Assembly: GCA_021776075.1 (NCBI GenBank) | Contig: JAJFGQ010000024.1 | Coordinates: 1-55,653 of the forward strand | DNA from: Alphaproteobacteria bacterium | GTDB taxonomy: Bacteria > Pseudomonadota > Alphaproteobacteria > Micavibrionales > Micavibrionaceae | Direction of reading: 5' to 3' | Length of the DNA stretch: 55,653 nucleotides | Shown: positions 1-55,653 of the stretch, piece by piece | How positions within the stretch are numbered: the first letter of the stretch is position 1 | Layout: every line of letters begins with the position of its first letter | Notes under the pieces: model-generated | What the model was told of the DNA's origin: nothing | What the model saw: only the letters and a program-made list of their open reading frames with translations | Databases searched by the model: none | Program-made: the position numbers and the translations under genes

Positions 1-9
1 GTCTGTAAG

Positions 10-85
10 TGGTGACCGCGCGGGGGCTCGAACCCCGGACCCTCTGATTAAAAGTCAGATGCTCTACCAACTGAGCTACGCGGTC
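10..85 (-). tRNA. tRNA-Lys (anticodon TTT)
   Basis: On the minus strand the 76 bases fold as a standard tRNA. The acceptor arm GACCGCG pairs with CGCGGTC, the discriminator is A, and CCA is encoded at 10-12. The D arm contains AGCTCAGTTGGTAGAGC, the anticodon loop is CTTTTAA (anticodon TTT, lysine), and the T loop is GTTCGAG. It lies downstream of coaD on the same strand. The spacer between them contains an imperfect palindrome (about 107-134) without a T run. Confidence 0.97.
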
Positions 86-165
86 ACAAAACAGCTATAA
101 TGAACAGCTCCTTCAGATTGCAGCAATCTATGGAGTTGCGCCGCTAACGTCAAGTTTTCTTTGGT

Positions 166-678
166 TTATTTTGAAAATTTTTGCTCAAGGGCTTTCTCCA
201 CAAGGGGTGTGACAACATCCGACACGTCACCACCAAGGCTGTAAATCTCTTTCACAAAGGAAGAAGACACGAATTGCCAGCGATCTGCCGCCATCAGGAA
301 GACCGTTTCAATATCAGGGTCAAGCCGCGCATTCATGCCCGTCATCTGAAATTCAAAATCAAAATCAGACACGGCGCGCAGCCCCCTGAAAATACAGGAA
401 GCCTCCACATCGCGCGCAAAATGAATCAGAAGATTGTTAAAAGTCCGCACTTCGACCACACAGGATTTCTCATGCATATTTCCAATATCCGTCTGGATCA
501 TTGTCAGGCGCTCCTCTGTCGAAAAAAGAGGATTCTTTCGTGGATTGTCAGCCACCGCGACAATCAAATGATCCACCAGTTTACTGGCACGTTTAATCAG
601 GTGCAAATGCCCCTTCGTCACCGGATCGAACGTGCCGGGATAGACGCCGATAATATGTTTGTTTGTTTGTTCACTCAT
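166..678 (-). CDS. coaD: Phosphopantetheine adenylyltransferase (CoaD)
   Basis: This enzyme transfers AMP from ATP to 4'-phosphopantetheine to make dephospho-CoA, the penultimate step of coenzyme A synthesis, in the cytoplasm. The 170-aa length is typical of bacterial CoaD. The nucleotidyltransferase signature GTFDPVTKGH is at residues 15-24 (the T/HxGH motif ends at His24). The conserved RGLRAVSDF lies at about 98-106, and SSSFVKEI at about 138-145 matches the ISSTxVR/K motif. Start: ATG at 678; no strong ribosome-binding site is visible upstream. A long reading frame on the opposite strand across this gene is a shadow. It stands alone, followed by tRNA-Lys. Identity is secure. Confidence 0.97.
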   Translation of the reverse strand: MSEQTNKHIIGVYPGTFDPVTKGHLHLIKRASKLVDHLIVAVADNPRKNPLFSTEERLTMIQTDIGNMHEKSCVVEVRTFNNLLIHFARDVEASCIFRGLRAVSDFDFEFQMTGMNARLDPDIETVFLMAADRWQFVSSSFVKEIYSLGGDVSDVVTPLVEKALEQKFSK

Positions 679-837
679 GATGGAGTTTTAACCGTGAAGA
701 CTTTCATTGTCATCAAAAAACTTATCGCCCGACATGTAAAAACAAAGAAGCAAAGGTTTTTTAAATTATTTACCATATATTTGACATGGGTTGCAAAATT
801 ATGCTACGCAAGGCTTGCAAAACAAAAGGATTGAACA

Positions 838-1188
838 ATGCAAGAAGACACAAGCACGGCATTCAACGCCGAAGCGGATAAAGAAACAAAAACAGAAGCG
901 CTACAAGCGCTTAAAGTGCTTATGAGTAGCTACACCAAACAAAGTGATATTTTAAGTCAGGTTGTTCGCGGCGCCACAAAATACACAAATGGTTCCACTG
1001 ACAAAGTAATGGCAGACAAACTCAAAGAGCATCTTGCACAGCTATCCTGTCATATTCACGTACAATCCCTTATCTGCGCACGACTTGACGGCGTTGATGT
1101 AAGTGGTGTCATGACTGAAATAGAACAATTTATAAATAAAATACACCCGTCGCCTCTTCCTAAAAGCCCTGCTCCCGGCGACAGTTAA
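838..1188 (+). CDS. Small hypothetical protein, cytoplasmic, helical
   Basis: A 116-aa protein that I do not recognise. It has no signal peptide or membrane segment and looks mostly helical, with an acidic N-terminus and a Pro-rich tail (SPLPKSPAPGDS). Two cysteines lie at about residues 70 and 78 in the central helix. The ATG at 838 has a good ribosome-binding site, AAAGGA at 825-830, seven bases upstream. A TTGACA box at 781-786 could be a -35 element; the -10 is unclear (TGCTAC at 802-807 would give a 15-base spacer). It is transcribed divergently from coaD and followed by a palindromic repeat and then a MITE-like element. The short Pro-Ala-Pro-Gly tail resembles that of the AAA+ protein ending at 8748, which may be chance. 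Confidence 0.7.
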   Translation: MQEDTSTAFNAEADKETKTEALQALKVLMSSYTKQSDILSQVVRGATKYTNGSTDKVMADKLKEHLAQLSCHIHVQSLICARLDGVDVSGVMTEIEQFINKIHPSPLPKSPAPGDS

Positions 1189-1189
1189 T

Positions 1190-1232
1190 CGTCATTGGGC
1201 CGTCACCCCGGTGAAGACCGGGATAACGATGG
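1190..1232. repeat. Short intergenic palindrome (REP-like)
   Basis: Just after the stop of the preceding small gene is a GTCA...CACCCCGGTGAAGACCGGG block. It resembles the CCCCGGTCTTCACCGGGG block at about 52888-52905. Both look like pieces of the same family of chromosomal palindromes that ride inside the MITE-like elements of this window. The rest of 1189-1480 is taken up by the MITE at 1281. Confidence 0.45.
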
Positions 1233-1280
1233 GGAGATGTACGATCCCTGAGCGAAATGACCATGTATCTTAATGAGTAA

Positions 1281-1454
1281 TATAGTTATTCCCATTAAGA
1301 ATAAGACATCGTCATGCCCGCTTTATGCGGGCATCCGGAAAAATAAAGTGCGCAGCTGTGCGGCGCTCATAACCAGACCCCCGCCGGTCTTATCCTGCTA
1401 TCGCAGGATCGCGGGGGTAACGATAGTGTCTTATTCTTAATGGGAATAACTATA
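1281..1454. mobile_element. MITE-like element, copy A (174 bp, perfect 28-bp TIRs)
   Basis: Positions 1281-1308 and 1427-1454 are perfect 28-base inverted repeats that begin TATAGTTATTCCC and end ...ACTATA. The core carries two further palindromes: CATGCCCGCTTTATGCGGGCAT, written in two halves at about 1313-1323 and 1324-1334, and a CTGCTATCGCAG stem near 1395-1406 flanked by CCCCCGC...GCGGGGG. There is no coding capacity. Ends of the form TATAG...CTATA with a likely TA target are known from IS630/Tc1-derived MITEs such as neisserial Correia elements; the relation here is inference. A second 174-bp copy with the same core is at 13217-13390. This copy lies between the ends of two convergent genes. 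Confidence 0.85.
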
Positions 1455-1480
1455 GTTCTGTAGACAGGATTATCTGTGAC

Positions 1481-1678
1481 CTACAACCAAGGGGCCTGGC
1501 AAGGAAGAGGGCCGCTTTCATCATCGAAGAGAGAGTTCTTACCCAACTTTTTCTCAAGTGCCGCCACAGTTTTTTTATCTTCTTCGGTTGGTTCAAATCG
1601 GGTTTGCCCAGGCATCACATAGATAGACTTAGGGGCGTTTTCCTTAACATCTTCTTCTTTATTAAAGTCATCCTTCAT
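1481..1678 (-). CDS. Small acidic hypothetical protein downstream of gyrA
   Basis: A 65-aa reading frame starting 22 bases after the gyrA stop on the same strand, so probably co-transcribed with it. The ATG at 1678 is preceded by GGGAGA about eight bases upstream, which supports translation. The product is hydrophilic and charged, with an N-terminal KDDFNKEED stretch, a central PTEEDKKT and a single Cys near the C-terminus. No family is recognised. The 3' end runs to within 27 bases of the MITE at 1281-1454, so the C-terminus could have been altered by that insertion. Moderate confidence that it is translated. Confidence 0.55.
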   Translation of the reverse strand: MKDDFNKEEDVKENAPKSIYVMPGQTRFEPTEEDKKTVAALEKKLGKNSLFDDESGPLPCQAPWL

Positions 1679-1700
1679 TGCCGTTCTCCCGTTATAAAAA

Positions 1701-4370
1701 CTATTCCTCGTCAGGCGCTTCTGACTCAGGTGTTTCCGGCTCAGATGCTTCCTCTACTTCAGCTACAGCCGCCAATACATCCGTTTCATCCTGCACTATA
1801 TCGCCCTCATCGCCGTCCTCTTCTTCATCGTCGTCGATGAGCCATGCGACAGAGACAACTTTCTCATCGCCGGAGACCTTAAAGAGCGTTACGCCCTGCG
1901 CACTGCGCCCGGTAAAGCGTACATTGACAACAGGAATACGGATAAGCTGCCCGGCATCGGAAACCAGCATGACCTGATGCTCGTCCGTCACAGGGAAAGT
2001 GGCAACAACCTCGCCGGTCTTTTCCGTCACAGACATATTGATAACGCCCTGCCCACCACGCCCGATAATACGGTATTCACTGGCATAGGTACGTTTTCCG
2101 AAACCGTTTTCGGAGACACAAAGCATCGCCTGCCCCTTATCGCCTTCGGCTTCACGTTTCAGGATCGACATAGAAATCACTTCATCGCCCTTGGCCAGTT
2201 TAATGCCGCGAACACCGGTTGAGGAACGCCCGGCAAAGACCCGGACATTGGTCACAGGGAAACGAATAGCCTTCCCTTTCCGCGCCGCAAGGAATATGTC
2301 TTCATCTTCCTTGCATATCTTCACGGAAACAAGGCTTTCACCTTCACCCAACTTCATGGCAATCAGGCCGTTAGAGCGGATATTCTTAAAGTCTGTCAGC
2401 TTGTTCCGCCGCACCGAACCGTGGGAGGTCGCCAGCATAATATCCAGTTCTTCCCAGATATCTTCGTTCTCCGGCAAACGCATATAGACGGAAACATTCT
2501 CGCCCTCTTCCAGCGGTAAAAGGTTAATCATGGCCTTACCCCGCGCCTGCGGCGAACTCAGAGGCAATTGCCAGACTTTCATTTTGTGAACAATACCCCG
2601 ACTGGTAAAGAACAGAATCGGTGTGTGCGTGCTCGCCACGAACATATCGGAGACAAAATCCTCGTCTTTCAATGCCGTACCTGAACGGCCTTTGCCGCCC
2701 CGTTTTTGCGCCCGGTAAACATCCAGAGGCACGCGCTTCACGTAACCGCCATTTGTTACGGTGACGACCATATCTTCGCGCTGGATCAGCTCTTCAATAT
2801 CCTGCTCGAATTCAGACTCGATCAGCTCGGTCCGACGCGGCGTTGCAAATTTATCTTTAATTTCAGTCAGTTCTTCGCGGAGAATTTCCAACAACTTCTC
2901 ACGACTGCCCAAAATAGCGAGGTATTCAGCGATTTTGTCGGTGATTTCTCTCAATTCATCACCGATTTTATCGCGCTCAAGGCCTGTTAAACGATGCAGG
3001 CGTAAATCGAGGATGGCCTTGGCCTGAACCTCTGATAATTGATAGTTTCCGTCTTTATCCAAAGGATAGTCAGGATCATCGATCAGATCAATGAGAGGCC
3101 CTATGCTTTCAGTAGACCAGGCCGTCTCCAGCAACCGTTCCTTGGCCATAGCAGGGTCTTTGGCCGTACGGATCAGTTTGATGATTTCATCAATATTGAC
3201 CACAGCCACAGCCAGTCCGACTAAAATATGAGCGCGGTCACGAGCCTTCCCCAACTCAAAAATCGTACGGCGCGTAATAACCTCTTCCCGAAACTCAATA
3301 AAGGCCGCAATAAAGTCCCGCAGCACAAGAATTCCCGGACGACCATGACGAAGAGCCACCAAATTGCAGCCAAAGCTTGTCTGTAGCGCCGTATGTTTGA
3401 AAAGCTGGTTCAGAACGACATCGGCATTGGTCCCGCGTTTTAATTCAATCACCATCCGCACACCGTCACGGTCAGATTCATCACGGATTTCAGCAATACC
3501 TTCGACAATCTTTTCGCGCCCGATCTCACCCAAACGTTCCAATAAGCGACCCTTATTCACCTGATAGGGCACTTCATGAACGATGATCGCTTCGCGTTTC
3601 TCCCGTATATCCTCAAAAGAGGTTTTCGCCCGCATCATCACGGAACCATTGCCCGTGTGATAGGCTTTGTGAATACCGTTACGACCCAGAATATAACCAC
3701 CCGTCGGAAAATCCGGGCCGGGAATTATTTCCATCAAGGCATCAGTCGTAATGTCCGAATCATTAACGTAGGCATGACAGGCATCAATTACTTCACCCAG
3801 ATTATGCGGTGGAATATTCGTCGCCATACCCACAGCGATTCCGCCCGCGCCGTTGACCAGTAAATTGGGAATCCGAGCCGGCAAGACTTCCGGCTCCATC
3901 GTTGATTCATCATAGTTCGGACGAAAATTAACCGTATCCTTATCTATATCGTCCAGAAGCGCTTCCGCCGATTTAGCCAGCCGGGCTTCCGTGTAACGCA
4001 TAGCAGCAGGCGGATCGCCATCCATAGAACCAAAGTTCCCCTGCCCGTCAATCAAGGGCAGGCGCAAGCTAAAATCCTGCGCCATACGCACCAAAGCCTC
4101 GTAAATCGCCGAATCGCCATGGGGGTGGTATTTACCCATGACATCACCGACGATCCGGGCTGACTTTTTATAAGACTTATCCGATGTATAGCCACCTTCC
4201 CGCATCGCATAAAAAATGCGCCTGTGAACAGGTTTCAAACCGTCACGAACATCGGGCAAAGCCCGACTGACGATCACGCTCATCGCATAATCGAGATATG
4301 ACTTCTTCATCTCCTCTTCAAGAGAGATCGTCGGAAAAGTTTCTTCTTCAAAAGACGTGGAATCAGTCAT
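1701..4370 (-). CDS. gyrA: DNA gyrase subunit A
   Basis: GyrA is the DNA-cleaving subunit of the A2B2 type II topoisomerase that introduces negative supercoils. It has 889 aa. The catalytic tyrosine is Tyr126 in AAMRYTEAR. The quinolone-determining region reads [15 protein letters not shown] with Ser at residue 87 (equivalent to E. coli Ser83) and Glu at 91 (equivalent to Asp87), the wild-type-like state common in alphaproteobacteria. The GyrA box [10 protein letters not shown] separates it from ParC. The last 40 residues are strongly acidic ([12 protein letters not shown]), as in other GyrA tails. Start: ATG at 4370. A sigma-70-type promoter lies at 4407-4434. A small ORF follows at 1678. 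Confidence 0.98.
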
Positions 4371-4406
4371 TTTTTGCTATATCTCGATTTTATTAAAGGC
4401 AACCGC

Positions 4407-4434
4407 ATATTAGTAGCAGGGTTCTCTCCTGCAA
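4407..4434 (-). promoter_or_regulatory. Probable sigma-70 promoter of gyrA, with internal palindrome
   Basis: Read on the minus strand, TTGCAG (4434-4429) is separated by 16 bases from TAATAT (4412-4407), and gyrA starts at 4370. The spacer region holds an inverted repeat, GCAGG-N7-CCTGC (4416-4420 and 4428-4432), which overlaps the -35 element. It could be an operator or a supercoiling-sensitive element. The assignment rests on consensus match and position only. Confidence 0.5.
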
Positions 4435-4510
4435 ACAATTAAAAACGGCAAAAACGCTCGGGTTTTCGGGGGGTATTAGAGGGCGTCGCTATGGGTTATG
4501 GCGGCAGCCT

Positions 4511-4960
4511 CTAAGGTTTAATCTCTGACTTACCTATACGGGCTTCCATAAGGGCCTTATCGAGCATTTTAACGATCTCCGGCTGTATCATACCCTGATA
4601 AATCACCAGCTTTTTGGATATGGATTGCGCCTCATCCGAGCCAAAATAATCAACCATCCTTTTCAATTCAGCTTCCGTAAAAATTTCGACCATAGCGTCA
4701 ACGGAAACGGTCTCAAGCTTTTTATCATCGACAGAGCTTAATATATTTTTTGTGAGTGCTTTCCTGTCTTTTTCCGGTAGTTTTCCAGCGATCTTATCCA
4801 CCGCCGACTCTAACTGCTGCCGCAAAGGACGAATTTCATTCATTTGTTCTGCCAAAGCCTGCCTTGACTCTATAGAGGGGTCATCCGCAGATTGCGCAAA
4901 AACGTTCCCCGCTCCAGCAAAGGCAAAAAACAAAAAAGACAGTAGGATTAAGTGTTTCAC
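4511..4960 (-). CDS. DUF2059 domain secreted protein
   Basis: A 149-aa protein with a clear Sec signal peptide (MKHLILLSFLFFAFAGAGNVFAQ, residues 1-23 in two pieces: basic start, hydrophobic core, AQ cleavage region). It is probably periplasmic. The C-terminal half, with FTEAELKRMVDYFGSDEAQS (about 90-109) and a following amphipathic helix ending in a Met/Ile-rich stretch, has the pattern of DUF2059 proteins. In that family, FTxxELxxlxxFYxSpxGq is the hallmark. The family's function is not established. It lies 32 bases downstream of ssb on the same strand and could share its transcript. Start: ATG at 4960. Confidence 0.75.
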   Translation of the reverse strand: MKHLILLSFLFFAFAGAGNVFAQSADDPSIESRQALAEQMNEIRPLRQQLESAVDKIAGKLPEKDRKALTKNILSSVDDKKLETVSVDAMVEIFTEAELKRMVDYFGSDEAQSISKKLVIYQGMIQPEIVKMLDKALMEARIGKSEIKP

Positions 4961-4992
4961 TACAAGATTTCCTCTTTAATCTGAATCAGGCT

Positions 4993-5496
4993 TTAAAATG
5001 GAATTTCGTCTTCCATATCATCAACAGGTGGTGCGGACGCAGCAGCAGGTTGCGCCTGACCTCCTCCGCCTTGCGGAATCGCAGCAGGCTGCGACTGATC
5101 ATAAGATTGACCGCCATTATCGTTAAAAGCCGGCGCACCATCACCTTTTGAATCCAGCATGGTTAACTCTCCCCGGTAGGGACGCAGGACAACTTCCGTT
5201 GTATATTTCTCAACACCACTATTGTCAGTCCATTTGCGGGTTTCCAGCTGGCCTTCCAGATATACTTTTGATCCTTTACGCAGATACCGCTCGGCGACAT
5301 CAACGAGATGCTTGTTGAAAATCGAAACACGATGCCACTCTGTGCGCTCTTTGCGCTCACCGGTACTTTTATCTTTCCAGTTCTCCGACGTCGCAACAGA
5401 TAAATTCGCAACTTTATCCCCGGATTGCATGCTTCGCACTTCCGGATCCTTGCCCAAATTCCCTACAAGAATAACCTTATTAACACTACCGGCCAC
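4993..5496 (-). CDS. ssb: Single-stranded DNA-binding protein
   Basis: SSB coats single-stranded DNA in replication, recombination and repair and recruits partners through its C-terminal tip. It has 167 aa. The N-terminal OB fold begins [18 protein letters not shown] and contains [17 protein letters not shown] Gln/Gly/Ala-rich linker follows from about 120, and the tip DDMEDEIPF matches the canonical acidic SSB tail. The start is GTG at 5496, preceded by GGGGAG seven bases upstream. A strong sigma-70-type promoter is at 5536-5563. No GTTC-N7-GTTC SOS box was found upstream, unlike at recA. Confidence 0.97.
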
Positions 5497-5535
5497 GGTC
5501 TTTCTCCCCTTTTCCCAATGTGATTAAGTGCGCCC

Positions 5536-5563
5536 ACTATAGAGAAGTTTATCGCCTTGTAAA
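5536..5563 (-). promoter_or_regulatory. Sigma-70-type promoter of ssb
   Basis: On the minus strand, TTTACA (5563-5558), a 16-base spacer and TATAGT (5541-5536) lie 40 bases upstream of the ssb start. An imperfect hairpin, CCTTGT...ACAAGG, overlaps the -35 side (5555-5577). This is one of the best consensus matches in the window. Confidence 0.65.
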
Positions 5564-5669
5564 CGGCCAAAACAAGGCCTTCCCCAAAGAAAAACACAAA
5601 TATTTTTTATTACGTAAAACTTTATCTATTCTTCAGACAGATTTTACTCTGCTATGAGACAATGGAGGC

Positions 5670-5957
5670 ATGGCAAAGTTCATGGCAGAAACAGTTATAC
5701 TGATCTTTATCCTGATGCAGATCACAACACTGGCATCACAGACAAGGCACGACAATAGCGATTCCGCTCATCAACAACTGACACTAAGCAGCAACAGTCC
5801 AGACATCTATGCTCTGGCGACACATATTACAGACCGCAATGTCCTTGAAAAACTTGCAGAACAGGAAGCACAGCGCATCATAGCCACAGGTGATATTGCA
5901 TCTCTACAAACTCTCATCGAGCAAAACAGCACCCTCTTCGGACTCATGAGCTACTAA
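5670..5957 (+). CDS. Small hypothetical protein with N-terminal hydrophobic segment
   Basis: A 95-aa protein that I do not recognise. It begins with a hydrophobic stretch (ETVILIFILMQITTLAS, about residues 6-22), either a signal peptide or a membrane anchor. The remainder is polar and helical. The start is uncertain. A strong GGAGG at 5664-5668 is only one base from the ATG at 5670 but 13 bases from the in-frame ATG at 5682, neither of which is ideal. It is divergent from ssb and upstream of the AAA+ ATPase gene, with 220 bases between, so it is probably a separate unit. Confidence 0.55.
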   Translation: MAKFMAETVILIFILMQITTLASQTRHDNSDSAHQQLTLSSNSPDIYALATHITDRNVLEKLAEQEAQRIIATGDIASLQTLIEQNSTLFGLMSY

Positions 5958-6060
5958 GTTCTAATATCTAATTATTCCCTATTTTTTGTTTCTTTTCATA
6001 ATTATTGACCAGTGCACACATTCTGTGCTAAACAATATATGCTGGCTTGCCGCGTACGAA

Positions 6061-6123
6061 ATACTGTTAAGCCGCCAAAATACTATTAAGCTGCTTGAAA
6101 GAATTTTTTATTTTTGCTCTAAT
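6061..6123 (+). promoter_or_regulatory. Promoter of the ClpA-like gene with upstream direct repeats
   Basis: TTGAAA (6095-6100), a 17-base spacer and TCTAAT (6118-6123) form a good sigma-70-type promoter 54 bases before the start codon. Immediately upstream are two near-identical 12-base direct repeats, ATACTGTTAAGC (6061-6072) and ATACTATTAAGC (6080-6091). They are set 19 bases apart, and the second ends three bases before the -35 box. This is the geometry expected for an activator site. The regulator is unknown. Confidence 0.5.
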
Positions 6124-6177
6124 CTGAAATAGAGAATGATTCAAAAAAAAGAAAAACTAAAATAGGGAGTAATTATA

Positions 6178-8748
6178 ATGTCTGACAATATGAAGAAAGA
6201 TTTCCATACGGCCGTCCATAATGCGCTATCAGAATTTGTCAATATGGTCAGAATCATTTCCAGCAATGAAGACATTCAACAAGCTTACCAAAATGCTCCC
6301 AAAGAAATTCTGCAAGGCCGCACGTTCCTGGAAATGACCATGGATGATGCCATGGAGGTCTTTGAATGGGTCATGAGAGATGCGCCCGACAATACAATTC
6401 CAACTGAATTTTACATGAAGCTCATGACATACCGGGACAACCAGCCTGTTACAGAAGCTGAAGCACAACAAAAAATGGCAGTCGGCCTACCCTCGAAAAG
6501 AAACGCCGGCAATAACTTACCTCAAGATGTTGTCGTGCCTGACTTTATGCAGATCGTCATGATGAGCGACACACCGCCAAACCTTCTGGAAACATTTAGA
6601 CAAAACTGGAACAACATCATCCACGCTTTCGGTGACCTCCTAAAATCCGACAATGCCCACAAAGCATCAGATATGGCCGAAACCTTTACAGAGAATCTGA
6701 GACTACAAATCCAGAGCCGTATGGCACAGCAAAAACAAAACCAGGAAGCCTTTGCCCAACTGGGTGGACAGAGTGATCCAGACGGTCAAGCACAGCAACA
6801 CACGGGAAAAACAAAAGAAACAAGCACTCCGCCAACCAATGATAAAAAACTGAACACCCTGCTGGAAAGCTACGGTGTTGATCTGACCGAAGCCGCCAAA
6901 AAAGGTGAGATACGTGAGGTTATTGGACGGGATGATGAAATCAGAAGCATCACCGCTGCCATTCTTCAAAAAGACACGCCCTATGCTATGTCTATCGGAT
7001 CGCTGGGAACCGGCAAATCTTCTGTTACAGCAGGGGTCGCTCAGAATATTGCCCGGGGCAACGTGCCGAAACAATTAAAAGATGCCCGCCTCATTCACCT
7101 GAAACTGGGCGCCATGAAAGCTGCATCGGGTCAGGGACAAACAAAAAACCCACTAACAGGGGACCAACAGGTCGTTGATCTGTTTAACAATAATCTGTTT
7201 TATATCCTGACAAAAGTCGCAGAACACAACGCTCAGGGTGGGCCGCAAATTATTCTGAATGTGGATGAATTGGAACAAATGGGCGGAAGGGCTCTGGCTT
7301 TCTTTCAGGCCAAAGACATTATGAAAGCCGTCATGGAAGATACAAGCCATCTGCGTCTTATCGGTGAAATCACAGACGAAGGACTGGAGGCCGTCAAAAA
7401 AGAAGCCCCGGCCTTTATCATTGATTTTGAAGAAATTGATATTGCCCCTCTGGAGCGCAAAACAACATTTTCAATTCTAAAGAATGAGGCCGCAAAGCAC
7501 ACGCAGGAAAGCGGCATCACCATTTCCGATGAATTGCTGGACGAAACAATAAGAATGACAACAGACCATATGCGCAGCCATGCACAGCCGGGAATTTCGC
7601 TTAAAATCATAAATAGCGCTGTAGCATTGGCCGTTACAGACAGAAAAAGCGCCTTGGAAGAAAGCAACATCACTGAATCGATTGCCAACATCACCAAGCT
7701 CAACAAAGAGTTTGTCGGAAGCGAAATGGATGACCGCATTATAAATCTTGATGATAATTTACTGACACGTATCTATGGGCAGGATCACGCAATCAAAGCC
7801 GTGACAAGTGCCCTTAAAAGGGGAACAACGGGCCTGCATGACGGAAAAAGACCCATGGGTGTCTTTTTGGAAATCGGCGCAACCGGCGTCGGCAAAACAG
7901 AACTCGCCAAACAACTGGCTCATTTCCTTTTTGGTGATGAAGACTCCCTCATAAAGCTTGATATGGGGAACTATTCCGAAAAACATCAAGTTTCAAGAAT
8001 AACGGGCGCGCCTCCGGGTTATGTCGGCTTTGAACAGCCCGGTGAACTGGATGCCGTTAGAAAAAACCCATACTCTGTCGTGCTGTTTGATGAAATAGAA
8101 AAAGCGCACCCTGACATACAAAATGTTTTACTGAGCATCATGGATGAGGGGATCTTGAAAACAAGCGACGGCAAAAAAATTGATTTCAGAAACACTGTCG
8201 TCCTGATGAGTAGTAACGCCGGCGCCAAGGATGCCGCCATGAAACGTGACAAAAATACTTTGGGTTTCGCACCGGAAGAAGAAAAGGGCAAAACCCAGAA
8301 TATTCAAGCTGAGAATGCTGTTCTTGACGCTTTGAAAGCAAAATTCACACCTGAGTTTTTGAACAGGCTAGAGATTCTTAATTTCAAATCTCTGGATCAG
8401 GGTGTGATCAAAAAAATAGCGCTGAAAAAGATTAATGAAGTGTCCGACAGGCTGCGCAACCAATATAAAAATATCAACCTCGTCGTTACTAAAGAAGCCA
8501 TGGACCATCTGGTTACAGCAGGATACGATCCGGCCTTTGGTGCTCGTCCGATGAACCGCACGATTCAAAAACATATCGAAGACCCTCTTTCAAACTGGAT
8601 TATCAAGAATAAAAACGCTATTGGAAATGCTGCAAACTCGTTTAACATTGAGGTGCAGGGCCAAGGTGATGACGTGGATGATCTGCACTTTGCGGTTACC
8701 AAGACGAAGAAACCGGCGCCCGGCAACTCTCCGGCACCCGGCGCCTAG
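6178..8748 (+). CDS. Divergent ClpA-like double AAA+ ATPase
   Basis: An 856-aa protein of the Clp/Hsp100 class, predicted to unfold protein substrates with ATP. The N-terminal ~230 residues show no recognisable Clp N-domain repeats; they are acidic and helical and end in a Gln/Thr-rich linker. The first AAA+ module has GSLGTGKS at 274-281 (a variant Walker A) and a weak Walker B, NVDELEQ, at about 361-367. The second is canonical: Walker A GATGVGKT at 567-574, Walker B LFDEIEK at about 636-642, substrate-loop GYVGFE and sensor-2 region GARPMNR. LGF at residues 695-697 sits where ClpA, ClpX and ClpC carry the ClpP-docking IGF/IGL loop, so partnership with a peptidase is plausible (inference). 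The ClpB coiled-coil insert is absent. No clpP or clpS is nearby. GGGAG lies eight bases before the ATG. Housekeeping ClpA seems unlikely given the replaced N-domain. Confidence 0.85.
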   Translation: MSDNMKKDFHTAVHNALSEFVNMVRIISSNEDIQQAYQNAPKEILQGRTFLEMTMDDAMEVFEWVMRDAPDNTIPTEFYMKLMTYRDNQPVTEAEAQQKMAVGLPSKRNAGNNLPQDVVVPDFMQIVMMSDTPPNLLETFRQNWNNIIHAFGDLLKSDNAHKASDMAETFTENLRLQIQSRMAQQKQNQEAFAQLGGQSDPDGQAQQHTGKTKETSTPPTNDKKLNTLLESYGVDLTEAAKKGEIREVIGRDDEIRSITAAILQKDTPYAMSIGSLGTGKSSVTAGVAQNIARGNVPKQLKDARLIHLKLGAMKAASGQGQTKNPLTGDQQVVDLFNNNLFYILTKVAEHNAQGGPQIILNVDELEQMGGRALAFFQAKDIMKAVMEDTSHLRLIGEITDEGLEAVKKEAPAFIIDFEEIDIAPLERKTTFSILKNEAAKHTQESGITISDELLDETIRMTTDHMRSHAQPGISLKIINSAVALAVTDRKSALEESNITESIANITKLNKEFVGSEMDDRIINLDDNLLTRIYGQDHAIKAVTSALKRGTTGLHDGKRPMGVFLEIGATGVGKTELAKQLAHFLFGDEDSLIKLDMGNYSEKHQVSRITGAPPGYVGFEQPGELDAVRKNPYSVVLFDEIEKAHPDIQNVLLSIMDEGILKTSDGKKIDFRNTVVLMSSNAGAKDAAMKRDKNTLGFAPEEEKGKTQNIQAENAVLDALKAKFTPEFLNRLEILNFKSLDQGVIKKIALKKINEVSDRLRNQYKNINLVVTKEAMDHLVTAGYDPAFGARPMNRTIQKHIEDPLSNWIIKNKNAIGNAANSFNIEVQGQGDDVDDLHFAVTKTKKPAPGNSPAPGA

Positions 8749-8762
8749 TCTCGACCGTAAAA

Positions 8763-9033
8763 TATAGCCGTTCTCATTAAGAAGAAGACATTCTATCTAT
8801 AATCGTCATCCCGTTGGCGCACCCGTAAGGGTGCTGGCACGAACGGGATCCAAAAAAGGACAGCCAGCTTTCTGGCTGACATATATAGTTGTTTTCGTTA
8901 AGAATAGTACAATCGTCATTGCGAGCGCAGCGCAGCAATCCAGTCTTTTATATTCTAACTCTCTAGATTGCTTCGCTGCGCTCGCAATGACGATATATTT
9001 TAAAATGTCTTATTCTTCATGAGAACAACTATA
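8763..9033. mobile_element. Composite MITE-like element (copy B)
   Basis: This covers nearly all of the 310-base gap between the AAA+ gene and the next gene. One TATAG-type left end is at 8763-8790 and a second at 8884-8911. A right end, which ends ...ACTATA, is at 9006-9033. The inner unit (8884-9033, 150 bp) has as cargo an inverted repeat of GTCATTGCGAGCGCAGC type (left arm from about 8913, right arm ending about 8993). The outer stretch contains a different palindrome (CATCCCGTT...AACGGGAT). This looks like one element inserted next to or into another, or a unit that lost its right end. There is no protein-coding content. Confidence 0.7.
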
Positions 9034-9058
9034 AATAAACGGTACTTAGAATCTGTCG

Positions 9059-10438
9059 TCATGCAGAAAGAAGCAGATTTTGCTTTGCCTGCATGTCTTT
9101 CCTAACGGCGCCTTTTTGTTCTTCCAACGGCGTTGTCAGGGCCTTAACCCCGTCTGCGATCATAGTCTGCATTTGATTTTCAAAATTATCTGTTTCCAGA
9201 TCAGCAGCAAGGGCCCGCCTCATATTATCAACCATTCCTTCGTCACGGCTCTGTGCTTTGGCCAGTTTGTTAAAAAGTTTCATACATTTTTCAATACGCC
9301 GTTCTTCGCGCCTCGTTCCCTTTTTAACGGCCTTATAAGCTTGCCGCGTTTCCACAGCCCGCGCTGCCAGTTCAATGTTATCCGCGAATTGAAGCATAGC
9401 CTCCCCGTAGGACACAGGGCGTTTTTTGGCCTCTTTGCGAATATCCCGTACGGTCTTGTTAAATGCCTTGCTCGGTAAATATGTTCTGGACGCAAGATAA
9501 ACAAGAGGAGGGCCAATAAATGCAGGAATCCCAATCAATGCCGCCCCCAGGAAAGATTGGGACGCTAGACCAGCCATAGAGCCGGTAACTGTAGCCAACA
9601 ATACCCCGGTAGCACAGTTCTCACCGGGCCCTCTGCCGATTATAAAATCGTCAGCACTAAACTCTTTCATCTTAATCGTCTTAAAATGTCCAGCCATCGC
9701 TTCATTAAAGTCCTCCGTAAGCTTTTCAATTTTTTGGATGGTGTTATCAATTTTTTGAACAGCCTTACCGGCTTGTGTTTCAAGATCTTTCTGTTTCCGC
9801 ACCAGAGCCGATCTGTTTTTCACGCCCACCACATGGCCTGTGGAATCTGAACCGGATAAAACAGGAAAATTCATCACACCGGGTTTGATTTCGGCCAGAT
9901 CCACAACAGGATCAAGCGTAACCAATTTGACATCCTTTGTCTTTTTCGCCGTTTCAAAAGCACCCGGCGCATATTGTCCGGGAACAACAGGACGGCCCTG
10001 CGATGCCGGAACAGGTAAACCCTGCCGGTTAAACGGAATTCCTTCTTCCTCTGCAAAAATATGGTAATGCGTACCGTCTATATCTTGTATAGCCTCTTCA
10101 AACGGCAGGTGCTTCAAATTAACCTCCCCCTGCTCAAAAGAAGCACAGGCATGAAGCGCATCCAGAAAGCAAACACGGGAAAGAACCGGTTTGGCTTCTT
10201 CCCGCGCCTCGGAAAAGACATTTTTCCCTTGTTCATTGACGTACAACCCCGGTGCCTGAGCACGCATTTCCACCGTCCAGAAATTCGTTCCCGGTTCGCG
10301 GTATGCCTCCCGCCAATGTGTTGCCCCGTCCTTCTTTTGAAAACGGCGCGTCTTAAACTCATCACCTTTGAGAGCGGGAATGGAACGCACAAGTTGTTGC
10401 AGAGCCGGATCAAGTGTCGATGTATAAAGCTTTGTCAT
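9059..10438 (-). CDS. Hypothetical membrane protein, paralogue of the upstream gene
   Basis: A 459-aa protein without recognised family. Residues 1-175 align by eye with residues about 58-240 of the product of the gene immediately upstream. Shared blocks are LYT(S/E), the (V)CFLDALH(A/N)CA motif, and FNRQGLPVPA followed by a KTKD(V/I) block. Then come a predicted coiled coil (about 205-245), a long hydrophobic hairpin (about 275-325, likely two membrane segments) and a basic helical C-terminal half. There is no signal peptide. The start ATG at 10438 is three bases after the stop of the upstream gene, with GTGGGG inside that gene's end as ribosome-binding site, so the two are translationally coupled. 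Function unknown; a membrane-inserted or exported role is only a guess. Confidence 0.75.
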   Translation of the reverse strand: MTKLYTSTLDPALQQLVRSIPALKGDEFKTRRFQKKDGATHWREAYREPGTNFWTVEMRAQAPGLYVNEQGKNVFSEAREEAKPVLSRVCFLDALHACASFEQGEVNLKHLPFEEAIQDIDGTHYHIFAEEEGIPFNRQGLPVPASQGRPVVPGQYAPGAFETAKKTKDVKLVTLDPVVDLAEIKPGVMNFPVLSGSDSTGHVVGVKNRSALVRKQKDLETQAGKAVQKIDNTIQKIEKLTEDFNEAMAGHFKTIKMKEFSADDFIIGRGPGENCATGVLLATVTGSMAGLASQSFLGAALIGIPAFIGPPLVYLASRTYLPSKAFNKTVRDIRKEAKKRPVSYGEAMLQFADNIELAARAVETRQAYKAVKKGTRREERRIEKCMKLFNKLAKAQSRDEGMVDNMRRALAADLETDNFENQMQTMIADGVKALTTPLEEQKGAVRKDMQAKQNLLLSA

Positions 10439-10441
10439 GAC

Positions 10442-12196
10442 TTACCCCACCTTTGGTGAAGGCAGGGCTTTCGGAGACTGTGGCTCCCCCTGCGTAAGTT
10501 GTTTTCTGAAATCAGCCTCAACGGCATCTTCATTCTCCTTCCATAAATCACGCAATTTCTTGCATTTTTTATCAAAAGCATCTGTGAGGGTATGACGAGC
10601 ATGGGCTATACCGTTTTCCTGTTCTAATACAGTTTTCACCGCACGCCCCATTTCCTGCCCCATATCCTTATCTTTCGCTATTCCAAATGTCTTTTTCAGA
10701 TAATGCTTTACGCGAAATTTGGCGTAGGAAGAGCCTGTTTCTTCCATTTTTTCATGGGCCTGTTGCGCCCGCAAAAGGGGTAACCCCACTTCAAAACTAT
10801 TCCCCAGACGTTTCATTTCTGTTTTATACGCCCCATCGGGAAGACGAGCCGTTTTCAGCTTAAAATTCAGCAAGGATTTCATGGTACTGTAGCTTGTGGA
10901 GAGGCTGTGTGAAATCCGGGACGCAACTTTAGCAATCCCCGCCCCGGCATGCTGCAACACAGGCGTTGTATGCCAAAGCGTATAAAATGTAACGGGTAGT
11001 GCCCCTCCGCTCCCTAAAACAACGGCCGTTTCTGCCCCCGTCAAGCCAGAAAAACCGGGAACACCTGCTGCGTTCAGAGTTATATAAACCACCCCTGTTC
11101 CCATAGCCGAGAGCAGCCCATTTGCAACACCCTGATTGAATACGGCATTCTCTAAATTAAAATGTCTATGACGATCCAACTGATTATCCCGCCACCGGAT
11201 TACATCATCCTGATTCTTGTCGTGGTCACGTTTGTAATTTGCTACTTTGTTGAAGCTTTCATCCAGTTTCATCGCCGCATCCACGACATTATCGAACTGT
11301 CTGGAAAATTGATCAACTTTACGGCTAAGCGCCTGATCCTTTTTCGCAAGGGCGGTTGATTCCGTACGTTCGACCCTTACCGTTTCCGCTTTTTGATCCA
11401 GCCCGTCTATAAAGGTGGATAATGACGCCTCATCAAGCCCGCCTGATAAAGACACACCCTTCTTTTTGAATGAATCAGGTGCTAACAACGCAATGTCCTT
11501 TGTTTTGCGGGCATTTTCATAGGATTTCTCAGGGTGAGAACCATCCAGCAACACTTCGCCATGCGCCGCCGGAACAGGAAGACCCTGCCGATTAAAAGAC
11601 TGCCCTTCCGTCTCGGCAAAATCACGGTAATGCGGCACGTCCGGTTCGTAGGTTGTTATATCAACCGCACCGGGGTTCAGACTTGCCTCTCCGGTTTCAA
11701 ATACGGCACAATTATGCAGAGCATCCAAAAAGCAAAGATCGCTTCGTACCGTACGTTTTTGGATATCTATATCGTCATATAAAGCCTGATTGTGAAATGC
11801 CGGCTTTGTCGCATATTCCACAACTTTCCAGCTATGGGTTTCCGGTTGCCGTGAGGCTTTCCGCCAACGTATCTCATATTCCGATCCGCCTGCTTTTAAA
11901 GGAAAAACCTGAAAACCTTCTGTCCGGAAACTATCGCCGCCCTTTGAGGCCGGGATAGCCCATACCATTTTTTTCATCTCCGGATCTTTGATAGATTCCG
12001 TATAAAGACGCTGCGACGCCAGCTTATTTTTCTCTTTATTTTTGTCGAAGAAAGCCAATTTTTCACCGTAAAATGCAATTGCTCTAAAAATGGATATTGT
12101 CTTATAGCAAATAACAATCAAAAAATCAAACTTTATGGCAAATTTATAAAGGTTATAAGAACTATGTATTTTTGAACCACCAAGACACGAAGGCAC
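10442..12196 (-). CDS. Hypothetical membrane protein, paralogue of the downstream gene
   Basis: The longest frame gives 584 aa, but the start is doubtful. The first ~57 residues have no counterpart in the paralogue, and the ATG at 12196 lies inside an inverted repeat (12177-12246). Homology begins near KLASQRLYTES; an in-frame TTG codon shortly before (about 12060) is an alternative start. The conserved part carries CFLDALHNCA and FNRQGLPVPA, then a coiled-coil region (about 280-345), a hydrophobic Gly/Ala-rich hairpin (about 370-430) and a helical basic tail ending KALPSPKVG. The overall architecture is the same as that of its partner, which argues for tandem duplication followed by divergence. 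No domain is recognised. Confidence 0.7.
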   Translation of the reverse strand: MPSCLGGSKIHSSYNLYKFAIKFDFLIVICYKTISIFRAIAFYGEKLAFFDKNKEKNKLASQRLYTESIKDPEMKKMVWAIPASKGGDSFRTEGFQVFPLKAGGSEYEIRWRKASRQPETHSWKVVEYATKPAFHNQALYDDIDIQKRTVRSDLCFLDALHNCAVFETGEASLNPGAVDITTYEPDVPHYRDFAETEGQSFNRQGLPVPAAHGEVLLDGSHPEKSYENARKTKDIALLAPDSFKKKGVSLSGGLDEASLSTFIDGLDQKAETVRVERTESTALAKKDQALSRKVDQFSRQFDNVVDAAMKLDESFNKVANYKRDHDKNQDDVIRWRDNQLDRHRHFNLENAVFNQGVANGLLSAMGTGVVYITLNAAGVPGFSGLTGAETAVVLGSGGALPVTFYTLWHTTPVLQHAGAGIAKVASRISHSLSTSYSTMKSLLNFKLKTARLPDGAYKTEMKRLGNSFEVGLPLLRAQQAHEKMEETGSSYAKFRVKHYLKKTFGIAKDKDMGQEMGRAVKTVLEQENGIAHARHTLTDAFDKKCKKLRDLWKENEDAVEADFRKQLTQGEPQSPKALPSPKVG

Positions 12197-12246
12197 TAAG
12201 TTTTTTTATTCTTTTGCGCTCCCTTGGTGTCTTTGTGCCTTGGTGG
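12177..12246. repeat. 24-bp inverted repeat (CCACCAAGrCAC type)
   Basis: The left arm at 12177-12200 begins CCACCAAGACACGAAGGCAC. The right arm at 12223-12246 is its near-complete reverse complement (ends GTGCCTTGGTGG). A T-rich 22-base loop separates them. It separates two divergent genes and is likely a dispersed chromosomal repeat or a strong hairpin rather than coding DNA. It undermines the upstream-most start codons predicted for both neighbours. Confidence 0.7.
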
Positions 12247-12292
12247 TAAAATCAATCTTGTGGACACAAACTCTTTTCATCAGGAAGAAAAA

Positions 12293-13201
12293 ATGAACAA
12301 TATCGCAATCGTTATTCATGGCGGCGCCGGGAATTCTCACTTTCAGGATTTAGGCGAAAAAGAGCTCAGAAGACGCGAAGATATTCTCTCCTGCATTATC
12401 AATGAAGCCTACATAATTCTTGAACAAGGCGGGACAGCCCTCAATTCTATTATAAATGCCGTCACAGCACTGGAAAACGAGCCTTGTTTCAACGCGGGAA
12501 AAGGATCGGCCTTAAATGCTAACGGCATTGTAGAAATGGATGCCTCCCTCATGGATGGCATCACAGCCGATGGCGGTGGGGTTAGTAATATTAGAACAGT
12601 AAAAAACCCGCTTCTCGCAGCACAAGCCGTCATGCAGAACTCACCTCACACATTGCTGTGCGGCAAAGGCGCCGATGATTTCGCCGCAAAACAAGGACTG
12701 GATATCGTTGAAAACAGCTATTTTCGTACTGAAGACCGTGTCAAAGAACTGGAAGACATTCTGGGACTCAAAAAATACAATGCCAACCAGGCTCTGGGCA
12801 CCGTCGGTGCCGCTGCGATTGATAAAGATGGCAATATGGCCGCGGCCACATCAACCGGCGGCCTAACCGGTAAAATACCGGGCCGCGTCAGCGACTCTTC
12901 CATCATCGGCGCCGGCACATGGGCGGCAAATGGACTCTGCGCGCTGTCCTGCACCGGCACAGGCGATACCTTTATCCGCAACGCCACGGCACGAGACATC
13001 GCCGCCATGGTGGAATATAAGAACCTTACCCTTGATGAAGCTTTCAAAGACGCCCTGAAAAAGATAAAAGCCGCCGGCGGCTCAGGCGGCCTCATCGGCG
13101 TCGACCGTCATGGAAAAGTCTTTATGGACTTCAACACCACCGGTATGTATCGCGGCTCCAGACAGTCAGGTCAGGACCAGCCCTTCGCCGCTATACTTTA
13201 A
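12293..13201 (+). CDS. Isoaspartyl peptidase / L-asparaginase (Ntn hydrolase)
   Basis: A plant-type asparaginase (IaaA/EcAIII family). These enzymes are made as a precursor that cleaves itself before a threonine, which becomes the catalytic N-terminus of the beta chain. They hydrolyse beta-aspartyl dipeptides and L-asparagine. The length is 302 aa from the ATG at 12293, chosen because AGGAAG (12282-12287) precedes it and homology starts at MNNIAIVIHGGAGN. A longer frame back to 12224 would run through the inverted repeat. The family signature IHGGAGN is at residues 8-14, the nucleophile is Thr170 in ALGTVGAAA, and the substrate-site loop STGG follows about 20 residues later. There is no signal peptide, so it is cytoplasmic. 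It is a single gene followed by MITE copy C. Confidence 0.93.
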   Translation: MNNIAIVIHGGAGNSHFQDLGEKELRRREDILSCIINEAYIILEQGGTALNSIINAVTALENEPCFNAGKGSALNANGIVEMDASLMDGITADGGGVSNIRTVKNPLLAAQAVMQNSPHTLLCGKGADDFAAKQGLDIVENSYFRTEDRVKELEDILGLKKYNANQALGTVGAAAIDKDGNMAAATSTGGLTGKIPGRVSDSSIIGAGTWAANGLCALSCTGTGDTFIRNATARDIAAMVEYKNLTLDEAFKDALKKIKAAGGSGGLIGVDRHGKVFMDFNTTGMYRGSRQSGQDQPFAAIL

Positions 13202-13216
13202 AGCCATTCCCATTGA

Positions 13217-13390
13217 TATAGTCGTTCTCGTTAAAAATAAGACATTGTCATGCCCGCTTTATGCGGGCATCCGGAAAAATAATGTGCGCCGCTGTGCTAT
13301 GCTTATAACCAGACCCCCGCCGGTCTTATCCTGCTATCGCAGGATCGCGGGGGTGACGATAGTGTCTTATTCTTAATCGAAATTACTATA
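13217..13390. mobile_element. MITE-like element, copy C (174 bp)
   Basis: Same length and core as the copy at 1281-1454. The left end 13217-13244 and right end 13363-13390 are 28-base inverted repeats with several mismatches (TATAGTCGTTCTC against ...AAATTACTATA). The interior shares the CATGCCCGC/GCGGGCAT stem, the CCAGACCCCCGCCGGTC block and the CTGCTATCGCAG stem with copy A almost base for base. It begins 15 bases after the stop of the asparaginase gene. It is a non-autonomous element with no coding capacity. Confidence 0.85.
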
Positions 13391-13448
13391 ATTGGATGGT
13401 TTGCAGGAGGGATAAAAAGATGAGATGTGTTTTTTGGAGGAGCGACTT

Positions 13449-13754
13449 ATGCATAGCATAATGAGTGACGAAAAAAGAGACAGATCGCTTTTAGGGCCTT
13501 GTCCTTTGGATGGCGCGTTAAAAGCCGTTCGGATACCCGTATATGAGGCGTTGCGGTGGGATAACACCGCAACGCCTCATATACGGGCACAGATCGCTGC
13601 GCTGCGACTTTTTCAACAGTCACAAACCGTCCGATTATTGATGGGAATGGCTTTAACCCGCTTTTTTTGTCTCGACTTTTTTCTCCGGCGCATCATTGGC
13701 AACAGGAGCAACACCGTCTTTCGCTGCATCCAATCCTACCAACATCGCATCTGA
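13449..13754 (+). CDS. Doubtful small ORF between MITE copy C and recA
   Basis: A 101-aa frame starting at the ATG at 13449, with an excellent ribosome-binding site (GGAGGAG, 13436-13442, six bases upstream). A separate 13-codon frame starts at 13420, also with a good site (GGAGG, 13406-13410). It ends at 13461, overlapping the start of the larger one, as in leader-peptide coupling. Against it: the frame runs through a perfect 23-bp hairpin at 13536-13587, and its 3' third is antisense to the recA C-terminus. No family is recognised. It may be a gene remnant whose 5' signals survive. Confidence 0.25.
13536..13587. repeat. Perfect 23-bp stem hairpin downstream of recA
   Basis: CCCGTATATGAGGCGTTGCG and three further bases (13536-13558) are exactly complementary to 13565-13587, with a six-base loop, GGATAA. 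It lies 66 bases beyond the recA stop. There is no T run on either side, so it is not a standard intrinsic terminator. A perfect 23-bp stem is unlikely by chance and suggests a recent palindromic insertion or a selected structure. Confidence 0.85.
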
Positions 13755-14795
13755 GACCAGTCCAGCATTCGCACGAATCTGATCTTCCAGTTTTGCGGCA
13801 ACTTCCGGATTTTCTTTCATGAACGTTTTTGCATTCTCCCGACCCTGCCCTATACGCTGTCCGTCATAGGAAAACCATGAGCCTGCCTTTTCAACAAATT
13901 CACCCTGCACACCAAGGTCAATTAATTCACCCATCTTGGAAATACCCTTACCATACATGATGTCAAATTCCACCTGCCGGAAAGGCGGTGCCATTTTGTT
14001 TTTCACCACTTTGACGCGGGTCTGGTTACCAACAACCTCATCGCGATCCTTGATGGCACCAATCCGACGAATATCAAGGCGCACAGAAGCGTAAAATTTT
14101 AAGGCATTCCCCCCCGTCGTTGTCTCCGGTGAACCAAACATCACACCGATTTTCATACGAATCTGGTTGATGAAAATAACAATCGTCCGGGAACGTGAAA
14201 TAGAACCGGTCAGCTTCCGCAACGCCTGAGACATCAAACGCGCCTGCAGCCCCATATGGGAATCGCCCATCTCCCCTTCCAGTTCAGCACGCGGCACCAA
14301 AGCCGCCACAGAATCAATAACAAGAACATCAATCGCACCAGACCGCACCAACGTATCCACAATTTCCAGCGCCTGCTCTCCCGCATCCGGCTGCGAAATC
14401 AGAAGATCCTCTACATTGATCCCCAAATTCTTGGCATAACCGGGGTCCAGCGCATGTTCCGCATCAACAATGGCACAGGTCCCGCCTGCTTTTTGCGCTT
14501 CGGCAATCACATGTAAAGCCAGTGTTGTTTTACCGGAGCTCTCCGGCCCGTAAATCTCAATAATCCGCCCGCGGGGCAAGCCGCCAATGCCAAGACCAAT
14601 ATCCAGCCCCAACGAGCCGGTTGATACAGTCTCCACCTCCATCGGGTTATGATCCCCGCTAAGTTTCATAATAGAGCCTTTTCCAAAGGCCCGTTCAATC
14701 TGATCCAGCGCGGCTTCCAGAGCCTTATCCTTGTCCGATGATGATATTTTATCCATGGTCTCGCCTGTTTTTTCTTTTGATGGTTTAACTGACAT
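13653..14795 (-). CDS. recA: Recombinase A
   Basis: RecA forms filaments on single-stranded DNA, drives strand exchange and stimulates LexA self-cleavage in the SOS response. It has 380 aa. Walker A is GPESSGKTT, Walker B is the [13 protein letters not shown] stretch, and the MAW-like N-terminal helix reads [19 protein letters not shown]. The start ATG at 14795 is chosen because GGGGAG lies seven bases upstream; a longer frame to 14825 lacks such a site. The leader carries a 9-bp hairpin (14849-14872) and an SOS box (14909-14923). It lies downstream of cckA on the same strand but has its own promoter region. The C-terminus has the usual charged tail (KKVETKKAG). Confidence 0.98.
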
Positions 14796-14848
14796 AATAA
14801 CGCTCCCCTTCTCGCACAGTTTCAACTGTGATGCAATGGTTTCAAAAT

Positions 14849-14872
14849 GAATCAGGAATTAGCTCCTGATTC
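14849..14872 (-). promoter_or_regulatory. Hairpin in the recA leader
   Basis: GAATCAGGA (14849-14857) and TCCTGATTC (14864-14872) form a perfect 9-bp stem with a six-base loop. It lies between the SOS box and the recA start. It could be an mRNA leader structure or the weak terminator of cckA; no T run follows. A possible -10 (TACAGT on the minus strand, about 14880-14875) with TGGACA 16 bases upstream would place the transcript start just before it. Confidence 0.4.
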
Positions 14873-14908
14873 AACTGTACATGATTTGTTCTTATTGTCC
14901 AGAAAAAA

Positions 14909-14923
14909 GAACATCAGGGGAAC
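14909..14923 (-). promoter_or_regulatory. LexA (SOS) box of recA
   Basis: On the minus strand this is GTTC-CCCTGAT-GTTC, an exact match to the alphaproteobacterial LexA operator GTTC-N7-GTTC. It lies 114 bases upstream of the recA start and four bases past the cckA stop. It overlaps the region just upstream of the proposed recA -35 element, so LexA would block recA transcription until DNA damage. Confidence 0.8.
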
Positions 14924-14926
14924 GTT

Positions 14927-17428
14927 TTATTCTTCCAACGCCTCTTTAACCTTGGCAGCAAGCTGTTTAAGCGTAAAGGGCTTGGGCAGGAACCATATAT
15001 TCTCTCCCATATGCTCCTTCAGCTTTTCTTCCGTGTAGCCGGAAATAAAAATAATTTTAAGACCGGGACTATCCTGCCTCATCCGCTGCGCCAAAGTCGG
15101 GCCGTCCATATTCGGCATAATGACGTCAGTAATCAGCAAATCAATATACTTATCTTCCTGCTCTGCCATCACACTCAGGGCATCTTCTCCGCTTTCGGCT
15201 TCCAGCATTTCATAACCCTTATTAAGCAAGGCACGGGAGCTAAACGTCCGCACAGCATCCTCATCTTCAACCAATAGAATACGTGCCGTTCCGGTCAAGT
15301 CACGGGAATCCTCCTCTTCGACTTTTTCCTCATCAACCTCTTCAACTTCCGAATCAGAAAGACACGGCAAATAAATTGTAAAGACTGTGCCCTTGTCCAG
15401 TTCACTATCCACATGCAGATACCCACCGGTCTGACGAATAATACCATGAACGGTTGCCAGCCCCAGCCCGGTGCCCTGCCCCACTTCTTTCGTCGTAAAA
15501 AACGGCTCAAAAATACGATTTAGATTTTCCTGTGAAATACCGCACCCTGTGTCTGAAACCTCAAGAACGATCCATTCACCCGGCGGCATATCATCACCAC
15601 CACGTTCCATAGGGCGCGTATTCTCGTAAGAATATGTTTTGAGCGTCAGGTGCCCTCCGGTTTTCATAGCATCCCGGGCATTCACGGCCAGATTAATAAG
15701 CACTTGCTCCATCTGCCCGACATCAACCCTGACCAGCCCTAAATCCTGACCATGAATAACTTCCAGCTCAATATTGGCACCGATCAAACGGCGTAATAAA
15801 TAGGAGACTTCCGTCAAAATATCCGTTAAATCCTGCACCTTCGGCCTTAAGGTCTGTTGACGGGAGAAAGCCAAAAGCTGCCGCACCAGATTAGCGGCAC
15901 GATTTGCATTTTGCTTGATCTGCATAATGTCGGAAAAAGACGAGTCACCCGGTTTATGCCGCAAGAGCAACAAATCAGAAAACCCGATCATTGCCGTCAA
16001 TAAATTATTGAAATCATGAGCCACGCCACCGGCAAGCTGCCCGATCGCCTGCATTTTCTGGGACTGAACGAACTGCTCTTCGAGCTGCTTTTGTTGTGTT
16101 AAATCAATGCAGTGTAGGACAATGTTATCACTACCCTCCAGCTTACGGGCATAAAGCTGAACGGCGACCTCGCCATCATGCCCTAGCAGCATAATTTCCA
16201 TGGGCGCCTTCATTTGCGTCCCTTTTTCAATCCGCTTCATAGCCCCGAGAACAACATCCCGGTCGTCCTCTGCAATCAACGCCTCAAAATAACGACCCTC
16301 CAGCGTATCAACACTGTAGCCCAGCATTTCTGCCAGAGCCGGATTACAATCATCCAGCGTCCCTTCCGAGTTCAACATCGCAATACCAAGCGGCGCTTCC
16401 TCAAAAAACCGATGAAAACGGTCTTCAGAAGCCTGTAAAGCCTGCCGCATAGCGCGCTCAGCTGTTAAATCATGAACAACACCCCGTGTCCGCACCATGC
16501 CGTCCACTTCATGAACAACGGTCTGACTGATAGACGCCGAAAAGGTCTGCCCTCCTGGCCCCTTCATAACAATCTCAGCCATTTGCTTGGCGCCACCACC
16601 AGCGACAAGATCGTAAGGCTGTGCCTTTTCCGGTATCGCCTCAAAAAATGTGTGCAGACGGCTTGCTGTCAACAATGTCTGAATATCTTCTCCCAGCCAG
16701 CGCGCCAACGTCGCATTCACGAAGACAAAACGCCCCCGCTCATCAACAGAGAAAAAACCCACCGGCGCATTATCGGTAAAATCAATCAGCTTTTCCCGTT
16801 CTTCCCTAATCGCCCGGTCAATCGTACGTTTCTGGGTAATATCATCAATACGCCAGTGAATATGGCCTGCCCAGCCCGCAATAGGTTGAGCCGTCACCTG
16901 ATACCAGGTTTCCCGGTCACTATGCTGGCTGCATAATTCAATGGAATCAGTTAATCCCCGCTGTGCCTGATCGGCCAACAGACGGAAATGCGCCATCGTT
17001 TCACCGTCTTCCTGAAACAAACCGGACAGGCTCGTCAAAGACGGCAATCCTATTTCGGAACAAATTTCCCTGAATTTTTCATTAGCATAGATCGCATCGT
17101 CTGTGCTGTCGGTAATCAGGCGTGCCCCGCGGCTGCCTTCCAGAACCTGCCGTAAAAGCTCTTTTTCTTTTTCCCGGGCACTCCGAATATCAAAAACCCG
17201 TTGCACCAAAACGGAAATAGCGGCGGCGGCAACAAAGGCAATGCCGGCAGCAATGACGGCATCCCTCTGGATATTCATGACAATCGCCGCCACTGTACAC
17301 ATCATCAAGTACAGAATAATCAAACTAATCGCCAGAACAACGCGCCAGCGTGAAAGAGGGGGCTCTTCCTGCTCCTCCTGCGCTGTTCTGTGGTGTTTGG
17401 CAATAAAGGCGGAATGGTCGATATTCAT
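14927..17428 (-). CDS. cckA: Hybrid sensor histidine kinase CckA
   Basis: CckA is the bifunctional kinase/phosphatase that, through ChpT, sets phosphorylation of the cell-cycle and motility regulator CtrA. It has 833 aa. Two membrane segments lie at about 28-75, followed by a PAS series (about 95-440). The H-box has His471 in VAHDFNNLLTAMIGFSDLLL, characteristic of CckA. The ATPase domain has N (NLAVNARDAM), G1 (VSDTGCGI), F and G2 (GTGLGLATVHGI) boxes, followed by an acidic linker. The C-terminal receiver has phospho-acceptor Asp768 in ITDVIMPNMDGP and the KPF switch near the end. Start: ATG at 17428, with a weak ribosome-binding site. chpT and ctrA are not in the window. Its place beside flagellar genes fits control of motility through CtrA. 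Confidence 0.95.
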   Translation of the reverse strand: MNIDHSAFIAKHHRTAQEEQEEPPLSRWRVVLAISLIILYLMMCTVAAIVMNIQRDAVIAAGIAFVAAAAISVLVQRVFDIRSAREKEKELLRQVLEGSRGARLITDSTDDAIYANEKFREICSEIGLPSLTSLSGLFQEDGETMAHFRLLADQAQRGLTDSIELCSQHSDRETWYQVTAQPIAGWAGHIHWRIDDITQKRTIDRAIREEREKLIDFTDNAPVGFFSVDERGRFVFVNATLARWLGEDIQTLLTASRLHTFFEAIPEKAQPYDLVAGGGAKQMAEIVMKGPGGQTFSASISQTVVHEVDGMVRTRGVVHDLTAERAMRQALQASEDRFHRFFEEAPLGIAMLNSEGTLDDCNPALAEMLGYSVDTLEGRYFEALIAEDDRDVVLGAMKRIEKGTQMKAPMEIMLLGHDGEVAVQLYARKLEGSDNIVLHCIDLTQQKQLEEQFVQSQKMQAIGQLAGGVAHDFNNLLTAMIGFSDLLLLRHKPGDSSFSDIMQIKQNANRAANLVRQLLAFSRQQTLRPKVQDLTDILTEVSYLLRRLIGANIELEVIHGQDLGLVRVDVGQMEQVLINLAVNARDAMKTGGHLTLKTYSYENTRPMERGGDDMPPGEWIVLEVSDTGCGISQENLNRIFEPFFTTKEVGQGTGLGLATVHGIIRQTGGYLHVDSELDKGTVFTIYLPCLSDSEVEEVDEEKVEEEDSRDLTGTARILLVEDEDAVRTFSSRALLNKGYEMLEAESGEDALSVMAEQEDKYIDLLITDVIMPNMDGPTLAQRMRQDSPGLKIIFISGYTEEKLKEHMGENIWFLPKPFTLKQLAAKVKEALEE

Positions 17429-17477
17429 CCCTGAAATTTACCACAGAGGAGACAAAGAGCACAGAAGAATTAGAGGA

Positions 17478-18551
17478 CTAGTTCAAACGGCCTTTCAATT
17501 TGAAGACATAGGAAATAACTTCGGCAACGGCCTTATAATGCTCCGCCGGGACAATATCGTTAATATCGACCGTATCGTACAAAGCACGGGCAAGGGGCGG
17601 GCTTTCATAGATTATGATGCCATGTTCCTTCGCCATATCCCGGATACGAAACGCCACATCATCCACACCCTTGGCCACAAGAATCGGCGCGTCCATCTCT
17701 TCAGGATTATATTTCAGGGCAATGGAATAATGCGTCGGGTTGGTAATTACGACATCAGCTTCCGGCACGGCCTGCATCATTCTCTGGCGGGCGCGCTCGG
17801 AACGCAATTGCCGCAACTTGGCCTTCACATGCGGATCACCCTCCGTCTGCTTGTATTCATCTTTGATCTCCTGCGTGCTCATACGCATTTTTTTATGATG
17901 ATCTGAGCGCTGAAACAGGACATCTATAACCGCCACAACAATCAAAACGACAAGCACACCGATCATAAGCCTGACAATCAATATTTGCATCTCATGGAGC
18001 ATGAGAGACATGGGAATGCCTACCAGATGGTCAACCCGGTCATAAAAAGGCATTAACAGGATCATCCCCACCACCGTAACGATGCCGAGCTTTAAAATTC
18101 CTTTGGTGAACTCCACCAACGCACGCATAGAAAAGAGGCGCTTAACTCCTTTTGCCGGCGACACTTTACTAAGATCCGGCTTGATAATATCCGGTGCAAA
18201 TAAAGGCCCAATCTGCAAAAACGGCCCCAGAAAAGCCGCCACCATTAACACCAGCAAGGGCAGCGTTAAAATCCCAACAACACTCCAAAAGGAGCCCCCC
18301 AGAATAGCAGAGAAACCGCCCGGTATTTGCGGCATATCATGGGCATGCTCAATATAAACCCGCATATGGTCACGCAAACGGCCCATGATTGATGCCGCTG
18401 AGGTGGCGATCAGAACCGTTACAGTGAGCAGCATTAACCAGGTATTCAATTCACGGGATAGCGCCACCTGCCCCTTTTTTCTTGATTCCTCAAGCTTCTT
18501 TGGGGTCGGGTCTTCTGTTTTCTGGGTATCATCTTGGTCTGAATCGGACAT
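17478..18551 (-). CDS. flhB: Flagellar export switch protein FlhB
   Basis: FlhB is an inner-membrane part of the flagellar type III export gate. It switches substrate class after self-cleavage between Asn and Pro of NPTH. It has 357 aa. Four hydrophobic segments lie in residues ~30-215, and the cytoplasmic domain carries VVITNPTHYSIALKY with Asn271-Pro272-Thr273-His274. The N-terminus EDPTPKKLEESRKKGQV is typical. It is the last gene of the minus-strand run flgB-flgC-fliE-fliQ-fliR-flhB, but a plus-strand gene (18673-19035) is inserted between fliR and flhB. flhB must therefore be read through it or from a local promoter. The start at 18551 has a poor ribosome-binding site. Confidence 0.97.
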   Translation of the reverse strand: MSDSDQDDTQKTEDPTPKKLEESRKKGQVALSRELNTWLMLLTVTVLIATSAASIMGRLRDHMRVYIEHAHDMPQIPGGFSAILGGSFWSVVGILTLPLLVLMVAAFLGPFLQIGPLFAPDIIKPDLSKVSPAKGVKRLFSMRALVEFTKGILKLGIVTVVGMILLMPFYDRVDHLVGIPMSLMLHEMQILIVRLMIGVLVVLIVVAVIDVLFQRSDHHKKMRMSTQEIKDEYKQTEGDPHVKAKLRQLRSERARQRMMQAVPEADVVITNPTHYSIALKYNPEEMDAPILVAKGVDDVAFRIRDMAKEHGIIIYESPPLARALYDTVDINDIVPAEHYKAVAEVISYVFKLKGRLN

Positions 18552-18604
18552 ACCTTTATTTTAGCATAGAAAAATTCAGAAACCTGTCCTGTTTTGGATT
18601 TTCC

Positions 18605-18631
18605 TTGACAGAATTGTTTTTTTCATATTAA
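18605..18631 (+). promoter_or_regulatory. Possible sigma-70 promoter of the exported 120-aa protein
   Basis: TTGACA at 18605-18610 is an exact -35 consensus. Candidate -10 boxes are TATTAA (18626-18631, 15-base spacer) or TTAACT (18628-18633, 17-base spacer). It is 42 bases before the gene and faces away from flhB. Confidence 0.5.
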
Positions 18632-18672
18632 CTTGCCCCCAAGGCTGCTGTTTAATATCAAAGGAGAAAATA

Positions 18673-19035
18673 ATGAAGAAGACACAATTGGCCTTTGCAG
18701 CAGCAAGTCTGGGAATGCTTGTCCTATCAAACAACGTCGCGGCACAAAATACCCTGACGATTGATTTCGGCCTCTGTGCCGACAAACCGGAGTTCGTGGA
18801 TACAAGCATGATACCTAACGTAAAGCCCTCTGATGCTTTTATGCTAGGAACTCGGGGTTTTTTCGGAGATCACGTACAGTTCGACCAATATAGCTCAAGT
18901 GACAACCGCTTTGTCGTAATAAAACCTTCAAACCTGAAGAATGCAAACCCGGCTATGGTTGATAATGAAAAAAGCAAAGCCTGCCGTCTTACGGAACAGA
19001 CGTTTCAGCAAGTTAAGAAAAAATTTGATCTCTAA
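18673..19035 (+). CDS. Small exported hypothetical protein
   Basis: A 120-aa product with a clean signal peptide (basic MKKTQ, hydrophobic core, cleavage near VAAQN at about residue 25), leaving a ~95-aa periplasmic or secreted domain. It has two cysteines (in FGLCADK and KACRLTEQ), possibly a disulfide. No family is recognised. Its start at 18673 follows AAAGGAGAA. It has its own TTGACA-type promoter and is inserted on the opposite strand between fliR and flhB, genes that are usually adjacent. This suggests a later insertion into the export-gate operon. Confidence 0.75.
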   Translation: MKKTQLAFAAASLGMLVLSNNVAAQNTLTIDFGLCADKPEFVDTSMIPNVKPSDAFMLGTRGFFGDHVQFDQYSSSDNRFVVIKPSNLKNANPAMVDNEKSKACRLTEQTFQQVKKKFDL

Positions 19036-19061
19036 AGCACCTGTTATCACTGTTCTCAAAA

Positions 19062-19838
19062 TTATCCGCCGCCGCCCAGAAAAAAGAGCATCCCTTCTTC
19101 GAATTTGCTGATCCAAAAAAGGAAAATGGCGGAAACAGTGAGGGAAAGGGTAATCAGGGACAGTACTATCTGCAAAGGCATCGCCAACAGGAAAATCTGA
19201 ACCTGTGGCATTAAACGGGTCAAAACACCCATACCAATATAAAGCAACATCCCTACCACCAGAAAAGGAGCGCTAATCTGCACTCCAATCTTAAACGCAC
19301 TGGCAATAGCTTGTGTCATCAATTCCGCCATAGAGCCGGCATCAGGTATAGATCCCACCGGAAACAGCTCGTAACTACCCATCAACCCCCAAAACAACAA
19401 ATGATGCATATTTGTTGCAAACAGGATCACAACACCGGTCACAGACAAAAAAGCGCCGACAAGAGAGCCTTGCGCGCCAAAACCAGGATTAAAAAGCTGG
19501 GCGTTGCCAAGACCGGACGCCATGGAAATAACCATCCCTGCCGTATCCAGTGCCGCAATCAGGATACGGGCAATTGTACCGATAAACAGACCGATAATAA
19601 ATTCCATGGTAATGAGGACAAATAATACGGACGTGGTGGGAATAGGATTAGGGAGCATCGGCGTCACAGCCGGTGTCAAAACCAGTGATAAACCCAAAGC
19701 AATAAACAACCGGATATTGGAGGGCGTAAACGTATCCCCCACACCCGGCATAATCGTAACGGCCGAGCCAATCCGTACAAAGGTCAGGATAAAAGCAAAG
19801 ACGCCCGTTGTGATGAAGTCATTCAGCGTTTCCGGCAT
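19062..19838 (-). CDS. fliR: Flagellar export gate protein FliR
   Basis: FliR is an inner-membrane subunit of the FliP5FliQ4FliR1 export channel. It has 258 aa, with about six hydrophobic segments starting at VFAFILTFVRIGSAVTIMPGVGD, which is typical of the FliR N-terminus. The start codon shares one base with the fliQ stop (TGATG), so translation is coupled. The C-terminus is Gly-rich (FLGGGG). It ends 26 bases from the convergent exported-protein gene. Confidence 0.96.
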   Translation of the reverse strand: MPETLNDFITTGVFAFILTFVRIGSAVTIMPGVGDTFTPSNIRLFIALGLSLVLTPAVTPMLPNPIPTTSVLFVLITMEFIIGLFIGTIARILIAALDTAGMVISMASGLGNAQLFNPGFGAQGSLVGAFLSVTGVVILFATNMHHLLFWGLMGSYELFPVGSIPDAGSMAELMTQAIASAFKIGVQISAPFLVVGMLLYIGMGVLTRLMPQVQIFLLAMPLQIVLSLITLSLTVSAIFLFWISKFEEGMLFFLGGGG

Positions 19839-20104
19839 CAGTTCAGGCCGATCATCCGGTCAGCAAGCATCTCCATAAAACCTGTCAGGACAGTCGCCAT
19901 GCCCGGGAAAAAAACAAAAATCGCCAGAAGCATAGCCAGAATTTTAGGCACGAAAACCAGCGTAATTTCCTGAATTTGCGTTAACGCCTGAAACAGCGCA
20001 ATAATCACGCCAACGGCCAGCCCTATTAACATCACAGGCGCGCCCAGCTGGATCGCGATCATAATGGCTTGTCTGACAGTTTCTATGACTTCGGTCTGAT
20101 TCAT
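19838..20104 (-). CDS. fliQ: Flagellar export gate protein FliQ
   Basis: An 88-aa inner-membrane protein with two transmembrane helices (about residues 16-38 and 52-76), as in all FliQ. The conserved core ALTQIQEITLVFVPKI lies between them. It forms the lateral ring of the FliPQR channel. It lies between fliE, 52 bases upstream, and fliR, which it overlaps by one base. Confidence 0.96.
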   Translation of the reverse strand: MNQTEVIETVRQAIMIAIQLGAPVMLIGLAVGVIIALFQALTQIQEITLVFVPKILAMLLAIFVFFPGMATVLTGFMEMLADRMIGLN

Positions 20105-20156
20105 AATTGATTATCAGTTTATGCGTTTATTCACTCATCGGCAAGACAACACATCA

Positions 20157-20471
20157 CTAAATCGGCATACGCATGATTTCCTGATAGGCGTTCAACATAC
20201 GGTCCCGCACAGCCATAACGGTTTGCAGGGTCAGTTCTGCATTGGTTACGGCCTGCACAACATCCGTCAGATCAGCCTTACCGATAATCGCATCGGCAGA
20301 GGCTTTTTCACCGGCTTTCATCGTATCAACAGCATCGGCTGCTGTTTTTTTCATCATATCACTGAAGGAAGCACCGTCCCCGCGCGCAATACCGGGCTCC
20401 TGACCCGCACGCTGGGTATTGGTATAGGCCTGAAGGGCCGCAGCCGGATTAGCGATTTTATCAACTGGCAT
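20157..20471 (-). CDS. fliE: Flagellar basal-body protein FliE
   Basis: FliE is the small export-apparatus/rod junction protein joining the MS ring and export gate to the proximal rod. It has 104 aa. The C-terminal NAELTLQTVMAVRDRMLNAYQEIMRMPI stretch (written here in full as positions 77-104: key parts ELTLQTV and YQEIMRMPI) is the FliE signature. It is usually contiguous with flgBC, but here 310 bases separate it from flgC. It may therefore have an extra promoter or rely on read-through. Confidence 0.95.
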   Translation of the reverse strand: MPVDKIANPAAALQAYTNTQRAGQEPGIARGDGASFSDMMKKTAADAVDTMKAGEKASADAIIGKADLTDVVQAVTNAELTLQTVMAVRDRMLNAYQEIMRMPI

Positions 20472-20781
20472 AATGAATACTCCCTATAATCTCTATTCTA
20501 ACCTATCTTTGAGATAGTGTCGTCACATGTTATGCTCATTCTGCGCGAGACAGATTTATGATAGATACACGCGAAAAAAGCAAAAAGCCTAGCCATAGCT
20601 AAGGTTAAGCTATTTGAGCGTGGAGATGCACAAATATGCCGCGCCCTTTGGGTTTGTTTTTCAAGTAAAATTACCATCCTTTTTACCCCTTGAATATGCT
20701 CTGGCATGTCCTACGGGCAAAAAACTTGATTCTTTCACCTGAAAAACAAACAGAATTAAACATAACATTTAACAACACTAT
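20472..20781. other. 310-base gap between flgC and fliE; possible terminator at 20573-20604
   Basis: No convincing gene is seen; the 69-aa minus-strand frame here has no ribosome-binding site or family resemblance. On the minus strand, CCTTAGC-TATG-GCTAGG followed by CTTTTTGCTTTTTT (20604 down to 20573) looks like an intrinsic terminator with one bulge. If active it would separate flgBC from fliEQR. No sigma-54 site was found in the gap, so what drives fliE remains open. Confidence 0.4.
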
Positions 20782-21198
20782 CTAACGCCGTAACAGGTCT
20801 ATCGTTTGCAGAACCATAGTGCGGCTTTGTTCTATCATCCCCAGATTAGCTTCATAAGACCGCTGGGCCTCCTGCATATCCATTGTTTCTATTAGGGAAT
20901 TAACATTCGGCATCCTGACATAACCGCTTTCATCAGCGCCGGGATGATCCGGCATAAATTTCACAGGAAAGGGTTTTTTCGTATCATCGGAAATCCTTCC
21001 GACCTTGACCGTTTTAAACCCCATTTCCCGATCCAGTGTATTCTTGAAAGTTATTTTCTGACGGGAATAAGGCTCCTCGTCCGGCGTTGGTGCTGCTGTA
21101 TTGGCATTTGCCAAATTCTCGGAAATCACACGAATGCGTGTACTTTGCGCTTTCATTCCGTGAGCCGAGACACCCATTGCACTAAATAATTCTGACAT
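20782..21198 (-). CDS. flgC: Flagellar proximal rod protein FlgC
   Basis: FlgC is one of the rod proteins of the flagellar drive shaft, exported by the flagellar type III system. It has 138 aa. The N-terminal rod motif SENLANANTA and the C-terminal NVNSLIETMDMQEAQRSYEAN are diagnostic of FlgC. It lies 43 bases downstream of flgB in the same transcript. Confidence 0.96.
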   Translation of the reverse strand: MSELFSAMGVSAHGMKAQSTRIRVISENLANANTAAPTPDEEPYSRQKITFKNTLDREMGFKTVKVGRISDDTKKPFPVKFMPDHPGADESGYVRMPNVNSLIETMDMQEAQRSYEANLGMIEQSRTMVLQTIDLLRR

Positions 21199-21241
21199 TG
21201 TTTTATTCTCCTCCTCAAACCGTTACGGTCAAATTTAACTA

Positions 21242-21646
21242 TTACCGCCCGATAGCTGTACGAATCATACCTATATTTTTCTGATACAGACCGGTCATTA
21301 AACTGTAATCCATGTTTGTTTTTGCGGCCTTGATCATCTGTTCTTCAAGGATCACGGAATTCCCTGCCGGTGCCACTTCATAGACCTGTTTCTGCTCCCT
21401 GTTTTTAGGATCATCTATTTTGTTCGGTGAAGGCATATGTCTGGCATGTGTCGTTTCCGGACGCACAAGCGTTTCGCCGGTTGCGTTTTTTAGAACACGC
21501 CCGAAATCAACGGGCAAAAGATCACGCGGCTGATATTTCGGCGTATCGGCATTCGCAACATTCTGGGCAATCACACGCTGACGTTGGTCCAGAAAGTCCA
21601 TTTTTGCCGTCAAAGCCTTCAATAAACCGATATTTTGCGTCGTCAT
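21242..21646 (-). CDS. flgB: Flagellar proximal rod protein FlgB
   Basis: FlgB is a proximal rod protein next to the MS ring. It has 134 aa. The rod motif AQNVANADTPKYQPRDL is at residues ~27-43, and the C-terminal helix carries KAAKTNMDYSLMTGLYQKN. It is the first gene of the operon, with a sigma-54-type promoter at 21697-21712 giving a leader of about 40 bases. Confidence 0.96.
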   Translation of the reverse strand: MTTQNIGLLKALTAKMDFLDQRQRVIAQNVANADTPKYQPRDLLPVDFGRVLKNATGETLVRPETTHARHMPSPNKIDDPKNREQKQVYEVAPAGNSVILEEQMIKAAKTNMDYSLMTGLYQKNIGMIRTAIGR

Positions 21647-21696
21647 GATTTTTCACCTATCATTGCTTTGTTTTAAAACCCGTTACCCATAGGAAA

Positions 21697-21712
21697 TGCA
21701 GGAACCGTGCCA
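21697..21712 (-). promoter_or_regulatory. Sigma-54 promoter of flgB operon
   Basis: On the minus strand, TGGCAC-GGTTC-CTGCA matches the -24/-12 consensus TGGCAC-N5-TTGCA at all but one position, with exact GG/GC spacing. It lies 50 bases upstream of flgB. It also sits directly against the start codon (21713) of the divergent FlhB-like gene and contains that gene's AGGAA ribosome-binding site, so the two functions share the same bases. Confidence 0.8.
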
Positions 21713-22120
21713 ATGGTAGACTTCCATGACAACGACCCGACAAACACGGCTAAAAACACCCTAACTCCCTTGAATCTAAAGAAGATACCGGGAAATTCCG
21801 TTGCTGTTGCCGTTGAAGATGCCAAAGAATCCGGCGACCTTCCGCGCATTACCGCCGCCGGACGGGGAAAAATTGCCGAGCAAATTCTGCAACTGGCATT
21901 TGAAAACGGAATAAAAGTAAGGGAAGACAGTGCTTTAGCGGAAATTCTTGCCACAATTGAACTGGACAGTCCTATTCCTTCAGAAGCTTTCATGGCCGTC
22001 GCTGAAATACTATCCTATGTCTATCGGGCTGACGGAGAACCAAATCCCTTTGATGCCGTGCTTCAGGATGCTATGGAAGAAGAGCAGGAAAATAAAAAAA
22101 AGGATGCTCAAAATGAATGA
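21713..22120 (+). CDS. Free-standing FlhB C-terminal domain homologue
   Basis: A 135-aa soluble protein whose residues ~27-105 resemble the cytoplasmic domain of FlhB/YscU: AVAVEDAKESGDLPRITAAG, then a GIKVREDSALAEIL region and IPSEAFMAVAEILSYVYR. The second half corresponds to the part of FlhB after NPTH; NPTH itself is absent, so no self-cleavage is expected. Similar FlhB-like proteins (sometimes called FlhX) occur in other flagellated bacteria and can partly replace the FlhB C-domain. A regulatory role in export is inference. ATG 21713 is preferred over GTG 21707 because AGGAA (21700-21704) fits it. It heads a plus-strand run with a small ORF, fliO and fliP. Confidence 0.8.
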   Translation: MVDFHDNDPTNTAKNTLTPLNLKKIPGNSVAVAVEDAKESGDLPRITAAGRGKIAEQILQLAFENGIKVREDSALAEILATIELDSPIPSEAFMAVAEILSYVYRADGEPNPFDAVLQDAMEEEQENKKKDAQNE

Positions 22121-22418
22121 CGCCCCACCAACGGCAGAAACTCTGAACAACCTCTTACAGCAACAGATCGACATCATTCACGATGCCATAGGAAAAATGA
22201 AGAACAATGAGGTCCCCTCCCTGAATGATATGGACTCAGTTGTTGCGTCTATCTGTCAAAACATAGAAAAATCCGACCCGGAAGTTGCTCAGCAGACAGA
22301 AACGAAAATGGCTGAAATGATAAGCGGTCTGGAAGGCTTGGCCATTGCCCTGAAAGACTTTCAACCACCTCTTTGCGATCCTATTTCCGGTCCCCAGCCT
22401 GATAATGAAAACGGATAG
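22113..22418 (+). CDS. Small hypothetical protein in the fliOP operon
   Basis: A 101-aa frame that overlaps the preceding gene by eight bases and ends two bases before fliO, so it is certainly in the operon. It is acidic and helical with heptad-like spacing (TLNNLLQQQIDIIHDAIGKM) and a Pro-rich tail. No family is recognised. Size and position would suit an export chaperone of the FliT/FlgN type, but there is no sequence evidence for that. The start ATG at 22113 is chosen over a longer frame (from 21948) that would overlap the FlhB-like gene. Confidence 0.7.
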   Translation: MNDAPPTAETLNNLLQQQIDIIHDAIGKMKNNEVPSLNDMDSVVASICQNIEKSDPEVAQQTETKMAEMISGLEGLAIALKDFQPPLCDPISGPQPDNENG

Positions 22419-22420
22419 TC

Positions 22421-22720
22421 ATGGACATTATCGAGACACAACAATTACTACGATTTTTTGCAGCCCTTGTCTTCGTCATCGCCCTGATGGGGGGGCTTGC
22501 CCTCCTCATGCGCAGGATAGGGAGCAATCACCCACTGACAGCGCCCCATAAACGGCGCTTAAAAATCGTTGAAACTCTTCCTGTTGATGCCCGCCGACGT
22601 CTGGTCCTTTTAAAAAGAGACAATAAAGAGCATCTTGTTATTCTTGGCCCAAACAGCGAAACTGTCATCGAGAGAAACATCGAATCAGAAAAGAATGAAG
22701 ACGCACCCCATGGCTCCTGA
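22421..22720 (+). CDS. fliO: Flagellar biosynthesis protein FliO
   Basis: FliO helps assemble the FliP ring of the export gate. It has 99 aa. A single membrane segment (about 10-30, FFAALVFVIALMGGLALLMRR) is followed by a short cytoplasmic domain with LKIVETLPVDARRRLVLLKRD and HLVILG, the conserved core of FliO. The gene overlaps the start of fliP by 26 bases, which is common for fliO-fliP pairs. Confidence 0.88.
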   Translation: MDIIETQQLLRFFAALVFVIALMGGLALLMRRIGSNHPLTAPHKRRLKIVETLPVDARRRLVLLKRDNKEHLVILGPNSETVIERNIESEKNEDAPHGS

Positions 22721-23489
22721 AAAACGCAAATATACAATCCTCTTTTCAGGACTAACCTTGTTTACACTGCTGGCTTTGTTCTGTTTTCCTGCCATGGCCC
22801 AAAGCATCACACTGGATATGGGAGCGGGAGAGAATAACGGTACACTAAGCGGCCGTGTTATACAGCTTGTTGCCCTCTTAACCATCCTGTCCCTCGCGCC
22901 ATCTATATTGGTGATGATGACGTCCTTCACCCGGATTGTTGTCGTGCTATCCTTTCTGCGGACGGCGATCGGCATTCAGCAAACACCGCCTAACACGGTT
23001 ATGATTTCTTTGGCCCTTTTCCTGACCTTTTTTATCATGGCTCCGACATTACAATCAGCTTATGAGCAAGGTATTATCCCTCTGGTAAATGAAGAAATTG
23101 ATGAATTTCAAGCCTTTGAACTCACAGTTGGCCCTTTTAAAACTTTTATGCTGGAGCATGTACGGGAAGACGACCTTATTTTATTCACAGAATTAAGTGA
23201 ACTCGCCCCCTTTGAAGATGAAACAGCTATACCGCTCCGTATTTTAATCCCTTCTTTCATGATTTCAGAACTGCGGCGTGCTTTTGAGATCGGCTTTATG
23301 CTGTTTCTGCCCTTCCTGATTATTGACATGGTGACAGCCTCTATCCTCATGTCCATGGGGATGATGATGCTGCCGCCCATCATGATTTCTCTGCCTTTCA
23401 AGATTATTTTCTTTGTGCTGGTTGATGGCTGGAACCTGATCTCCGGCACGCTTATCCAGAGCTTCGGCACGGGTGCATTGCCGGGATAA
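22695..23489 (+). CDS. fliP: Flagellar export gate protein FliP
   Basis: FliP forms the pentameric core of the export channel. The cleaved N-terminal signal (LTLFTLLALFCFPAMAQ) is typical of FliP. It is followed by MMTSFTRIVVVLSFLRTAIG, the invariant family signature, and by QQTPPNTV. The C-terminal helices carry ISELRRAFEIGFMLFLPFL and DMVTASILMSMGMMMLPP. Start: ATG 22695 is preferred (264 aa), with ATG 22710 possible; neither has a strong ribosome-binding site because the start lies inside fliO. It is convergent with the TPR gene, 16 bases away. Confidence 0.97.
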   Translation: MKTHPMAPEKRKYTILFSGLTLFTLLALFCFPAMAQSITLDMGAGENNGTLSGRVIQLVALLTILSLAPSILVMMTSFTRIVVVLSFLRTAIGIQQTPPNTVMISLALFLTFFIMAPTLQSAYEQGIIPLVNEEIDEFQAFELTVGPFKTFMLEHVREDDLILFTELSELAPFEDETAIPLRILIPSFMISELRRAFEIGFMLFLPFLIIDMVTASILMSMGMMMLPPIMISLPFKIIFFVLVDGWNLISGTLIQSFGTGALPG

Positions 23490-23505
23490 AGCTCTTTTCT
23501 TCCGG

Positions 23506-26478
23506 CTAATTAGAAACGCTATCGCTGCTCCGGTAGCTATCTAGGAAATCTTTGAATATATCGACTTCTTTTACGATGGCCGAGATCGTTTCACGATCAG
23601 TCATCATCGTACCTTTACGGGGGCGCGTAACGACATCAAACAAGCGCGCCCGTGCTGTTTTTTTCATGTTGTCGCCGTAGCGTTTGCGCATATTCGCCAG
23701 CGCAACACGGTTACCGGAAAGGTTCAGGGCGACAGAACGATTCAAAATCAAGTCGGCCTGTTGCCCCGTTAAAGGCCGGTTGAGGTCAAACGCCTCATCT
23801 AAGATTAAATCCTGCAAAGCTTCTGCTGCATCATCCCAAAGGGCCGCCTGCCATGCTATATCCGCACGCAACCTGTTAACATCCGGGTCCGGGTCAAAGC
23901 CGTTCAAAAGCTCTATCGCTTCCTCCGTTCTATCCATCTGCGATAAAGCTCTGGCCCGCAATAATTCAATCTCCCGTAACTTTTTCTTAGCCTGCGAGTC
24001 GGTTTCACGGGAATAAAGTGCCTTGGCTATATTCAGACTTTTAATTGACTCCACCGGATGATCGTCCAGTAAATATATAGCGGCAACACGAAGGGCCACA
24101 CGCGCTTTTTCAGAACCCTTAATCCGGTAATCAACCTGATGCTGCAATATTTCTGCGGCACGCCCCAGAAGGTCGGCTTCAACAAGACGCTCCGCCAGCT
24201 TTTGCACCACCTTGTTACCATCATCACCAGACGGCGTCAGTTCGATGAACTCCTCATACACAGTCACAGCATCCAAAGGCGACATATCTTCATCATTAAT
24301 CAGCAGCTCTTTAAAGATATCGGCCATGTAGGTTGTAATGTCATGCCCAATCGTCGAATCAGGGCTCATACTTGCCGCATCCCGTAAAATTGCCAAGCCT
24401 TTCAGATATCTATCATCTTCAAGATACAGCCGCCCCAACATAAAGTTGGTCTGTGCCTCCATTTCATCACCCCGCCATGAATAACGCAGCCCCTCAAGAC
24501 GGTCTATGGCCTTGGAACGATCTATATCCCCCGTTTCCAGTTCTAGCATGGTCAAAGCCAAACCGGCCTTGGCACGGTAAAGGTCATCGCTACCTTCGGC
24601 CAAAGCACTCCAGAATTCTTTTGCCCTGTCATATTCACCACTTTGACGATGAGCCTCGGCCTTCAAATAATTCATACCGGCTGTCGTCCAGGGCATCAGC
24701 GTATCCTGTTCACGCCGCAAAGCGGCCAATATACTCTCTGTTGTCTCCACATGACCGGCACGCAAACTGACCTCAGCCAATTTCAAGCCTATTTTTTCCA
24801 GTAAGACCTTCGGATACCCCACCAGAACTGAAAAATCTCTCGGCATAGCCAGTTTAGCCTGCTGCCAATCCTCAAGCCCGGCCAAGGCATAAGCTCTCCA
24901 ATAATCCAGTTCGTTGTAATCTTTCAACAAAGGCGAACGCAGATCACGAAAAGCCAGTTCATACTTGGCCGCCAGAGTATATGCCGCCGCCCGCAAAGCT
25001 ATAAACTCAGCACCTTCAGCAACACCCGGTATTTCCTGTGCAGCATAGCGTAAATAGCCGATTGCCTCCTGCCCCCGGTCATTGGCAATATTCATTTTCG
25101 CCAGGGTTAGAAGGTCCTGCACGCGTTCCATTTTACTTTTTCGTGCCACTTCAGACAAAAGGATGCGCTGGTTGGCCTCCATCGCGCTAAGCCCGCCCAT
25201 CATCCAGCGATCAAAGTCGAAAATACGGCGTATTTCTCGCTCACCTTCAAGAGAGACAATGCTCGATTCCAAAACTTCTTCACGAATAAGGCGGCGATTG
25301 ACATCCTTTGTCCGTGACATAGCCAAACCACCAGGACGTGTAATCTGCACGCCATTTCCAACAAAGACAACGTCCAGATCGTCTATTTTTGGTTCTATCG
25401 CTATCCCCACAGCAGAATGCAAAGCCTTAAAATCTACATAATCTCGTTCTATACCGCTAAATTGATTTGACGCTTCAACCGTGACTACCTTTAAGATATC
25501 ACCGACAGAGGGGTCCGGAACTTCCAACACGCTTGATGTTGCCTGCATTGGCCAGAACACCGTACCACCCCTCACTCTTTTATTCGCTAAAAAAGCCCGT
25601 TCCGGAGCAATAGACTTCACATCACGCGATGTCGGCGTCACAATAAACCGCCAGACAAGCCCGCCTCCTTCTCCGTAAACATCAAGAGGATACCCGGACG
25701 GCATTTTGGTGCGAAACACCACACCACCCTTGATTTCAGAGCGCTCAAACGGTGGAAATATCTCCGGCGTCGGTCCCGCGATTTGCGGCGGCACATGAAC
25801 ATTAGGACGATCGAGAATAATCCATAATGAACCAAACCGTCTAAATGCAGCAACACCGACAGATTCCGTTGTCGAAAGCGTAATGACATGAGGCTCAATA
25901 GACGGTTTAGCCGCTTCCAGCACACTAAGAGAATTATGCGTGTCTTCCAGATTTTTAAGGGCCTCTTTTGCCCGATCAATGCCTGTTTTTTCTTCTGCCT
26001 TATCGTGATGGATTAGTGTTTTTTTCTCGGGTACAGAGTCGGGAACCGGGTCAGAAAGAACCTCTGTGGAAGAGGAATGAACAGGCCTCGTCTGCTTTTT
26101 TACACCACTTTTCCCATCAGGCGCAAAAACATCCAGAACAATGCGGTTTCCTACTTTAAAAGAGCGATGACGGCTCCCCTCCGTGATTTTTAAACTTACA
26201 GTCAAGGGTGAATCAGCTGACTGTTTTACCTCTGTAATATATAAGAGATCATCAACGTCAACTGCGCCTACATCCAATAGAGCCGATTTTTGAAACGTCA
26301 CACTGAGTGCATTGGGTGCCGAATCCTGAACGCTGTACTCAACGGGCACAGACCAGTCAAACACAAGACGGGAATAGCTTGCATGCGCACCTGTCCTAAG
26401 AAGAACACGCTCCTGCGCCAAAGCCTCCTGACAAAAGAAGGCTAAAGAGAAGAATATCAGGGTGACAATCCGGATCAT
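23506..26478 (-). CDS. Large exported TPR-repeat protein of the flagellar island
   Basis: A 990-aa protein with a signal peptide (residues 1-21, ending EALAQ). Residues ~25-120 form a beta-rich domain (SYSRLVFDWSVPVEYSV ... GNRIVLDVFAP) similar in pattern to AMIN-type envelope domains. A polar linker and a second beta-rich region follow (about 190-400), and then from ~430 to ~900 a long series of TPR-like helix pairs (for example AKMNIANDRGQEAIGYLRYAAQ; LEDDRYLKGLAILRDAASMSP split here). It is probably periplasmic. It is the last gene of a minus-strand run below the motor genes. A structural or scaffold role around the motor is a guess; comparable large TPR proteins sit in flagellar loci of other alphaproteobacteria. 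Confidence 0.75.
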   Translation of the reverse strand: MIRIVTLIFFSLAFFCQEALAQERVLLRTGAHASYSRLVFDWSVPVEYSVQDSAPNALSVTFQKSALLDVGAVDVDDLLYITEVKQSADSPLTVSLKITEGSRHRSFKVGNRIVLDVFAPDGKSGVKKQTRPVHSSSTEVLSDPVPDSVPEKKTLIHHDKAEEKTGIDRAKEALKNLEDTHNSLSVLEAAKPSIEPHVITLSTTESVGVAAFRRFGSLWIILDRPNVHVPPQIAGPTPEIFPPFERSEIKGGVVFRTKMPSGYPLDVYGEGGGLVWRFIVTPTSRDVKSIAPERAFLANKRVRGGTVFWPMQATSSVLEVPDPSVGDILKVVTVEASNQFSGIERDYVDFKALHSAVGIAIEPKIDDLDVVFVGNGVQITRPGGLAMSRTKDVNRRLIREEVLESSIVSLEGEREIRRIFDFDRWMMGGLSAMEANQRILLSEVARKSKMERVQDLLTLAKMNIANDRGQEAIGYLRYAAQEIPGVAEGAEFIALRAAAYTLAAKYELAFRDLRSPLLKDYNELDYWRAYALAGLEDWQQAKLAMPRDFSVLVGYPKVLLEKIGLKLAEVSLRAGHVETTESILAALRREQDTLMPWTTAGMNYLKAEAHRQSGEYDRAKEFWSALAEGSDDLYRAKAGLALTMLELETGDIDRSKAIDRLEGLRYSWRGDEMEAQTNFMLGRLYLEDDRYLKGLAILRDAASMSPDSTIGHDITTYMADIFKELLINDEDMSPLDAVTVYEEFIELTPSGDDGNKVVQKLAERLVEADLLGRAAEILQHQVDYRIKGSEKARVALRVAAIYLLDDHPVESIKSLNIAKALYSRETDSQAKKKLREIELLRARALSQMDRTEEAIELLNGFDPDPDVNRLRADIAWQAALWDDAAEALQDLILDEAFDLNRPLTGQQADLILNRSVALNLSGNRVALANMRKRYGDNMKKTARARLFDVVTRPRKGTMMTDRETISAIVKEVDIFKDFLDSYRSSDSVSN

Positions 26479-26579
26479 GGGGCAAGGGTGCCATGGGGTT
26501 GTTAAAAGGACAAGGGCCGCAAAACGTCCCGCCTGTAATTATACCCCAGAGCAGCAACCGTGTCGAACTTAGTTACAGG

Positions 26580-27662
26580 TTAGTTGCCGGGCTGATTACC
26601 TTGTCTCTGGAAATGCTCTTCTTCCTGCATCAAAACAGAAGGTAGAGTCTTCATAAACGCAGGGTCCGCACGCCTTTTTGCAACCATAGCCTTTGCATCC
26701 ACAAGAAAGCCGTGCCTCAGGCTTATTTTCAGGGAAAGCCCTGCCTTATCTTCAAAATCAGTAAAAATCTGTGCCGATTTTTCCTGATAGCTCGCCATAA
26801 ATTCGGGATCATTACTTTTGATAGCGCTTGCCGAATAGCGGGACGCAACCCCCTGCCATGCCTCTTCAAACTGGCTGATTAGATTGCTCCTGAAACGCCA
26901 TATAAAATATGCACCCTCATTGGGCGGGTTCTCTGTAGCATGTAAACTTCTTTGCTCCGCACCCCAAAGCATCTTCTGTGACAAGTCAAAAAATTCTTTG
27001 TAATTTTCACCCCGTTTGCTCTTATGTCCCTGAGTAAGCGCCTTATTTTTCTCCTGAAAAGCAATTTCCTGCTGCTTTACATGCCTTATGTCCTGTTTCG
27101 CCGCTTCTATACCGGCATGCAAGCTGCTCGTTCGTTCTAAAGCCCGCTTGACCTGCGGCTCCTCATAACAGCTAAAATCCTTATTCTCGCAATATGTTCC
27201 CCATTTTTTATTCTCTTCTTTCTGTTGCCCGAAGGCCTGCTCTAATCCCGTCAAGAAGTCAGCTTGCCTCTTTTGCAAATCATGCCGTGCCTCAGCCATA
27301 TTCTTGTTATAGCTATATTGTTTTTCAAAAGCAGCAGCAGCATCACAAAGATTTCGGTTACCCTCACAGAAGGTCGATAAGTCACGGGAACGATTCGTAA
27401 AAATCTCTGCGGCCTTCACCCGTTCTGACTGCAAGGAGTCTTTCTTCACATTAAGGCGCACTTCCAGCAACACACGATAACCGTCTGTTGTGCGCGCACT
27501 TACAGATTCTCTTATAACCTCTTTATATTTCTTGTGTTTTTCCGGGTCCGCAAATTCAACACCACCCGTATCGGAAAGTTCATCTTGCGCCCAAGCCGGC
27601 AATGCCGACAATGCGGCACTCAATGCAAAAACGGAAACCATACCCGCCCATAATTTTTTCAT
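26580..27662 (-). CDS. Exported coiled-coil hypothetical protein
   Basis: A 360-aa protein with a signal peptide (MKKLWAG..., cleavage near PAWAQ, residue ~25). The mature part is charged and almost entirely helical (for example AAAFEKQYSYNKNMAEARHD and HVKQQEIAFQEKNKAL). Four cysteines sit in two close groups: FCEGNRNLC at about residue 98 and YCENKDFSC at about 155. They could form two disulfides in the periplasm. No family is recognised. It lies between chaN and the large TPR gene on the same strand, 101 bases before the latter. Confidence 0.7.
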   Translation of the reverse strand: MKKLWAGMVSVFALSAALSALPAWAQDELSDTGGVEFADPEKHKKYKEVIRESVSARTTDGYRVLLEVRLNVKKDSLQSERVKAAEIFTNRSRDLSTFCEGNRNLCDAAAAFEKQYSYNKNMAEARHDLQKRQADFLTGLEQAFGQQKEENKKWGTYCENKDFSCYEEPQVKRALERTSSLHAGIEAAKQDIRHVKQQEIAFQEKNKALTQGHKSKRGENYKEFFDLSQKMLWGAEQRSLHATENPPNEGAYFIWRFRSNLISQFEEAWQGVASRYSASAIKSNDPEFMASYQEKSAQIFTDFEDKAGLSLKISLRHGFLVDAKAMVAKRRADPAFMKTLPSVLMQEEEHFQRQGNQPGN

Positions 27663-27721
27663 AGAACCACTCCCAATCTCGAAATATCATAACATCAGTG
27701 ACTTTGTTATGTCAATAAGTG

Positions 27722-28771
27722 CTATTGCGGCTGAGGTCCCGGCTCTTTTTTTGTAATTTTTTGTATAGCCTGCGGTCTTCCACATGTTACCGGATCAAAA
27801 CAATCATAAGGCACCGTCCACGCAAAATCAGCCAAAGAAAGGGGCAGGTCGCTAAGCTGCTCATCCGTCAAAAACCTGACTGTTGGCAAAATAACGGAAT
27901 AGTCATGAGGGCTCCGTCGAAAAGCGCGCTTCGGTATGCCAAAACCATGTTCAAGATGCCCGCCACCCGCAATAACCACGAGCTTTTTATCCTGATGATC
28001 CGGATTGTCCAGAAATTCTGCGACAGTCTGTGCCATCACTTCATCCCAGACCACCATAACTTTGTACATTTTTTCAATGATGGGCGTTATTTCCCCGCCA
28101 TGAAAACCGGTAAATATCTCCATAATATGATTGCGATGGTGAATATCCTGAAACGCCATGTCCGAAAAATTAGTGTCACCAAAATAAAAAGCTCCGTTTT
28201 TAAAGGCCGCTTCAAGTGCTTTGGATGATTTTAGACCGACAACAGGGATTCCCTGTTCTTTCAAATAGTCAAAAATAGGCTGATAAATTTCATATTTCAT
28301 CCCCCATTCCGCTTCAAAGAGGGACTTAAAATCCTCTTCTAATAACTCTCCGGCTTGCCACTGATCTATTTTTTCCTGTGACGAGCGGCGGAACATCTCC
28401 ATACCAACAGCGATCTTTCCCGGAAATTTCTCCTGAAGCCTGCGTATGACATCCAACTGGACCTCATGCGCTGCCATGTTGTCATGCAATTCACCTATAT
28501 AAATCACCCGTGACCCGGCAACAGAATTAATCAACTGCTCTTCTGTTACTTTGACCCCGGTCTTTAAGTGAACGATCTCTCCATCTTCAAGAACTTTCAG
28601 TTCCTGATAGGGTGAGGCCGCACTAAAAAACGCCCCCTTCACCGGCTCCTTTACGGCTTGTCCCGCCTGCACCGCGGGATGATCCGGAGGCGTTGCTGCC
28701 AAAGCAGATGGCGCGACTAAACCGGCAGCCAAAGCAAATGCCATAACCTGATTCTTCAGTGACTTTTTCAC
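27722..28771 (-). CDS. ChaN-family (haem-binding uptake-like) exported protein
   Basis: A 349-aa protein with a signal peptide (residues 1-26, SALAATPP). The domain contains YIGELHDN (about 91-98) with a following AAH, GMEMFRR (about 123-129), and a late GGGHLEHGFGIP. These are the hallmarks of the ChaN/DUF399 family, part of the EreA/TIKI-like fold, whose member ChaN binds haem. There is no lipobox Cys, so it is periplasmic rather than a lipoprotein. The start is GTG at 28771 with GGGGAG upstream. Its position below the motB-like genes may be incidental; no iron-transport genes are nearby. Confidence 0.85.
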   Translation of the reverse strand: MKKSLKNQVMAFALAAGLVAPSALAATPPDHPAVQAGQAVKEPVKGAFFSAASPYQELKVLEDGEIVHLKTGVKVTEEQLINSVAGSRVIYIGELHDNMAAHEVQLDVIRRLQEKFPGKIAVGMEMFRRSSQEKIDQWQAGELLEEDFKSLFEAEWGMKYEIYQPIFDYLKEQGIPVVGLKSSKALEAAFKNGAFYFGDTNFSDMAFQDIHHRNHIMEIFTGFHGGEITPIIEKMYKVMVVWDEVMAQTVAEFLDNPDHQDKKLVVIAGGGHLEHGFGIPKRAFRRSPHDYSVILPTVRFLTDEQLSDLPLSLADFAWTVPYDCFDPVTCGRPQAIQKITKKEPGPQPQ

Positions 28772-28868
28772 AAAATATCTCCCCGTAACATGGCCGCAAA
28801 CGCGTGCTTCTTATTTATAGAATGTAGCCAACGTAACAACAGGAATACGGTTATGCAAATGGTTTGTT

Positions 28869-29705
28869 TCAGGGTGTATCCGGGGCCAGAACAAAAGGCG
28901 GCTTCCGACCGTCATGGTCCATAATAATAATATCCACCCGACGTGACAGATCATAACGCTGATCATCCTCCACCACACCGTCCAGATCATCAAAACGGCC
29001 GCTCGAATGTCCGCGAATAGCTATATTCCTTTCATAGCCTACATTGTTCAGAATAGCGGCAACATGAGCAGCCCGCGCCAAAGACAGTTCCCAGTTTGAA
29101 TCATACTCACCACCCTGAACAGGGCGCGGATCGGCATGCCCCACAACCTCAATCTTATTTTTAATACGGCGCAATGTCCCCCCCATAGAATAAAGGGCAG
29201 TCCTGCCTGATTCTTTAACTGTGGCCTCGGCAGAATCAAAAAGCAGGTCATAGGGCAGAGAAACAATCAAAAGACCCGGTTGCGGGATGAGTGTTATGTT
29301 CTTCAGAGCCTCATTTTTTTCAATTCCCGATTCCAGCAAGGCTTCCATATAATTAATGTCCAACGCCCTGCTAAAATTAATTTTCTCCAGATTAACAGCA
29401 TCCTGAGGTCCCTTATTATATAAGGGACCGTAAAACTTATTGAACTCGACCTGCAAAGCCGAAATGACATCGGACCATGTTTGTTTTTCAGGTTCTGACA
29501 TAGCAAACAACAACACAAAAAAAGTCAGCATCAAAGCCATCACATCCGTAAAAGAAACAAGCCACACGCTGGAACTTTCCAGTTGCGGATGCATGTCTCC
29601 CGCGCGCCGCGAATAACGCTTTCCCGTCAACGGTCCCACGGATTCCGGGTCCGGGCGCTTTACGTCCTCACCTTCTTTTTTGTTTTCTTTCTTATTCTTC
29701 TCCAT
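28869..29705 (-). CDS. MotB-like stator / OmpA-domain protein
   Basis: A 278-aa protein from the ATG at 29705, which has GGAG close upstream and overlaps the preceding gene by 14 bases. A longer frame to 29774 lies wholly inside that gene. One membrane helix (about 46-69) contains Asp54 in SFTDVMALMLTFF, equivalent to the proton-carrying Asp32 of E. coli MotB. A plug/linker follows, then a C-terminal OmpA-like peptidoglycan-binding domain with VVGHADPRP, LSLARAAHVAAIL and LSRRVDI. It should anchor the stator around the rotor. motA is not in the window. Whether it is the main MotB or an accessory stator cannot be decided here. Confidence 0.88.
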   Translation of the reverse strand: MEKNKKENKKEGEDVKRPDPESVGPLTGKRYSRRAGDMHPQLESSSVWLVSFTDVMALMLTFFVLLFAMSEPEKQTWSDVISALQVEFNKFYGPLYNKGPQDAVNLEKINFSRALDINYMEALLESGIEKNEALKNITLIPQPGLLIVSLPYDLLFDSAEATVKESGRTALYSMGGTLRRIKNKIEVVGHADPRPVQGGEYDSNWELSLARAAHVAAILNNVGYERNIAIRGHSSGRFDDLDGVVEDDQRYDLSRRVDIIIMDHDGRKPPFVLAPDTP

Positions 29706-30423
29706 TTTTCTCCGGTCCCAATGGATTAAAGGGGATATGCCGTCTAAACAATAGCTCCACAATACCAACTTCACCTTTTTGCAAACCTGTGCTCAACAAC
29801 TTCTGCGGCAAGCCTGCATTTTCTATCTTTTCCGAAAGAAGACTCATTTTCTTCATGATCTGAGACAGTCTCTGTGGATTCTGATTCTGTATATAAGCCG
29901 GATTGCCTTTTATATTTAGCATTATATCCATACGATAAGGGGTCCCTACATCTTCTGTTTTCAACAAAGACACCAATGTCGGCAAAAAGAATTTATTCAA
30001 AAATGTTCCGTCCTGAGTCTTCTCGGTCGCATCCTCCTGTCCTATAGCCATGACAGCCGCTTCAAAATCATCGAAAGGGACACGAACATACATGACCCCC
30101 TTGCTGTGACTTACTGTGGCTTCATGACTGGGGATTTGCGCAGAAAACAGGGCCTCTAGATTTTCCAGAGTATCGCCATCGCCCGTAAACGTATCCAGGT
30201 CCTCCCGCGCGGAAGGGCGCAAATCAGTCCTGTCTGCAACTTTGGAAGAAAAAGCCGTTTCCAGACTCTGCATCACAGGCTTAACTCTAGTTTCCTCGTA
30301 AGAAGAAATCGCATTCAAAACAATAAAAAATGCCAACAGCATAATAAATAAAGACAGGCCCAAAATCTGACCGCTCATGGAAGACGCTGTCTCTGTCGTA
30401 ATTTTACGGCGTCTAGTCTTCAT
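29692..30423 (-). CDS. MotB-like N-terminal membrane protein lacking OmpA domain
   Basis: A 243-aa protein with a basic N-terminus (KTRRRK) and one membrane helix (about 18-43, GQILGLSLFIMLLAFFIVLNAIS...). This resembles the MotB membrane helix but has no Asp at the ion-carrying position. The remaining ~200 residues include a beta-rich stretch (GVMYVRVPFDDFEAAV; TPYRMDIMLNI) like the start of an OmpA-type domain, but no complete peptidoglycan-binding motif. It is directly upstream of, and overlaps, the true MotB-like gene. A partner subunit or regulator of the stator is plausible, but this is inference. Confidence 0.7.
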   Translation of the reverse strand: MKTRRRKITTETASSMSGQILGLSLFIMLLAFFIVLNAISSYEETRVKPVMQSLETAFSSKVADRTDLRPSAREDLDTFTGDGDTLENLEALFSAQIPSHEATVSHSKGVMYVRVPFDDFEAAVMAIGQEDATEKTQDGTFLNKFFLPTLVSLLKTEDVGTPYRMDIMLNIKGNPAYIQNQNPQRLSQIMKKMSLLSEKIENAGLPQKLLSTGLQKGEVGIVELLFRRHIPFNPLGPEKNGEE

Positions 30424-30449
30424 CTAATATTTATTCCTGTTTCTGAAAA

Positions 30450-31061
30450 TCAGTCGAATTCGGCAAGCAATTTATCTATATCAACCTGTGTTATTGCCTT
30501 ATCAGGCATCTGGGGGCCATTGAGAAGACTTTCACTCTCCCCTTCCTCTCCGGAACCTCCTGAAAGACCGGGTATTTTTTTACCCAAAACAGACAAAAGA
30601 GAGTCAATTTTTACTTCAATCTGATTCAGCGTATTGATAACTTTTGTAATACGTTGTCCTGTAATATCCTGAAACGAACAAGCTTCAAAAATCTTGGTAA
30701 CTTCTGCCCCAATAACAGGCGCTATCTCGGACGCAACATGCTCCATCTGCGACTGTATCACCTCACAAGAATCCATGATCGTTCCCGTTGCCTCCTCAGT
30801 CGCCCCCACAACAGCATCCAATTCATCAGTCGCCGTTGGAATATGCTTATTCTTAATTTCATCCGGATTAGCAAACGTAATTTCAGAGCGCGCTTCCTCT
30901 ATGATGTCCTTCAGATCACGCAATTCCTTATAAAGAAGGTCGCTTGATACGTCGCCGCCCACCTGCACCCTACTGATAACAGAGTTGATAATATCAACGA
31001 CCTGCCCTCTCTGGTAAGAAGGCTCGTCTCCATTTTCATCAAGAGATTGGTTTCCTGACAT
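30450..31061 (-). CDS. cheZ: Chemotaxis phosphatase CheZ-like
   Basis: CheZ removes the phosphate from CheY-P. It has 203 aa and is a long helical protein. The catalytic motif ACSFQDITGQRITKVI places Asp132 and Gln136 at the positions of E. coli Asp143 and Gln147. A flexible Gly/Glu-rich linker (about 165-185) leads to the C-terminal helix TQVDIDKLLAEFD, equivalent to the CheY-binding tail. It lies 36 bases downstream of cheY, its substrate. The ATG at 31061 is preceded by GGGGG. The tail also resembles the CheY-binding motif of FliM in this window. Confidence 0.9.
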   Translation of the reverse strand: MSGNQSLDENGDEPSYQRGQVVDIINSVISRVQVGGDVSSDLLYKELRDLKDIIEEARSEITFANPDEIKNKHIPTATDELDAVVGATEEATGTIMDSCEVIQSQMEHVASEIAPVIGAEVTKIFEACSFQDITGQRITKVINTLNQIEVKIDSLLSVLGKKIPGLSGGSGEEGESESLLNGPQMPDKAITQVDIDKLLAEFD

Positions 31062-31097
31062 TGTTCCCCCACTTAATTTAACATGTTTTTATTTATC

Positions 31098-31478
31098 TTA
31101 GAAATCACCTAGAACGGCTGATATTTTTTGCTTTAATGTATCAGCGTTAAACGGCTTCACAATATAATTATTAACGCCAGCCTCTTTGGCTGTAATTACA
31201 TTTTCCGTCTTACTTTCAGCTGTAATCATAATAAAAGGAACATTGTCGTTTTTACCACGCACAGATTTAAGTAAACCCAGACCGGTCATAGGCTCCATAT
31301 TCCAGTCAGAAATAACCAGGCCATATTTTCGGCCATTCATAAGCTTCAAAGCCATTTCACCATCCGTGGCTTCATCAACATTCCTAAAACCAAGCTGCCC
31401 TAGCAGATTCTTTATAATTCTTAACATGGTTTTATAGTCATCCACGATCAATACATGCATATCCTTGTCTACAGACAC
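31098..31478 (-). CDS. cheY: Chemotaxis response regulator CheY
   Basis: A single receiver domain of 126 aa that, when phosphorylated, binds the FliM switch and changes rotation. It has the acidic pocket Asp13-Asp14 (LIVDDY), phospho-acceptor Asp58 (VISDWNMEPMTG), Thr86 (ITAES) and Lys108 (YIVKPF). The DWNM context is that of true CheY rather than of a gene regulator. There is no output domain. It is followed by cheZ. The 131 bases upstream, between cheY and motE, are AT-rich, and I see no clear sigma-54 site there. Confidence 0.95.
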   Translation of the reverse strand: MSVDKDMHVLIVDDYKTMLRIIKNLLGQLGFRNVDEATDGEMALKLMNGRKYGLVISDWNMEPMTGLGLLKSVRGKNDNVPFIMITAESKTENVITAKEAGVNNYIVKPFNADTLKQKISAVLGDF

Positions 31479-31609
31479 TAACCCTCTCCTCTGCTAATAC
31501 TAACGAAATAAAAAAAACAAAGAACAAATCACTTGCTCCCCTACCTTAACATTATGGCTCAAATTCCTTAACTGAAATCTAAATTCGCAAGAATGAATAC
31601 CATGTTATG

Positions 31610-32314
31610 TCATTGCAGTGACAAAGCCGACTGTTGGCGCTGCTGCGCCAATAAAATTGTCACGGTCCGCGCCCTCTCCGGACTCATAGCGGCAAGAACA
31701 GGCGACGCCTTCCGTTCAGACATTTGCGACACAACCCTGATCAAAACATCCATATCCAGCGTATTAAATATGCGCGCGGCATCCTTAGCTTTCATCCCTT
31801 CATATATTTTAACAAGACTTTCAATACGCGCTTTTTCCTCGTCTGACTGCTGATTAAGAAGACTTTCAATCTTATTACTCACCGATGTCAACTCACGCAG
31901 TTTCTGATTTAACTCACGTTCTCCAGCCTGCAAAAGCGCTTCACGCATAGACAGTTCTTTCTCTTTTTCTTCCAAAGAGTTGCGCCGTTCCGCTAAATCT
32001 TCATAGAGCTCCGCACGCACCTCAGAATACTCGAATTCACTTTCCTCAGCAGCGCGCCAATCAAGCGTTTCTTCTGATTTCTCGCCTGATTCATCACCAA
32101 AAGAAGGCTCGGCGGGAAGATTCTGGCCTTCCAAAGTGGATCGATCATGCGATTGATCCTGCTTATCTGTTTCATGGATAGGCGGCGCCTCAGCATCCAC
32201 TTCATGCTGGGCCAAGGCTACGCCTGATAAAAAGTTACCGGCCCTGACAGTCAAAGACAGGGCAGCCACGATCACAAGCAACGGCAGCAATCTAAATCTG
32301 GAAAAAAAGATCAT
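31610..32314 (-). CDS. motE: MotE-like periplasmic protein (MgtE-N-like C-domain)
   Basis: A 234-aa protein with an N-terminal signal or anchor (about 8-35), an acidic linker, a long coiled coil (about 95-165, LEEKEKELSMREALLQAGER) and a C-terminal helical domain. The C-terminal domain contains LVKIYEGMKAKDAARIFNTL and a following PVLAAMSPERART, the MgtE-N-like fold of MotE. In Sinorhizobium, MotE is a periplasmic chaperone for the motor protein MotC; the same job here is inferred. The ATG overlaps the stop of the upstream gene (ATGA), so it is coupled to the fliL-fliM operon. Confidence 0.85.
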   Translation of the reverse strand: MIFFSRFRLLPLLVIVAALSLTVRAGNFLSGVALAQHEVDAEAPPIHETDKQDQSHDRSTLEGQNLPAEPSFGDESGEKSEETLDWRAAEESEFEYSEVRAELYEDLAERRNSLEEKEKELSMREALLQAGERELNQKLRELTSVSNKIESLLNQQSDEEKARIESLVKIYEGMKAKDAARIFNTLDMDVLIRVVSQMSERKASPVLAAMSPERARTVTILLAQQRQQSALSLQ

Positions 32315-32925
32315 GGGGTACTACCAATCTTTACATTACCATTCCTGCTATGCAGGGCCTCATAAAGCTCCTGCTCTGCCCTACTTTGCAGAGACTCTGG
32401 CATCGGCATATCGTCATCTTCTTCAGCCGTGAACAAGCCGTTTTCTTCAGGGGTTTCATCAAGGATATTATCTTCAAATTCAGGGTCTCTGATATGGAAC
32501 AGAGTCGTTCCTGTTTCTTTTTTATGATCGACTTTATGATCGTCTGGCACATGAGAAGAAACGGTCTCCATACGACGGTACGTCGCATTGTTTCCACTTC
32601 GTTCAGCCAGCTTTTCCAGTCGTCCGGCTAAATTATTCCCGGCTTCTCCCATAAGCTGCAATTCATCAAAAAGAGCCTTTGACTCATTAATAAGCGCCTG
32701 CAAATCACGGCCTGAGTCTTTTGCTGTCGCACGCAACCCCTCTATCGCAGCATCCGCCTTATCAATATGAGACGCCAAATCGCCAATCAACTTATCCAGC
32801 GCCGATCGGCTTTCACGAAACAGCTTAAGATGAACAGACAAACGCGCAGCAAAAAAGATTGTCCCCGCCAACAAGACAAGAATAATAACATCCAAAACCA
32901 AAGAAAGCTCTGCGCCGGCCATCAT
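32311..32925 (-). CDS. DUF6468-type flagellar-locus membrane protein
   Basis: A 204-aa protein with one N-terminal membrane helix (about 8-28, SLVLDVIILVLLAGTIFFAA). A cytoplasmic helical domain with a heptad pattern follows (SALDKLIGDLASHIDKADAAI), then an acidic low-complexity tail. This arrangement between fliM and motE matches alphaproteobacterial proteins with DUF6468; Caulobacter PflI, a flagellar-positioning protein from the equivalent position, may be related, but I cannot verify that. It overlaps fliM and motE by four bases each, so the three are translated together. Confidence 0.7.
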   Translation of the reverse strand: MMAGAELSLVLDVIILVLLAGTIFFAARLSVHLKLFRESRSALDKLIGDLASHIDKADAAIEGLRATAKDSGRDLQALINESKALFDELQLMGEAGNNLAGRLEKLAERSGNNATYRRMETVSSHVPDDHKVDHKKETGTTLFHIRDPEFEDNILDETPEENGLFTAEEDDDMPMPESLQSRAEQELYEALHSRNGNVKIGSTP

Positions 32926-34079
32926 TCACTTTCCTTTTCAGGGGGAATGTAGTTTTCAATAAGAACAGCAATGTTCCCCTGCTTCTGCCCCACCGGACCA
33001 TGAAAAATAGGGAAAGGGCCACAACGAAGCTCCATATCATCACCCATCTTTGTATTGAAAACCACTTGCGTCCCCACTTTCCAATTCAACATATCCTGAA
33101 GCTGTACGGTTTTCTCTCCCAAAACAGCCTGAAGCTGTACATCTGTCTTATATAATTCCTGGGTCAAGTGATTCTCCCAAATCGAATCACGACCAAATTT
33201 CTCCCCCATAAACATCTGAAGAAGAAGTTCTCTGATAGGTTCCAACGTCGCATACGGAATTAAAATCTCCACGCGTCCGCCACGATCACCCATGTCAACA
33301 CGCAGCCGCGCCAAAACACAGGCGTTTCCACCTTGTGTAATCGTTGCAAAACGGGGATTGGTTTCCATCCGATCCAAAGAAAAGCTGACCGGCGACAAAG
33401 GATCAAACGCCGAAGATAAATCGCTCAACCCCACACCCACCATACGCTCCACCAGCTTGGTCTCAATCGTCGTATAGGGGCGCCCCTCAACCCGAATAGC
33501 GGGCGTGCCTTTCCGTCCACCCAGCAACACATCAACTATGGAATATATCAGAGCACTATCTGTTACCAGCAAACCATGGTTATCCCACTCCTCTGCTTGA
33601 AACACAGACAGCATGGCGGGCAAAGGAATAGAATTCATATAATCGCCGAAACGAACCGTTGAAACCTGATCGAGACTGACTTCCACATTATCGGACGTCA
33701 GATTACGCAAAGAGGTGGACATCAAACGAACCAGCCTGTCAAAAACAATATCCAGCATTGGCAAGCGTTCATAATTAACCATTGCTGAATTGATAAGCGC
33801 CATCACGCCGGACGTCTCATCACCGCCCGTTGCATCGTCATCAAAACCAAGAAGACTGTCAATTTCCTCCTGATTCAAAATGCGTGTGCTGCCTTCTTCA
33901 GCGCCAGAATCGTCCGCAGCAGCATCAAATTCAGGCGTAGCGTCGGGTGCCACGACCGATTCAGGTTCAGAACCAGCTTCAGATTCACCGTCGTCGGACA
34001 TGTTCTCCCATTCGGACATCATCGCCTTTTCTTCTTCGCTCATGTCCTCTTCGAGCGTATCGGTGTCCGTATCACTCAT
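32922..34079 (-). CDS. fliM: Flagellar switch protein FliM
   Basis: FliM is a C-ring protein that receives CheY-P and sets rotation direction. It has 385 aa. The CheY-binding motif ILNQEEIDSLLGF is at residues 67-79, behind an unusual 66-residue acidic extension (EEEKAMMSEWENMSDD...). In most FliM proteins this motif is at the very N-terminus. The middle domain contains NYERLPMLDIVFDRLVRLMS and VRFGDYMNSIPLPA. The C-terminal SpoA-like domain carries VQLQAVLGEKTVQLQDMLNWKVG in two strands. Start: ATG at 34079; no alternative start lies closer to the motif except internal Mets within the acidic segment. fliL is 44 bases upstream. Confidence 0.97.
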   Translation of the reverse strand: MSDTDTDTLEEDMSEEEKAMMSEWENMSDDGESEAGSEPESVVAPDATPEFDAAADDSGAEEGSTRILNQEEIDSLLGFDDDATGGDETSGVMALINSAMVNYERLPMLDIVFDRLVRLMSTSLRNLTSDNVEVSLDQVSTVRFGDYMNSIPLPAMLSVFQAEEWDNHGLLVTDSALIYSIVDVLLGGRKGTPAIRVEGRPYTTIETKLVERMVGVGLSDLSSAFDPLSPVSFSLDRMETNPRFATITQGGNACVLARLRVDMGDRGGRVEILIPYATLEPIRELLLQMFMGEKFGRDSIWENHLTQELYKTDVQLQAVLGEKTVQLQDMLNWKVGTQVVFNTKMGDDMELRCGPFPIFHGPVGQKQGNIAVLIENYIPPEKESE

Positions 34080-34123
34080 TTATATGCCTCATAGTCCAAA
34101 CCACTCTGTATACGGTCCTTTTC

Positions 34124-34735
34124 TTATTGTATCAGGATTTCCTGAAACAGCACATCCTTCACCTCAACAGGATAGGCCGCCGCATTAACCCGTGAGAGCA
34201 ACTCCATCTGCAACCTATATATCCCCGCCGAACCTCTCAAATCTTTCACACGCAGTTCCCGTAGATAAGTTTGAAACTGATCCACCACACGCGGCATAAC
34301 AGATTCAACTGACTGCATATCGGCCATCGTTTCAAATTCAAGCTGCACACTAAGACGCAGGTACCGAGGCTGACCGTCCGCCGTACCCAGATTAACAATC
34401 ATATTGGGGATTTCAAGAAAATGAGCATTGCTTGCACCCTGAGTCTCATCACCATGCTTATCCTTCTTCTTGCCGTGAGAGTCTTTTTCTCCGTGTCCGC
34501 CACTCTCTTCAGCATGCTGCTCCCCAGCTTTATCCTTACCCAGCAAGCCATCCAATGTTCCGGTAAAAAACAAGCCGCCGCCGACACCTATGAGAACAAA
34601 AAGAGGCAGGACAAACATCAGCACAATCTTCTTAGCGTTCAGTCCGCCGCCTTCCAGATCGCCTTCCGAGCCCTCTTCGTCTTCTCCAAGGGCATCTCCC
34701 TGTAATTCGTCTTCCTGATTTTCCTCATCAGACAT
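34124..34735 (-). CDS. fliL: Flagellar basal-body associated protein FliL
   Basis: FliL is a single-pass inner-membrane protein that surrounds the stator and supports torque. It has 203 aa. The N-terminus is acidic and cytoplasmic, with a membrane helix at about 36-57. A His/Lys-rich linker follows (EQHAEESGGHGEKDSHGKKK), then the periplasmic stomatin-like domain with NMIVNLGTADGQPRYLRLSV and VKDVLFQEILIQ at the end. The charged His-rich linker is longer than usual. It is the first gene of the fliL-fliM-DUF6468-motE run. AGGAGAAA precedes the ATG. No clear sigma-54 site faces it. Confidence 0.95.
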   Translation of the reverse strand: MSDEENQEDELQGDALGEDEEGSEGDLEGGGLNAKKIVLMFVLPLFVLIGVGGGLFFTGTLDGLLGKDKAGEQHAEESGGHGEKDSHGKKKDKHGDETQGASNAHFLEIPNMIVNLGTADGQPRYLRLSVQLEFETMADMQSVESVMPRVVDQFQTYLRELRVKDLRGSAGIYRLQMELLSRVNAAAYPVEVKDVLFQEILIQ

Positions 34736-34977
34736 CTCTATTTCTCCTGAAATTCAATACAAGCGTACCATAGAACAGGCACTAAGCTCTTAACTTTAAG
34801 AACAATACTAGCAAAATACGGCGCAAACAGTAAGACGTATCGGATTTATCCCCATTTCATCAACAAGGAAAATTTTACCCGCCAACAGACCTTATGCCCC
34901 GGAGAAATTGCCGCAACAGGCAGCGCCCCTTACAAAAAATTACAACCAACTACTTGGAAACAAACAGTTTTCAAGAT

Positions 34978-34993
34978 TGGCATAAACTCTGCA
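34978..34993 (+). promoter_or_regulatory. Sigma-54 promoter of flgFGAH
   Basis: TGGCAT-AAACT-CTGCA matches the -24/-12 consensus with exact GG-to-GC spacing, 67 bases before flgF. It lies in the 324-base divergent region between fliL and flgF (34736-35059), which otherwise holds no gene that I can support. Confidence 0.75.
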
Positions 34994-35059
34994 TTGTCTT
35001 TAACCGCAGGGAAAATAACCCGCAAAAACAGAATTTTATAAAAATAGGTAAAAACGGCC

Positions 35060-35797
35060 ATGGAAAATAGCATCTTTGTAGGATTATCCCGTCAGATCGC
35101 ACTACGCGAACAAATGGACATTATCTCCAATAATGTTGCCAATATGAGCACGCCGGGGTACCGCTCTCAAAACATGGTCTTTACAGAGTTTATTGACAAA
35201 CCATCCCGCGCGCCGGATACGGAGACAAACGACCCTCTCTCTATGGTTCTTGATTACGGACACTATCAGGTTACCGCGCCCGGCTCCATCAGACAAACCG
35301 GTAATACGCTGGATGTCGCCATGGAAGGGCCCGGATATTTCGGAATCCAAACGCCGGACGGCGTCATGTACACACGGGCCGGTAATTTCCAGATGAATGT
35401 AAATGGTGAACTTGTGACCGGAACGGGAAATCTCGTTGCCGATGCAGGAGGCGGTACCATCACTATTCCGCAAGAAGCAACAGACATTAAGATCACAAAA
35501 AACGGCTCCATTACAACAAGCGAGGGAGAGGTAGCCCAGCTTATGGTGGTCGAGTTTGAAAATGTTCAGGAGCTCGAAGCCATGGGAAACGGTCTCTACA
35601 AAACAGATGCCGCCGCAAACCCGGCTGAGCAAACAAGAGTCCTTCAAGGTATGCTGGAAGACTCAAACGTCAATTCAGTTCTGGAAATGACCCGCATGAT
35701 TGATGTGCTGCGCGCCTATCAAACAACCCAGCGCATGATGCAAGGTGAGCATGAACGGCAACGCACAATGATACAGCGCTTATCACGAAGCAATTAG
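35060..35797 (+). CDS. flgF: Flagellar proximal rod protein FlgF
   Basis: FlgF is a proximal rod subunit. It has 245 aa. The N-terminal rod motif DIISNNVANMSTPGYRSQ begins at about residue 20, the central region carries LDVAMEGPGYFGIQTPDG and TRAGNFQ, and the C-terminal DSNVNSVLEMTRMIDVLRAYQ is typical of rod proteins. The shorter length and VGLSRQIALREQM start separate it from FlgG. It is the first gene of flgF-flgG-flgA-flgH. Confidence 0.96.
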   Translation: MENSIFVGLSRQIALREQMDIISNNVANMSTPGYRSQNMVFTEFIDKPSRAPDTETNDPLSMVLDYGHYQVTAPGSIRQTGNTLDVAMEGPGYFGIQTPDGVMYTRAGNFQMNVNGELVTGTGNLVADAGGGTITIPQEATDIKITKNGSITTSEGEVAQLMVVEFENVQELEAMGNGLYKTDAAANPAEQTRVLQGMLEDSNVNSVLEMTRMIDVLRAYQTTQRMMQGEHERQRTMIQRLSRSN

Positions 35798-35832
35798 GAT
35801 ATTGAACTTAAAGTTAAAAAAGGAGAAGTAAA

Positions 35833-36618
35833 ATGAGATCTCTTGACATTGGAGCAACGGGCATGCTAGCCCAGCAAATGAATGTGGATGTTATTTCCAA
35901 CAACATCGCCAACATGACGACAACAGGACATAAACGCCAACGCGTCGATTTCAAGGATTTGATTTATCAAAACATTTCCCGTCCCGGTGCCCAGTCATCA
36001 GATGTCGGCACCATCCTGCCTTCAGGTCTGCAACTAGGGCTCGGTGTACGGGTTGGCTCTGTCTACCGTATCCACGAACAAGGTCCTCTTCAGATCACAG
36101 ACAACCCGCTTGATCTGGCTTTGACGGGTGATGGCTTCTTTCAGATCACTTTACCAAATGGCGACACGGCTTACACGCGCTCCGGCATATTTCAAGTCAA
36201 TCAGGATGGCGAAATTGTAACAACACAAGGCTTCCAGATGGAACCCAATATTGTTGTGCCTCAGGATACAATTTCTATTGAAATCAACCAGAGTGGTGAA
36301 GTTCTTGCGCAAATATCAGGTCAGGTCAATTTGAGCAATCTGGGCCAAATCCAACTGGCTACTTTTATCAATTCGGCGGGACTGGAATCCGTAGGGGACA
36401 ATTTGTTCCTTGAAACAGAGGCTTCCGGCACAGCCGTTACCGGCAACCCCGGTCAAGATAATTTTGCCACAGTCCGTCAAAATGCGTTGGAAAACTCCAA
36501 CGTCAACGTGGTGGAAGAAATTACACAGCTTATTACCGCGCAACGGGCTTATGAGATGAATTCAAATATCATCAGTACCAGCGATGAAATGCTGCAAACA
36601 GCCACACAACTAAGATAA
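35833..36618 (+). CDS. flgG: Flagellar distal rod protein FlgG
   Basis: FlgG is the distal rod subunit running through the P and L rings. It has 261 aa, close to the usual ~260. It starts MRSLDIGATGMLAQQMNVDV with SNNIANMTTTGHKRQR, and the FlgG-specific QGPLQITDNPLDLALTGDGF follows. The C-terminal ENSNVNVVEEITQLITAQRAYEMN stretch (about 224-247) is diagnostic. AGGAGAAG lies before the ATG. Confidence 0.97.
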   Translation: MRSLDIGATGMLAQQMNVDVISNNIANMTTTGHKRQRVDFKDLIYQNISRPGAQSSDVGTILPSGLQLGLGVRVGSVYRIHEQGPLQITDNPLDLALTGDGFFQITLPNGDTAYTRSGIFQVNQDGEIVTTQGFQMEPNIVVPQDTISIEINQSGEVLAQISGQVNLSNLGQIQLATFINSAGLESVGDNLFLETEASGTAVTGNPGQDNFATVRQNALENSNVNVVEEITQLITAQRAYEMNSNIISTSDEMLQTATQLR

Positions 36619-36647
36619 GAATCTTAAACAATAGACAAGGGAGAATA

Positions 36648-37622
36648 ATGATGACTAGCATACTGAAAATACTGGATTTTTATTTCAGGCTTATTGTTCT
36701 TCTTCTGTCTATTACCGTTGTGTTCGCCTTTCTTTTTGCTAGCGCAAAAACAGCTCTGGCCGCTAACCTTCGTTCTTCAAGTGTGATCACCGATAATGTC
36801 CTGACGCTGGGAGATGTCTTTGACGGGCTTGGTGCAGACAAAGCATCCTACGTTCTTGGACCTGCCCCTTTACCGGGTCAGGATATGACCCTCAATGCCC
36901 GCACACTAATGCGTGTTGCGCTGGCTATGGATTTACCATGGCAGCCCCACAGTACGGCAGACCAGATCACGATCCGCCGTGCAGCAACTCTGATCGACGA
37001 AACCCTTATTACAAAAGCCTTAACAGAAGGCCTGCATGAAAAAGGCGTAAAGGGACGATTCAATCTTGATTTTGGCAGCATTAAACCGGAGTTGGTTATC
37101 CCCCATGATCAAGAGGCCCATGTTGAAATCACAGCACTGCAATTCGATCCACAACAGGGGCGTTTCGAAGCGATCCTTATGGCTCCCTCTGCCCAAAACC
37201 CCGCCGTGCAAATGAAAATATCGGGACGTGTTGAACGCCTCATACCGGTTCCTGTTCTAAGGAAACCGCTGCGCGCCGGAGAAATTATCGGAAGCTACGA
37301 CATAGAATGGCTCGAACTGAGAGCCCGTGACGTACAACACGATATCATCCTGAACGCAGACGAACTACTCAACATGACACCACGCCGCATGGTCATGACC
37401 GGAAAACCGATCCGTATAACCGAACTGGAACAGCCTCAACTGGTAGGACGCGGTGACACGATTTCAATTCTTTACAAAAACGGCCCGTTGACCTTAAGCG
37501 CCAAGGGAAAAGCCCTGCAAAACGGTGCCAAAGGTGATTTTGTCCGCATTGTGAATCTCGCCAGCAACCGGTCCATCGAAGGATTTGTAACCGGAGATCA
37601 CGAAGTCACCATCCAGCCGTAA
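36648..37622 (+). CDS. flgA: P-ring assembly chaperone FlgA
   Basis: FlgA is a periplasmic chaperone for FlgI during P-ring assembly. It has 324 aa, longer than enterobacterial FlgA because of an N-terminal domain (about 45-170) seen in other alphaproteobacteria. Its signal peptide is long and hydrophobic, ending near TALAANL at residue ~40. The C-terminal SAF domain contains VPVLRKPLRAGEIIGSYDIE, and the last region GRGDTISILYKNGPLTLSAKG and GFVTGDHEVTIQP is typical. Confidence 0.93.
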   Translation: MMTSILKILDFYFRLIVLLLSITVVFAFLFASAKTALAANLRSSSVITDNVLTLGDVFDGLGADKASYVLGPAPLPGQDMTLNARTLMRVALAMDLPWQPHSTADQITIRRAATLIDETLITKALTEGLHEKGVKGRFNLDFGSIKPELVIPHDQEAHVEITALQFDPQQGRFEAILMAPSAQNPAVQMKISGRVERLIPVPVLRKPLRAGEIIGSYDIEWLELRARDVQHDIILNADELLNMTPRRMVMTGKPIRITELEQPQLVGRGDTISILYKNGPLTLSAKGKALQNGAKGDFVRIVNLASNRSIEGFVTGDHEVTIQP

Positions 37623-37649
37623 GATACAAAAAGAACAAGGAGACTGATT

Positions 37650-38411
37650 ATGCGTCATAAACACACATACAAATACAAACATGCCGTTCTTGCCTTGCTG
37701 GCAAGCTGCACACTCTCCGCTTGCGGCTCTCTGGACAGGCTGGCGCAGGTCGGCAAAGCACCGGAAATGTCTCAAATTCAAAACCCGCAACTGCAAGCAA
37801 ATTACAGACCGGTGAGCATGCCGATGCCCGCACCGCAAACCTCATTGAAGCAACCCAACTCCCTCTGGTCTTCCAGCCGCCAGACTTTCTTCAAGGATCA
37901 GCGTGCCGGTGATATTGGTGATATTCTGACCGTTCTCATTGATATTAACGATCAGGCAGAACTGGATAACGAAACCGAACGCACACGCAGCAGCAACGAA
38001 GGGGCCGGACTGGATAATCTTCTGGGCTACGAAGCCAGCCTGAACCGTGTCCTTCCTCAGGCCGTAGACAATCAAAACCTGGTTGGACTAGATTCCACCT
38101 CGACACACACAGGCAACGGCACAATCGAACGCGAAGAAGAAATAGAAGTCAGTCTGGCCGCTGTCATCACGCAAATTCTGCCCAATGGCAATTTCGTTAT
38201 TCACGGCAATCAGGAAGTTCGCGTCAATTTTGAAAAACGGATCATCAGTATTGACGGCATCATTCGCCCGGAAGACATCGCCGTGAACAACACCATTACT
38301 CATGACAAAATCGCCGAAGCCCGTATTGCTTATGGCGGCGAAGGACAAATCACAGACGTGCAACAACCGCGCTACGGCCAGCAAGTCTATGATGTTCTGT
38401 TTCCTTTCTAG
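37650..38411 (+). CDS. flgH: Flagellar L-ring lipoprotein FlgH
   Basis: FlgH forms the outer-membrane L ring. It has 253 aa. The lipoprotein signal has a lipobox LSAC with Cys25. The mature protein has SLWSSSRQTFFKDQRAGDIG, then DILTVLIDI and late GNQEVRVNFEKRIISIDGIIRPEDI (about 194-218), all standard for FlgH. It is the last gene of the operon; an imperfect hairpin around a run of nine Cs (38435-38473) and an intrinsic terminator (38499-38525) follow. Confidence 0.97.
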   Translation: MRHKHTYKYKHAVLALLASCTLSACGSLDRLAQVGKAPEMSQIQNPQLQANYRPVSMPMPAPQTSLKQPNSLWSSSRQTFFKDQRAGDIGDILTVLIDINDQAELDNETERTRSSNEGAGLDNLLGYEASLNRVLPQAVDNQNLVGLDSTSTHTGNGTIEREEEIEVSLAAVITQILPNGNFVIHGNQEVRVNFEKRIISIDGIIRPEDIAVNNTITHDKIAEARIAYGGEGQITDVQQPRYGQQVYDVLFPF

Positions 38412-38498
38412 GATAACGATAACAAAAAGAATTATGCCGTCTCTTTACCCCCCCCCACAAAGAAAACGGCATATGACCACCCAACTAAACAACTTCAC

Positions 38499-38525
38499 CG
38501 GCCCCCTAACAGGGGCCGTTTTTTT
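38499..38525 (+). terminator. Intrinsic terminator of the flgFGAH operon
   Basis: CGGCCCC (38499-38505), a six-base loop CTAACA and GGGGCCG (38512-38518) are followed by seven Ts. It lies 88 bases after the flgH stop. The stem is GC-rich and perfect. Confidence 0.85.
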
Positions 38526-38607
38526 ATGCGCAGATAAACAATATGTTAACAAAAAACGGCTATAATTTTAAAAACAGTATATTTATAATGATACAGAGTG
38601 TGTGAAA

Positions 38608-40449
38608 ATGGCGTCCGATTTAGTCAATGAATTTAACGACAGATCTACAGCTAAGTCATCACCGGGCGCAGCGCTCGATGAACAGCCCCGCATATATATG
38701 CCAAACTATAATTCATCCGCTCTTTCTTTTCGTCATATTCTCAAAACAGGTGATGTCACAACCTATCCAAAAGAAATGGATGAAGAAAACCAAACAGTTG
38801 ACTGGAAGAAAGACGATGAATTTAACCGTACAATGACAAAACTGAAAGATAATGTCACCGAAGCCGTTGTAAACGACCCTGAAATGCAAAAACTACTGGA
38901 AAAAGATCAGTGGACACAAGAAGACCGTGTTTCCTGGGAAGAAAAGCTCGGAGAAAAAGTCTCTCAGGAAGTGGACAAAATACCGGCTTTAGATACTTAC
39001 AGGCTCACCCTCGATGAAGGTATAGAAACGCGCCTTGATGGCTTGCAGGAGGAGCTAACAAACGCCGAAAAAGACATTAGTGATGATCCCGTGATGAAAA
39101 CAATCTGGAAAAAACCGGGTTTTACAAATGCTGATGTCTCCTATTTAGAGACTCGCTCAACAGAAATTTATAAAGAGCACCCTCACCTTGATAACTACAT
39201 CAAAACCGGCGGTGACCCAAACACACTTCAGGAAGAGCTCAATAAAGTAAACCAGACACTCGATGATGACCCTGACCTGCGTGCCCTTAATGAGGCTCAT
39301 GATAAAAAATACGGGAAGGACAGTGAATGGAGTGACGAAGATGCAGAAGAATACAACACCCTGCGTAAACAAAAATATGAAGAAGCCGTCGCCAGATCAC
39401 CCGCACTCAGCAAATTTTTAAAAGAAGAAACCAAACACGACCCGGGCCTTGCGGAAACAGACCCCGCACATTTAAACAAAGTCTCTGACGACATGAAAAA
39501 CGGCACACATAAAGTAACCGTAAAATGTGAAGAATTAGCCCTTATCAAAGGCGCCGTCATGCAGGATGTTGAAGACGGTGTTCTGCCCAAAAAATCAGAC
39601 ACAGATGATGTAACGGGGAATAAAAAATACGCTGCCAATTACTATTATGTGGCCGATCATAGTAACAGCGACCCGGACAACCCAAAGCCAGGCGGCCATG
39701 CTTACGTTGTTTCCCCCGTCACAGGAAATGTTTTTGAGACAACGGCAGACCCTTCCGAAGGACAAAGCACTTATAGAAAGGCTACTGACCCCAAACATGG
39801 CTTCAAAGACACTGTTGCAGGAAAACCCGCTGTCTATGTTGATAAAGACGGTGATAAGTCCATATATGGCGGGGCAGACTCCTCCGGGGACCAAGACATA
39901 ATCAAGGCCCGCGAAGAAGCCATAGAGCGGGGCGAGTTTGATAAGCTCAACACGCTGGGCTTTGGTGAAGATGACAAATCAACACAAAAACAAAGCTATC
40001 AAAAACTGTATAAGCAGGATTCATACAGAGAAAGAAAACAAGAGCTTTTGCAAAAACTGGATGCAAGTAGATATAGTTTTTATGCACGCGACAAAGACAA
40101 GCCCTATGCCAGAACAGACTTCCAGTCTGCCGCAGGGGAAGCCACAGAAAAAGAAAGCGTTATCACAACATTCGACAAAAACGGTCAGGAAACCGGCGCT
40201 ATTTTAGCAAGTGACCTGGAGGGTAAAAAGGTTTTGATTCAGGATATCCGTGATGAATCCGGACAATCAACCGGCAAACTCAATATCGGCGTTCTTGATA
40301 CAAAGGAAAACTTCACGATAGACGCAGAACAAATGGGTTCTGTTCCTAACAAAATCTATGAAGGCGCCACACCGGCAGTTAAGCCTGAAGCACCGCAGGT
40401 AAAAGCACCAGCACCGGAAAATCCTTCTAATCAATTTTTAGAAATGTAA
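38608..40449 (+). CDS. Repeat protein with a transglutaminase-like Cys-His pattern
   Basis: A 613-aa soluble, very charged protein with no family that I recognise and no signal peptide. Three related ~60-70-residue units run from about 89 to 277. Each starts with (N/D)DP(E/V/D)(M/L), then a WT/FT/WS-xxD segment, a charged helix and a P(A/H)L. The following region has Cys307 in VKCEELALIKGAVM and His364 in GGHAYVVSPVTGNVFETTAD, with Glu377/Asp381 behind. This spacing resembles the Cys-His-Asp core of transglutaminase/papain-like folds (inference from pattern only). The C-terminus is Pro/Ala-rich. Start: ATG 38608 (GTG 38602 also possible); two TATAAT boxes (38561, 38584) lie upstream. It is separate from the flagellar operon before it and convergent with the gene after it. 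Confidence 0.75.
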   Translation: MASDLVNEFNDRSTAKSSPGAALDEQPRIYMPNYNSSALSFRHILKTGDVTTYPKEMDEENQTVDWKKDDEFNRTMTKLKDNVTEAVVNDPEMQKLLEKDQWTQEDRVSWEEKLGEKVSQEVDKIPALDTYRLTLDEGIETRLDGLQEELTNAEKDISDDPVMKTIWKKPGFTNADVSYLETRSTEIYKEHPHLDNYIKTGGDPNTLQEELNKVNQTLDDDPDLRALNEAHDKKYGKDSEWSDEDAEEYNTLRKQKYEEAVARSPALSKFLKEETKHDPGLAETDPAHLNKVSDDMKNGTHKVTVKCEELALIKGAVMQDVEDGVLPKKSDTDDVTGNKKYAANYYYVADHSNSDPDNPKPGGHAYVVSPVTGNVFETTADPSEGQSTYRKATDPKHGFKDTVAGKPAVYVDKDGDKSIYGGADSSGDQDIIKAREEAIERGEFDKLNTLGFGEDDKSTQKQSYQKLYKQDSYRERKQELLQKLDASRYSFYARDKDKPYARTDFQSAAGEATEKESVITTFDKNGQETGAILASDLEGKKVLIQDIRDESGQSTGKLNIGVLDTKENFTIDAEQMGSVPNKIYEGATPAVKPEAPQVKAPAPENPSNQFLEM

Positions 40450-40451
40450 AT

Positions 40452-41036
40452 TTAAAGAAAATCCAGCGCGCAAAGATGGTCGTAAAAAGCCTGCTTGTTA
40501 TGGCGTGTTTCCCGTGGAAAATTTTTCATCAACAAAGAATAAGCTTTCAAGAGTTTTTTGTGTGAACTCTGAACCAATTTATGCCGGGCATATGATTTTT
40601 TGATATTAGCACGCTTATCTCCTGTTGCAGCGGCCCACTCATTCAAAAATTCATATTGTTCCAAAACGGACTCGATAATCAGCTTTTGCGCTTTATCCAG
40701 TCCCGGCGGGGTTTCAAGCGCGTCCATACTCTGAAAAATCATTCCGACTTCCGTATTATAGTCGCGTATATCCATACCACCGCGCCCATGGTACACATTC
40801 ACCATCACCAAAACCCGCGCCCGCATAGCCAGATCAGTCAGAAAAAAAAGCTCTTTCAAATAGGCGGACTCACGCGGAGCAAGTTCTGTTTGTTTGGAAC
40901 TGAACGGTGTTTGTTGATGGGGAATAGAACGATAAGCATCGTCAACCGTAAAATCATCCTGCGCCCCTACCGGGCAGGAAGAAAAGACCACGGCGAGAAT
41001 TGCCGCAACTAAACACAAACGGACAACGCCCAACAC
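40452..41036 (-). CDS. Exported hypothetical protein downstream of dksA
   Basis: A 194-aa product with a signal peptide (hydrophobic 6-19, cleavage near VGAQDD, residue ~25). The mature part is helical (YLKELFFLTDLAMRARVLVM; KLIIESVLEQYEFLNEWAAA). The start is GTG at 41036, four bases from the dksA stop, so translation is coupled. Only one Cys remains in the mature part, near the end. No family is recognised. Its position in an island of flagellar genes hints at an accessory envelope role, but nothing in the sequence proves it. It is convergent with the 613-aa gene, two bases apart. Confidence 0.7.
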   Translation of the reverse strand: MLGVVRLCLVAAILAVVFSSCPVGAQDDFTVDDAYRSIPHQQTPFSSKQTELAPRESAYLKELFFLTDLAMRARVLVMVNVYHGRGGMDIRDYNTEVGMIFQSMDALETPPGLDKAQKLIIESVLEQYEFLNEWAAATGDKRANIKKSYARHKLVQSSHKKLLKAYSLLMKNFPRETRHNKQAFYDHLCALDFL

Positions 41037-41039
41037 GAA

Positions 41040-41474
41040 CTAATCGTCCCTGTGTGTTCTTTCCATGCGTTCGTGAAGTTCCTGCGCCTCAACGCTCAGC
41101 GTTGCAACAGGCCGTGCATTAAGACGGGCAATCGTAATAGGCTCCCCTGTCTCTTCACAATAACCGTAAGAATCATCATCAACACGCAACAAGGCCTCAT
41201 TGATTTTGCTAATCAGCTTCCGTTCCCGATCACGGGTACGGAGCTCCAACGCATGATCCGTCTCAGCCGAAGCGCGATCAGCCAGATCTGGCTTCTGCAA
41301 TTCCGTTTCCTGTAACGTATTCTGAATTGTATCCGATGATTCCCTCAAAAGCTCTTCCCGCCATGAAATCAATTTCATACGAAAATATTCCTTCATCACA
41401 GGATTCATAAAATCACCCTTATCCTTCTCCGGATCATAATCAGGTGGAAGAAGTACACTGTTTGGCGTTGGCAT
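41040..41474 (-). CDS. dksA: DksA/TraR-family RNA polymerase-binding regulator
   Basis: DksA binds the RNA polymerase secondary channel and works with ppGpp. It has 144 aa. The coiled-coil region contains DRASAETDHALELRTRDRER with the tip-type acidic residues. In the zinc-finger region YGYCEETGEPITIARLNARP, only one of the four canonical cysteines is present; the second is replaced by Thr, and the later pair is missing (ATLSVEAQE). This zinc-poor form is known in alphaproteobacteria. It lies between fliX and a small exported-protein gene, on the same strand as both. Confidence 0.92.
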   Translation of the reverse strand: MPTPNSVLLPPDYDPEKDKGDFMNPVMKEYFRMKLISWREELLRESSDTIQNTLQETELQKPDLADRASAETDHALELRTRDRERKLISKINEALLRVDDDSYGYCEETGEPITIARLNARPVATLSVEAQELHERMERTHRDD

Positions 41475-41561
41475 ATCTAAAACCTCACAAATACGATTTC
41501 TTAAAATAACACGGGAATATAAGCATTCATCACTCGTCAGGCAAGATGTAAATCAGGATCA

Positions 41562-41996
41562 TCAAATTTTATCCATAGCCACACGCATCTTTGCCAACTC
41601 AATCTGAGCCCGTAAATCAACTTCATCAAGCAAAGCTGTCAGTTGTGGATCCATGACTCTTTCCCGATGAGCCGCGACAACCGAGGCAATACCAACAACA
41701 TCACCAACCGTCAGCGTACCGGATAACAGCCGCATGCGCAGGCGATCCAATTCATCAAGCACATTGTCCGCACGCTGACGCATGCGTTTTTGCGCAGCAC
41801 GCTCAGTAGGATCTTCCGCCCCCTGTACAGCCAGAAGAGAGTCAACTTTTGCAATCGATTGTGCAGCACCCGCAGCACCCGATTCGCCTGTGGCTCCACT
41901 TACAAGCGAACCAAAGGATCCATCGCCCGATTCGGCCTTTCCTTTTTTCTTCGCCTGAGAAGCTTTCTGCGTATGTTGGGGACCATCTACTTTCAT
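41562..41996 (-). CDS. fliX: Flagellar assembly regulator FliX
   Basis: In Caulobacter, FliX links assembly of early flagellar structures to the sigma-54 activator FlbD. It has 144 aa from the ATG at 41996; a longer frame would need a TTG start at 42032. The N-terminal third is low-complexity (Lys/Gly/Ser-rich). The C-terminal half contains VLDELDRLRMRLLSGTLTV and a final DEVDLRAQIELAKMRVAMDK, the conserved FliX core. It is divergent from flgI, whose promoter has a sigma-54 signature. flbD is not in this window. Confidence 0.85.
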   Translation of the reverse strand: MKVDGPQHTQKASQAKKKGKAESGDGSFGSLVSGATGESGAAGAAQSIAKVDSLLAVQGAEDPTERAAQKRMRQRADNVLDELDRLRMRLLSGTLTVGDVVGIASVVAAHRERVMDPQLTALLDEVDLRAQIELAKMRVAMDKI

Positions 41997-42169
41997 ATCC
42001 CAAGTATCCCCCCGATAGGCATCCCCGGTCAAGGCCCAGTAAAGAGACGAGGAAAAATTTGCCGCCTAAGCAGGCAGAAACTTTCTGCACGCGCAGAAAA
42101 GCAGAGAGGTCTTCTCACAAATAAAAACCTAACCACTTGTTATAAAACAATAATCTTATCAACAGAAAG

Positions 42170-42185
42170 TGGCACGAAGTTCGCA
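42170..42185 (+). promoter_or_regulatory. Sigma-54 promoter of the flgI operon
   Basis: TGGCAC-GAAGT-TCGCA fits the -24/-12 consensus with exact spacing, 39 bases before the flgI start. Upstream, TTTCTGC-ACGC-GCAGAAA (42082-42099) is a perfect 7-bp inverted repeat about 80 bases away, a possible enhancer-protein site between fliX and flgI (inference). Confidence 0.75.
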
Positions 42186-42223
42186 ACCCCTGTAAGCAGA
42201 ACACAAAGCCACAGGAAAACATT

Positions 42224-43366
42224 ATGGCAAGATTGATAAAAAAATTACCAGCCACAACACTCATCATGATGATCCTCGTTATCCTCATAGGCGTTTTTAC
42301 ACCCCTGTCCGCTTACGCCAAAACGACACGAATCAAAGATATCGTAGACATTGAAGGCGTGCGCGACAATTTACTTGTGGGATACGGTCTGGTTGTCGGC
42401 CTGAACGGCACAGGAGATAGCCTGAACAATTCTCCTTTCACAGAACAAAGCCTGATGGCCATGTTGGACAGGCTGGGCGTCAATGTCCGGGGACAAAATT
42501 TAAATACAGGCAATGTTGCTGCTGTAATGATTACAGCAACCCTTCCCCCATTTTCCAACCAAGGATCTCGTATTGACATTAATGTCTCCGCTCTTGGTGA
42601 TTCAGAAAGTCTTCAGGGCGGAACACTTCTTGTAACACCGCTCATGGGTGCCGATGGTGAAGTCTACGCTGTCGCACAGGGCTCCGTAAATATTGCCGGT
42701 TTCTCTGTAGAAGGAGAAGCCGCCACAATCATCAAAAACATCCCCACCGCCGGGCGCATTCCGGAAGGCGCCATCGTTGAACGCGAAATTGACTTCAATC
42801 TTGCTGAGCATAATGAGGTCCGGCTATCGCTTCGTAATCCCGACTTTACAACAGCACGCCGTATTGCCCGCGCCATTAATGGCTTTATGTCAGCACCAAC
42901 AGCAACCGCTGAAAATTCATCCAGTGTCAAACTACAGAAACCACAGGGTTTTAAAGGCACCATCGTTGATCTGATTACGGACATCGAACAACTACCTATA
43001 CAACCCGACCAAGTTGCCCGCGTCGTTATTGATGAACGCTCCGGCATCATCGTTATGGGTTCGGACGTCAGAATTAGCACCGTTGCCATCGCGCAGGGCA
43101 ATCTGACAATAAAAATTACCGAAACGCCACAGGTGTCACAGCCCAACCCCTTCTCGGCACAAGGCCAAACAGTCGTCGTGCCACGCACTGACATTCAGGT
43201 TAATCAGGGCGATGACGTACGCCTCGGTGTTCTTGAAACAGGCGTCACGATGCAGGACCTCGTGACGGGCCTGAACAGAATGGGCGTATCACCGCGCGAT
43301 ACCATTACGATTTTACAAGCCATCAAGGCATCCGGTGCCCTGCAGGCCAAAATAGAAACAATGTAG
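42224..43366 (+). CDS. flgI: Flagellar P-ring protein FlgI
   Basis: FlgI is a periplasmic P-ring subunit around the rod, in the peptidoglycan layer. It has 380 aa with a signal peptide (residues 1-32, ...LSAYAKT). It is followed by the near-invariant TRIKDIVDIEGVRDNLLVGY and GLVVGLNGTGDSL. The C-terminal region includes VNQGDDVRLGVLETGVTMQD and the RMGVSPRDTITILQAIKASGAL stretch typical of FlgI. It is the first gene of a long plus-strand operon running to flgE2. Confidence 0.97.
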   Translation: MARLIKKLPATTLIMMILVILIGVFTPLSAYAKTTRIKDIVDIEGVRDNLLVGYGLVVGLNGTGDSLNNSPFTEQSLMAMLDRLGVNVRGQNLNTGNVAAVMITATLPPFSNQGSRIDINVSALGDSESLQGGTLLVTPLMGADGEVYAVAQGSVNIAGFSVEGEAATIIKNIPTAGRIPEGAIVEREIDFNLAEHNEVRLSLRNPDFTTARRIARAINGFMSAPTATAENSSSVKLQKPQGFKGTIVDLITDIEQLPIQPDQVARVVIDERSGIIVMGSDVRISTVAIAQGNLTIKITETPQVSQPNPFSAQGQTVVVPRTDIQVNQGDDVRLGVLETGVTMQDLVTGLNRMGVSPRDTITILQAIKASGALQAKIETM

Positions 43367-43391
43367 AGAGAAAAAACAAGGATCATAAGAC

Positions 43392-43751
43392 ATGATTGAG
43401 ACACTGACATCAGGAACAGAAATAGCGATGATACGGGCTTCACAGCCCCATGCAACGCAGGCCGCGGAAAAACTGCAACAATCCGCCGGGGCCATTAAAA
43501 ATATGGCGGAGATAGAAGAAGCCGCCAAGGAATTCGAAGCCGTATTCATGGCCGAAATGCTTAAACCCATGTTCGCAGGAATGAGTCCCGACCCCACTTT
43601 TGGCGGCGGGCACGCAGAAGAAATATTCCAAGGCATGATGCTACAGGAATACGGAAATGTCATGGCCGAAAAAGGCGGGGTTGGCCTTGCCAAACATGTC
43701 AAAGCGGAACTAATCCGCATACAGGAGGAAGTGCAAAATGGAAACAAGTAA
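43392..43751 (+). CDS. flgJ: Rod-binding protein (FlgJ N-domain / CheL-like)
   Basis: A 119-aa protein consisting only of the rod-binding domain, without the muramidase domain that enterobacterial FlgJ carries. The signature is EEAAKEFEAVFMAEMLKPMF, then FGGGHAEEIFQGMMLQEYG. In Caulobacter the same short form is called CheL and follows flgI, as here. Its 3' end overlaps the next gene by 14 bases. Confidence 0.9.
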   Translation: MIETLTSGTEIAMIRASQPHATQAAEKLQQSAGAIKNMAEIEEAAKEFEAVFMAEMLKPMFAGMSPDPTFGGGHAEEIFQGMMLQEYGNVMAEKGGVGLAKHVKAELIRIQEEVQNGNK

Positions 43752-44244
43752 CACCACATATCAGGAACAGAACGAAAGAAACTACCCTCCTGCTCCTCCG
43801 TCCATTCTGCCGCAAAACCCTCAACAGGCTATGCAGGAAATGATGGAAACAATTGATGCTCTACGCTCAATTTACGTGGAAGAAAATGACGCTCTTGAGG
43901 CTGTTGATACAGAAAAATTTATGTCTCTTCAGGAAAAAAAGATAAATGCGGCCCGCGACTATCAAAACAGCGTAGAGCAAATCATACATAGAAAAGATGA
44001 GTTTCAAAATACATCACCTTCTCTGCATGAAAAACTACAGAAAATGCAGGCAGAATTTACAGAAATCACCGGTAAAAACCTGAAAAATCTGGATCGAATG
44101 CAAAAAGGCTTAAGACGCCTGAATGACCGCGTTATGCATGCGGCCCGCAGAGCCGTTCAGAGCGAAAGCGTTAATTATGGCGCCACAGGCAATATCAACA
44201 AAAATGAACGCAGCGTGTCTATCGGCGTAAATGAATCCGCGTAA
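43738..44244 (+). CDS. FlgN/FlbY-like flagellar protein
   Basis: A 168-aa helical protein with no signal peptide. The core (about 35-140) has three long amphipathic helices (METIDALRSIYVEENDALEAV; FMSLQEKKINAARDYQNSVE, split here) as in the export chaperone FlgN, which handles hook-filament junction proteins. In Caulobacter the gene after cheL is flbY; position and size agree, but sequence proof is lacking. GGAGGAAG inside flgJ serves as its ribosome-binding site. Confidence 0.65.
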   Translation: METSNTTYQEQNERNYPPAPPSILPQNPQQAMQEMMETIDALRSIYVEENDALEAVDTEKFMSLQEKKINAARDYQNSVEQIIHRKDEFQNTSPSLHEKLQKMQAEFTEITGKNLKNLDRMQKGLRRLNDRVMHAARRAVQSESVNYGATGNINKNERSVSIGVNESA

Positions 44245-44255
44245 GGAAAACAAAG

Positions 44256-45953
44256 ATGAGCATAAATATATTTTTTACACAGCAGACCACACCGGGAAAT
44301 GCCGGTAATCCAGTCCAGACTGCTCTCGGGAGTTCGTCCGGCACAGGACTATTTGCTGCGGTTCCGGGTTCTAATTTTATGGACCTGATTTTTGCCCGTC
44401 TCAAGGCCGGACAAACAGAAACCCCCTCCCCTGAAACAACGCAAGACACAGGGGAGACACTGCTTCAAACAGGGACAATAGTTGCAACCGGCAACCCTGA
44501 CTATGCGGGACATATTGAGCCGCTGCCTCTTGCTTCTCTTCCTCCCACTTCTGTTGAAGCAGGGCCCCTTACTCTGGAAGGTGCACCACCGGTACTCATA
44601 TCAGATGTCGGACCAGAAACTCCTGTGACTCCAGGGCTTCTGAAAATTGAAGACCCGGTACTAACCGAAAAAATACAGAAAAAATTCCATGATTTTCTTT
44701 CCTCTTTCCTGCATGGGTTACCACAGGAAAACAAACCGCCCGTTATTTCATCCGGTCTTCTCACGCCGGAACAACATCATCAAATGCTACAATTTGCTCC
44801 TCTTGCAGATCTTGCAGAAAACCCGCCACCAGCCTTAATCGCTACTGGCATAACTCTGGAGGATATTCGAAATTTTATTGATGATCTGGTAAAGCAAGTA
44901 ACCGGAGGCGAAGTTTTCCTTATTGGTACAGTCCGTATTCTACCCCCACAAGCCAAACAAGGTGTTATTTTCCAACCGCGCGCTTTAATTTTACCGGCGC
45001 AAAAAACACCTCCCACAACCGAAAACATAGCAGCCAACACAACCGCGAATACGCCAGAAAGCCCGGAAAGCTCGGAAAGTAATACTAGCAGCAACAAAGG
45101 CACCGGCAATAACAACATAGCGGCCCGTCTTAATGCCCTAATTAACGGCACAGAAAACGGCCTGTCTCTGGAAGATGCCTTTGGTGGTAAAAATGGTGAT
45201 TTTAGTGAAGTCCTCAAAATTCTGGAACAAGCACGAAAAACGACGACACCCACAAACAACAAGACCCCGACAACAAATAAAGAGCTTGCCGCGCTCAAGA
45301 GTACCGTAAGCGCCGGCTTAAGCACCGTACCGACACAAACACCGCCAGGATTGAGCAATCTATTTTCCAGCGCAGCTTTTCAAGATATCTTCCCCGAGGG
45401 ACTGGACTGGACAAACAGCAGCGCGGGGCCGTCTTTAAGCCTGAACGGTACGGCAAACATGACCAGTCTGCTGGCCCATACCAGTCAGGCCGGACAACCT
45501 CATCCCGCGACACAAATGGTCGCCGCCACAATCAGCCGCGCCGTTTCACAAGGCGACACAAAGAACATAACCGTCAAATTGAACCCGCCGGAACTTGGAA
45601 AGGTCGAAGTCCGTTTTGAATTCTCTGAACATAAGCCCGTCCGGGCCGTTGTTATCGCAGAAAAGCCGGAAACTTACATGATGCTACAGCGTGATGCCCA
45701 TGTTCTGGAACGCGCATTGCAGGAAAGCGGGCTGGACACGGACGGAAACTCCATAAGTTTTGAACTATCACAGGATGGCAGCGCCTTTAACCACGATAAT
45801 GACGGTAAGGGCAATCATAACGGAAGCGAAAACGCCCGTTCTCATGGCAACGGCGACAATCCGGAAGATGACGGCATGGAAATTATTGAAACAACGATGA
45901 ACTGGCAGGTCAACCCGCAAACCGGGCACATGCATTACAACGTTCTGGTCTGA
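44256..45953 (+). CDS. fliK: Flagellar hook-length control protein FliK
   Basis: FliK is the secreted molecular ruler that stops hook growth and triggers the FlhB switch. It has 565 aa. A long Pro/Thr/Asn-rich variable part (about 1-420) is followed by the conserved C-terminal hook-length domain (about 425-515), with ITVKLNPPELGKVEVRFEF and MMLQRDAHVLERALQESGLD. The tail is Gly/Asn/Asp-rich. It lies directly before flgD and the hook genes. Confidence 0.9.
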   Translation: MSINIFFTQQTTPGNAGNPVQTALGSSSGTGLFAAVPGSNFMDLIFARLKAGQTETPSPETTQDTGETLLQTGTIVATGNPDYAGHIEPLPLASLPPTSVEAGPLTLEGAPPVLISDVGPETPVTPGLLKIEDPVLTEKIQKKFHDFLSSFLHGLPQENKPPVISSGLLTPEQHHQMLQFAPLADLAENPPPALIATGITLEDIRNFIDDLVKQVTGGEVFLIGTVRILPPQAKQGVIFQPRALILPAQKTPPTTENIAANTTANTPESPESSESNTSSNKGTGNNNIAARLNALINGTENGLSLEDAFGGKNGDFSEVLKILEQARKTTTPTNNKTPTTNKELAALKSTVSAGLSTVPTQTPPGLSNLFSSAAFQDIFPEGLDWTNSSAGPSLSLNGTANMTSLLAHTSQAGQPHPATQMVAATISRAVSQGDTKNITVKLNPPELGKVEVRFEFSEHKPVRAVVIAEKPETYMMLQRDAHVLERALQESGLDTDGNSISFELSQDGSAFNHDNDGKGNHNGSENARSHGNGDNPEDDGMEIIETTMNWQVNPQTGHMHYNVLV

Positions 45954-45971
45954 TAAAAGGAGACGAAGAAA

Positions 45972-46718
45972 ATGACTTCCGATATAACATTAAGCGGCGC
46001 CGTTCAACAGGCCCAGAAGACCGAACAACAAGGTCTGAAACTGACAGAAGATTTTGATCAGTTTTTAACCCTGCTTACAACACAGCTTCAAAATCAGGAC
46101 CCACTCGACCCCATGGACTCCTCGGAGTTCACAAACCAGATCGTGCAGTTCAGTCAGGTTGAACAGCAGATTAATATGAACCAGAAAATAAGCGATCTGG
46201 TCAGCCTCGAACTGGCAAACAGCTCCAGCGTCGCCCTTGGTTATGTTGGGCTGGATGTCAGCTATCAAAGTGCTGAATTGAATTTTGATGGTGAAGCACC
46301 GGTTACAGTCTCCTATGCACTGGAGAAGGATGCTCTCAGCGCCACCATCAATATTGTCGATGAAACCGGCGCTGTTGTCTTTACGGCGGATGTGCCGAGA
46401 GAAACAGGCGCGCATGAATTTGTCTGGGACGGTTCCCATCAGGGCGGTGGATTCGTTGAACCGGGCACATATGCCGTTAATGTCGACGCCTTCGACAAGG
46501 ACAACAAATTTATTGACAATACAACGGTCGTCACAGGGCGGGTCCGCGGTATTGAAACGCAAAACGGACTGGTCTTCCTTTTGATCGGTGAACGCGCCGT
46601 GGGTTTGAACACGATTGTAAATGCCGTCACACCACCGCCACCTAAAGAAGAAGTGGCAACAGATACAGATGCACCGACACCGCCTACACCGCCGCCTACA
46701 CCGACAGGAGGCGCATAA
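45972..46718 (+). CDS. flgD: Hook cap protein FlgD
   Basis: FlgD is the scaffold at the tip of the growing hook that directs FlgE insertion. It has 248 aa. The conserved N-terminus FDQFLTLLTTQLQNQDPLDP, followed by MDSSEFTNQIVQFSQVEQQ, is diagnostic. A central FlgD Ig-like/tudor region follows (VFVWDGSHQGG-like WDG motif at about 155). A ~30-residue C-terminal Pro/Thr tail (TPPTPPPTPTGGA) is an unusual addition. flgE starts two bases after its stop. Confidence 0.95.
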   Translation: MTSDITLSGAVQQAQKTEQQGLKLTEDFDQFLTLLTTQLQNQDPLDPMDSSEFTNQIVQFSQVEQQINMNQKISDLVSLELANSSSVALGYVGLDVSYQSAELNFDGEAPVTVSYALEKDALSATINIVDETGAVVFTADVPRETGAHEFVWDGSHQGGGFVEPGTYAVNVDAFDKDNKFIDNTTVVTGRVRGIETQNGLVFLLIGERAVGLNTIVNAVTPPPPKEEVATDTDAPTPPTPPPTPTGGA

Positions 46719-46720
46719 CA

Positions 46721-48577
46721 ATGAGTTTATTTGGATCTTTGGTAACGGCTAGCTCAGGGATAAACGCTCAATCCAAGTCTACAGCCATTATTGCCAATAA
46801 CATCGCCAATGTCACAACGACCGGCTTCAAGCGCTCAGAAGCTGCCTTCTTTGATATGGTAACATCGGAAAGCGAGCTGAAAGGCAGTGCGGCTTCCGGC
46901 GCCGTCACGGTAAACCGCGTCCAGCGCGTTGACCAACAAGGGCAAATACAAGAGACGGGCTTCCTGAGTAATGTCTCCATAACCGGCAATGGCTTCTTCC
47001 CGGTTAAACAATCAGCAAACCCGGCAGAAGAATTTCTCTATACACGTAACGGTACATTTGATGCCGCGATTTTCAGCCCCACAGAAGACGTGCTTCGTAA
47101 TGACGCCGGTTTCTTTCTCTATGCGTGGCCGATTGATTCCAACGGCAACATCCCCGGAAATAGCCTGGCCTCTCTGGTCCCGGCAGATGTCAGTATTGTC
47201 GAGACCACAAGTAGACCGACAACCATGATAGAAACGGCGATTAATCTTAATGCCAACCAACAAATTATTAATCCACACAGCTTGACTCCCCCTCAGCAAT
47301 TGCCCGTATCCCAGCAAAGCATTAACGGCGTACCGGACCCCAGTCAGCCCGCAGATTTTTCGCGCAGCCTTACTGTTTTTGACAATCTGGGCGCGAGCCG
47401 GGAACTCGTTTTTGAATTCCGCAGGGTGATCGGACCCATGGCGCATTTTTCATCCAATACCAACACTGCGTTTAATCAAAGCGATGTTCTGGTCGGCAAC
47501 CCGGGCGGCGCCATAGTCGGCGATATCCTCGAGCTTAATGACGGTACCAATCTAAGCAGTGTGATCCTGACAAACGCACCGGCTAATACAGCTCTGGGGC
47601 AAGCCAACACGATGCAGGACCTTCTGAGTGCTGTGAACAACTTCACAGATGGTGCCGGAAACAGATTATATGACGCTCAACTGGACAGCACGGGTCAGCT
47701 TCTTATACAAGCCACCAACCCTGCCGTTACAGTCGATATAAGCAATAGTACACCCAGCATTCTTAATGATTTCAATTTTATTCCAGACCCGTCAAGCGGC
47801 ACGCTGGTCTTTAATCCGGATGCCTCCCTGACAGCACCGGGCGCGGCCAACCCGCAACAAAACAACTTCCCGGCTTTTGGGAACCTGACAAACCCAAGCA
47901 CGCAAAATTGGTGGGAAATGAGAGTTCTGACACCGCCCGACTCTTCTATTACCAACCCCCTCGACCCCCTGTTCGGACAGAGTATTGAAATCAGCAAGGG
48001 CCTGATTAACTTTGATGGCAATGGCCGGCTGAACGCAGCAACATCCCTTGATGCCAGCGGCAATGTTGTCATCAATGGCGACCTGACTCTCCCCACCGTC
48101 AGTTTTGACGCCAGCACACCAACGGAAGACACAAGCATCACTCTTGATATGAGTCAGTTCAGCCAGTTTGCAGGCACCTTTAATGTGTCCTTTACCGAAC
48201 AAAACGGTGCGCCACTTGGCGAACGAACCAACGTAGAAATCACACGGGATGGCACGATTGTCGCCCTGTTTTCCAACGGGGTGAGGGCCGAACTTTACAA
48301 AATACCGCTGGTGAATTTTAACAACGCCAACGGCTTGCAGGAAATTTCCGGAACAGCCTACGCCGAAAGTGCGGAGTCAGGCATAGCGGAAGTACTCGAA
48401 ATCGGCAGCAACATGGGTGAAGGCTTTTTAAACGGAGCCAGTATTGAAGCCTCCAATGTCGATATCGCTAACGAATTTGCGCATCTGATTGTCAGTCAGC
48501 GCGCTTTTACCATGAGTTCTCAACTTATGAATACCGTTGACGAAATGACAGAAAGGCTGGGGCAACTCAGTCGATAG
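46721..48577 (+). CDS. flgE: Flagellar hook protein FlgE (copy 1)
   Basis: FlgE is the hook subunit, exported through the rod. It has 618 aa, larger than the ~400 aa of enteric FlgE because of an expanded outer domain. The N-terminal D0 motif ANNIANVTTTGFKRSEAAF and the C-terminal NVDIANEFAHLIVSQRAFTM pair as in all hook proteins. EITRDGTIVALFSNG marks the D1 return. The next gene is a second hook protein starting with the same 17 bases after the start codon. Confidence 0.95.
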   Translation: MSLFGSLVTASSGINAQSKSTAIIANNIANVTTTGFKRSEAAFFDMVTSESELKGSAASGAVTVNRVQRVDQQGQIQETGFLSNVSITGNGFFPVKQSANPAEEFLYTRNGTFDAAIFSPTEDVLRNDAGFFLYAWPIDSNGNIPGNSLASLVPADVSIVETTSRPTTMIETAINLNANQQIINPHSLTPPQQLPVSQQSINGVPDPSQPADFSRSLTVFDNLGASRELVFEFRRVIGPMAHFSSNTNTAFNQSDVLVGNPGGAIVGDILELNDGTNLSSVILTNAPANTALGQANTMQDLLSAVNNFTDGAGNRLYDAQLDSTGQLLIQATNPAVTVDISNSTPSILNDFNFIPDPSSGTLVFNPDASLTAPGAANPQQNNFPAFGNLTNPSTQNWWEMRVLTPPDSSITNPLDPLFGQSIEISKGLINFDGNGRLNAATSLDASGNVVINGDLTLPTVSFDASTPTEDTSITLDMSQFSQFAGTFNVSFTEQNGAPLGERTNVEITRDGTIVALFSNGVRAELYKIPLVNFNNANGLQEISGTAYAESAESGIAEVLEIGSNMGEGFLNGASIEASNVDIANEFAHLIVSQRAFTMSSQLMNTVDEMTERLGQLSR

Positions 48578-48631
48578 AAAGAAAAAGTTAACAACCACGA
48601 GTTCAACACGAAGAAGAAAAGGAGAGTTACT

Positions 48632-50419
48632 ATGAGTTTATTTGGATCACTATTTACCGGCGTATCGGGATTGGGTGCTCAATCCCAGGCCACCGCCATG
48701 ATCGCGAATAATATCGCTAACATCAACACGACCGGCTTTAAAAGGTCAGAAGCCTCGTTCTTCAGCCTTGTCACAACCGAAGGCCGGTCATCCAAGTTCT
48801 CACCAGGCACGGTTTCCGTGAACCGGGTGCAGCGCGTGGATCAACAAGGACCAATTCAACAAACAGCCTCCACCACAGATGTCGCTATATCGGGCAATGG
48901 ACTGCTCGCCGTTAAACGGGATCCAGATGCCACGAACCAACTGGAATTCCTCTATACCCGTAGCGGATCTTTTAGTGAAGACAAAGAAGGCAATCTACGG
49001 AACACAGCCGGCTTTCTTGTCTATGGCGTAGCCGTTGATTCAATAACGGGCGTCGCGCCTGCTGTCAGTGACGTCACACAGCTTGTCCCTGTTAATGTCG
49101 GCTCCACATCAACCGGCAACACAAGACCGACAACGGCCATTGAGTTATCATTGAACCTGAACGCCTCATCGGTAGACAACACTTTGGGAGCTATTGACCC
49201 GAGCACGAGCACAACCGCTCCCGATTTTTCGAGAACGATTACCGTGTTTGACAGTCTTGGTGGCGCACAGCCTTTGACGCTGGAATTTACAAAAACGTAT
49301 GGCCCGCAGGCAACCGCAGCCGGCAATGTATCCGGCTTGTTGGCCTCCAATAACCTGATCACGGACTTATTAATGACCGTCGGCGACCAATTCAATGTGG
49401 GCATTGACGGCGGGCCGACACTGCGCACCTACCAGGTCTCGAACACTATACCTCTGCCTCCTCCTGCCGCCCCCCCCGGTGTCGTAGAGGTCTCAACAGT
49501 TGCCGATATTATTAACGACATTAACGCCAATGCCCCCGGTGTCAGTGCCTTTCTAGGGAATGATGGTGAGTTTGTCTTTCAACGTGACAATTTTCAGGGT
49601 GGCGCAGCACAAACCGTAGATATTGCTGAGGTTATCCCCGGCACAGCGCTAAGCAGGCTAGGTTTCGTAGGATTCCCTCTTGGGCCTTTTGTGTCCAATG
49701 ACCTGAATAACGCCACCTACGACAATGGTGGTCCGGCAGATGTGCCGACAATATACGGTGCGGAAGAATTTCCGGCCTTTACCATCCTGCCCGGCGATCC
49801 GAACTATAATAGCCGCGGCTGGTGGCAAACACGGATTGTTCATCCGGATGGGACCACGCTTAGTAACGGCCTCATCAATTTCAACGGCGATGGCTCCCTG
49901 AATGCTCAATCCTCCGGCAACCCTTCCGCAACTGACATTAACCTGACCGGCGTTGTCCTGAAAGCCGGAGCCGCACCGCAAAATATTGATATAGACATCA
50001 ATAACTTCAGCCAGTTTTCGGGCAGCTTTAATGTGAACTTCACAGACCAGAACGGGGCCGCTCTCGGCCTGCGGACCGGTCTGGAAATCACGCGGGATGG
50101 CCTTGTCGTCGCCCGGTTCTCCAACGGTTCCACAACGGATCTTTTCAAAATACCGCTCATAAAATTCAATAATGTGAACGGTCTGAGCGAAGTCTCCGGT
50201 ACGGCTTATGTGGAAAGTTCGGAATCAGGCTCCACAAACGCTAACTTTGCCGGTGAAGGCGGAGCCGGGTTCTTTGAACCCTCAACCGTTGAATCATCGA
50301 ATGTCGATCTGGCCGAAGAATTTGCCAAACTGATCGTCAGCCAACGGGCTTTCACATCCAACACGCGGATCATTAATACCGTTGACAGCATGACCGAAGA
50401 TTTGCTGCGGATTATCTAA
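48632..50419 (+). CDS. flgE: Flagellar hook protein FlgE (copy 2)
   Basis: A 595-aa second hook protein. The D0 motif ANNIANINTTGFKRSEASF and C-terminal NVDLAEEFAKLIVSQRAFTS are nearly the same as in copy 1. The surface-exposed middle (about 190-400) is largely different, with a Pro-rich PLPPPAAPPG stretch. QFSGSFNVNFTDQNGAALG corresponds to QFAGTFNVSFTEQNGAPLG of copy 1. GGAGAG lies before the ATG. It ends the operon at the terminator 50493-50536. It may be an alternative or a mixed-hook subunit (inference). Confidence 0.93.
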   Translation: MSLFGSLFTGVSGLGAQSQATAMIANNIANINTTGFKRSEASFFSLVTTEGRSSKFSPGTVSVNRVQRVDQQGPIQQTASTTDVAISGNGLLAVKRDPDATNQLEFLYTRSGSFSEDKEGNLRNTAGFLVYGVAVDSITGVAPAVSDVTQLVPVNVGSTSTGNTRPTTAIELSLNLNASSVDNTLGAIDPSTSTTAPDFSRTITVFDSLGGAQPLTLEFTKTYGPQATAAGNVSGLLASNNLITDLLMTVGDQFNVGIDGGPTLRTYQVSNTIPLPPPAAPPGVVEVSTVADIINDINANAPGVSAFLGNDGEFVFQRDNFQGGAAQTVDIAEVIPGTALSRLGFVGFPLGPFVSNDLNNATYDNGGPADVPTIYGAEEFPAFTILPGDPNYNSRGWWQTRIVHPDGTTLSNGLINFNGDGSLNAQSSGNPSATDINLTGVVLKAGAAPQNIDIDINNFSQFSGSFNVNFTDQNGAALGLRTGLEITRDGLVVARFSNGSTTDLFKIPLIKFNNVNGLSEVSGTAYVESSESGSTNANFAGEGGAGFFEPSTVESSNVDLAEEFAKLIVSQRAFTSNTRIINTVDSMTEDLLRII

Positions 50420-50492
50420 TGAAGCAGTAACGACACACTATTAGTAAGACTGCGCACCTTGTTCCAGAAAGGAACTATCTGACGCAGCACCG

Positions 50493-50536
50493 GGGCGCGG
50501 CACATGTGGGAAGAATCTCACCCGCCGCGCCCTTTT
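50493..50536 (+). terminator. Intrinsic terminator of the flgI-flgE2 operon
   Basis: GGGCGCGGC (50493-50501) pairs with GCCGCGCCC (50524-50532), followed by TTTT. The loop itself contains a smaller GTGGGA/TCTCAC stem. It is 74 bases after the flgE2 stop and 56 bases before the next start. Confidence 0.8.
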
Positions 50537-50591
50537 CTATTCCACGCTATTGTGTGAAACTACAGAGACAGGACAACAAAGGATAAGTTCC

Positions 50592-52811
50592 ATGAACCGC
50601 AAACAAAGACGCGCCCAAGGCCCGCAGGCAAAGCCGACTGAAGATTTAGGGCGCTCCTTTACGGAAGGTATGAAGCTCTACCGTGCAAAATCTTTCACGC
50701 AAGCCGAAAAAATATTCAAAAATATTGTCCAGAAAGCCCCGCACCACGCAGACTCTCAACATATTCTGGGGAGCATCTATCTGGGCAAGGGACAAGCGGC
50801 CAAAGCACTCGTCCCCCTTAAAGCGGCTCTAGACCTGCAACCGGACAATGCCGAATATTACAACAGCCTTGGCAAAGCCCTGAAAGACAACAAAAAATTC
50901 GATAAAGCTATTGAATGCTTCACGCGCGCGCTCGACTTACAATCCGATTACGCCGATGCGCATTTTTCCATTGTGACACTGAAACAAAAAAACCCGGATA
51001 TTGATATCGACCTGAAAGACCTCAACAAAAAATATGCCTCCCCGGAACTGGCAGAGGCTTACAAAACCATTGGCCAGATTTTAAGGAGCAAGGACAAATA
51101 CAAAGAATCCATTGCCAGCTTCATACAAGCCACACAGTTACAGCCGGATGATGCCGAAGCATTTTCCTATCTGGCTTTGGCGCATCTGGTCAATAACGAA
51201 ACTGCTGATGCCCTGTTCTCTATCAAAAAGGCTATACAAAAGGACCCGGACAACCCGGAATATAAAATCTATCTCTCCTATATATTGTCGAACAACAGGC
51301 TGACCCAGTTTGATCCTGACCTCAAGGCCCTCATAGAAGAGGTTCTGGCCCACAAGAATGTCAGCCTACAGCTTTTCACAAGCGCGTGGTTTTCGCACCT
51401 GCTGATAGACCCTGAATTTTCAGCTATTAATGACGCTCTGGCCCTTGATAATTACGACGCGTTTGAAAAATGGATAAGCGCCCTTCCCGACTTAACTTTC
51501 CTGAACGAACCCTATCTTCTGAACGGCCTGAAAAAGCTTCTTATTCCTCACCGGGAACTGGAACGCTTCTTCACCTTTTGCAGACGTCACCTTTTAAACA
51601 GCGCAGACACAACGCCTCTCCTGCCCTTTCTCACGGCCCTTGCCGAGCATTCTTTCCTGAATGAATATGTTTTCCACGAAACGACTGAGGAAAAAGAACA
51701 GGTCGCCGCGCTTGAAAAAGATATCCGGGAGAATTTCACGTCTTTTGACGATGCGGAACTGATCCGCAAAACGGCCCTTCTCTCCTGCTACAAAGCGCTG
51801 TTTGAATGGATGGACGACAATACGGATTTGCAGGATCGCTGCCGCGCCATAGACGATAAAAACTTCCAAAGCGTCTTTACGATCCAGATGGAAGAACCGC
51901 TGGAGGAACGCGCCATAAAAGAAAACATCGAACATATTGGAGAGATCGAAAATAAAATCTCGCAGGCCGTGCGCGAACAATATGAGGAAAACCCCTATCC
52001 GCGCTGGAATGCGATTAAAACGGTCAAGACCACGATGAACGACAATGACTTTCTGGCCAACAGGACAAATGCCCGTTACAAAATCCTCCTCCCCGGCTGT
52101 GGTACAGGTCAGCAATCCATACAGAACTGCGTCACTTTCCCGGATTCCGACATACTGGCCGTCGATCTCAGCCAATCCAGCCTCGCCTATGCCATACGCA
52201 AAACCAAAGAATACGGCTTTGACAATATCACTTATAAACATGCCGATATTTTGCAACTCAACACACTCGACCGGCAGTTTGACATTATAGAGTGCACGGG
52301 CGTCATTCATCATATGGAAGACCCCATGGCCGGGTGGCGCGTCCTCACAGACCTTCTCAGACCCGGCGGTTACATGAAACTCGGCTTGTATAGTGAAATC
52401 GCCCGGCAAGGCATTGTGACAGCCCGTGAACTCATCGCCGATATGGGGCTGGGTAACACAGCAGATGATATCCGCAAGGGCCGGGCACTTATAAAAGACC
52501 ATCCCGATCAGAAAGCTTTAAGCACAATTTTCCTGAGCAGTGATTTTTACTCTCTCTCCATGTGCCGTGATCTGGTTTTTCATGTGCAGGAGCACCGCTT
52601 TACCATCCCCCAAATTCAGGACTGCCTGAAAGAACTGGGCCTGCAATTCCAGAGCTTCAGCCTCTCCAATGCCCAGGTCAGTCACGGATACAAAAAAATG
52701 TTCCCCGATGATGCCGACGGGAACAACCTCAATAACTGGCATCAATATGAAGAAGCAAACCCAACGACCTTCGCCAAAATGTACCAGTTCTGGATGCATA
52801 AACCGGGGTGA
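50592..52811 (+). CDS. TPR-repeat class I SAM-dependent methyltransferase
   Basis: A 739-aa cytoplasmic protein. It starts MNRKQRRAQG, a common opening of alphaproteobacterial TPR-methyltransferase proteins. The ATG at 50592 is used because AAAGGA is eight bases upstream. TPR helices run from about 20 to 235 (for example ADSQHILGSIYLGKGQAAKA and NAEYYNSLGKALKDNKKFDK). A helical middle follows, and then from ~455 ENPYPRWN and the methyltransferase domain: motif I LPGCGTG at 500-506, LAVDLSQSSL, and IECTGVIHHMEDP (post-I/IV). It sits between the hook operon and flagellin, so modification of flagellin or another surface protein is plausible but unproven. The substrate is unknown. Confidence 0.85.
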   Translation: MNRKQRRAQGPQAKPTEDLGRSFTEGMKLYRAKSFTQAEKIFKNIVQKAPHHADSQHILGSIYLGKGQAAKALVPLKAALDLQPDNAEYYNSLGKALKDNKKFDKAIECFTRALDLQSDYADAHFSIVTLKQKNPDIDIDLKDLNKKYASPELAEAYKTIGQILRSKDKYKESIASFIQATQLQPDDAEAFSYLALAHLVNNETADALFSIKKAIQKDPDNPEYKIYLSYILSNNRLTQFDPDLKALIEEVLAHKNVSLQLFTSAWFSHLLIDPEFSAINDALALDNYDAFEKWISALPDLTFLNEPYLLNGLKKLLIPHRELERFFTFCRRHLLNSADTTPLLPFLTALAEHSFLNEYVFHETTEEKEQVAALEKDIRENFTSFDDAELIRKTALLSCYKALFEWMDDNTDLQDRCRAIDDKNFQSVFTIQMEEPLEERAIKENIEHIGEIENKISQAVREQYEENPYPRWNAIKTVKTTMNDNDFLANRTNARYKILLPGCGTGQQSIQNCVTFPDSDILAVDLSQSSLAYAIRKTKEYGFDNITYKHADILQLNTLDRQFDIIECTGVIHHMEDPMAGWRVLTDLLRPGGYMKLGLYSEIARQGIVTARELIADMGLGNTADDIRKGRALIKDHPDQKALSTIFLSSDFYSLSMCRDLVFHVQEHRFTIPQIQDCLKELGLQFQSFSLSNAQVSHGYKKMFPDDADGNNLNNWHQYEEANPTTFAKMYQFWMHKPG

Positions 52812-52828
52812 GGTAGCTTCCCCCTCCC

Positions 52829-52914
52829 CGTCATTCCGGCGCAAGCCGGAATCCATTCATAAACTTGCGCGGTGGGGATAAATGGACCCCGGTCTTCACC
52901 GGGGTGACGGAATG
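52829..52914. repeat. Intergenic palindromic repeats (REP-like)
   Basis: Two hairpins are seen: ATTCCGGCGCAAGCCGGAAT (about 52833-52852) and ACCCCGGTCTTCACCGGGGT (about 52887-52906), both with near-perfect stems. They lie between the methyltransferase gene and the flagellin promoter. They are of the GTCATTCCGG type of dispersed repeats and lack the 28-base ends of the MITEs. The rest of 52812-53103 holds the flagellin promoter and leader. Confidence 0.7.
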
Positions 52915-53003
52915 AAAGGACGAGGTGACGGAATTAAAAGGGCAGAACAACGAAAAGAAAGAAAAAACAGGCGATTCACAACTTTTATGGCGTAAAAACG
53001 AGT

Positions 53004-53032
53004 TTCTTTAAACTTTTGTTAAGGAGTATGAT
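53004..53032 (+). promoter_or_regulatory. Flagellin promoter with possible CtrA box
   Basis: TATGAT at 53027-53032 is a good -10, and TTCTTT (53004-53009), 17 bases upstream, is a weak -35. TTAA-ACTTTTG-TTAA at 53008-53022 fits the CtrA half-site pattern TTAA-N7-TTAA and overlaps the -35 side. No sigma-54 site was seen here. AT-rich DNA makes such matches fairly frequent, so this is tentative. Confidence 0.4.
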
Positions 53033-53045
53033 AGTATCCTGAAAC

Positions 53046-53066
53046 TAGCCGGGAGAACTCCGGCTA
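53046..53066 (+). promoter_or_regulatory. Hairpin in the flagellin 5' leader
   Basis: TAGCC and GGCTA enclose GGGAG-AA-CTCC, giving a 9-10-bp stem with a tiny loop, 38 bases before the flagellin start codon. Almost the same core (GGGGAGAACTCC) is found in the terminator hairpin after the gene (54865-54892). In Caulobacter the regulator FlbT acts on the flagellin mRNA leader, and flbT is the next gene here, so this is a candidate target. Confidence 0.55.
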
Positions 53067-53103
53067 TTCTATACATAGGAAACCCTAGGAAAGGAGATCC
53101 ACT

Positions 53104-54831
53104 ATGACTTCCGACGTTGTACTAACCGCAGCATTGCGGAATAACCTTCTCAGCCTCCAAGGAACGCAGACCCTTATTGACAGGGCTCAATTGCGTCTCG
53201 CCACAGGCCTGAAGGTCAACTCTGCCCTCGATAATCCACAAAACTTCTTCGCTTCTGAAGCCCTTAAAAACCGGGCCTCGGATTTGACACGTTTGCTGGA
53301 TGGCGTAGGGCAAAATATTCAGGTGATTAAAGCCGCCGATAACGGTGTCTCTGCTTTGACAAAATTGGTTGAGCAAGCTGACTCTGTTGCTCAGAACGCA
53401 CTTGACGCTCTGGCTCAGGGCTCTTCCGAGGCTCGTGCAACGGGTGATAAAAACCTGTCTGGTATTACAGACATTACCAGCCTGTCAGGTGTAACAACCA
53501 CGGATACCATTAACTTTACGGTCATTAATCCGACGACTGATCTGCCTGTAACTCTTAACAATGCAGGCGTTGTCACGCTGACCGCAGGAGACTCCATTGA
53601 ACAGATTGTTACGCAAATTAACGACCTGAACGATGACCCTTCAATTTCAGCACCGGTTATTGAGGCCAGCATTGACGCCGACGGCCAATTGGAAGTCCGG
53701 ACTCAGAATGGCGGAAGCCTCCGTGTTGACTTTGTTACGGCAGCAGTACCAACTGACAACGCCGCTAATCTGGCTCTGGCCGAAGCCTTTGGCTTTGGTA
53801 CCGTTGCCAGAATTGTTGAAGATGGCGGCGGGAACCAAAATGTTGAGTTTACCGCCTCGGCAGATACAGTTCTTCGTTCTGTTGAACTCTTCGCCATTGA
53901 CGGTGCCGGCACAACAAGAGCCAGCAGAAGTGACGTGCTGTTTGATGGGGCATTACCTGCAACCTCGCAAAGTCTAGAAAACGATGCCGGTACGGAATTG
54001 TTCGGTGGCCTTGATAACGCAGCCGACCAGTTCACTGTCTCGATAGACGGTGGAACGACAGTGAGCATTGGTCTAAACGGCGTAACGATTCAGGGACTTA
54101 TTGATACGATCAATAATGATGCCAGTATCAATACGCTAGTTGAAGCTGACTTTGACGATGCCACAAGCCAGATCACGATCCGGTCTCTTGATGCCACGGT
54201 GCAGGATATCACCATTGGCATTGCCGGTGACACGGCTGGTGACTTTGCCAACTTTGGCTTTGGTGTTACAAACCTGACAGTTGGTGCCGGTCCTGATCCA
54301 CAACAGGAAACGATCCGTTTCGGTGCCGGTGCGGCCAGACTAGCTGAGCTGGAAGGTGAGTTCGATAATATCCGGACTCAGATCGACCAGCTTGTCACCA
54401 ATGGCGATACCGGTTTCCGGGGTACGAACCTGCTGAATGGAGATGATCTTAGTACATTCTTCAATGAAAGCCGGACGAGTTCCCTTGTCACCAATGGCGT
54501 CACCTTCAACGCCTCAGGCCTTGGCCTTAACGCTGCCGATTTTGCCGACGGCGCTTCGGTCAGTACGGCTCTGGCGGATACGCGGGCGGCACTGGACTCT
54601 GTGCGGAACTTCGGTACCACACTGGCCAATGATCTGGCGATTATCCAGACCCGTGAAGTGTTTACCAAATCTACGGTGAACACGCTGGTAGAAGGCTCCG
54701 ACAAACTTACGATTGCCGACCAAAACGAAGAAGGCGCACAGTTGCTTGCTCTGCAAACCAGGCAGCAATTGGGTGTTACATCTTTGGCTCTGGCTTCGCA
54801 GTCACAACAATCCATCCTCCGTCTGTTCTAA
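53104..54831 (+). CDS. Flagellin
   Basis: Flagellin is the filament subunit, exported by the flagellar system. It has 575 aa, long for an alphaproteobacterial flagellin. The conserved N-terminal D0/D1 helix carries ALRNNLLSLQGTQTLIDRAQ and RLATGLKVNSALDNPQNFFA. The C-terminal helix has KSTVNTLVEGSDKLTIADQN and ends SQSQQSILRLF. The Asp/Thr-rich middle (about 115-420) is the variable outer domain. GGAGAT precedes the ATG. The leader carries a hairpin and the gene ends with an intrinsic terminator. flbT and flaF follow, as in other alphaproteobacteria. Confidence 0.96.
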   Translation: MTSDVVLTAALRNNLLSLQGTQTLIDRAQLRLATGLKVNSALDNPQNFFASEALKNRASDLTRLLDGVGQNIQVIKAADNGVSALTKLVEQADSVAQNALDALAQGSSEARATGDKNLSGITDITSLSGVTTTDTINFTVINPTTDLPVTLNNAGVVTLTAGDSIEQIVTQINDLNDDPSISAPVIEASIDADGQLEVRTQNGGSLRVDFVTAAVPTDNAANLALAEAFGFGTVARIVEDGGGNQNVEFTASADTVLRSVELFAIDGAGTTRASRSDVLFDGALPATSQSLENDAGTELFGGLDNAADQFTVSIDGGTTVSIGLNGVTIQGLIDTINNDASINTLVEADFDDATSQITIRSLDATVQDITIGIAGDTAGDFANFGFGVTNLTVGAGPDPQQETIRFGAGAARLAELEGEFDNIRTQIDQLVTNGDTGFRGTNLLNGDDLSTFFNESRTSSLVTNGVTFNASGLGLNAADFADGASVSTALADTRAALDSVRNFGTTLANDLAIIQTREVFTKSTVNTLVEGSDKLTIADQNEEGAQLLALQTRQQLGVTSLALASQSQQSILRLF

Positions 54832-54864
54832 TTCTTGTTATAACAGATACGGGACTAAAAAATC

Positions 54865-54898
54865 GAACCGGCGGGGAGAACTCCGCCGGTTCTTTTTT
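54865..54898 (+). terminator. Intrinsic terminator of flagellin
   Basis: GAACCGGCGG (54865-54874) pairs with CCGCCGGTTC (54883-54892), followed by six Ts. The apex GGAGAACT repeats that of the leader hairpin at 53046. It lies 34 bases after the flagellin stop. Confidence 0.9.
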
Positions 54899-55040
54899 AT
54901 AGTCATTTCCACATAAAACAGTCATACCCGCCTTGTGCGGGTATCCGGCAATAAGCAGCACGAAGCAAAGCCTTTCTCATAACCAGACCCCTGCCGTTTT
55001 TATCCTGCTATCGCAGGATCGCGGGGGTGACAAGATTAGT
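54898..55040. repeat. Decayed MITE-like element (copy D)
   Basis: It begins TATAGTCATTTCC directly at the flagellin terminator. The core matches copies A and C (CATACCCGCCTTGTGCGGGTAT, read as two arms; CATAACCAGACCCC; CTGCTATCGCAGGATCGCGGGGGTGAC). The left 28-base end is degenerate and the right end is missing. It occupies most of the 309-base space between flagellin and flbT. Confidence 0.7.
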
Positions 55041-55140
55041 GTTGGCACATCACGTTTTTCTTTATTCCTTCTTAAGCCCGTTTGATGTACAATAGGGGTA
55101 AGGAGCACAGGCAGAAGCCGAACAACAAGGAGAGAAACTC

Positions 55141-55530
55141 ATGGCCCTTATTATCGATCTCAAACCAGGTGAAAAAGTTCTTATAGGCGAGGCGGTTGTT
55201 ATTAATGACAATCAGCGCACGCGTCTTCATATATCCGGCGACGCGCCTATTCTGCGTGAAAAGGATGTCATGAAAGAAGAAGATGCCGATACACCCTGCA
55301 AAAAGATTTATTTTCTTGTGCAATGCATGTATCTGGCCCGTGCACCCAAAATTTACTTCGAAAAGTTTTTTCATCTGATTAAAGAAATTCAGGACGCTGC
55401 ACCGACAAGTACGCTGTTTTTCATGAAAATTAATGATATGATTCTGGAAGGCTCTTACTACAAAGCCCTGAAAGAATCCAAAGAACTCCTGAAACACGAA
55501 GAAGAACTGATCGCCAATGTCACACAATAA
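55141..55530 (+). CDS. flbT: Flagellar biosynthesis regulator FlbT
   Basis: FlbT is a post-transcriptional regulator that binds flagellin mRNA leaders and, in Caulobacter, promotes their decay when assembly stalls. It has 129 aa. The N-terminus LKPGEKVLIGEAVVINDNQR and the middle CKKIYFLVQCMYLA are family features. AAGGAGAG lies before the ATG. It overlaps flaF by 14 bases, as usual for the flbT-flaF pair. Confidence 0.93.
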   Translation: MALIIDLKPGEKVLIGEAVVINDNQRTRLHISGDAPILREKDVMKEEDADTPCKKIYFLVQCMYLARAPKIYFEKFFHLIKEIQDAAPTSTLFFMKINDMILEGSYYKALKESKELLKHEEELIANVTQ

Positions 55531-55653
55531 AACTAATCCGCCGACAAACCCGCATGCCAATGCTGCCGGGGCCTATGATCAACATGCGCAGGCTCATACG
55601 CCGGACCAGCGTGAGGTAGAGGCCCGTGTCCTTCTCAAGGCGGCCAAGGCTTT
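55517..55653 (+). CDS. flaF: Flagellar biosynthesis regulator FlaF (5' part)
   Basis: Only the first 45 codons are in the window; the gene runs off the right edge. The sequence YDQHAQAHTPDQREVEARVL followed by LKAAKA matches the start of FlaF, where the (R)E(L/V)EARVLLKAA block is conserved. FlaF is needed for flagellin secretion and acts opposite to FlbT. It overlaps the end of flbT by 14 bases. Confidence 0.85.
   Translation, partial: MSHNKTNPPTNPHANAAGAYDQHAQAHTPDQREVEARVLLKAAKA

Follow-up and report, generated by a model that had tools for sequence, protein, structure and literature searches.

The 174-bp palindromic repeats found twice in the window (the whole 55,653-nucleotide stretch of DNA analysed here) very probably belong to a family of non-autonomous, IS630-type miniature inverted-repeat transposable elements (MITEs), which carry a modular hairpin cargo and would be moved in trans. 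The same ends are present on IS630 transposase elements of relatives, the TATAG...CTATA boundaries are sharp, and there are dozens of copies, all of which argue for IS630-type MITEs. The ends, the size (below about 300 bp, with no gene), the copy number, and the autonomous relatives fit this class. What is new is the cargo, a CGTC-tagged hairpin unit just inside each terminal inverted repeat (TIR), with both units pointing inward. In literature titles and abstracts, no description of IS630-type MITEs enclosing CGTC hairpin pairs was found.

In elements of type A, the left hairpin, CGTCATGCCCGC-loop-GCGGGCATCCGG, begins 1 base inside the left TIR. The second hairpin, which is nested, points inward, and bears the tag CGTCA, begins 4 bases inside the right TIR. 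Copy 1 (1281 to 1454, forward strand, type A, 174 bp) has 28-base TIRs at 1281 to 1308 (forward) and 1427 to 1454 (reverse). Its first CGTC-tagged unit (1310 to 1338, forward) has the form CGTCAT-stem-loop-stem-ATCCGG, and its second (1373 to 1422, reverse) has a nested stem and the tag CGTTA. Copy 2 (13217 to 13390, forward, type A, 174 bases) has the corresponding units at 13246 to 13274 (forward) and 13309 to 13358 (reverse); an asparaginase stop codon lies 15 bases before it, and the 3' end of recA is 262 bases off. A first-pass annotation of this DNA had described two copies of equal length whose 28-base TIRs are perfect in copy 1 and diverged in copy 2. Both points hold, since each copy spans 174 bases and Watson-Crick pairs form at 28 of 28 TIR positions in copy 1 versus 21 of 28 in copy 2. 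The same annotation was right that there are two hairpins but not that they are nested: they sit next to each other, and nesting is found within the second one alone.

With up to 3 mismatches, the 28-base end occurs 4 times in the window versus 0 times in 100 shuffles of the window, and the elements fold more strongly than shuffled sequences (z of -3.8 to -5.2). An Rfam scan of the window gave a tRNA as its sole match and assigned the element to no known RNA family. The window also contains a type 2 MITE of 150 bp (8884 to 9033, forward), in which TIRs of the same kind surround an inverted pair of GTCATTGCGAGC units. It is abutted by a truncated element (8763 to 8880, forward) that has a left TIR and a CGTCATCCCGTTGGC hairpin unit without a right TIR. 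In a decayed type A copy (54898 to 55040, forward) both units are present, the left TIR is partly readable, and the right TIR is gone, while an inverted pair of CGTC units at 52828 to 52914 has no recognisable TIR. A free CGTCACCCCGGTGAAGACCGGGAT palindrome lies slightly upstream of copy 1, at 1201 to 1226.

The genome that contains the window (2.29 Mb in 87 contigs, 93% complete) holds dozens of relatives of these copies, in agreement with the earlier proposal of a multicopy MITE family. A BLAST search with the element yields 57 matches, the first 33 of which (E up to 8.8e-12) are whole or partial elements, and a scan with the end pattern yields 46 matches versus 0 for a reversed-pattern control. 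When 15 copies are aligned, their first five bases have a mean pairwise identity of 0.92, which drops outside the element to 0.35 and then to about 0.25; identity falls likewise at the right-hand boundary. Thus, TATAG and CTATA are the boundaries of the repeat, and the proposed ends coincide with the limits of similarity. Element ends start with TA in 14 of the 15 copies. In full-length copies, 18 to 28 of the 28 TIR positions are paired; the arms have drifted apart in many of them, indicating that end pairing is not strictly kept. The compensating changes noted between the two copies extend to the family, as both sides have changed in 12 of 51 base pairs over 19 aligned copies, a number reached by 0 of 500 shuffles in a control that leaves relatedness in. 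Nine of these pairs are in the TIRs and 3 are in the inner stem of the second hairpin. Searches of a plasmid collection and a phage collection with the 174-bp element gave no match in either.

Candidate autonomous elements are found in relatives. The DDE_3 profile (PF13358) is found in 8 of 58 relatives, and a protein search with the transposase of locus L103 is positive in 7 of the 58. L103 (JAJDDE010000003.1, 3787 bases) contains an 892-bp insertion sequence (IS) at 938 to 1829, with ends of the MITE kind and two ORFs, and L107, in genome G017, contains an 894-base element with one end a single mismatch from the consensus. In both, the second ORF matches DDE_3 and, above its cut-off, NF033545, and the first matches HTH_Tnp_IS630. 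The right end of the L103 IS is identical to that of copy 2 at 27 of 28 positions and also codes for the C-terminus of the transposase (MSYS, stop). The L103 contig is titled Phycisphaerales, despite a ubiH-like gene beside the IS that is 83 to 86% identical to the alphaproteobacterial genome of the window. Because the ubiH-like protein matches two pieces from the own genome at 83% and 86% identity versus 53% over most of the protein in the next-best genome, the contig most likely comes from the same genus as the window's genome and is misbinned. A comparison of L103 with the own genome, made in looking for an empty site of the parent IS, showed that the ubiH-like gene is common to both and its neighbours are not. 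In the own genome, the DDE_3 profile search and the L103 transposase protein search each returned 0 matches. Thus, the earlier expectation of an IS630-type transposase with the same ends is borne out in relatives (L103 and L107), but not in the own genome.

The ends themselves are spread more widely. With 2 mismatches allowed, 24 of the 104 genomes from this bacterial family, representing 13 of 39 genera, contain the 28-base end, and an exact end scan of a large genome collection returned 4 contigs, three titled Alphaproteobacteria plus L103. In genome G001, the IS630 transposase is matched 24 times, for the most part by C-terminal fragments located where contigs end (e.g. L113 and L119) and bearing the end TATAGTTATTCCAATTAATAATTGCACA; this suggests that G001 carries an IS in many copies, at which the assembly breaks.

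In the proposed mechanism, an IS630-family transposase would bind the 28-base TIR (TATAGTNNTTNNNATTAAGAATAAGACA) and mobilise the element in trans, with TA sites as its probable targets. The autonomous element would now be absent from the own genome or have been lost in assembly; given that none is found there, the copies would be relics in this genome or would rely on an outside enzyme. The modular cargo would consist of one inward CGTC-tagged unit per TIR, taken from a pool of palindromes that also exist without TIRs. Copies would persist chiefly between convergent genes and right after stop codons, and upon transcription the two units would fold as stable stem-loops at mRNA 3' ends.

Among the matches listed for 17 joined-flank sites against 23 genomes, both flanks are found together only for L238 (G106), in G105, and the remaining sites gave one flank or short matches only. 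In G105, the 182-base MITE is absent together with 24 further bases, and the junction is not base-precise. The MITE is likewise absent from the place aligned to L238 in G102, G104, and G107. As judged from these alignments, the element at L238 is present in one genome and absent from the orthologous site in others, but the boundaries of the empty site, and with them the TA duplication looked for, are not visible to the base. The asparaginase gene, a candidate synteny anchor for an empty site, was found in 6 of 58 relatives, a number too small to build on.

Different hairpins occupy the same TIRs. In the own genome, such variants include type B (C67:2214-2386) as well as type 2, and a CGTCATCCCGTTGGC-like unit is present both at 8763 to 8880 of the window and on contig C45. 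Three copies, at window position 8884, C43:22264, and C50:43537, have exactly the same TIR and at least the next 8 bases in common and then differ in sequence, which suggests module exchange between elements. Across 56 MITEs with 112 ends, in a sample whose copies are related within a genome and not independent, a CGTC unit within 24 bases points inward at 52 of 112 ends and outward at 0 of 112, with 18 of 5600 for shuffled interiors. A second rule setting for CGTC units gives 45 inward, 0 outward, and 5 of 5600. The loci of G000, along with L055, were found partly via the interior, and those of other genera via the TIR. The same TIRs enclose CGTC units of different stems in seven genera (those of G000, G001, G014, G017, G068, G106, and G121), and also at L105.

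Same-kind TIRs are also found without a CGTC unit, in 8 of 10 MITEs of G017, 7 of 7 of G019, 3 of 3 of G086, and the single MITE in each of G093, G097, G103, and G104; transposition thus does not require the hairpins. In many of the G017 and G019 MITEs that lack a CGTC unit, the TIR sequence is repeated as a hairpin instead. Both genomes, G017 (L094, L096, L098, L100, L102, and L153) and G019 (L085, L088, L089, L093, L095, L097, and L099), have 140-164 bp MITEs with a subterminal inverted TIR repeat, through which an end forms its own hairpin, and with no CGTC unit. Elsewhere, an 88-base element whose ends (TATAGCTATTTCCAAAATTAATAAGCC) are similar to these but not the same lies directly against a type B MITE (G000:C8:58212-58299, in L071). 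At L145, L146, L147, and L030 (G000:C85, C3, and C21), a segment several hundred bases long is repeated and contains, between its duplicated flanks, a CGTC pair whose ends have diverged (ATTATTTGAATGAATAAGAGCACA). A second kind of TIR was considered for this pair and rejected, as the pair sits in a duplicated gene segment with diverged ends.

As the first-pass annotation had noted, the elements lie at gene 3' ends, mostly in convergent gaps and often near stop codons. A heuristic gene finder places 33 copies as follows: 15 between convergent genes, 10 tandem, 3 divergent, 4 lacking a flank, and 1 within a predicted frame. Convergent placement thus accounts for 15 of the 28 copies with both flanks versus 14.7% of the window's intergenic bases with the elements left out (binomial p 1.8e-6), where the background is one window and related copies are counted. 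At L013, 9 and 8 bases are left between the element and the two convergent stop codons, and at L078, -2 and 1; because these elements fill nearly all of the gap, neither transcript can end before reaching them. Such positions, together with the stable folds and the compensating changes, favor the idea that the repeats are bidirectional, BIME-like transcript-end elements, useful to the host and propagated and maintained because selection favors termination or stable mRNA 3' ends. This idea is somewhat unlikely, however. A search for intrinsic terminators at 1150 to 1720, around copy 1, found none, and TIR drift plus relatedness can account for much of the covariation. Furthermore, the pneumococcal RUP and IS elements have the same convergent bias, which the authors, in the excerpted text of PMC3049150, interpret as the mark of mobile parasites, and thus position alone is no proof of function. 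The 1150 to 1720 region has a single promoter-like site, with TATAGT as its -10 sequence, where 0.6 are expected by chance. From the sequence, the elements could plausibly act as two-way transcript-end structures, and tolerance of insertion at such sites would account for the positions equally well. That the hairpin units protect or end transcripts is possible, if doubtful.

Another alternative places mobility in the cargo: the inverted CGTC hairpin pair would be a NIME- or BIME-like mobile unit, moved by another enzyme, with the IS630 ends as passengers or flanking remnants. CGTC pairs without TIRs are indeed present in the own genome (window 52828-52914, L144, and L026), single units occur without the TIR pattern in relatives, and the own genome has one Y1_Tnp gene. 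This gene, the only Y1_Tnp match in the genome, encodes a RAYT-like Y1 transposase at a contig end (L318 3-614, G000:C30). However, it has no adjoining CGTC unit; the sole unit detected on its 4570-base contig is about 3.7 kb away, and a RAYT origin of the hairpins was rejected. In addition, similarity among the elements stops at TATAG rather than at CGTC, elements with TIRs and no CGTC unit are found in several genera, and some TIR-less pairs resemble decayed TIR elements (54898-55040; L145-L147). Mobility of the CGTC pair itself is consequently quite improbable. It is extremely improbable that the repeats are Correia-type elements of the neisserial family, the group to which the first-pass annotation likened their ends. 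The IS630 part of that comparison stands, given the transposases with the same ends in relatives, but the Correia part does not. As excerpted in PMC2229807 and PMC9778887, Correia/NEMIS elements of Neisseria are similar in their TATAG...CTATA ends, 26- to 28-base TIRs, size of 100 to 180 bp, and intergenic location. The likeness of the TIRs ends at TATAGT, though, beyond which most comparisons give no significant end similarity, and the core differs. The 26-28-base Correia repeat, TATAGTGGATTAA..., is not matched: against each of the four repeats in the excerpt of PMC9778887, at least 331 of 2000 shuffles are as similar as copy 1, and the lowest count for any tested end against those repeats is 20 of 2000, among 20 comparisons.

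With the repeats taken as IS630-type MITEs moved in trans, one may go further and imagine, although this is unlikely, that such MITEs in the family have repeatedly picked up pairs of scattered CGTC palindromes, with the tag always beside the TIR, and that ends and palindromes form a combinatorial system. Uptake would then have been favored by selection because a self-contained two-way hairpin cassette renders insertions downstream of genes harmless or beneficial, with IS630-type ends serving as one vehicle by which such palindromes spread. Intergenic palindromic repeats are common in bacteria, and what moves them is mostly unknown. A known kind of transposon end around palindromes, in a fixed arrangement and with different stems in seven genera, provides a concrete vehicle for their spread, and the series of elements with and without hairpins is a natural test set for whether the hairpins or the ends are needed.

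Among known systems, RUP of Streptococcus pneumoniae with IS630-Spn1 is similar in being short and non-coding, with IS630-like TIRs, TA ends, an autonomous IS with similar ends, and an excess between convergent genes (excerpts of PMC2229807 and PMC3049150). By analogy, the element works like RUP and is probably mobilised in trans. Unlike RUP, with 9 contiguous pairs in the excerpt of PMC2229807, the TIR here has 28 bases, the interior consists of two inward CGTC units that vary by type and genus, and no autonomous IS630 was found in the own genome. NIME/dRS3 of Neisseria also has two short, inverted palindromes around a short spacer, but the stems of the units read here do not follow the dRS3 pattern ATTCCC(N)8GGGAAT given in the excerpt of PMC9778887, and many of the pairs here lie between IS630-type ends. 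REP/BIME elements with RAYT likewise comprise tagged, intergenic hairpins in pairs of opposite orientation, but according to the excerpted PMC2817692 their tag is GTAG, whereas here it is CGTC and IS630 TIRs enclose the pairs. A TATAG-ended, MITE-like element of Thiomargarita also contains a hairpin of other origin; in the excerpt of PMC4853749 that one hairpin derives from a group I intron, in contrast to the inverted pair of dispersed palindromes here. Judged by the features compared, the elements are not Correia, NIME/dRS3, or REP/RAYT. They constitute a new family of IS630-type MITEs with an unusual modular cargo, and are otherwise a familiar kind of element.

Follow-up and report, generated by a model that had tools for sequence, protein, structure and literature searches.

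The window, i.e. the whole stretch of 55,653 nucleotides that was analysed, contains a gap of 2.6 kb between flgH and dksA (positions 38411–41043), which holds two convergent genes. The gene on the forward strand (38608–40449, with an alternative in-frame GTG start at 38602) encodes a protein of 613 amino acids, here designated P0001. The other, on the reverse strand (40455–41036), encodes 194 aa that include a signal peptide and match nothing in Pfam; across the order, this protein turned up in 25 of 142 genomes, at scattered locations. It was considered as an immunity partner of P0001 and rejected, as most of these 25 genomes lack relatives of P0001, and in genomes that have both (G033, G115 and G116) the two are on different contigs. 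The 194-aa gene is thus distributed independently of the P0001 family and is not a partner of P0001.

An intrinsic terminator of seven G-C pairs followed by TTTTTTT (38499–38518, forward strand) lies between flgH and the P0001 gene, and a perfect TATAAT (38561–38566, forward strand), a weak candidate promoter recognised by direct reading, is located 42 nt before the ATG. A promoter scan did not report this TATAAT, and a good -35 element was not found. The terminator after flgH together with the TATAAT indicates that the P0001 gene is probably its own transcription unit, outside the flagellar operon. P0001 had been described as standing alone inside a flagellar island; the neighbours are indeed flagellar genes, but a strong terminator separates the gene from flgH and the 194-aa gene shares the gap. 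In related loci L129, L131 and L138, the next genes, ~150 bp past flgH, are dksA and fliX, encoded on the opposite strand, and other relatives carry different orphan genes at the flgH-dksA junction, which was also compared in L130, L133, L134 and L135. Hence, the junction is variable. Further along the window, directly before a flagellin-like gene, a 753-aa protein with TPR and methyltransferase regions (50550–52811, forward strand) is encoded, which is possibly flagellin-modifying.

The open reading frame, coordinates and length of P0001 given in the original prediction were all reproduced, and the motifs VKCEELALIKGAVM (with Cys307) and GGHAYVVSPVTGNVFETTAD (with His364 and Glu377) were found at the residue numbers assigned to them. 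With 65 Asp, 58 Glu, 62 Lys and 20 Arg residues, a net charge of -41 and a pI of 4.7, P0001 is highly charged, as had been claimed, and inspection agreed that a signal peptide is absent. Cys307 is the single cysteine of the protein. No GGxGxD nonapeptide repeats (RTX) were seen on reading the sequence. Comparison of P0001 with Pfam, NCBIfam, PHROG, PADLOC and PDB gave no meaningful matches. Specifically, the Transglut_core profile (PF01841) did not match P0001 at E-values up to 1 or 12 members of its family at E-values up to 5. A PduO-type match at aa 134–205 was rejected, as it falls in a helical insertion (see below) and scored 20 bits against an NCBIfam cut-off of 108.

Relatives of P0001 were sought in 58 related genomes, then in 142 genomes of the order, and in 385 genomes drawn across the class. 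They were found in nine of the 142 genomes, all belonging to one bacterial family of small-genome Alphaproteobacteria, and the 385 genomes yielded no further relatives outside that bacterial family. A scan of species genomes with a three-member alignment gave two loci, L031 and L032, both in 'Alphaproteobacteria bacterium' metagenome assemblies, one of which is G016's own contig. No relatives were detected in the viral contigs scanned. A second copy is found in the host genome (contig C10), and no fewer than four copies in G016. In G115 (L025, contig C31), only the N-terminal part of the gene is present, as a short frame, which reflects either decay of the copy or a break in the assembly. Including L032, there are 13 full-length members, which are divergent (24–34% identity) and which elsewhere are encoded by single genes among unrelated housekeeping genes. 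One G016 paralogue is close to flagellar-looking genes.

Nine alignment columns are invariant in all 13 members, namely R107, E111, Y131, N290, C307, G315, Q319, Y345 and H364 (P0001 numbering). Cys307, the candidate nucleophile (codon 39526–39528, forward strand), and His364 (39697–39699, forward strand) are thus both retained at 24–34% identity, and the poor conservation that would have counted against the original prediction was not seen. The position of Glu377 (39736–39738, forward strand) is acidic throughout, being Glu in 11 members and Asp in two, and lies 13 residues past the His in every member. A Cys-His-His set of the NlpC/P60 type is therefore not present. The conserved Cys is the sole cysteine of seven of the 13 members, and two more have other cysteines only in doubtful N-terminal extensions. 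P0001 is a member of a small, previously unnamed family that retains a putative Cys-His-acid catalytic set, and such retention is the trace expected of an active Cys-His-acid enzyme.

AlphaFold models were built with three sequences as input, and both models considered here are of low confidence: that of P0001 has a mean pLDDT of 54 and a pTM of 0.39, and that of residues 1–292 of L032 a mean pLDDT of 51 and a pTM of 0.59. In both, the Cys opens a long helix, and of the three strands that come after it, the second carries the His and the third the acid. In the P0001 model, helix 307–325 begins with Cys307, strand 346–352 precedes strand 362–368 bearing His364, and Glu377 lies on strand 375–380. 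In the L032 model, C177 opens helix 177–199, H232 is in strand 227–236 and E245 in strand 243–246. The papain-like core has been defined by a Cys at a helix N-terminus, a His on β2 and a polar residue on β3 (PMC10318531), and the order in both models is the same. Thus, the structure prediction, albeit at low confidence, places the Cys307 and His364 positions on the helix and strand needed by a transglutaminase/papain core.

The alignments and the P0001 model define the domain layout, all on the forward strand. Residues 1–136 (38608–39015) form a conserved N-terminal domain containing R107, E111 and Y131, with modelled helices at 70–88, 91–98 and 104–123. It is followed by an inserted helical region at aa 137–283 (39016–39456), absent from the other 12 members, the putative cysteine-enzyme core at aa 284–421 (39457–39870), a variable C-terminal region at aa 422–599 (39871–40404) that cannot be aligned across the family, and the tail ...ENPSNQFLEM (40405–40446). 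Three internal repeats had been proposed, and the model does show three long-short-long-short helix units at about 70–129, 138–199 and 204–276. In shuffling tests on hand-chosen segments, unit 1 resembled units 2 and 3 with z of 5.1 and 5.3, respectively, but units 2 and 3 resembled each other with z of 1.5 only, and when P0001 was searched with an HMM derived from the unit 1 of homologues, only unit 1 was recognised. Unit 1 occurs in all members and represents the helical domain proper to the family; units 2 and 3 are an insertion specific to P0001. The repeat proposal is borne out in part. Two G016 paralogues, L036 (aa 468–490 of 600) and L037 (aa 414–434 of 548), have a weak C-terminal peptidoglycan-binding match that other members do not (E 0.0068 and 0.0083, below the cut-off).

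Structural neighbours of the L032 model were sought by re-alignment of Foldseek candidates (VIA). The five best were four Rad4 entries and transglutaminase 2, all with the transglutaminase fold, and Rad4 is closely related to Transglut_core (PMC10318531). The best Z was 4.3, for a model with a pLDDT of 51, and is under the tool's informative level. Lower rows included a LapG-type chain (4u65_E, identity checked) and a putative cysteine protease (3isr); no NlpC or CHAP chains were among the best 50 matches, which is not an exclusion. Foldseek alone found no matches with E under 1 for the L032 model in the PDB and viral libraries. A fold search with the P0001 model was set aside, as it returned only matches to the helical repeat part (BAR, coiled-coil; Z up to 5.1), which are uninformative for a helical array.

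The original prediction had named a profile–profile search as a check. In profile–profile comparison, similarity to the transglutaminase, C93, NlpC/P60 or CHAP sets did not reach significance. With the transglutaminase set the His strands were in register, and 76 of 150 column-permuted profiles scored equally well; with the C93 set the Cys helices were in register, with an hhalign P of 0.085 and an equal score for 20 of 150 permutations. Given a Z of about 4, which is too low alone, the null Foldseek result and the non-significant profile comparison, homology of the P0001 family to the transglutaminase group is likely but not proven.

Like the transglutaminase group, the family places its Cys where the helix starts and its His and acid on strands 2 and 3, respectively; it also has HA[YFI][IV] followed by an acid, and its top structural neighbours are from that group. 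It differs in lacking a match at the Pfam or profile level, in an acid that is mostly Glu, and in a unique N-terminal helical domain and its own R107, E111, Y131, N290 and Q319. The LapG-type C93 proteases (PF06035) share DCE/DCED at the nucleophile and an acid after an HA[VYI] strand. One of the structural neighbours is a LapG chain, and C93-like genes occur in the same genomes. However, the LapG-type proteins of these genomes have GDCEDYAIAKY and an Asp 15 residues past the His, in contrast to 13 residues and a different helix sequence in the P0001 family. The proposed transglutaminase/papain core gains from the residue conservation, the model layout and the structural neighbours, and is held back by the low Z and the profile comparison; conservation supports it well, structure weakly. 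From the sequences and models, P0001 is very likely a transglutaminase/papain-like cysteine enzyme, and retention of the Cys-His-acid set suggests that it is probably protein-modifying or protein-cutting.

Composition bears on a possible export of the family. No member has a signal peptide by inspection. The members are more acidic than the products of neighbouring genes (median pI 4.7 vs 5.6, P 7e-5) and poorer in cysteine (0.22% vs 0.87%, P 0.018). Both acidity and Cys scarcity have been described for T1SS effectors (PMC4315096), and RTX proteins are mostly acidic (PMC3034196). A hydrophobic-x-hydrophobic end, optionally followed by Gly, is shared by 12 of the 13 members, as compared with 11% of 127 background proteins, for a pattern that was defined post hoc. 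T1SS substrates can be recognised by an excess of L, D, A, V, T, S, I and F in the last 60 residues, and such an excess is not seen here: these residues make up 45% in P0001 and a median of 53% in the family, equal to the background of 53%. All nine carrier genomes have T1SS-type ABC transporters, with complete TolC-ABC-HlyD operons in G010 and two in the host; T1SS genes are widespread, however, and those found here may have nothing to do with P0001. VirB4 is absent from eight of the nine carriers and the T6SS sheath protein from all nine. Taken together, the acidity, Cys scarcity, tail and T1SS operons, set against the missing bias of the last 60 residues, make T1SS export plausible but unproven, and we give export of P0001 by this route an even chance.

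Two further orphans are acidic, Cys-free and signal-less. One (L034:7549–8826), beside the G010 member, has an HELKH motif and a weak match to the effector family Peptidase_M91 (E 0.0075, below the cut-off), and its tail ...SPDTMKMG resembles the ...SSDGIKIG of the neighbouring family member. The other occupies the flgH-dksA junction of G006 (L135:2255–3397), has a weak PG_binding_1 match (Pfam E 0.00023, just below the cut-off) and ends in ...AAMSLG. Both are unrelated to the P0001 family, yet their tails are similar in style. A search of nine genomes for an [IM]K[IM]G-stop DNA pattern mainly hit Rieske-like proteins and frames that were short or spurious, and a hidden substrate set was not found. 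From a count of acidic, Cys-poor proteins, which was contaminated by family members that had escaped the filter, the listing was used and the P value left aside. A broader proposal, that the family comprises lineage-specific transglutaminase-like effectors exported by T1SS with a short, undescribed tail as the signal, also borne by unrelated orphan cargo such as the M91-like and G006 proteins, is in our view doubtful.

Among known systems, the family resembles non-RTX T1SS substrates such as the Orientia Ank proteins (PMC4315096), being acidic, with few or no cysteines, signal-less and accompanied by T1SS operons in the host, but the composition described for such substrates is missing from its last 60 residues. 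A variable architecture around a papain-like core, scattered orphans and the M91-like neighbour in G010 recall papain-like toxins and injected effectors. Unlike these toxins and effectors of polymorphic toxin and secretion systems, the family lacks a toxin trailer architecture and a linked immunity gene, and the T4SS and T6SS markers searched for are missing in most carriers.

The whole reading that we favour, by a modest degree, is that P0001 is an exported transglutaminase-like cysteine enzyme of a lineage-restricted family. An exported papain-like enzyme that acts on cell walls by cutting peptidoglycan, as NlpC/P60 or CHAP enzymes do, appears unlikely. The GHAYVV...VFE segment is similar to the His strand of those enzymes, Cys, His and a polar residue follow one another in CHAP as they do here, the CHAP and NlpC/P60 profiles score no worse than the transglutaminase ones, and the weak peptidoglycan-binding matches of the two G016 paralogues would fit. 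However, the third residue of NlpC/P60 is His (PMC10318531) and not the Glu or Asp of this family, the structural neighbours come from the transglutaminase group, and most members, including P0001, lack a wall-binding domain. A structural or binding protein that has kept the fold and lost catalysis, like Rad4/XPC, seems slightly less likely again: the top structural match is indeed Rad4, an inactive transglutaminase-fold protein, but inactive relatives usually lose the triad, whereas this family keeps Cys, His and acid in every member while most columns vary.

The position of the gene between flgH and flgI, and that of one G016 paralogue, could point to a flagellar accessory protein, i.e. a protease or regulator of flagellar assembly. 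This is highly improbable, given the terminator after flgH, the housekeeping surroundings of other members, and the relatives with the same flagellar order, which have nothing or unrelated genes from flgH to dksA. Moreover, flgH is found in 18 of the 19 relatives searched, as compared with nine of 142 genomes of the order for the P0001 family.

If P0001 is an exported transglutaminase-like enzyme, the attack by Cys307 would be on a peptide carbonyl or on the side chain of a glutamine, His364 and Glu377 would make up the rest of the triad, and the target protein would be cleaved, deamidated or cross-linked. The choice of target may fall to the N-terminal helical domain, enlarged in P0001 by the two extra units, together with the variable C-terminal region. 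In the absence of a signal peptide, the protein would leave the cell most likely via a host T1SS, using its C-terminal end. The suggestion of a protein-modifying enzyme or an effector is a reasonable one. It builds on the observed conservation of the three residues, the predicted helix and strand order, the composition, the tail, the placement of the gene and the T1SS operons, from which the fold membership, the catalysis, the substrate and the export are inferred.

The enzyme class itself is old and well known, so that the family is new and the kind of system is not, and the surprise is moderate. The papain/transglutaminase enzymes nevertheless gain a previously unnamed family in which three residues can be tested, and it comes from uncultured Alphaproteobacteria, about whose secreted proteins hardly anything is known. 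Export of the family, if real, would point to a set of orphan effector-like proteins and to a simple tail that could serve to find more of them.
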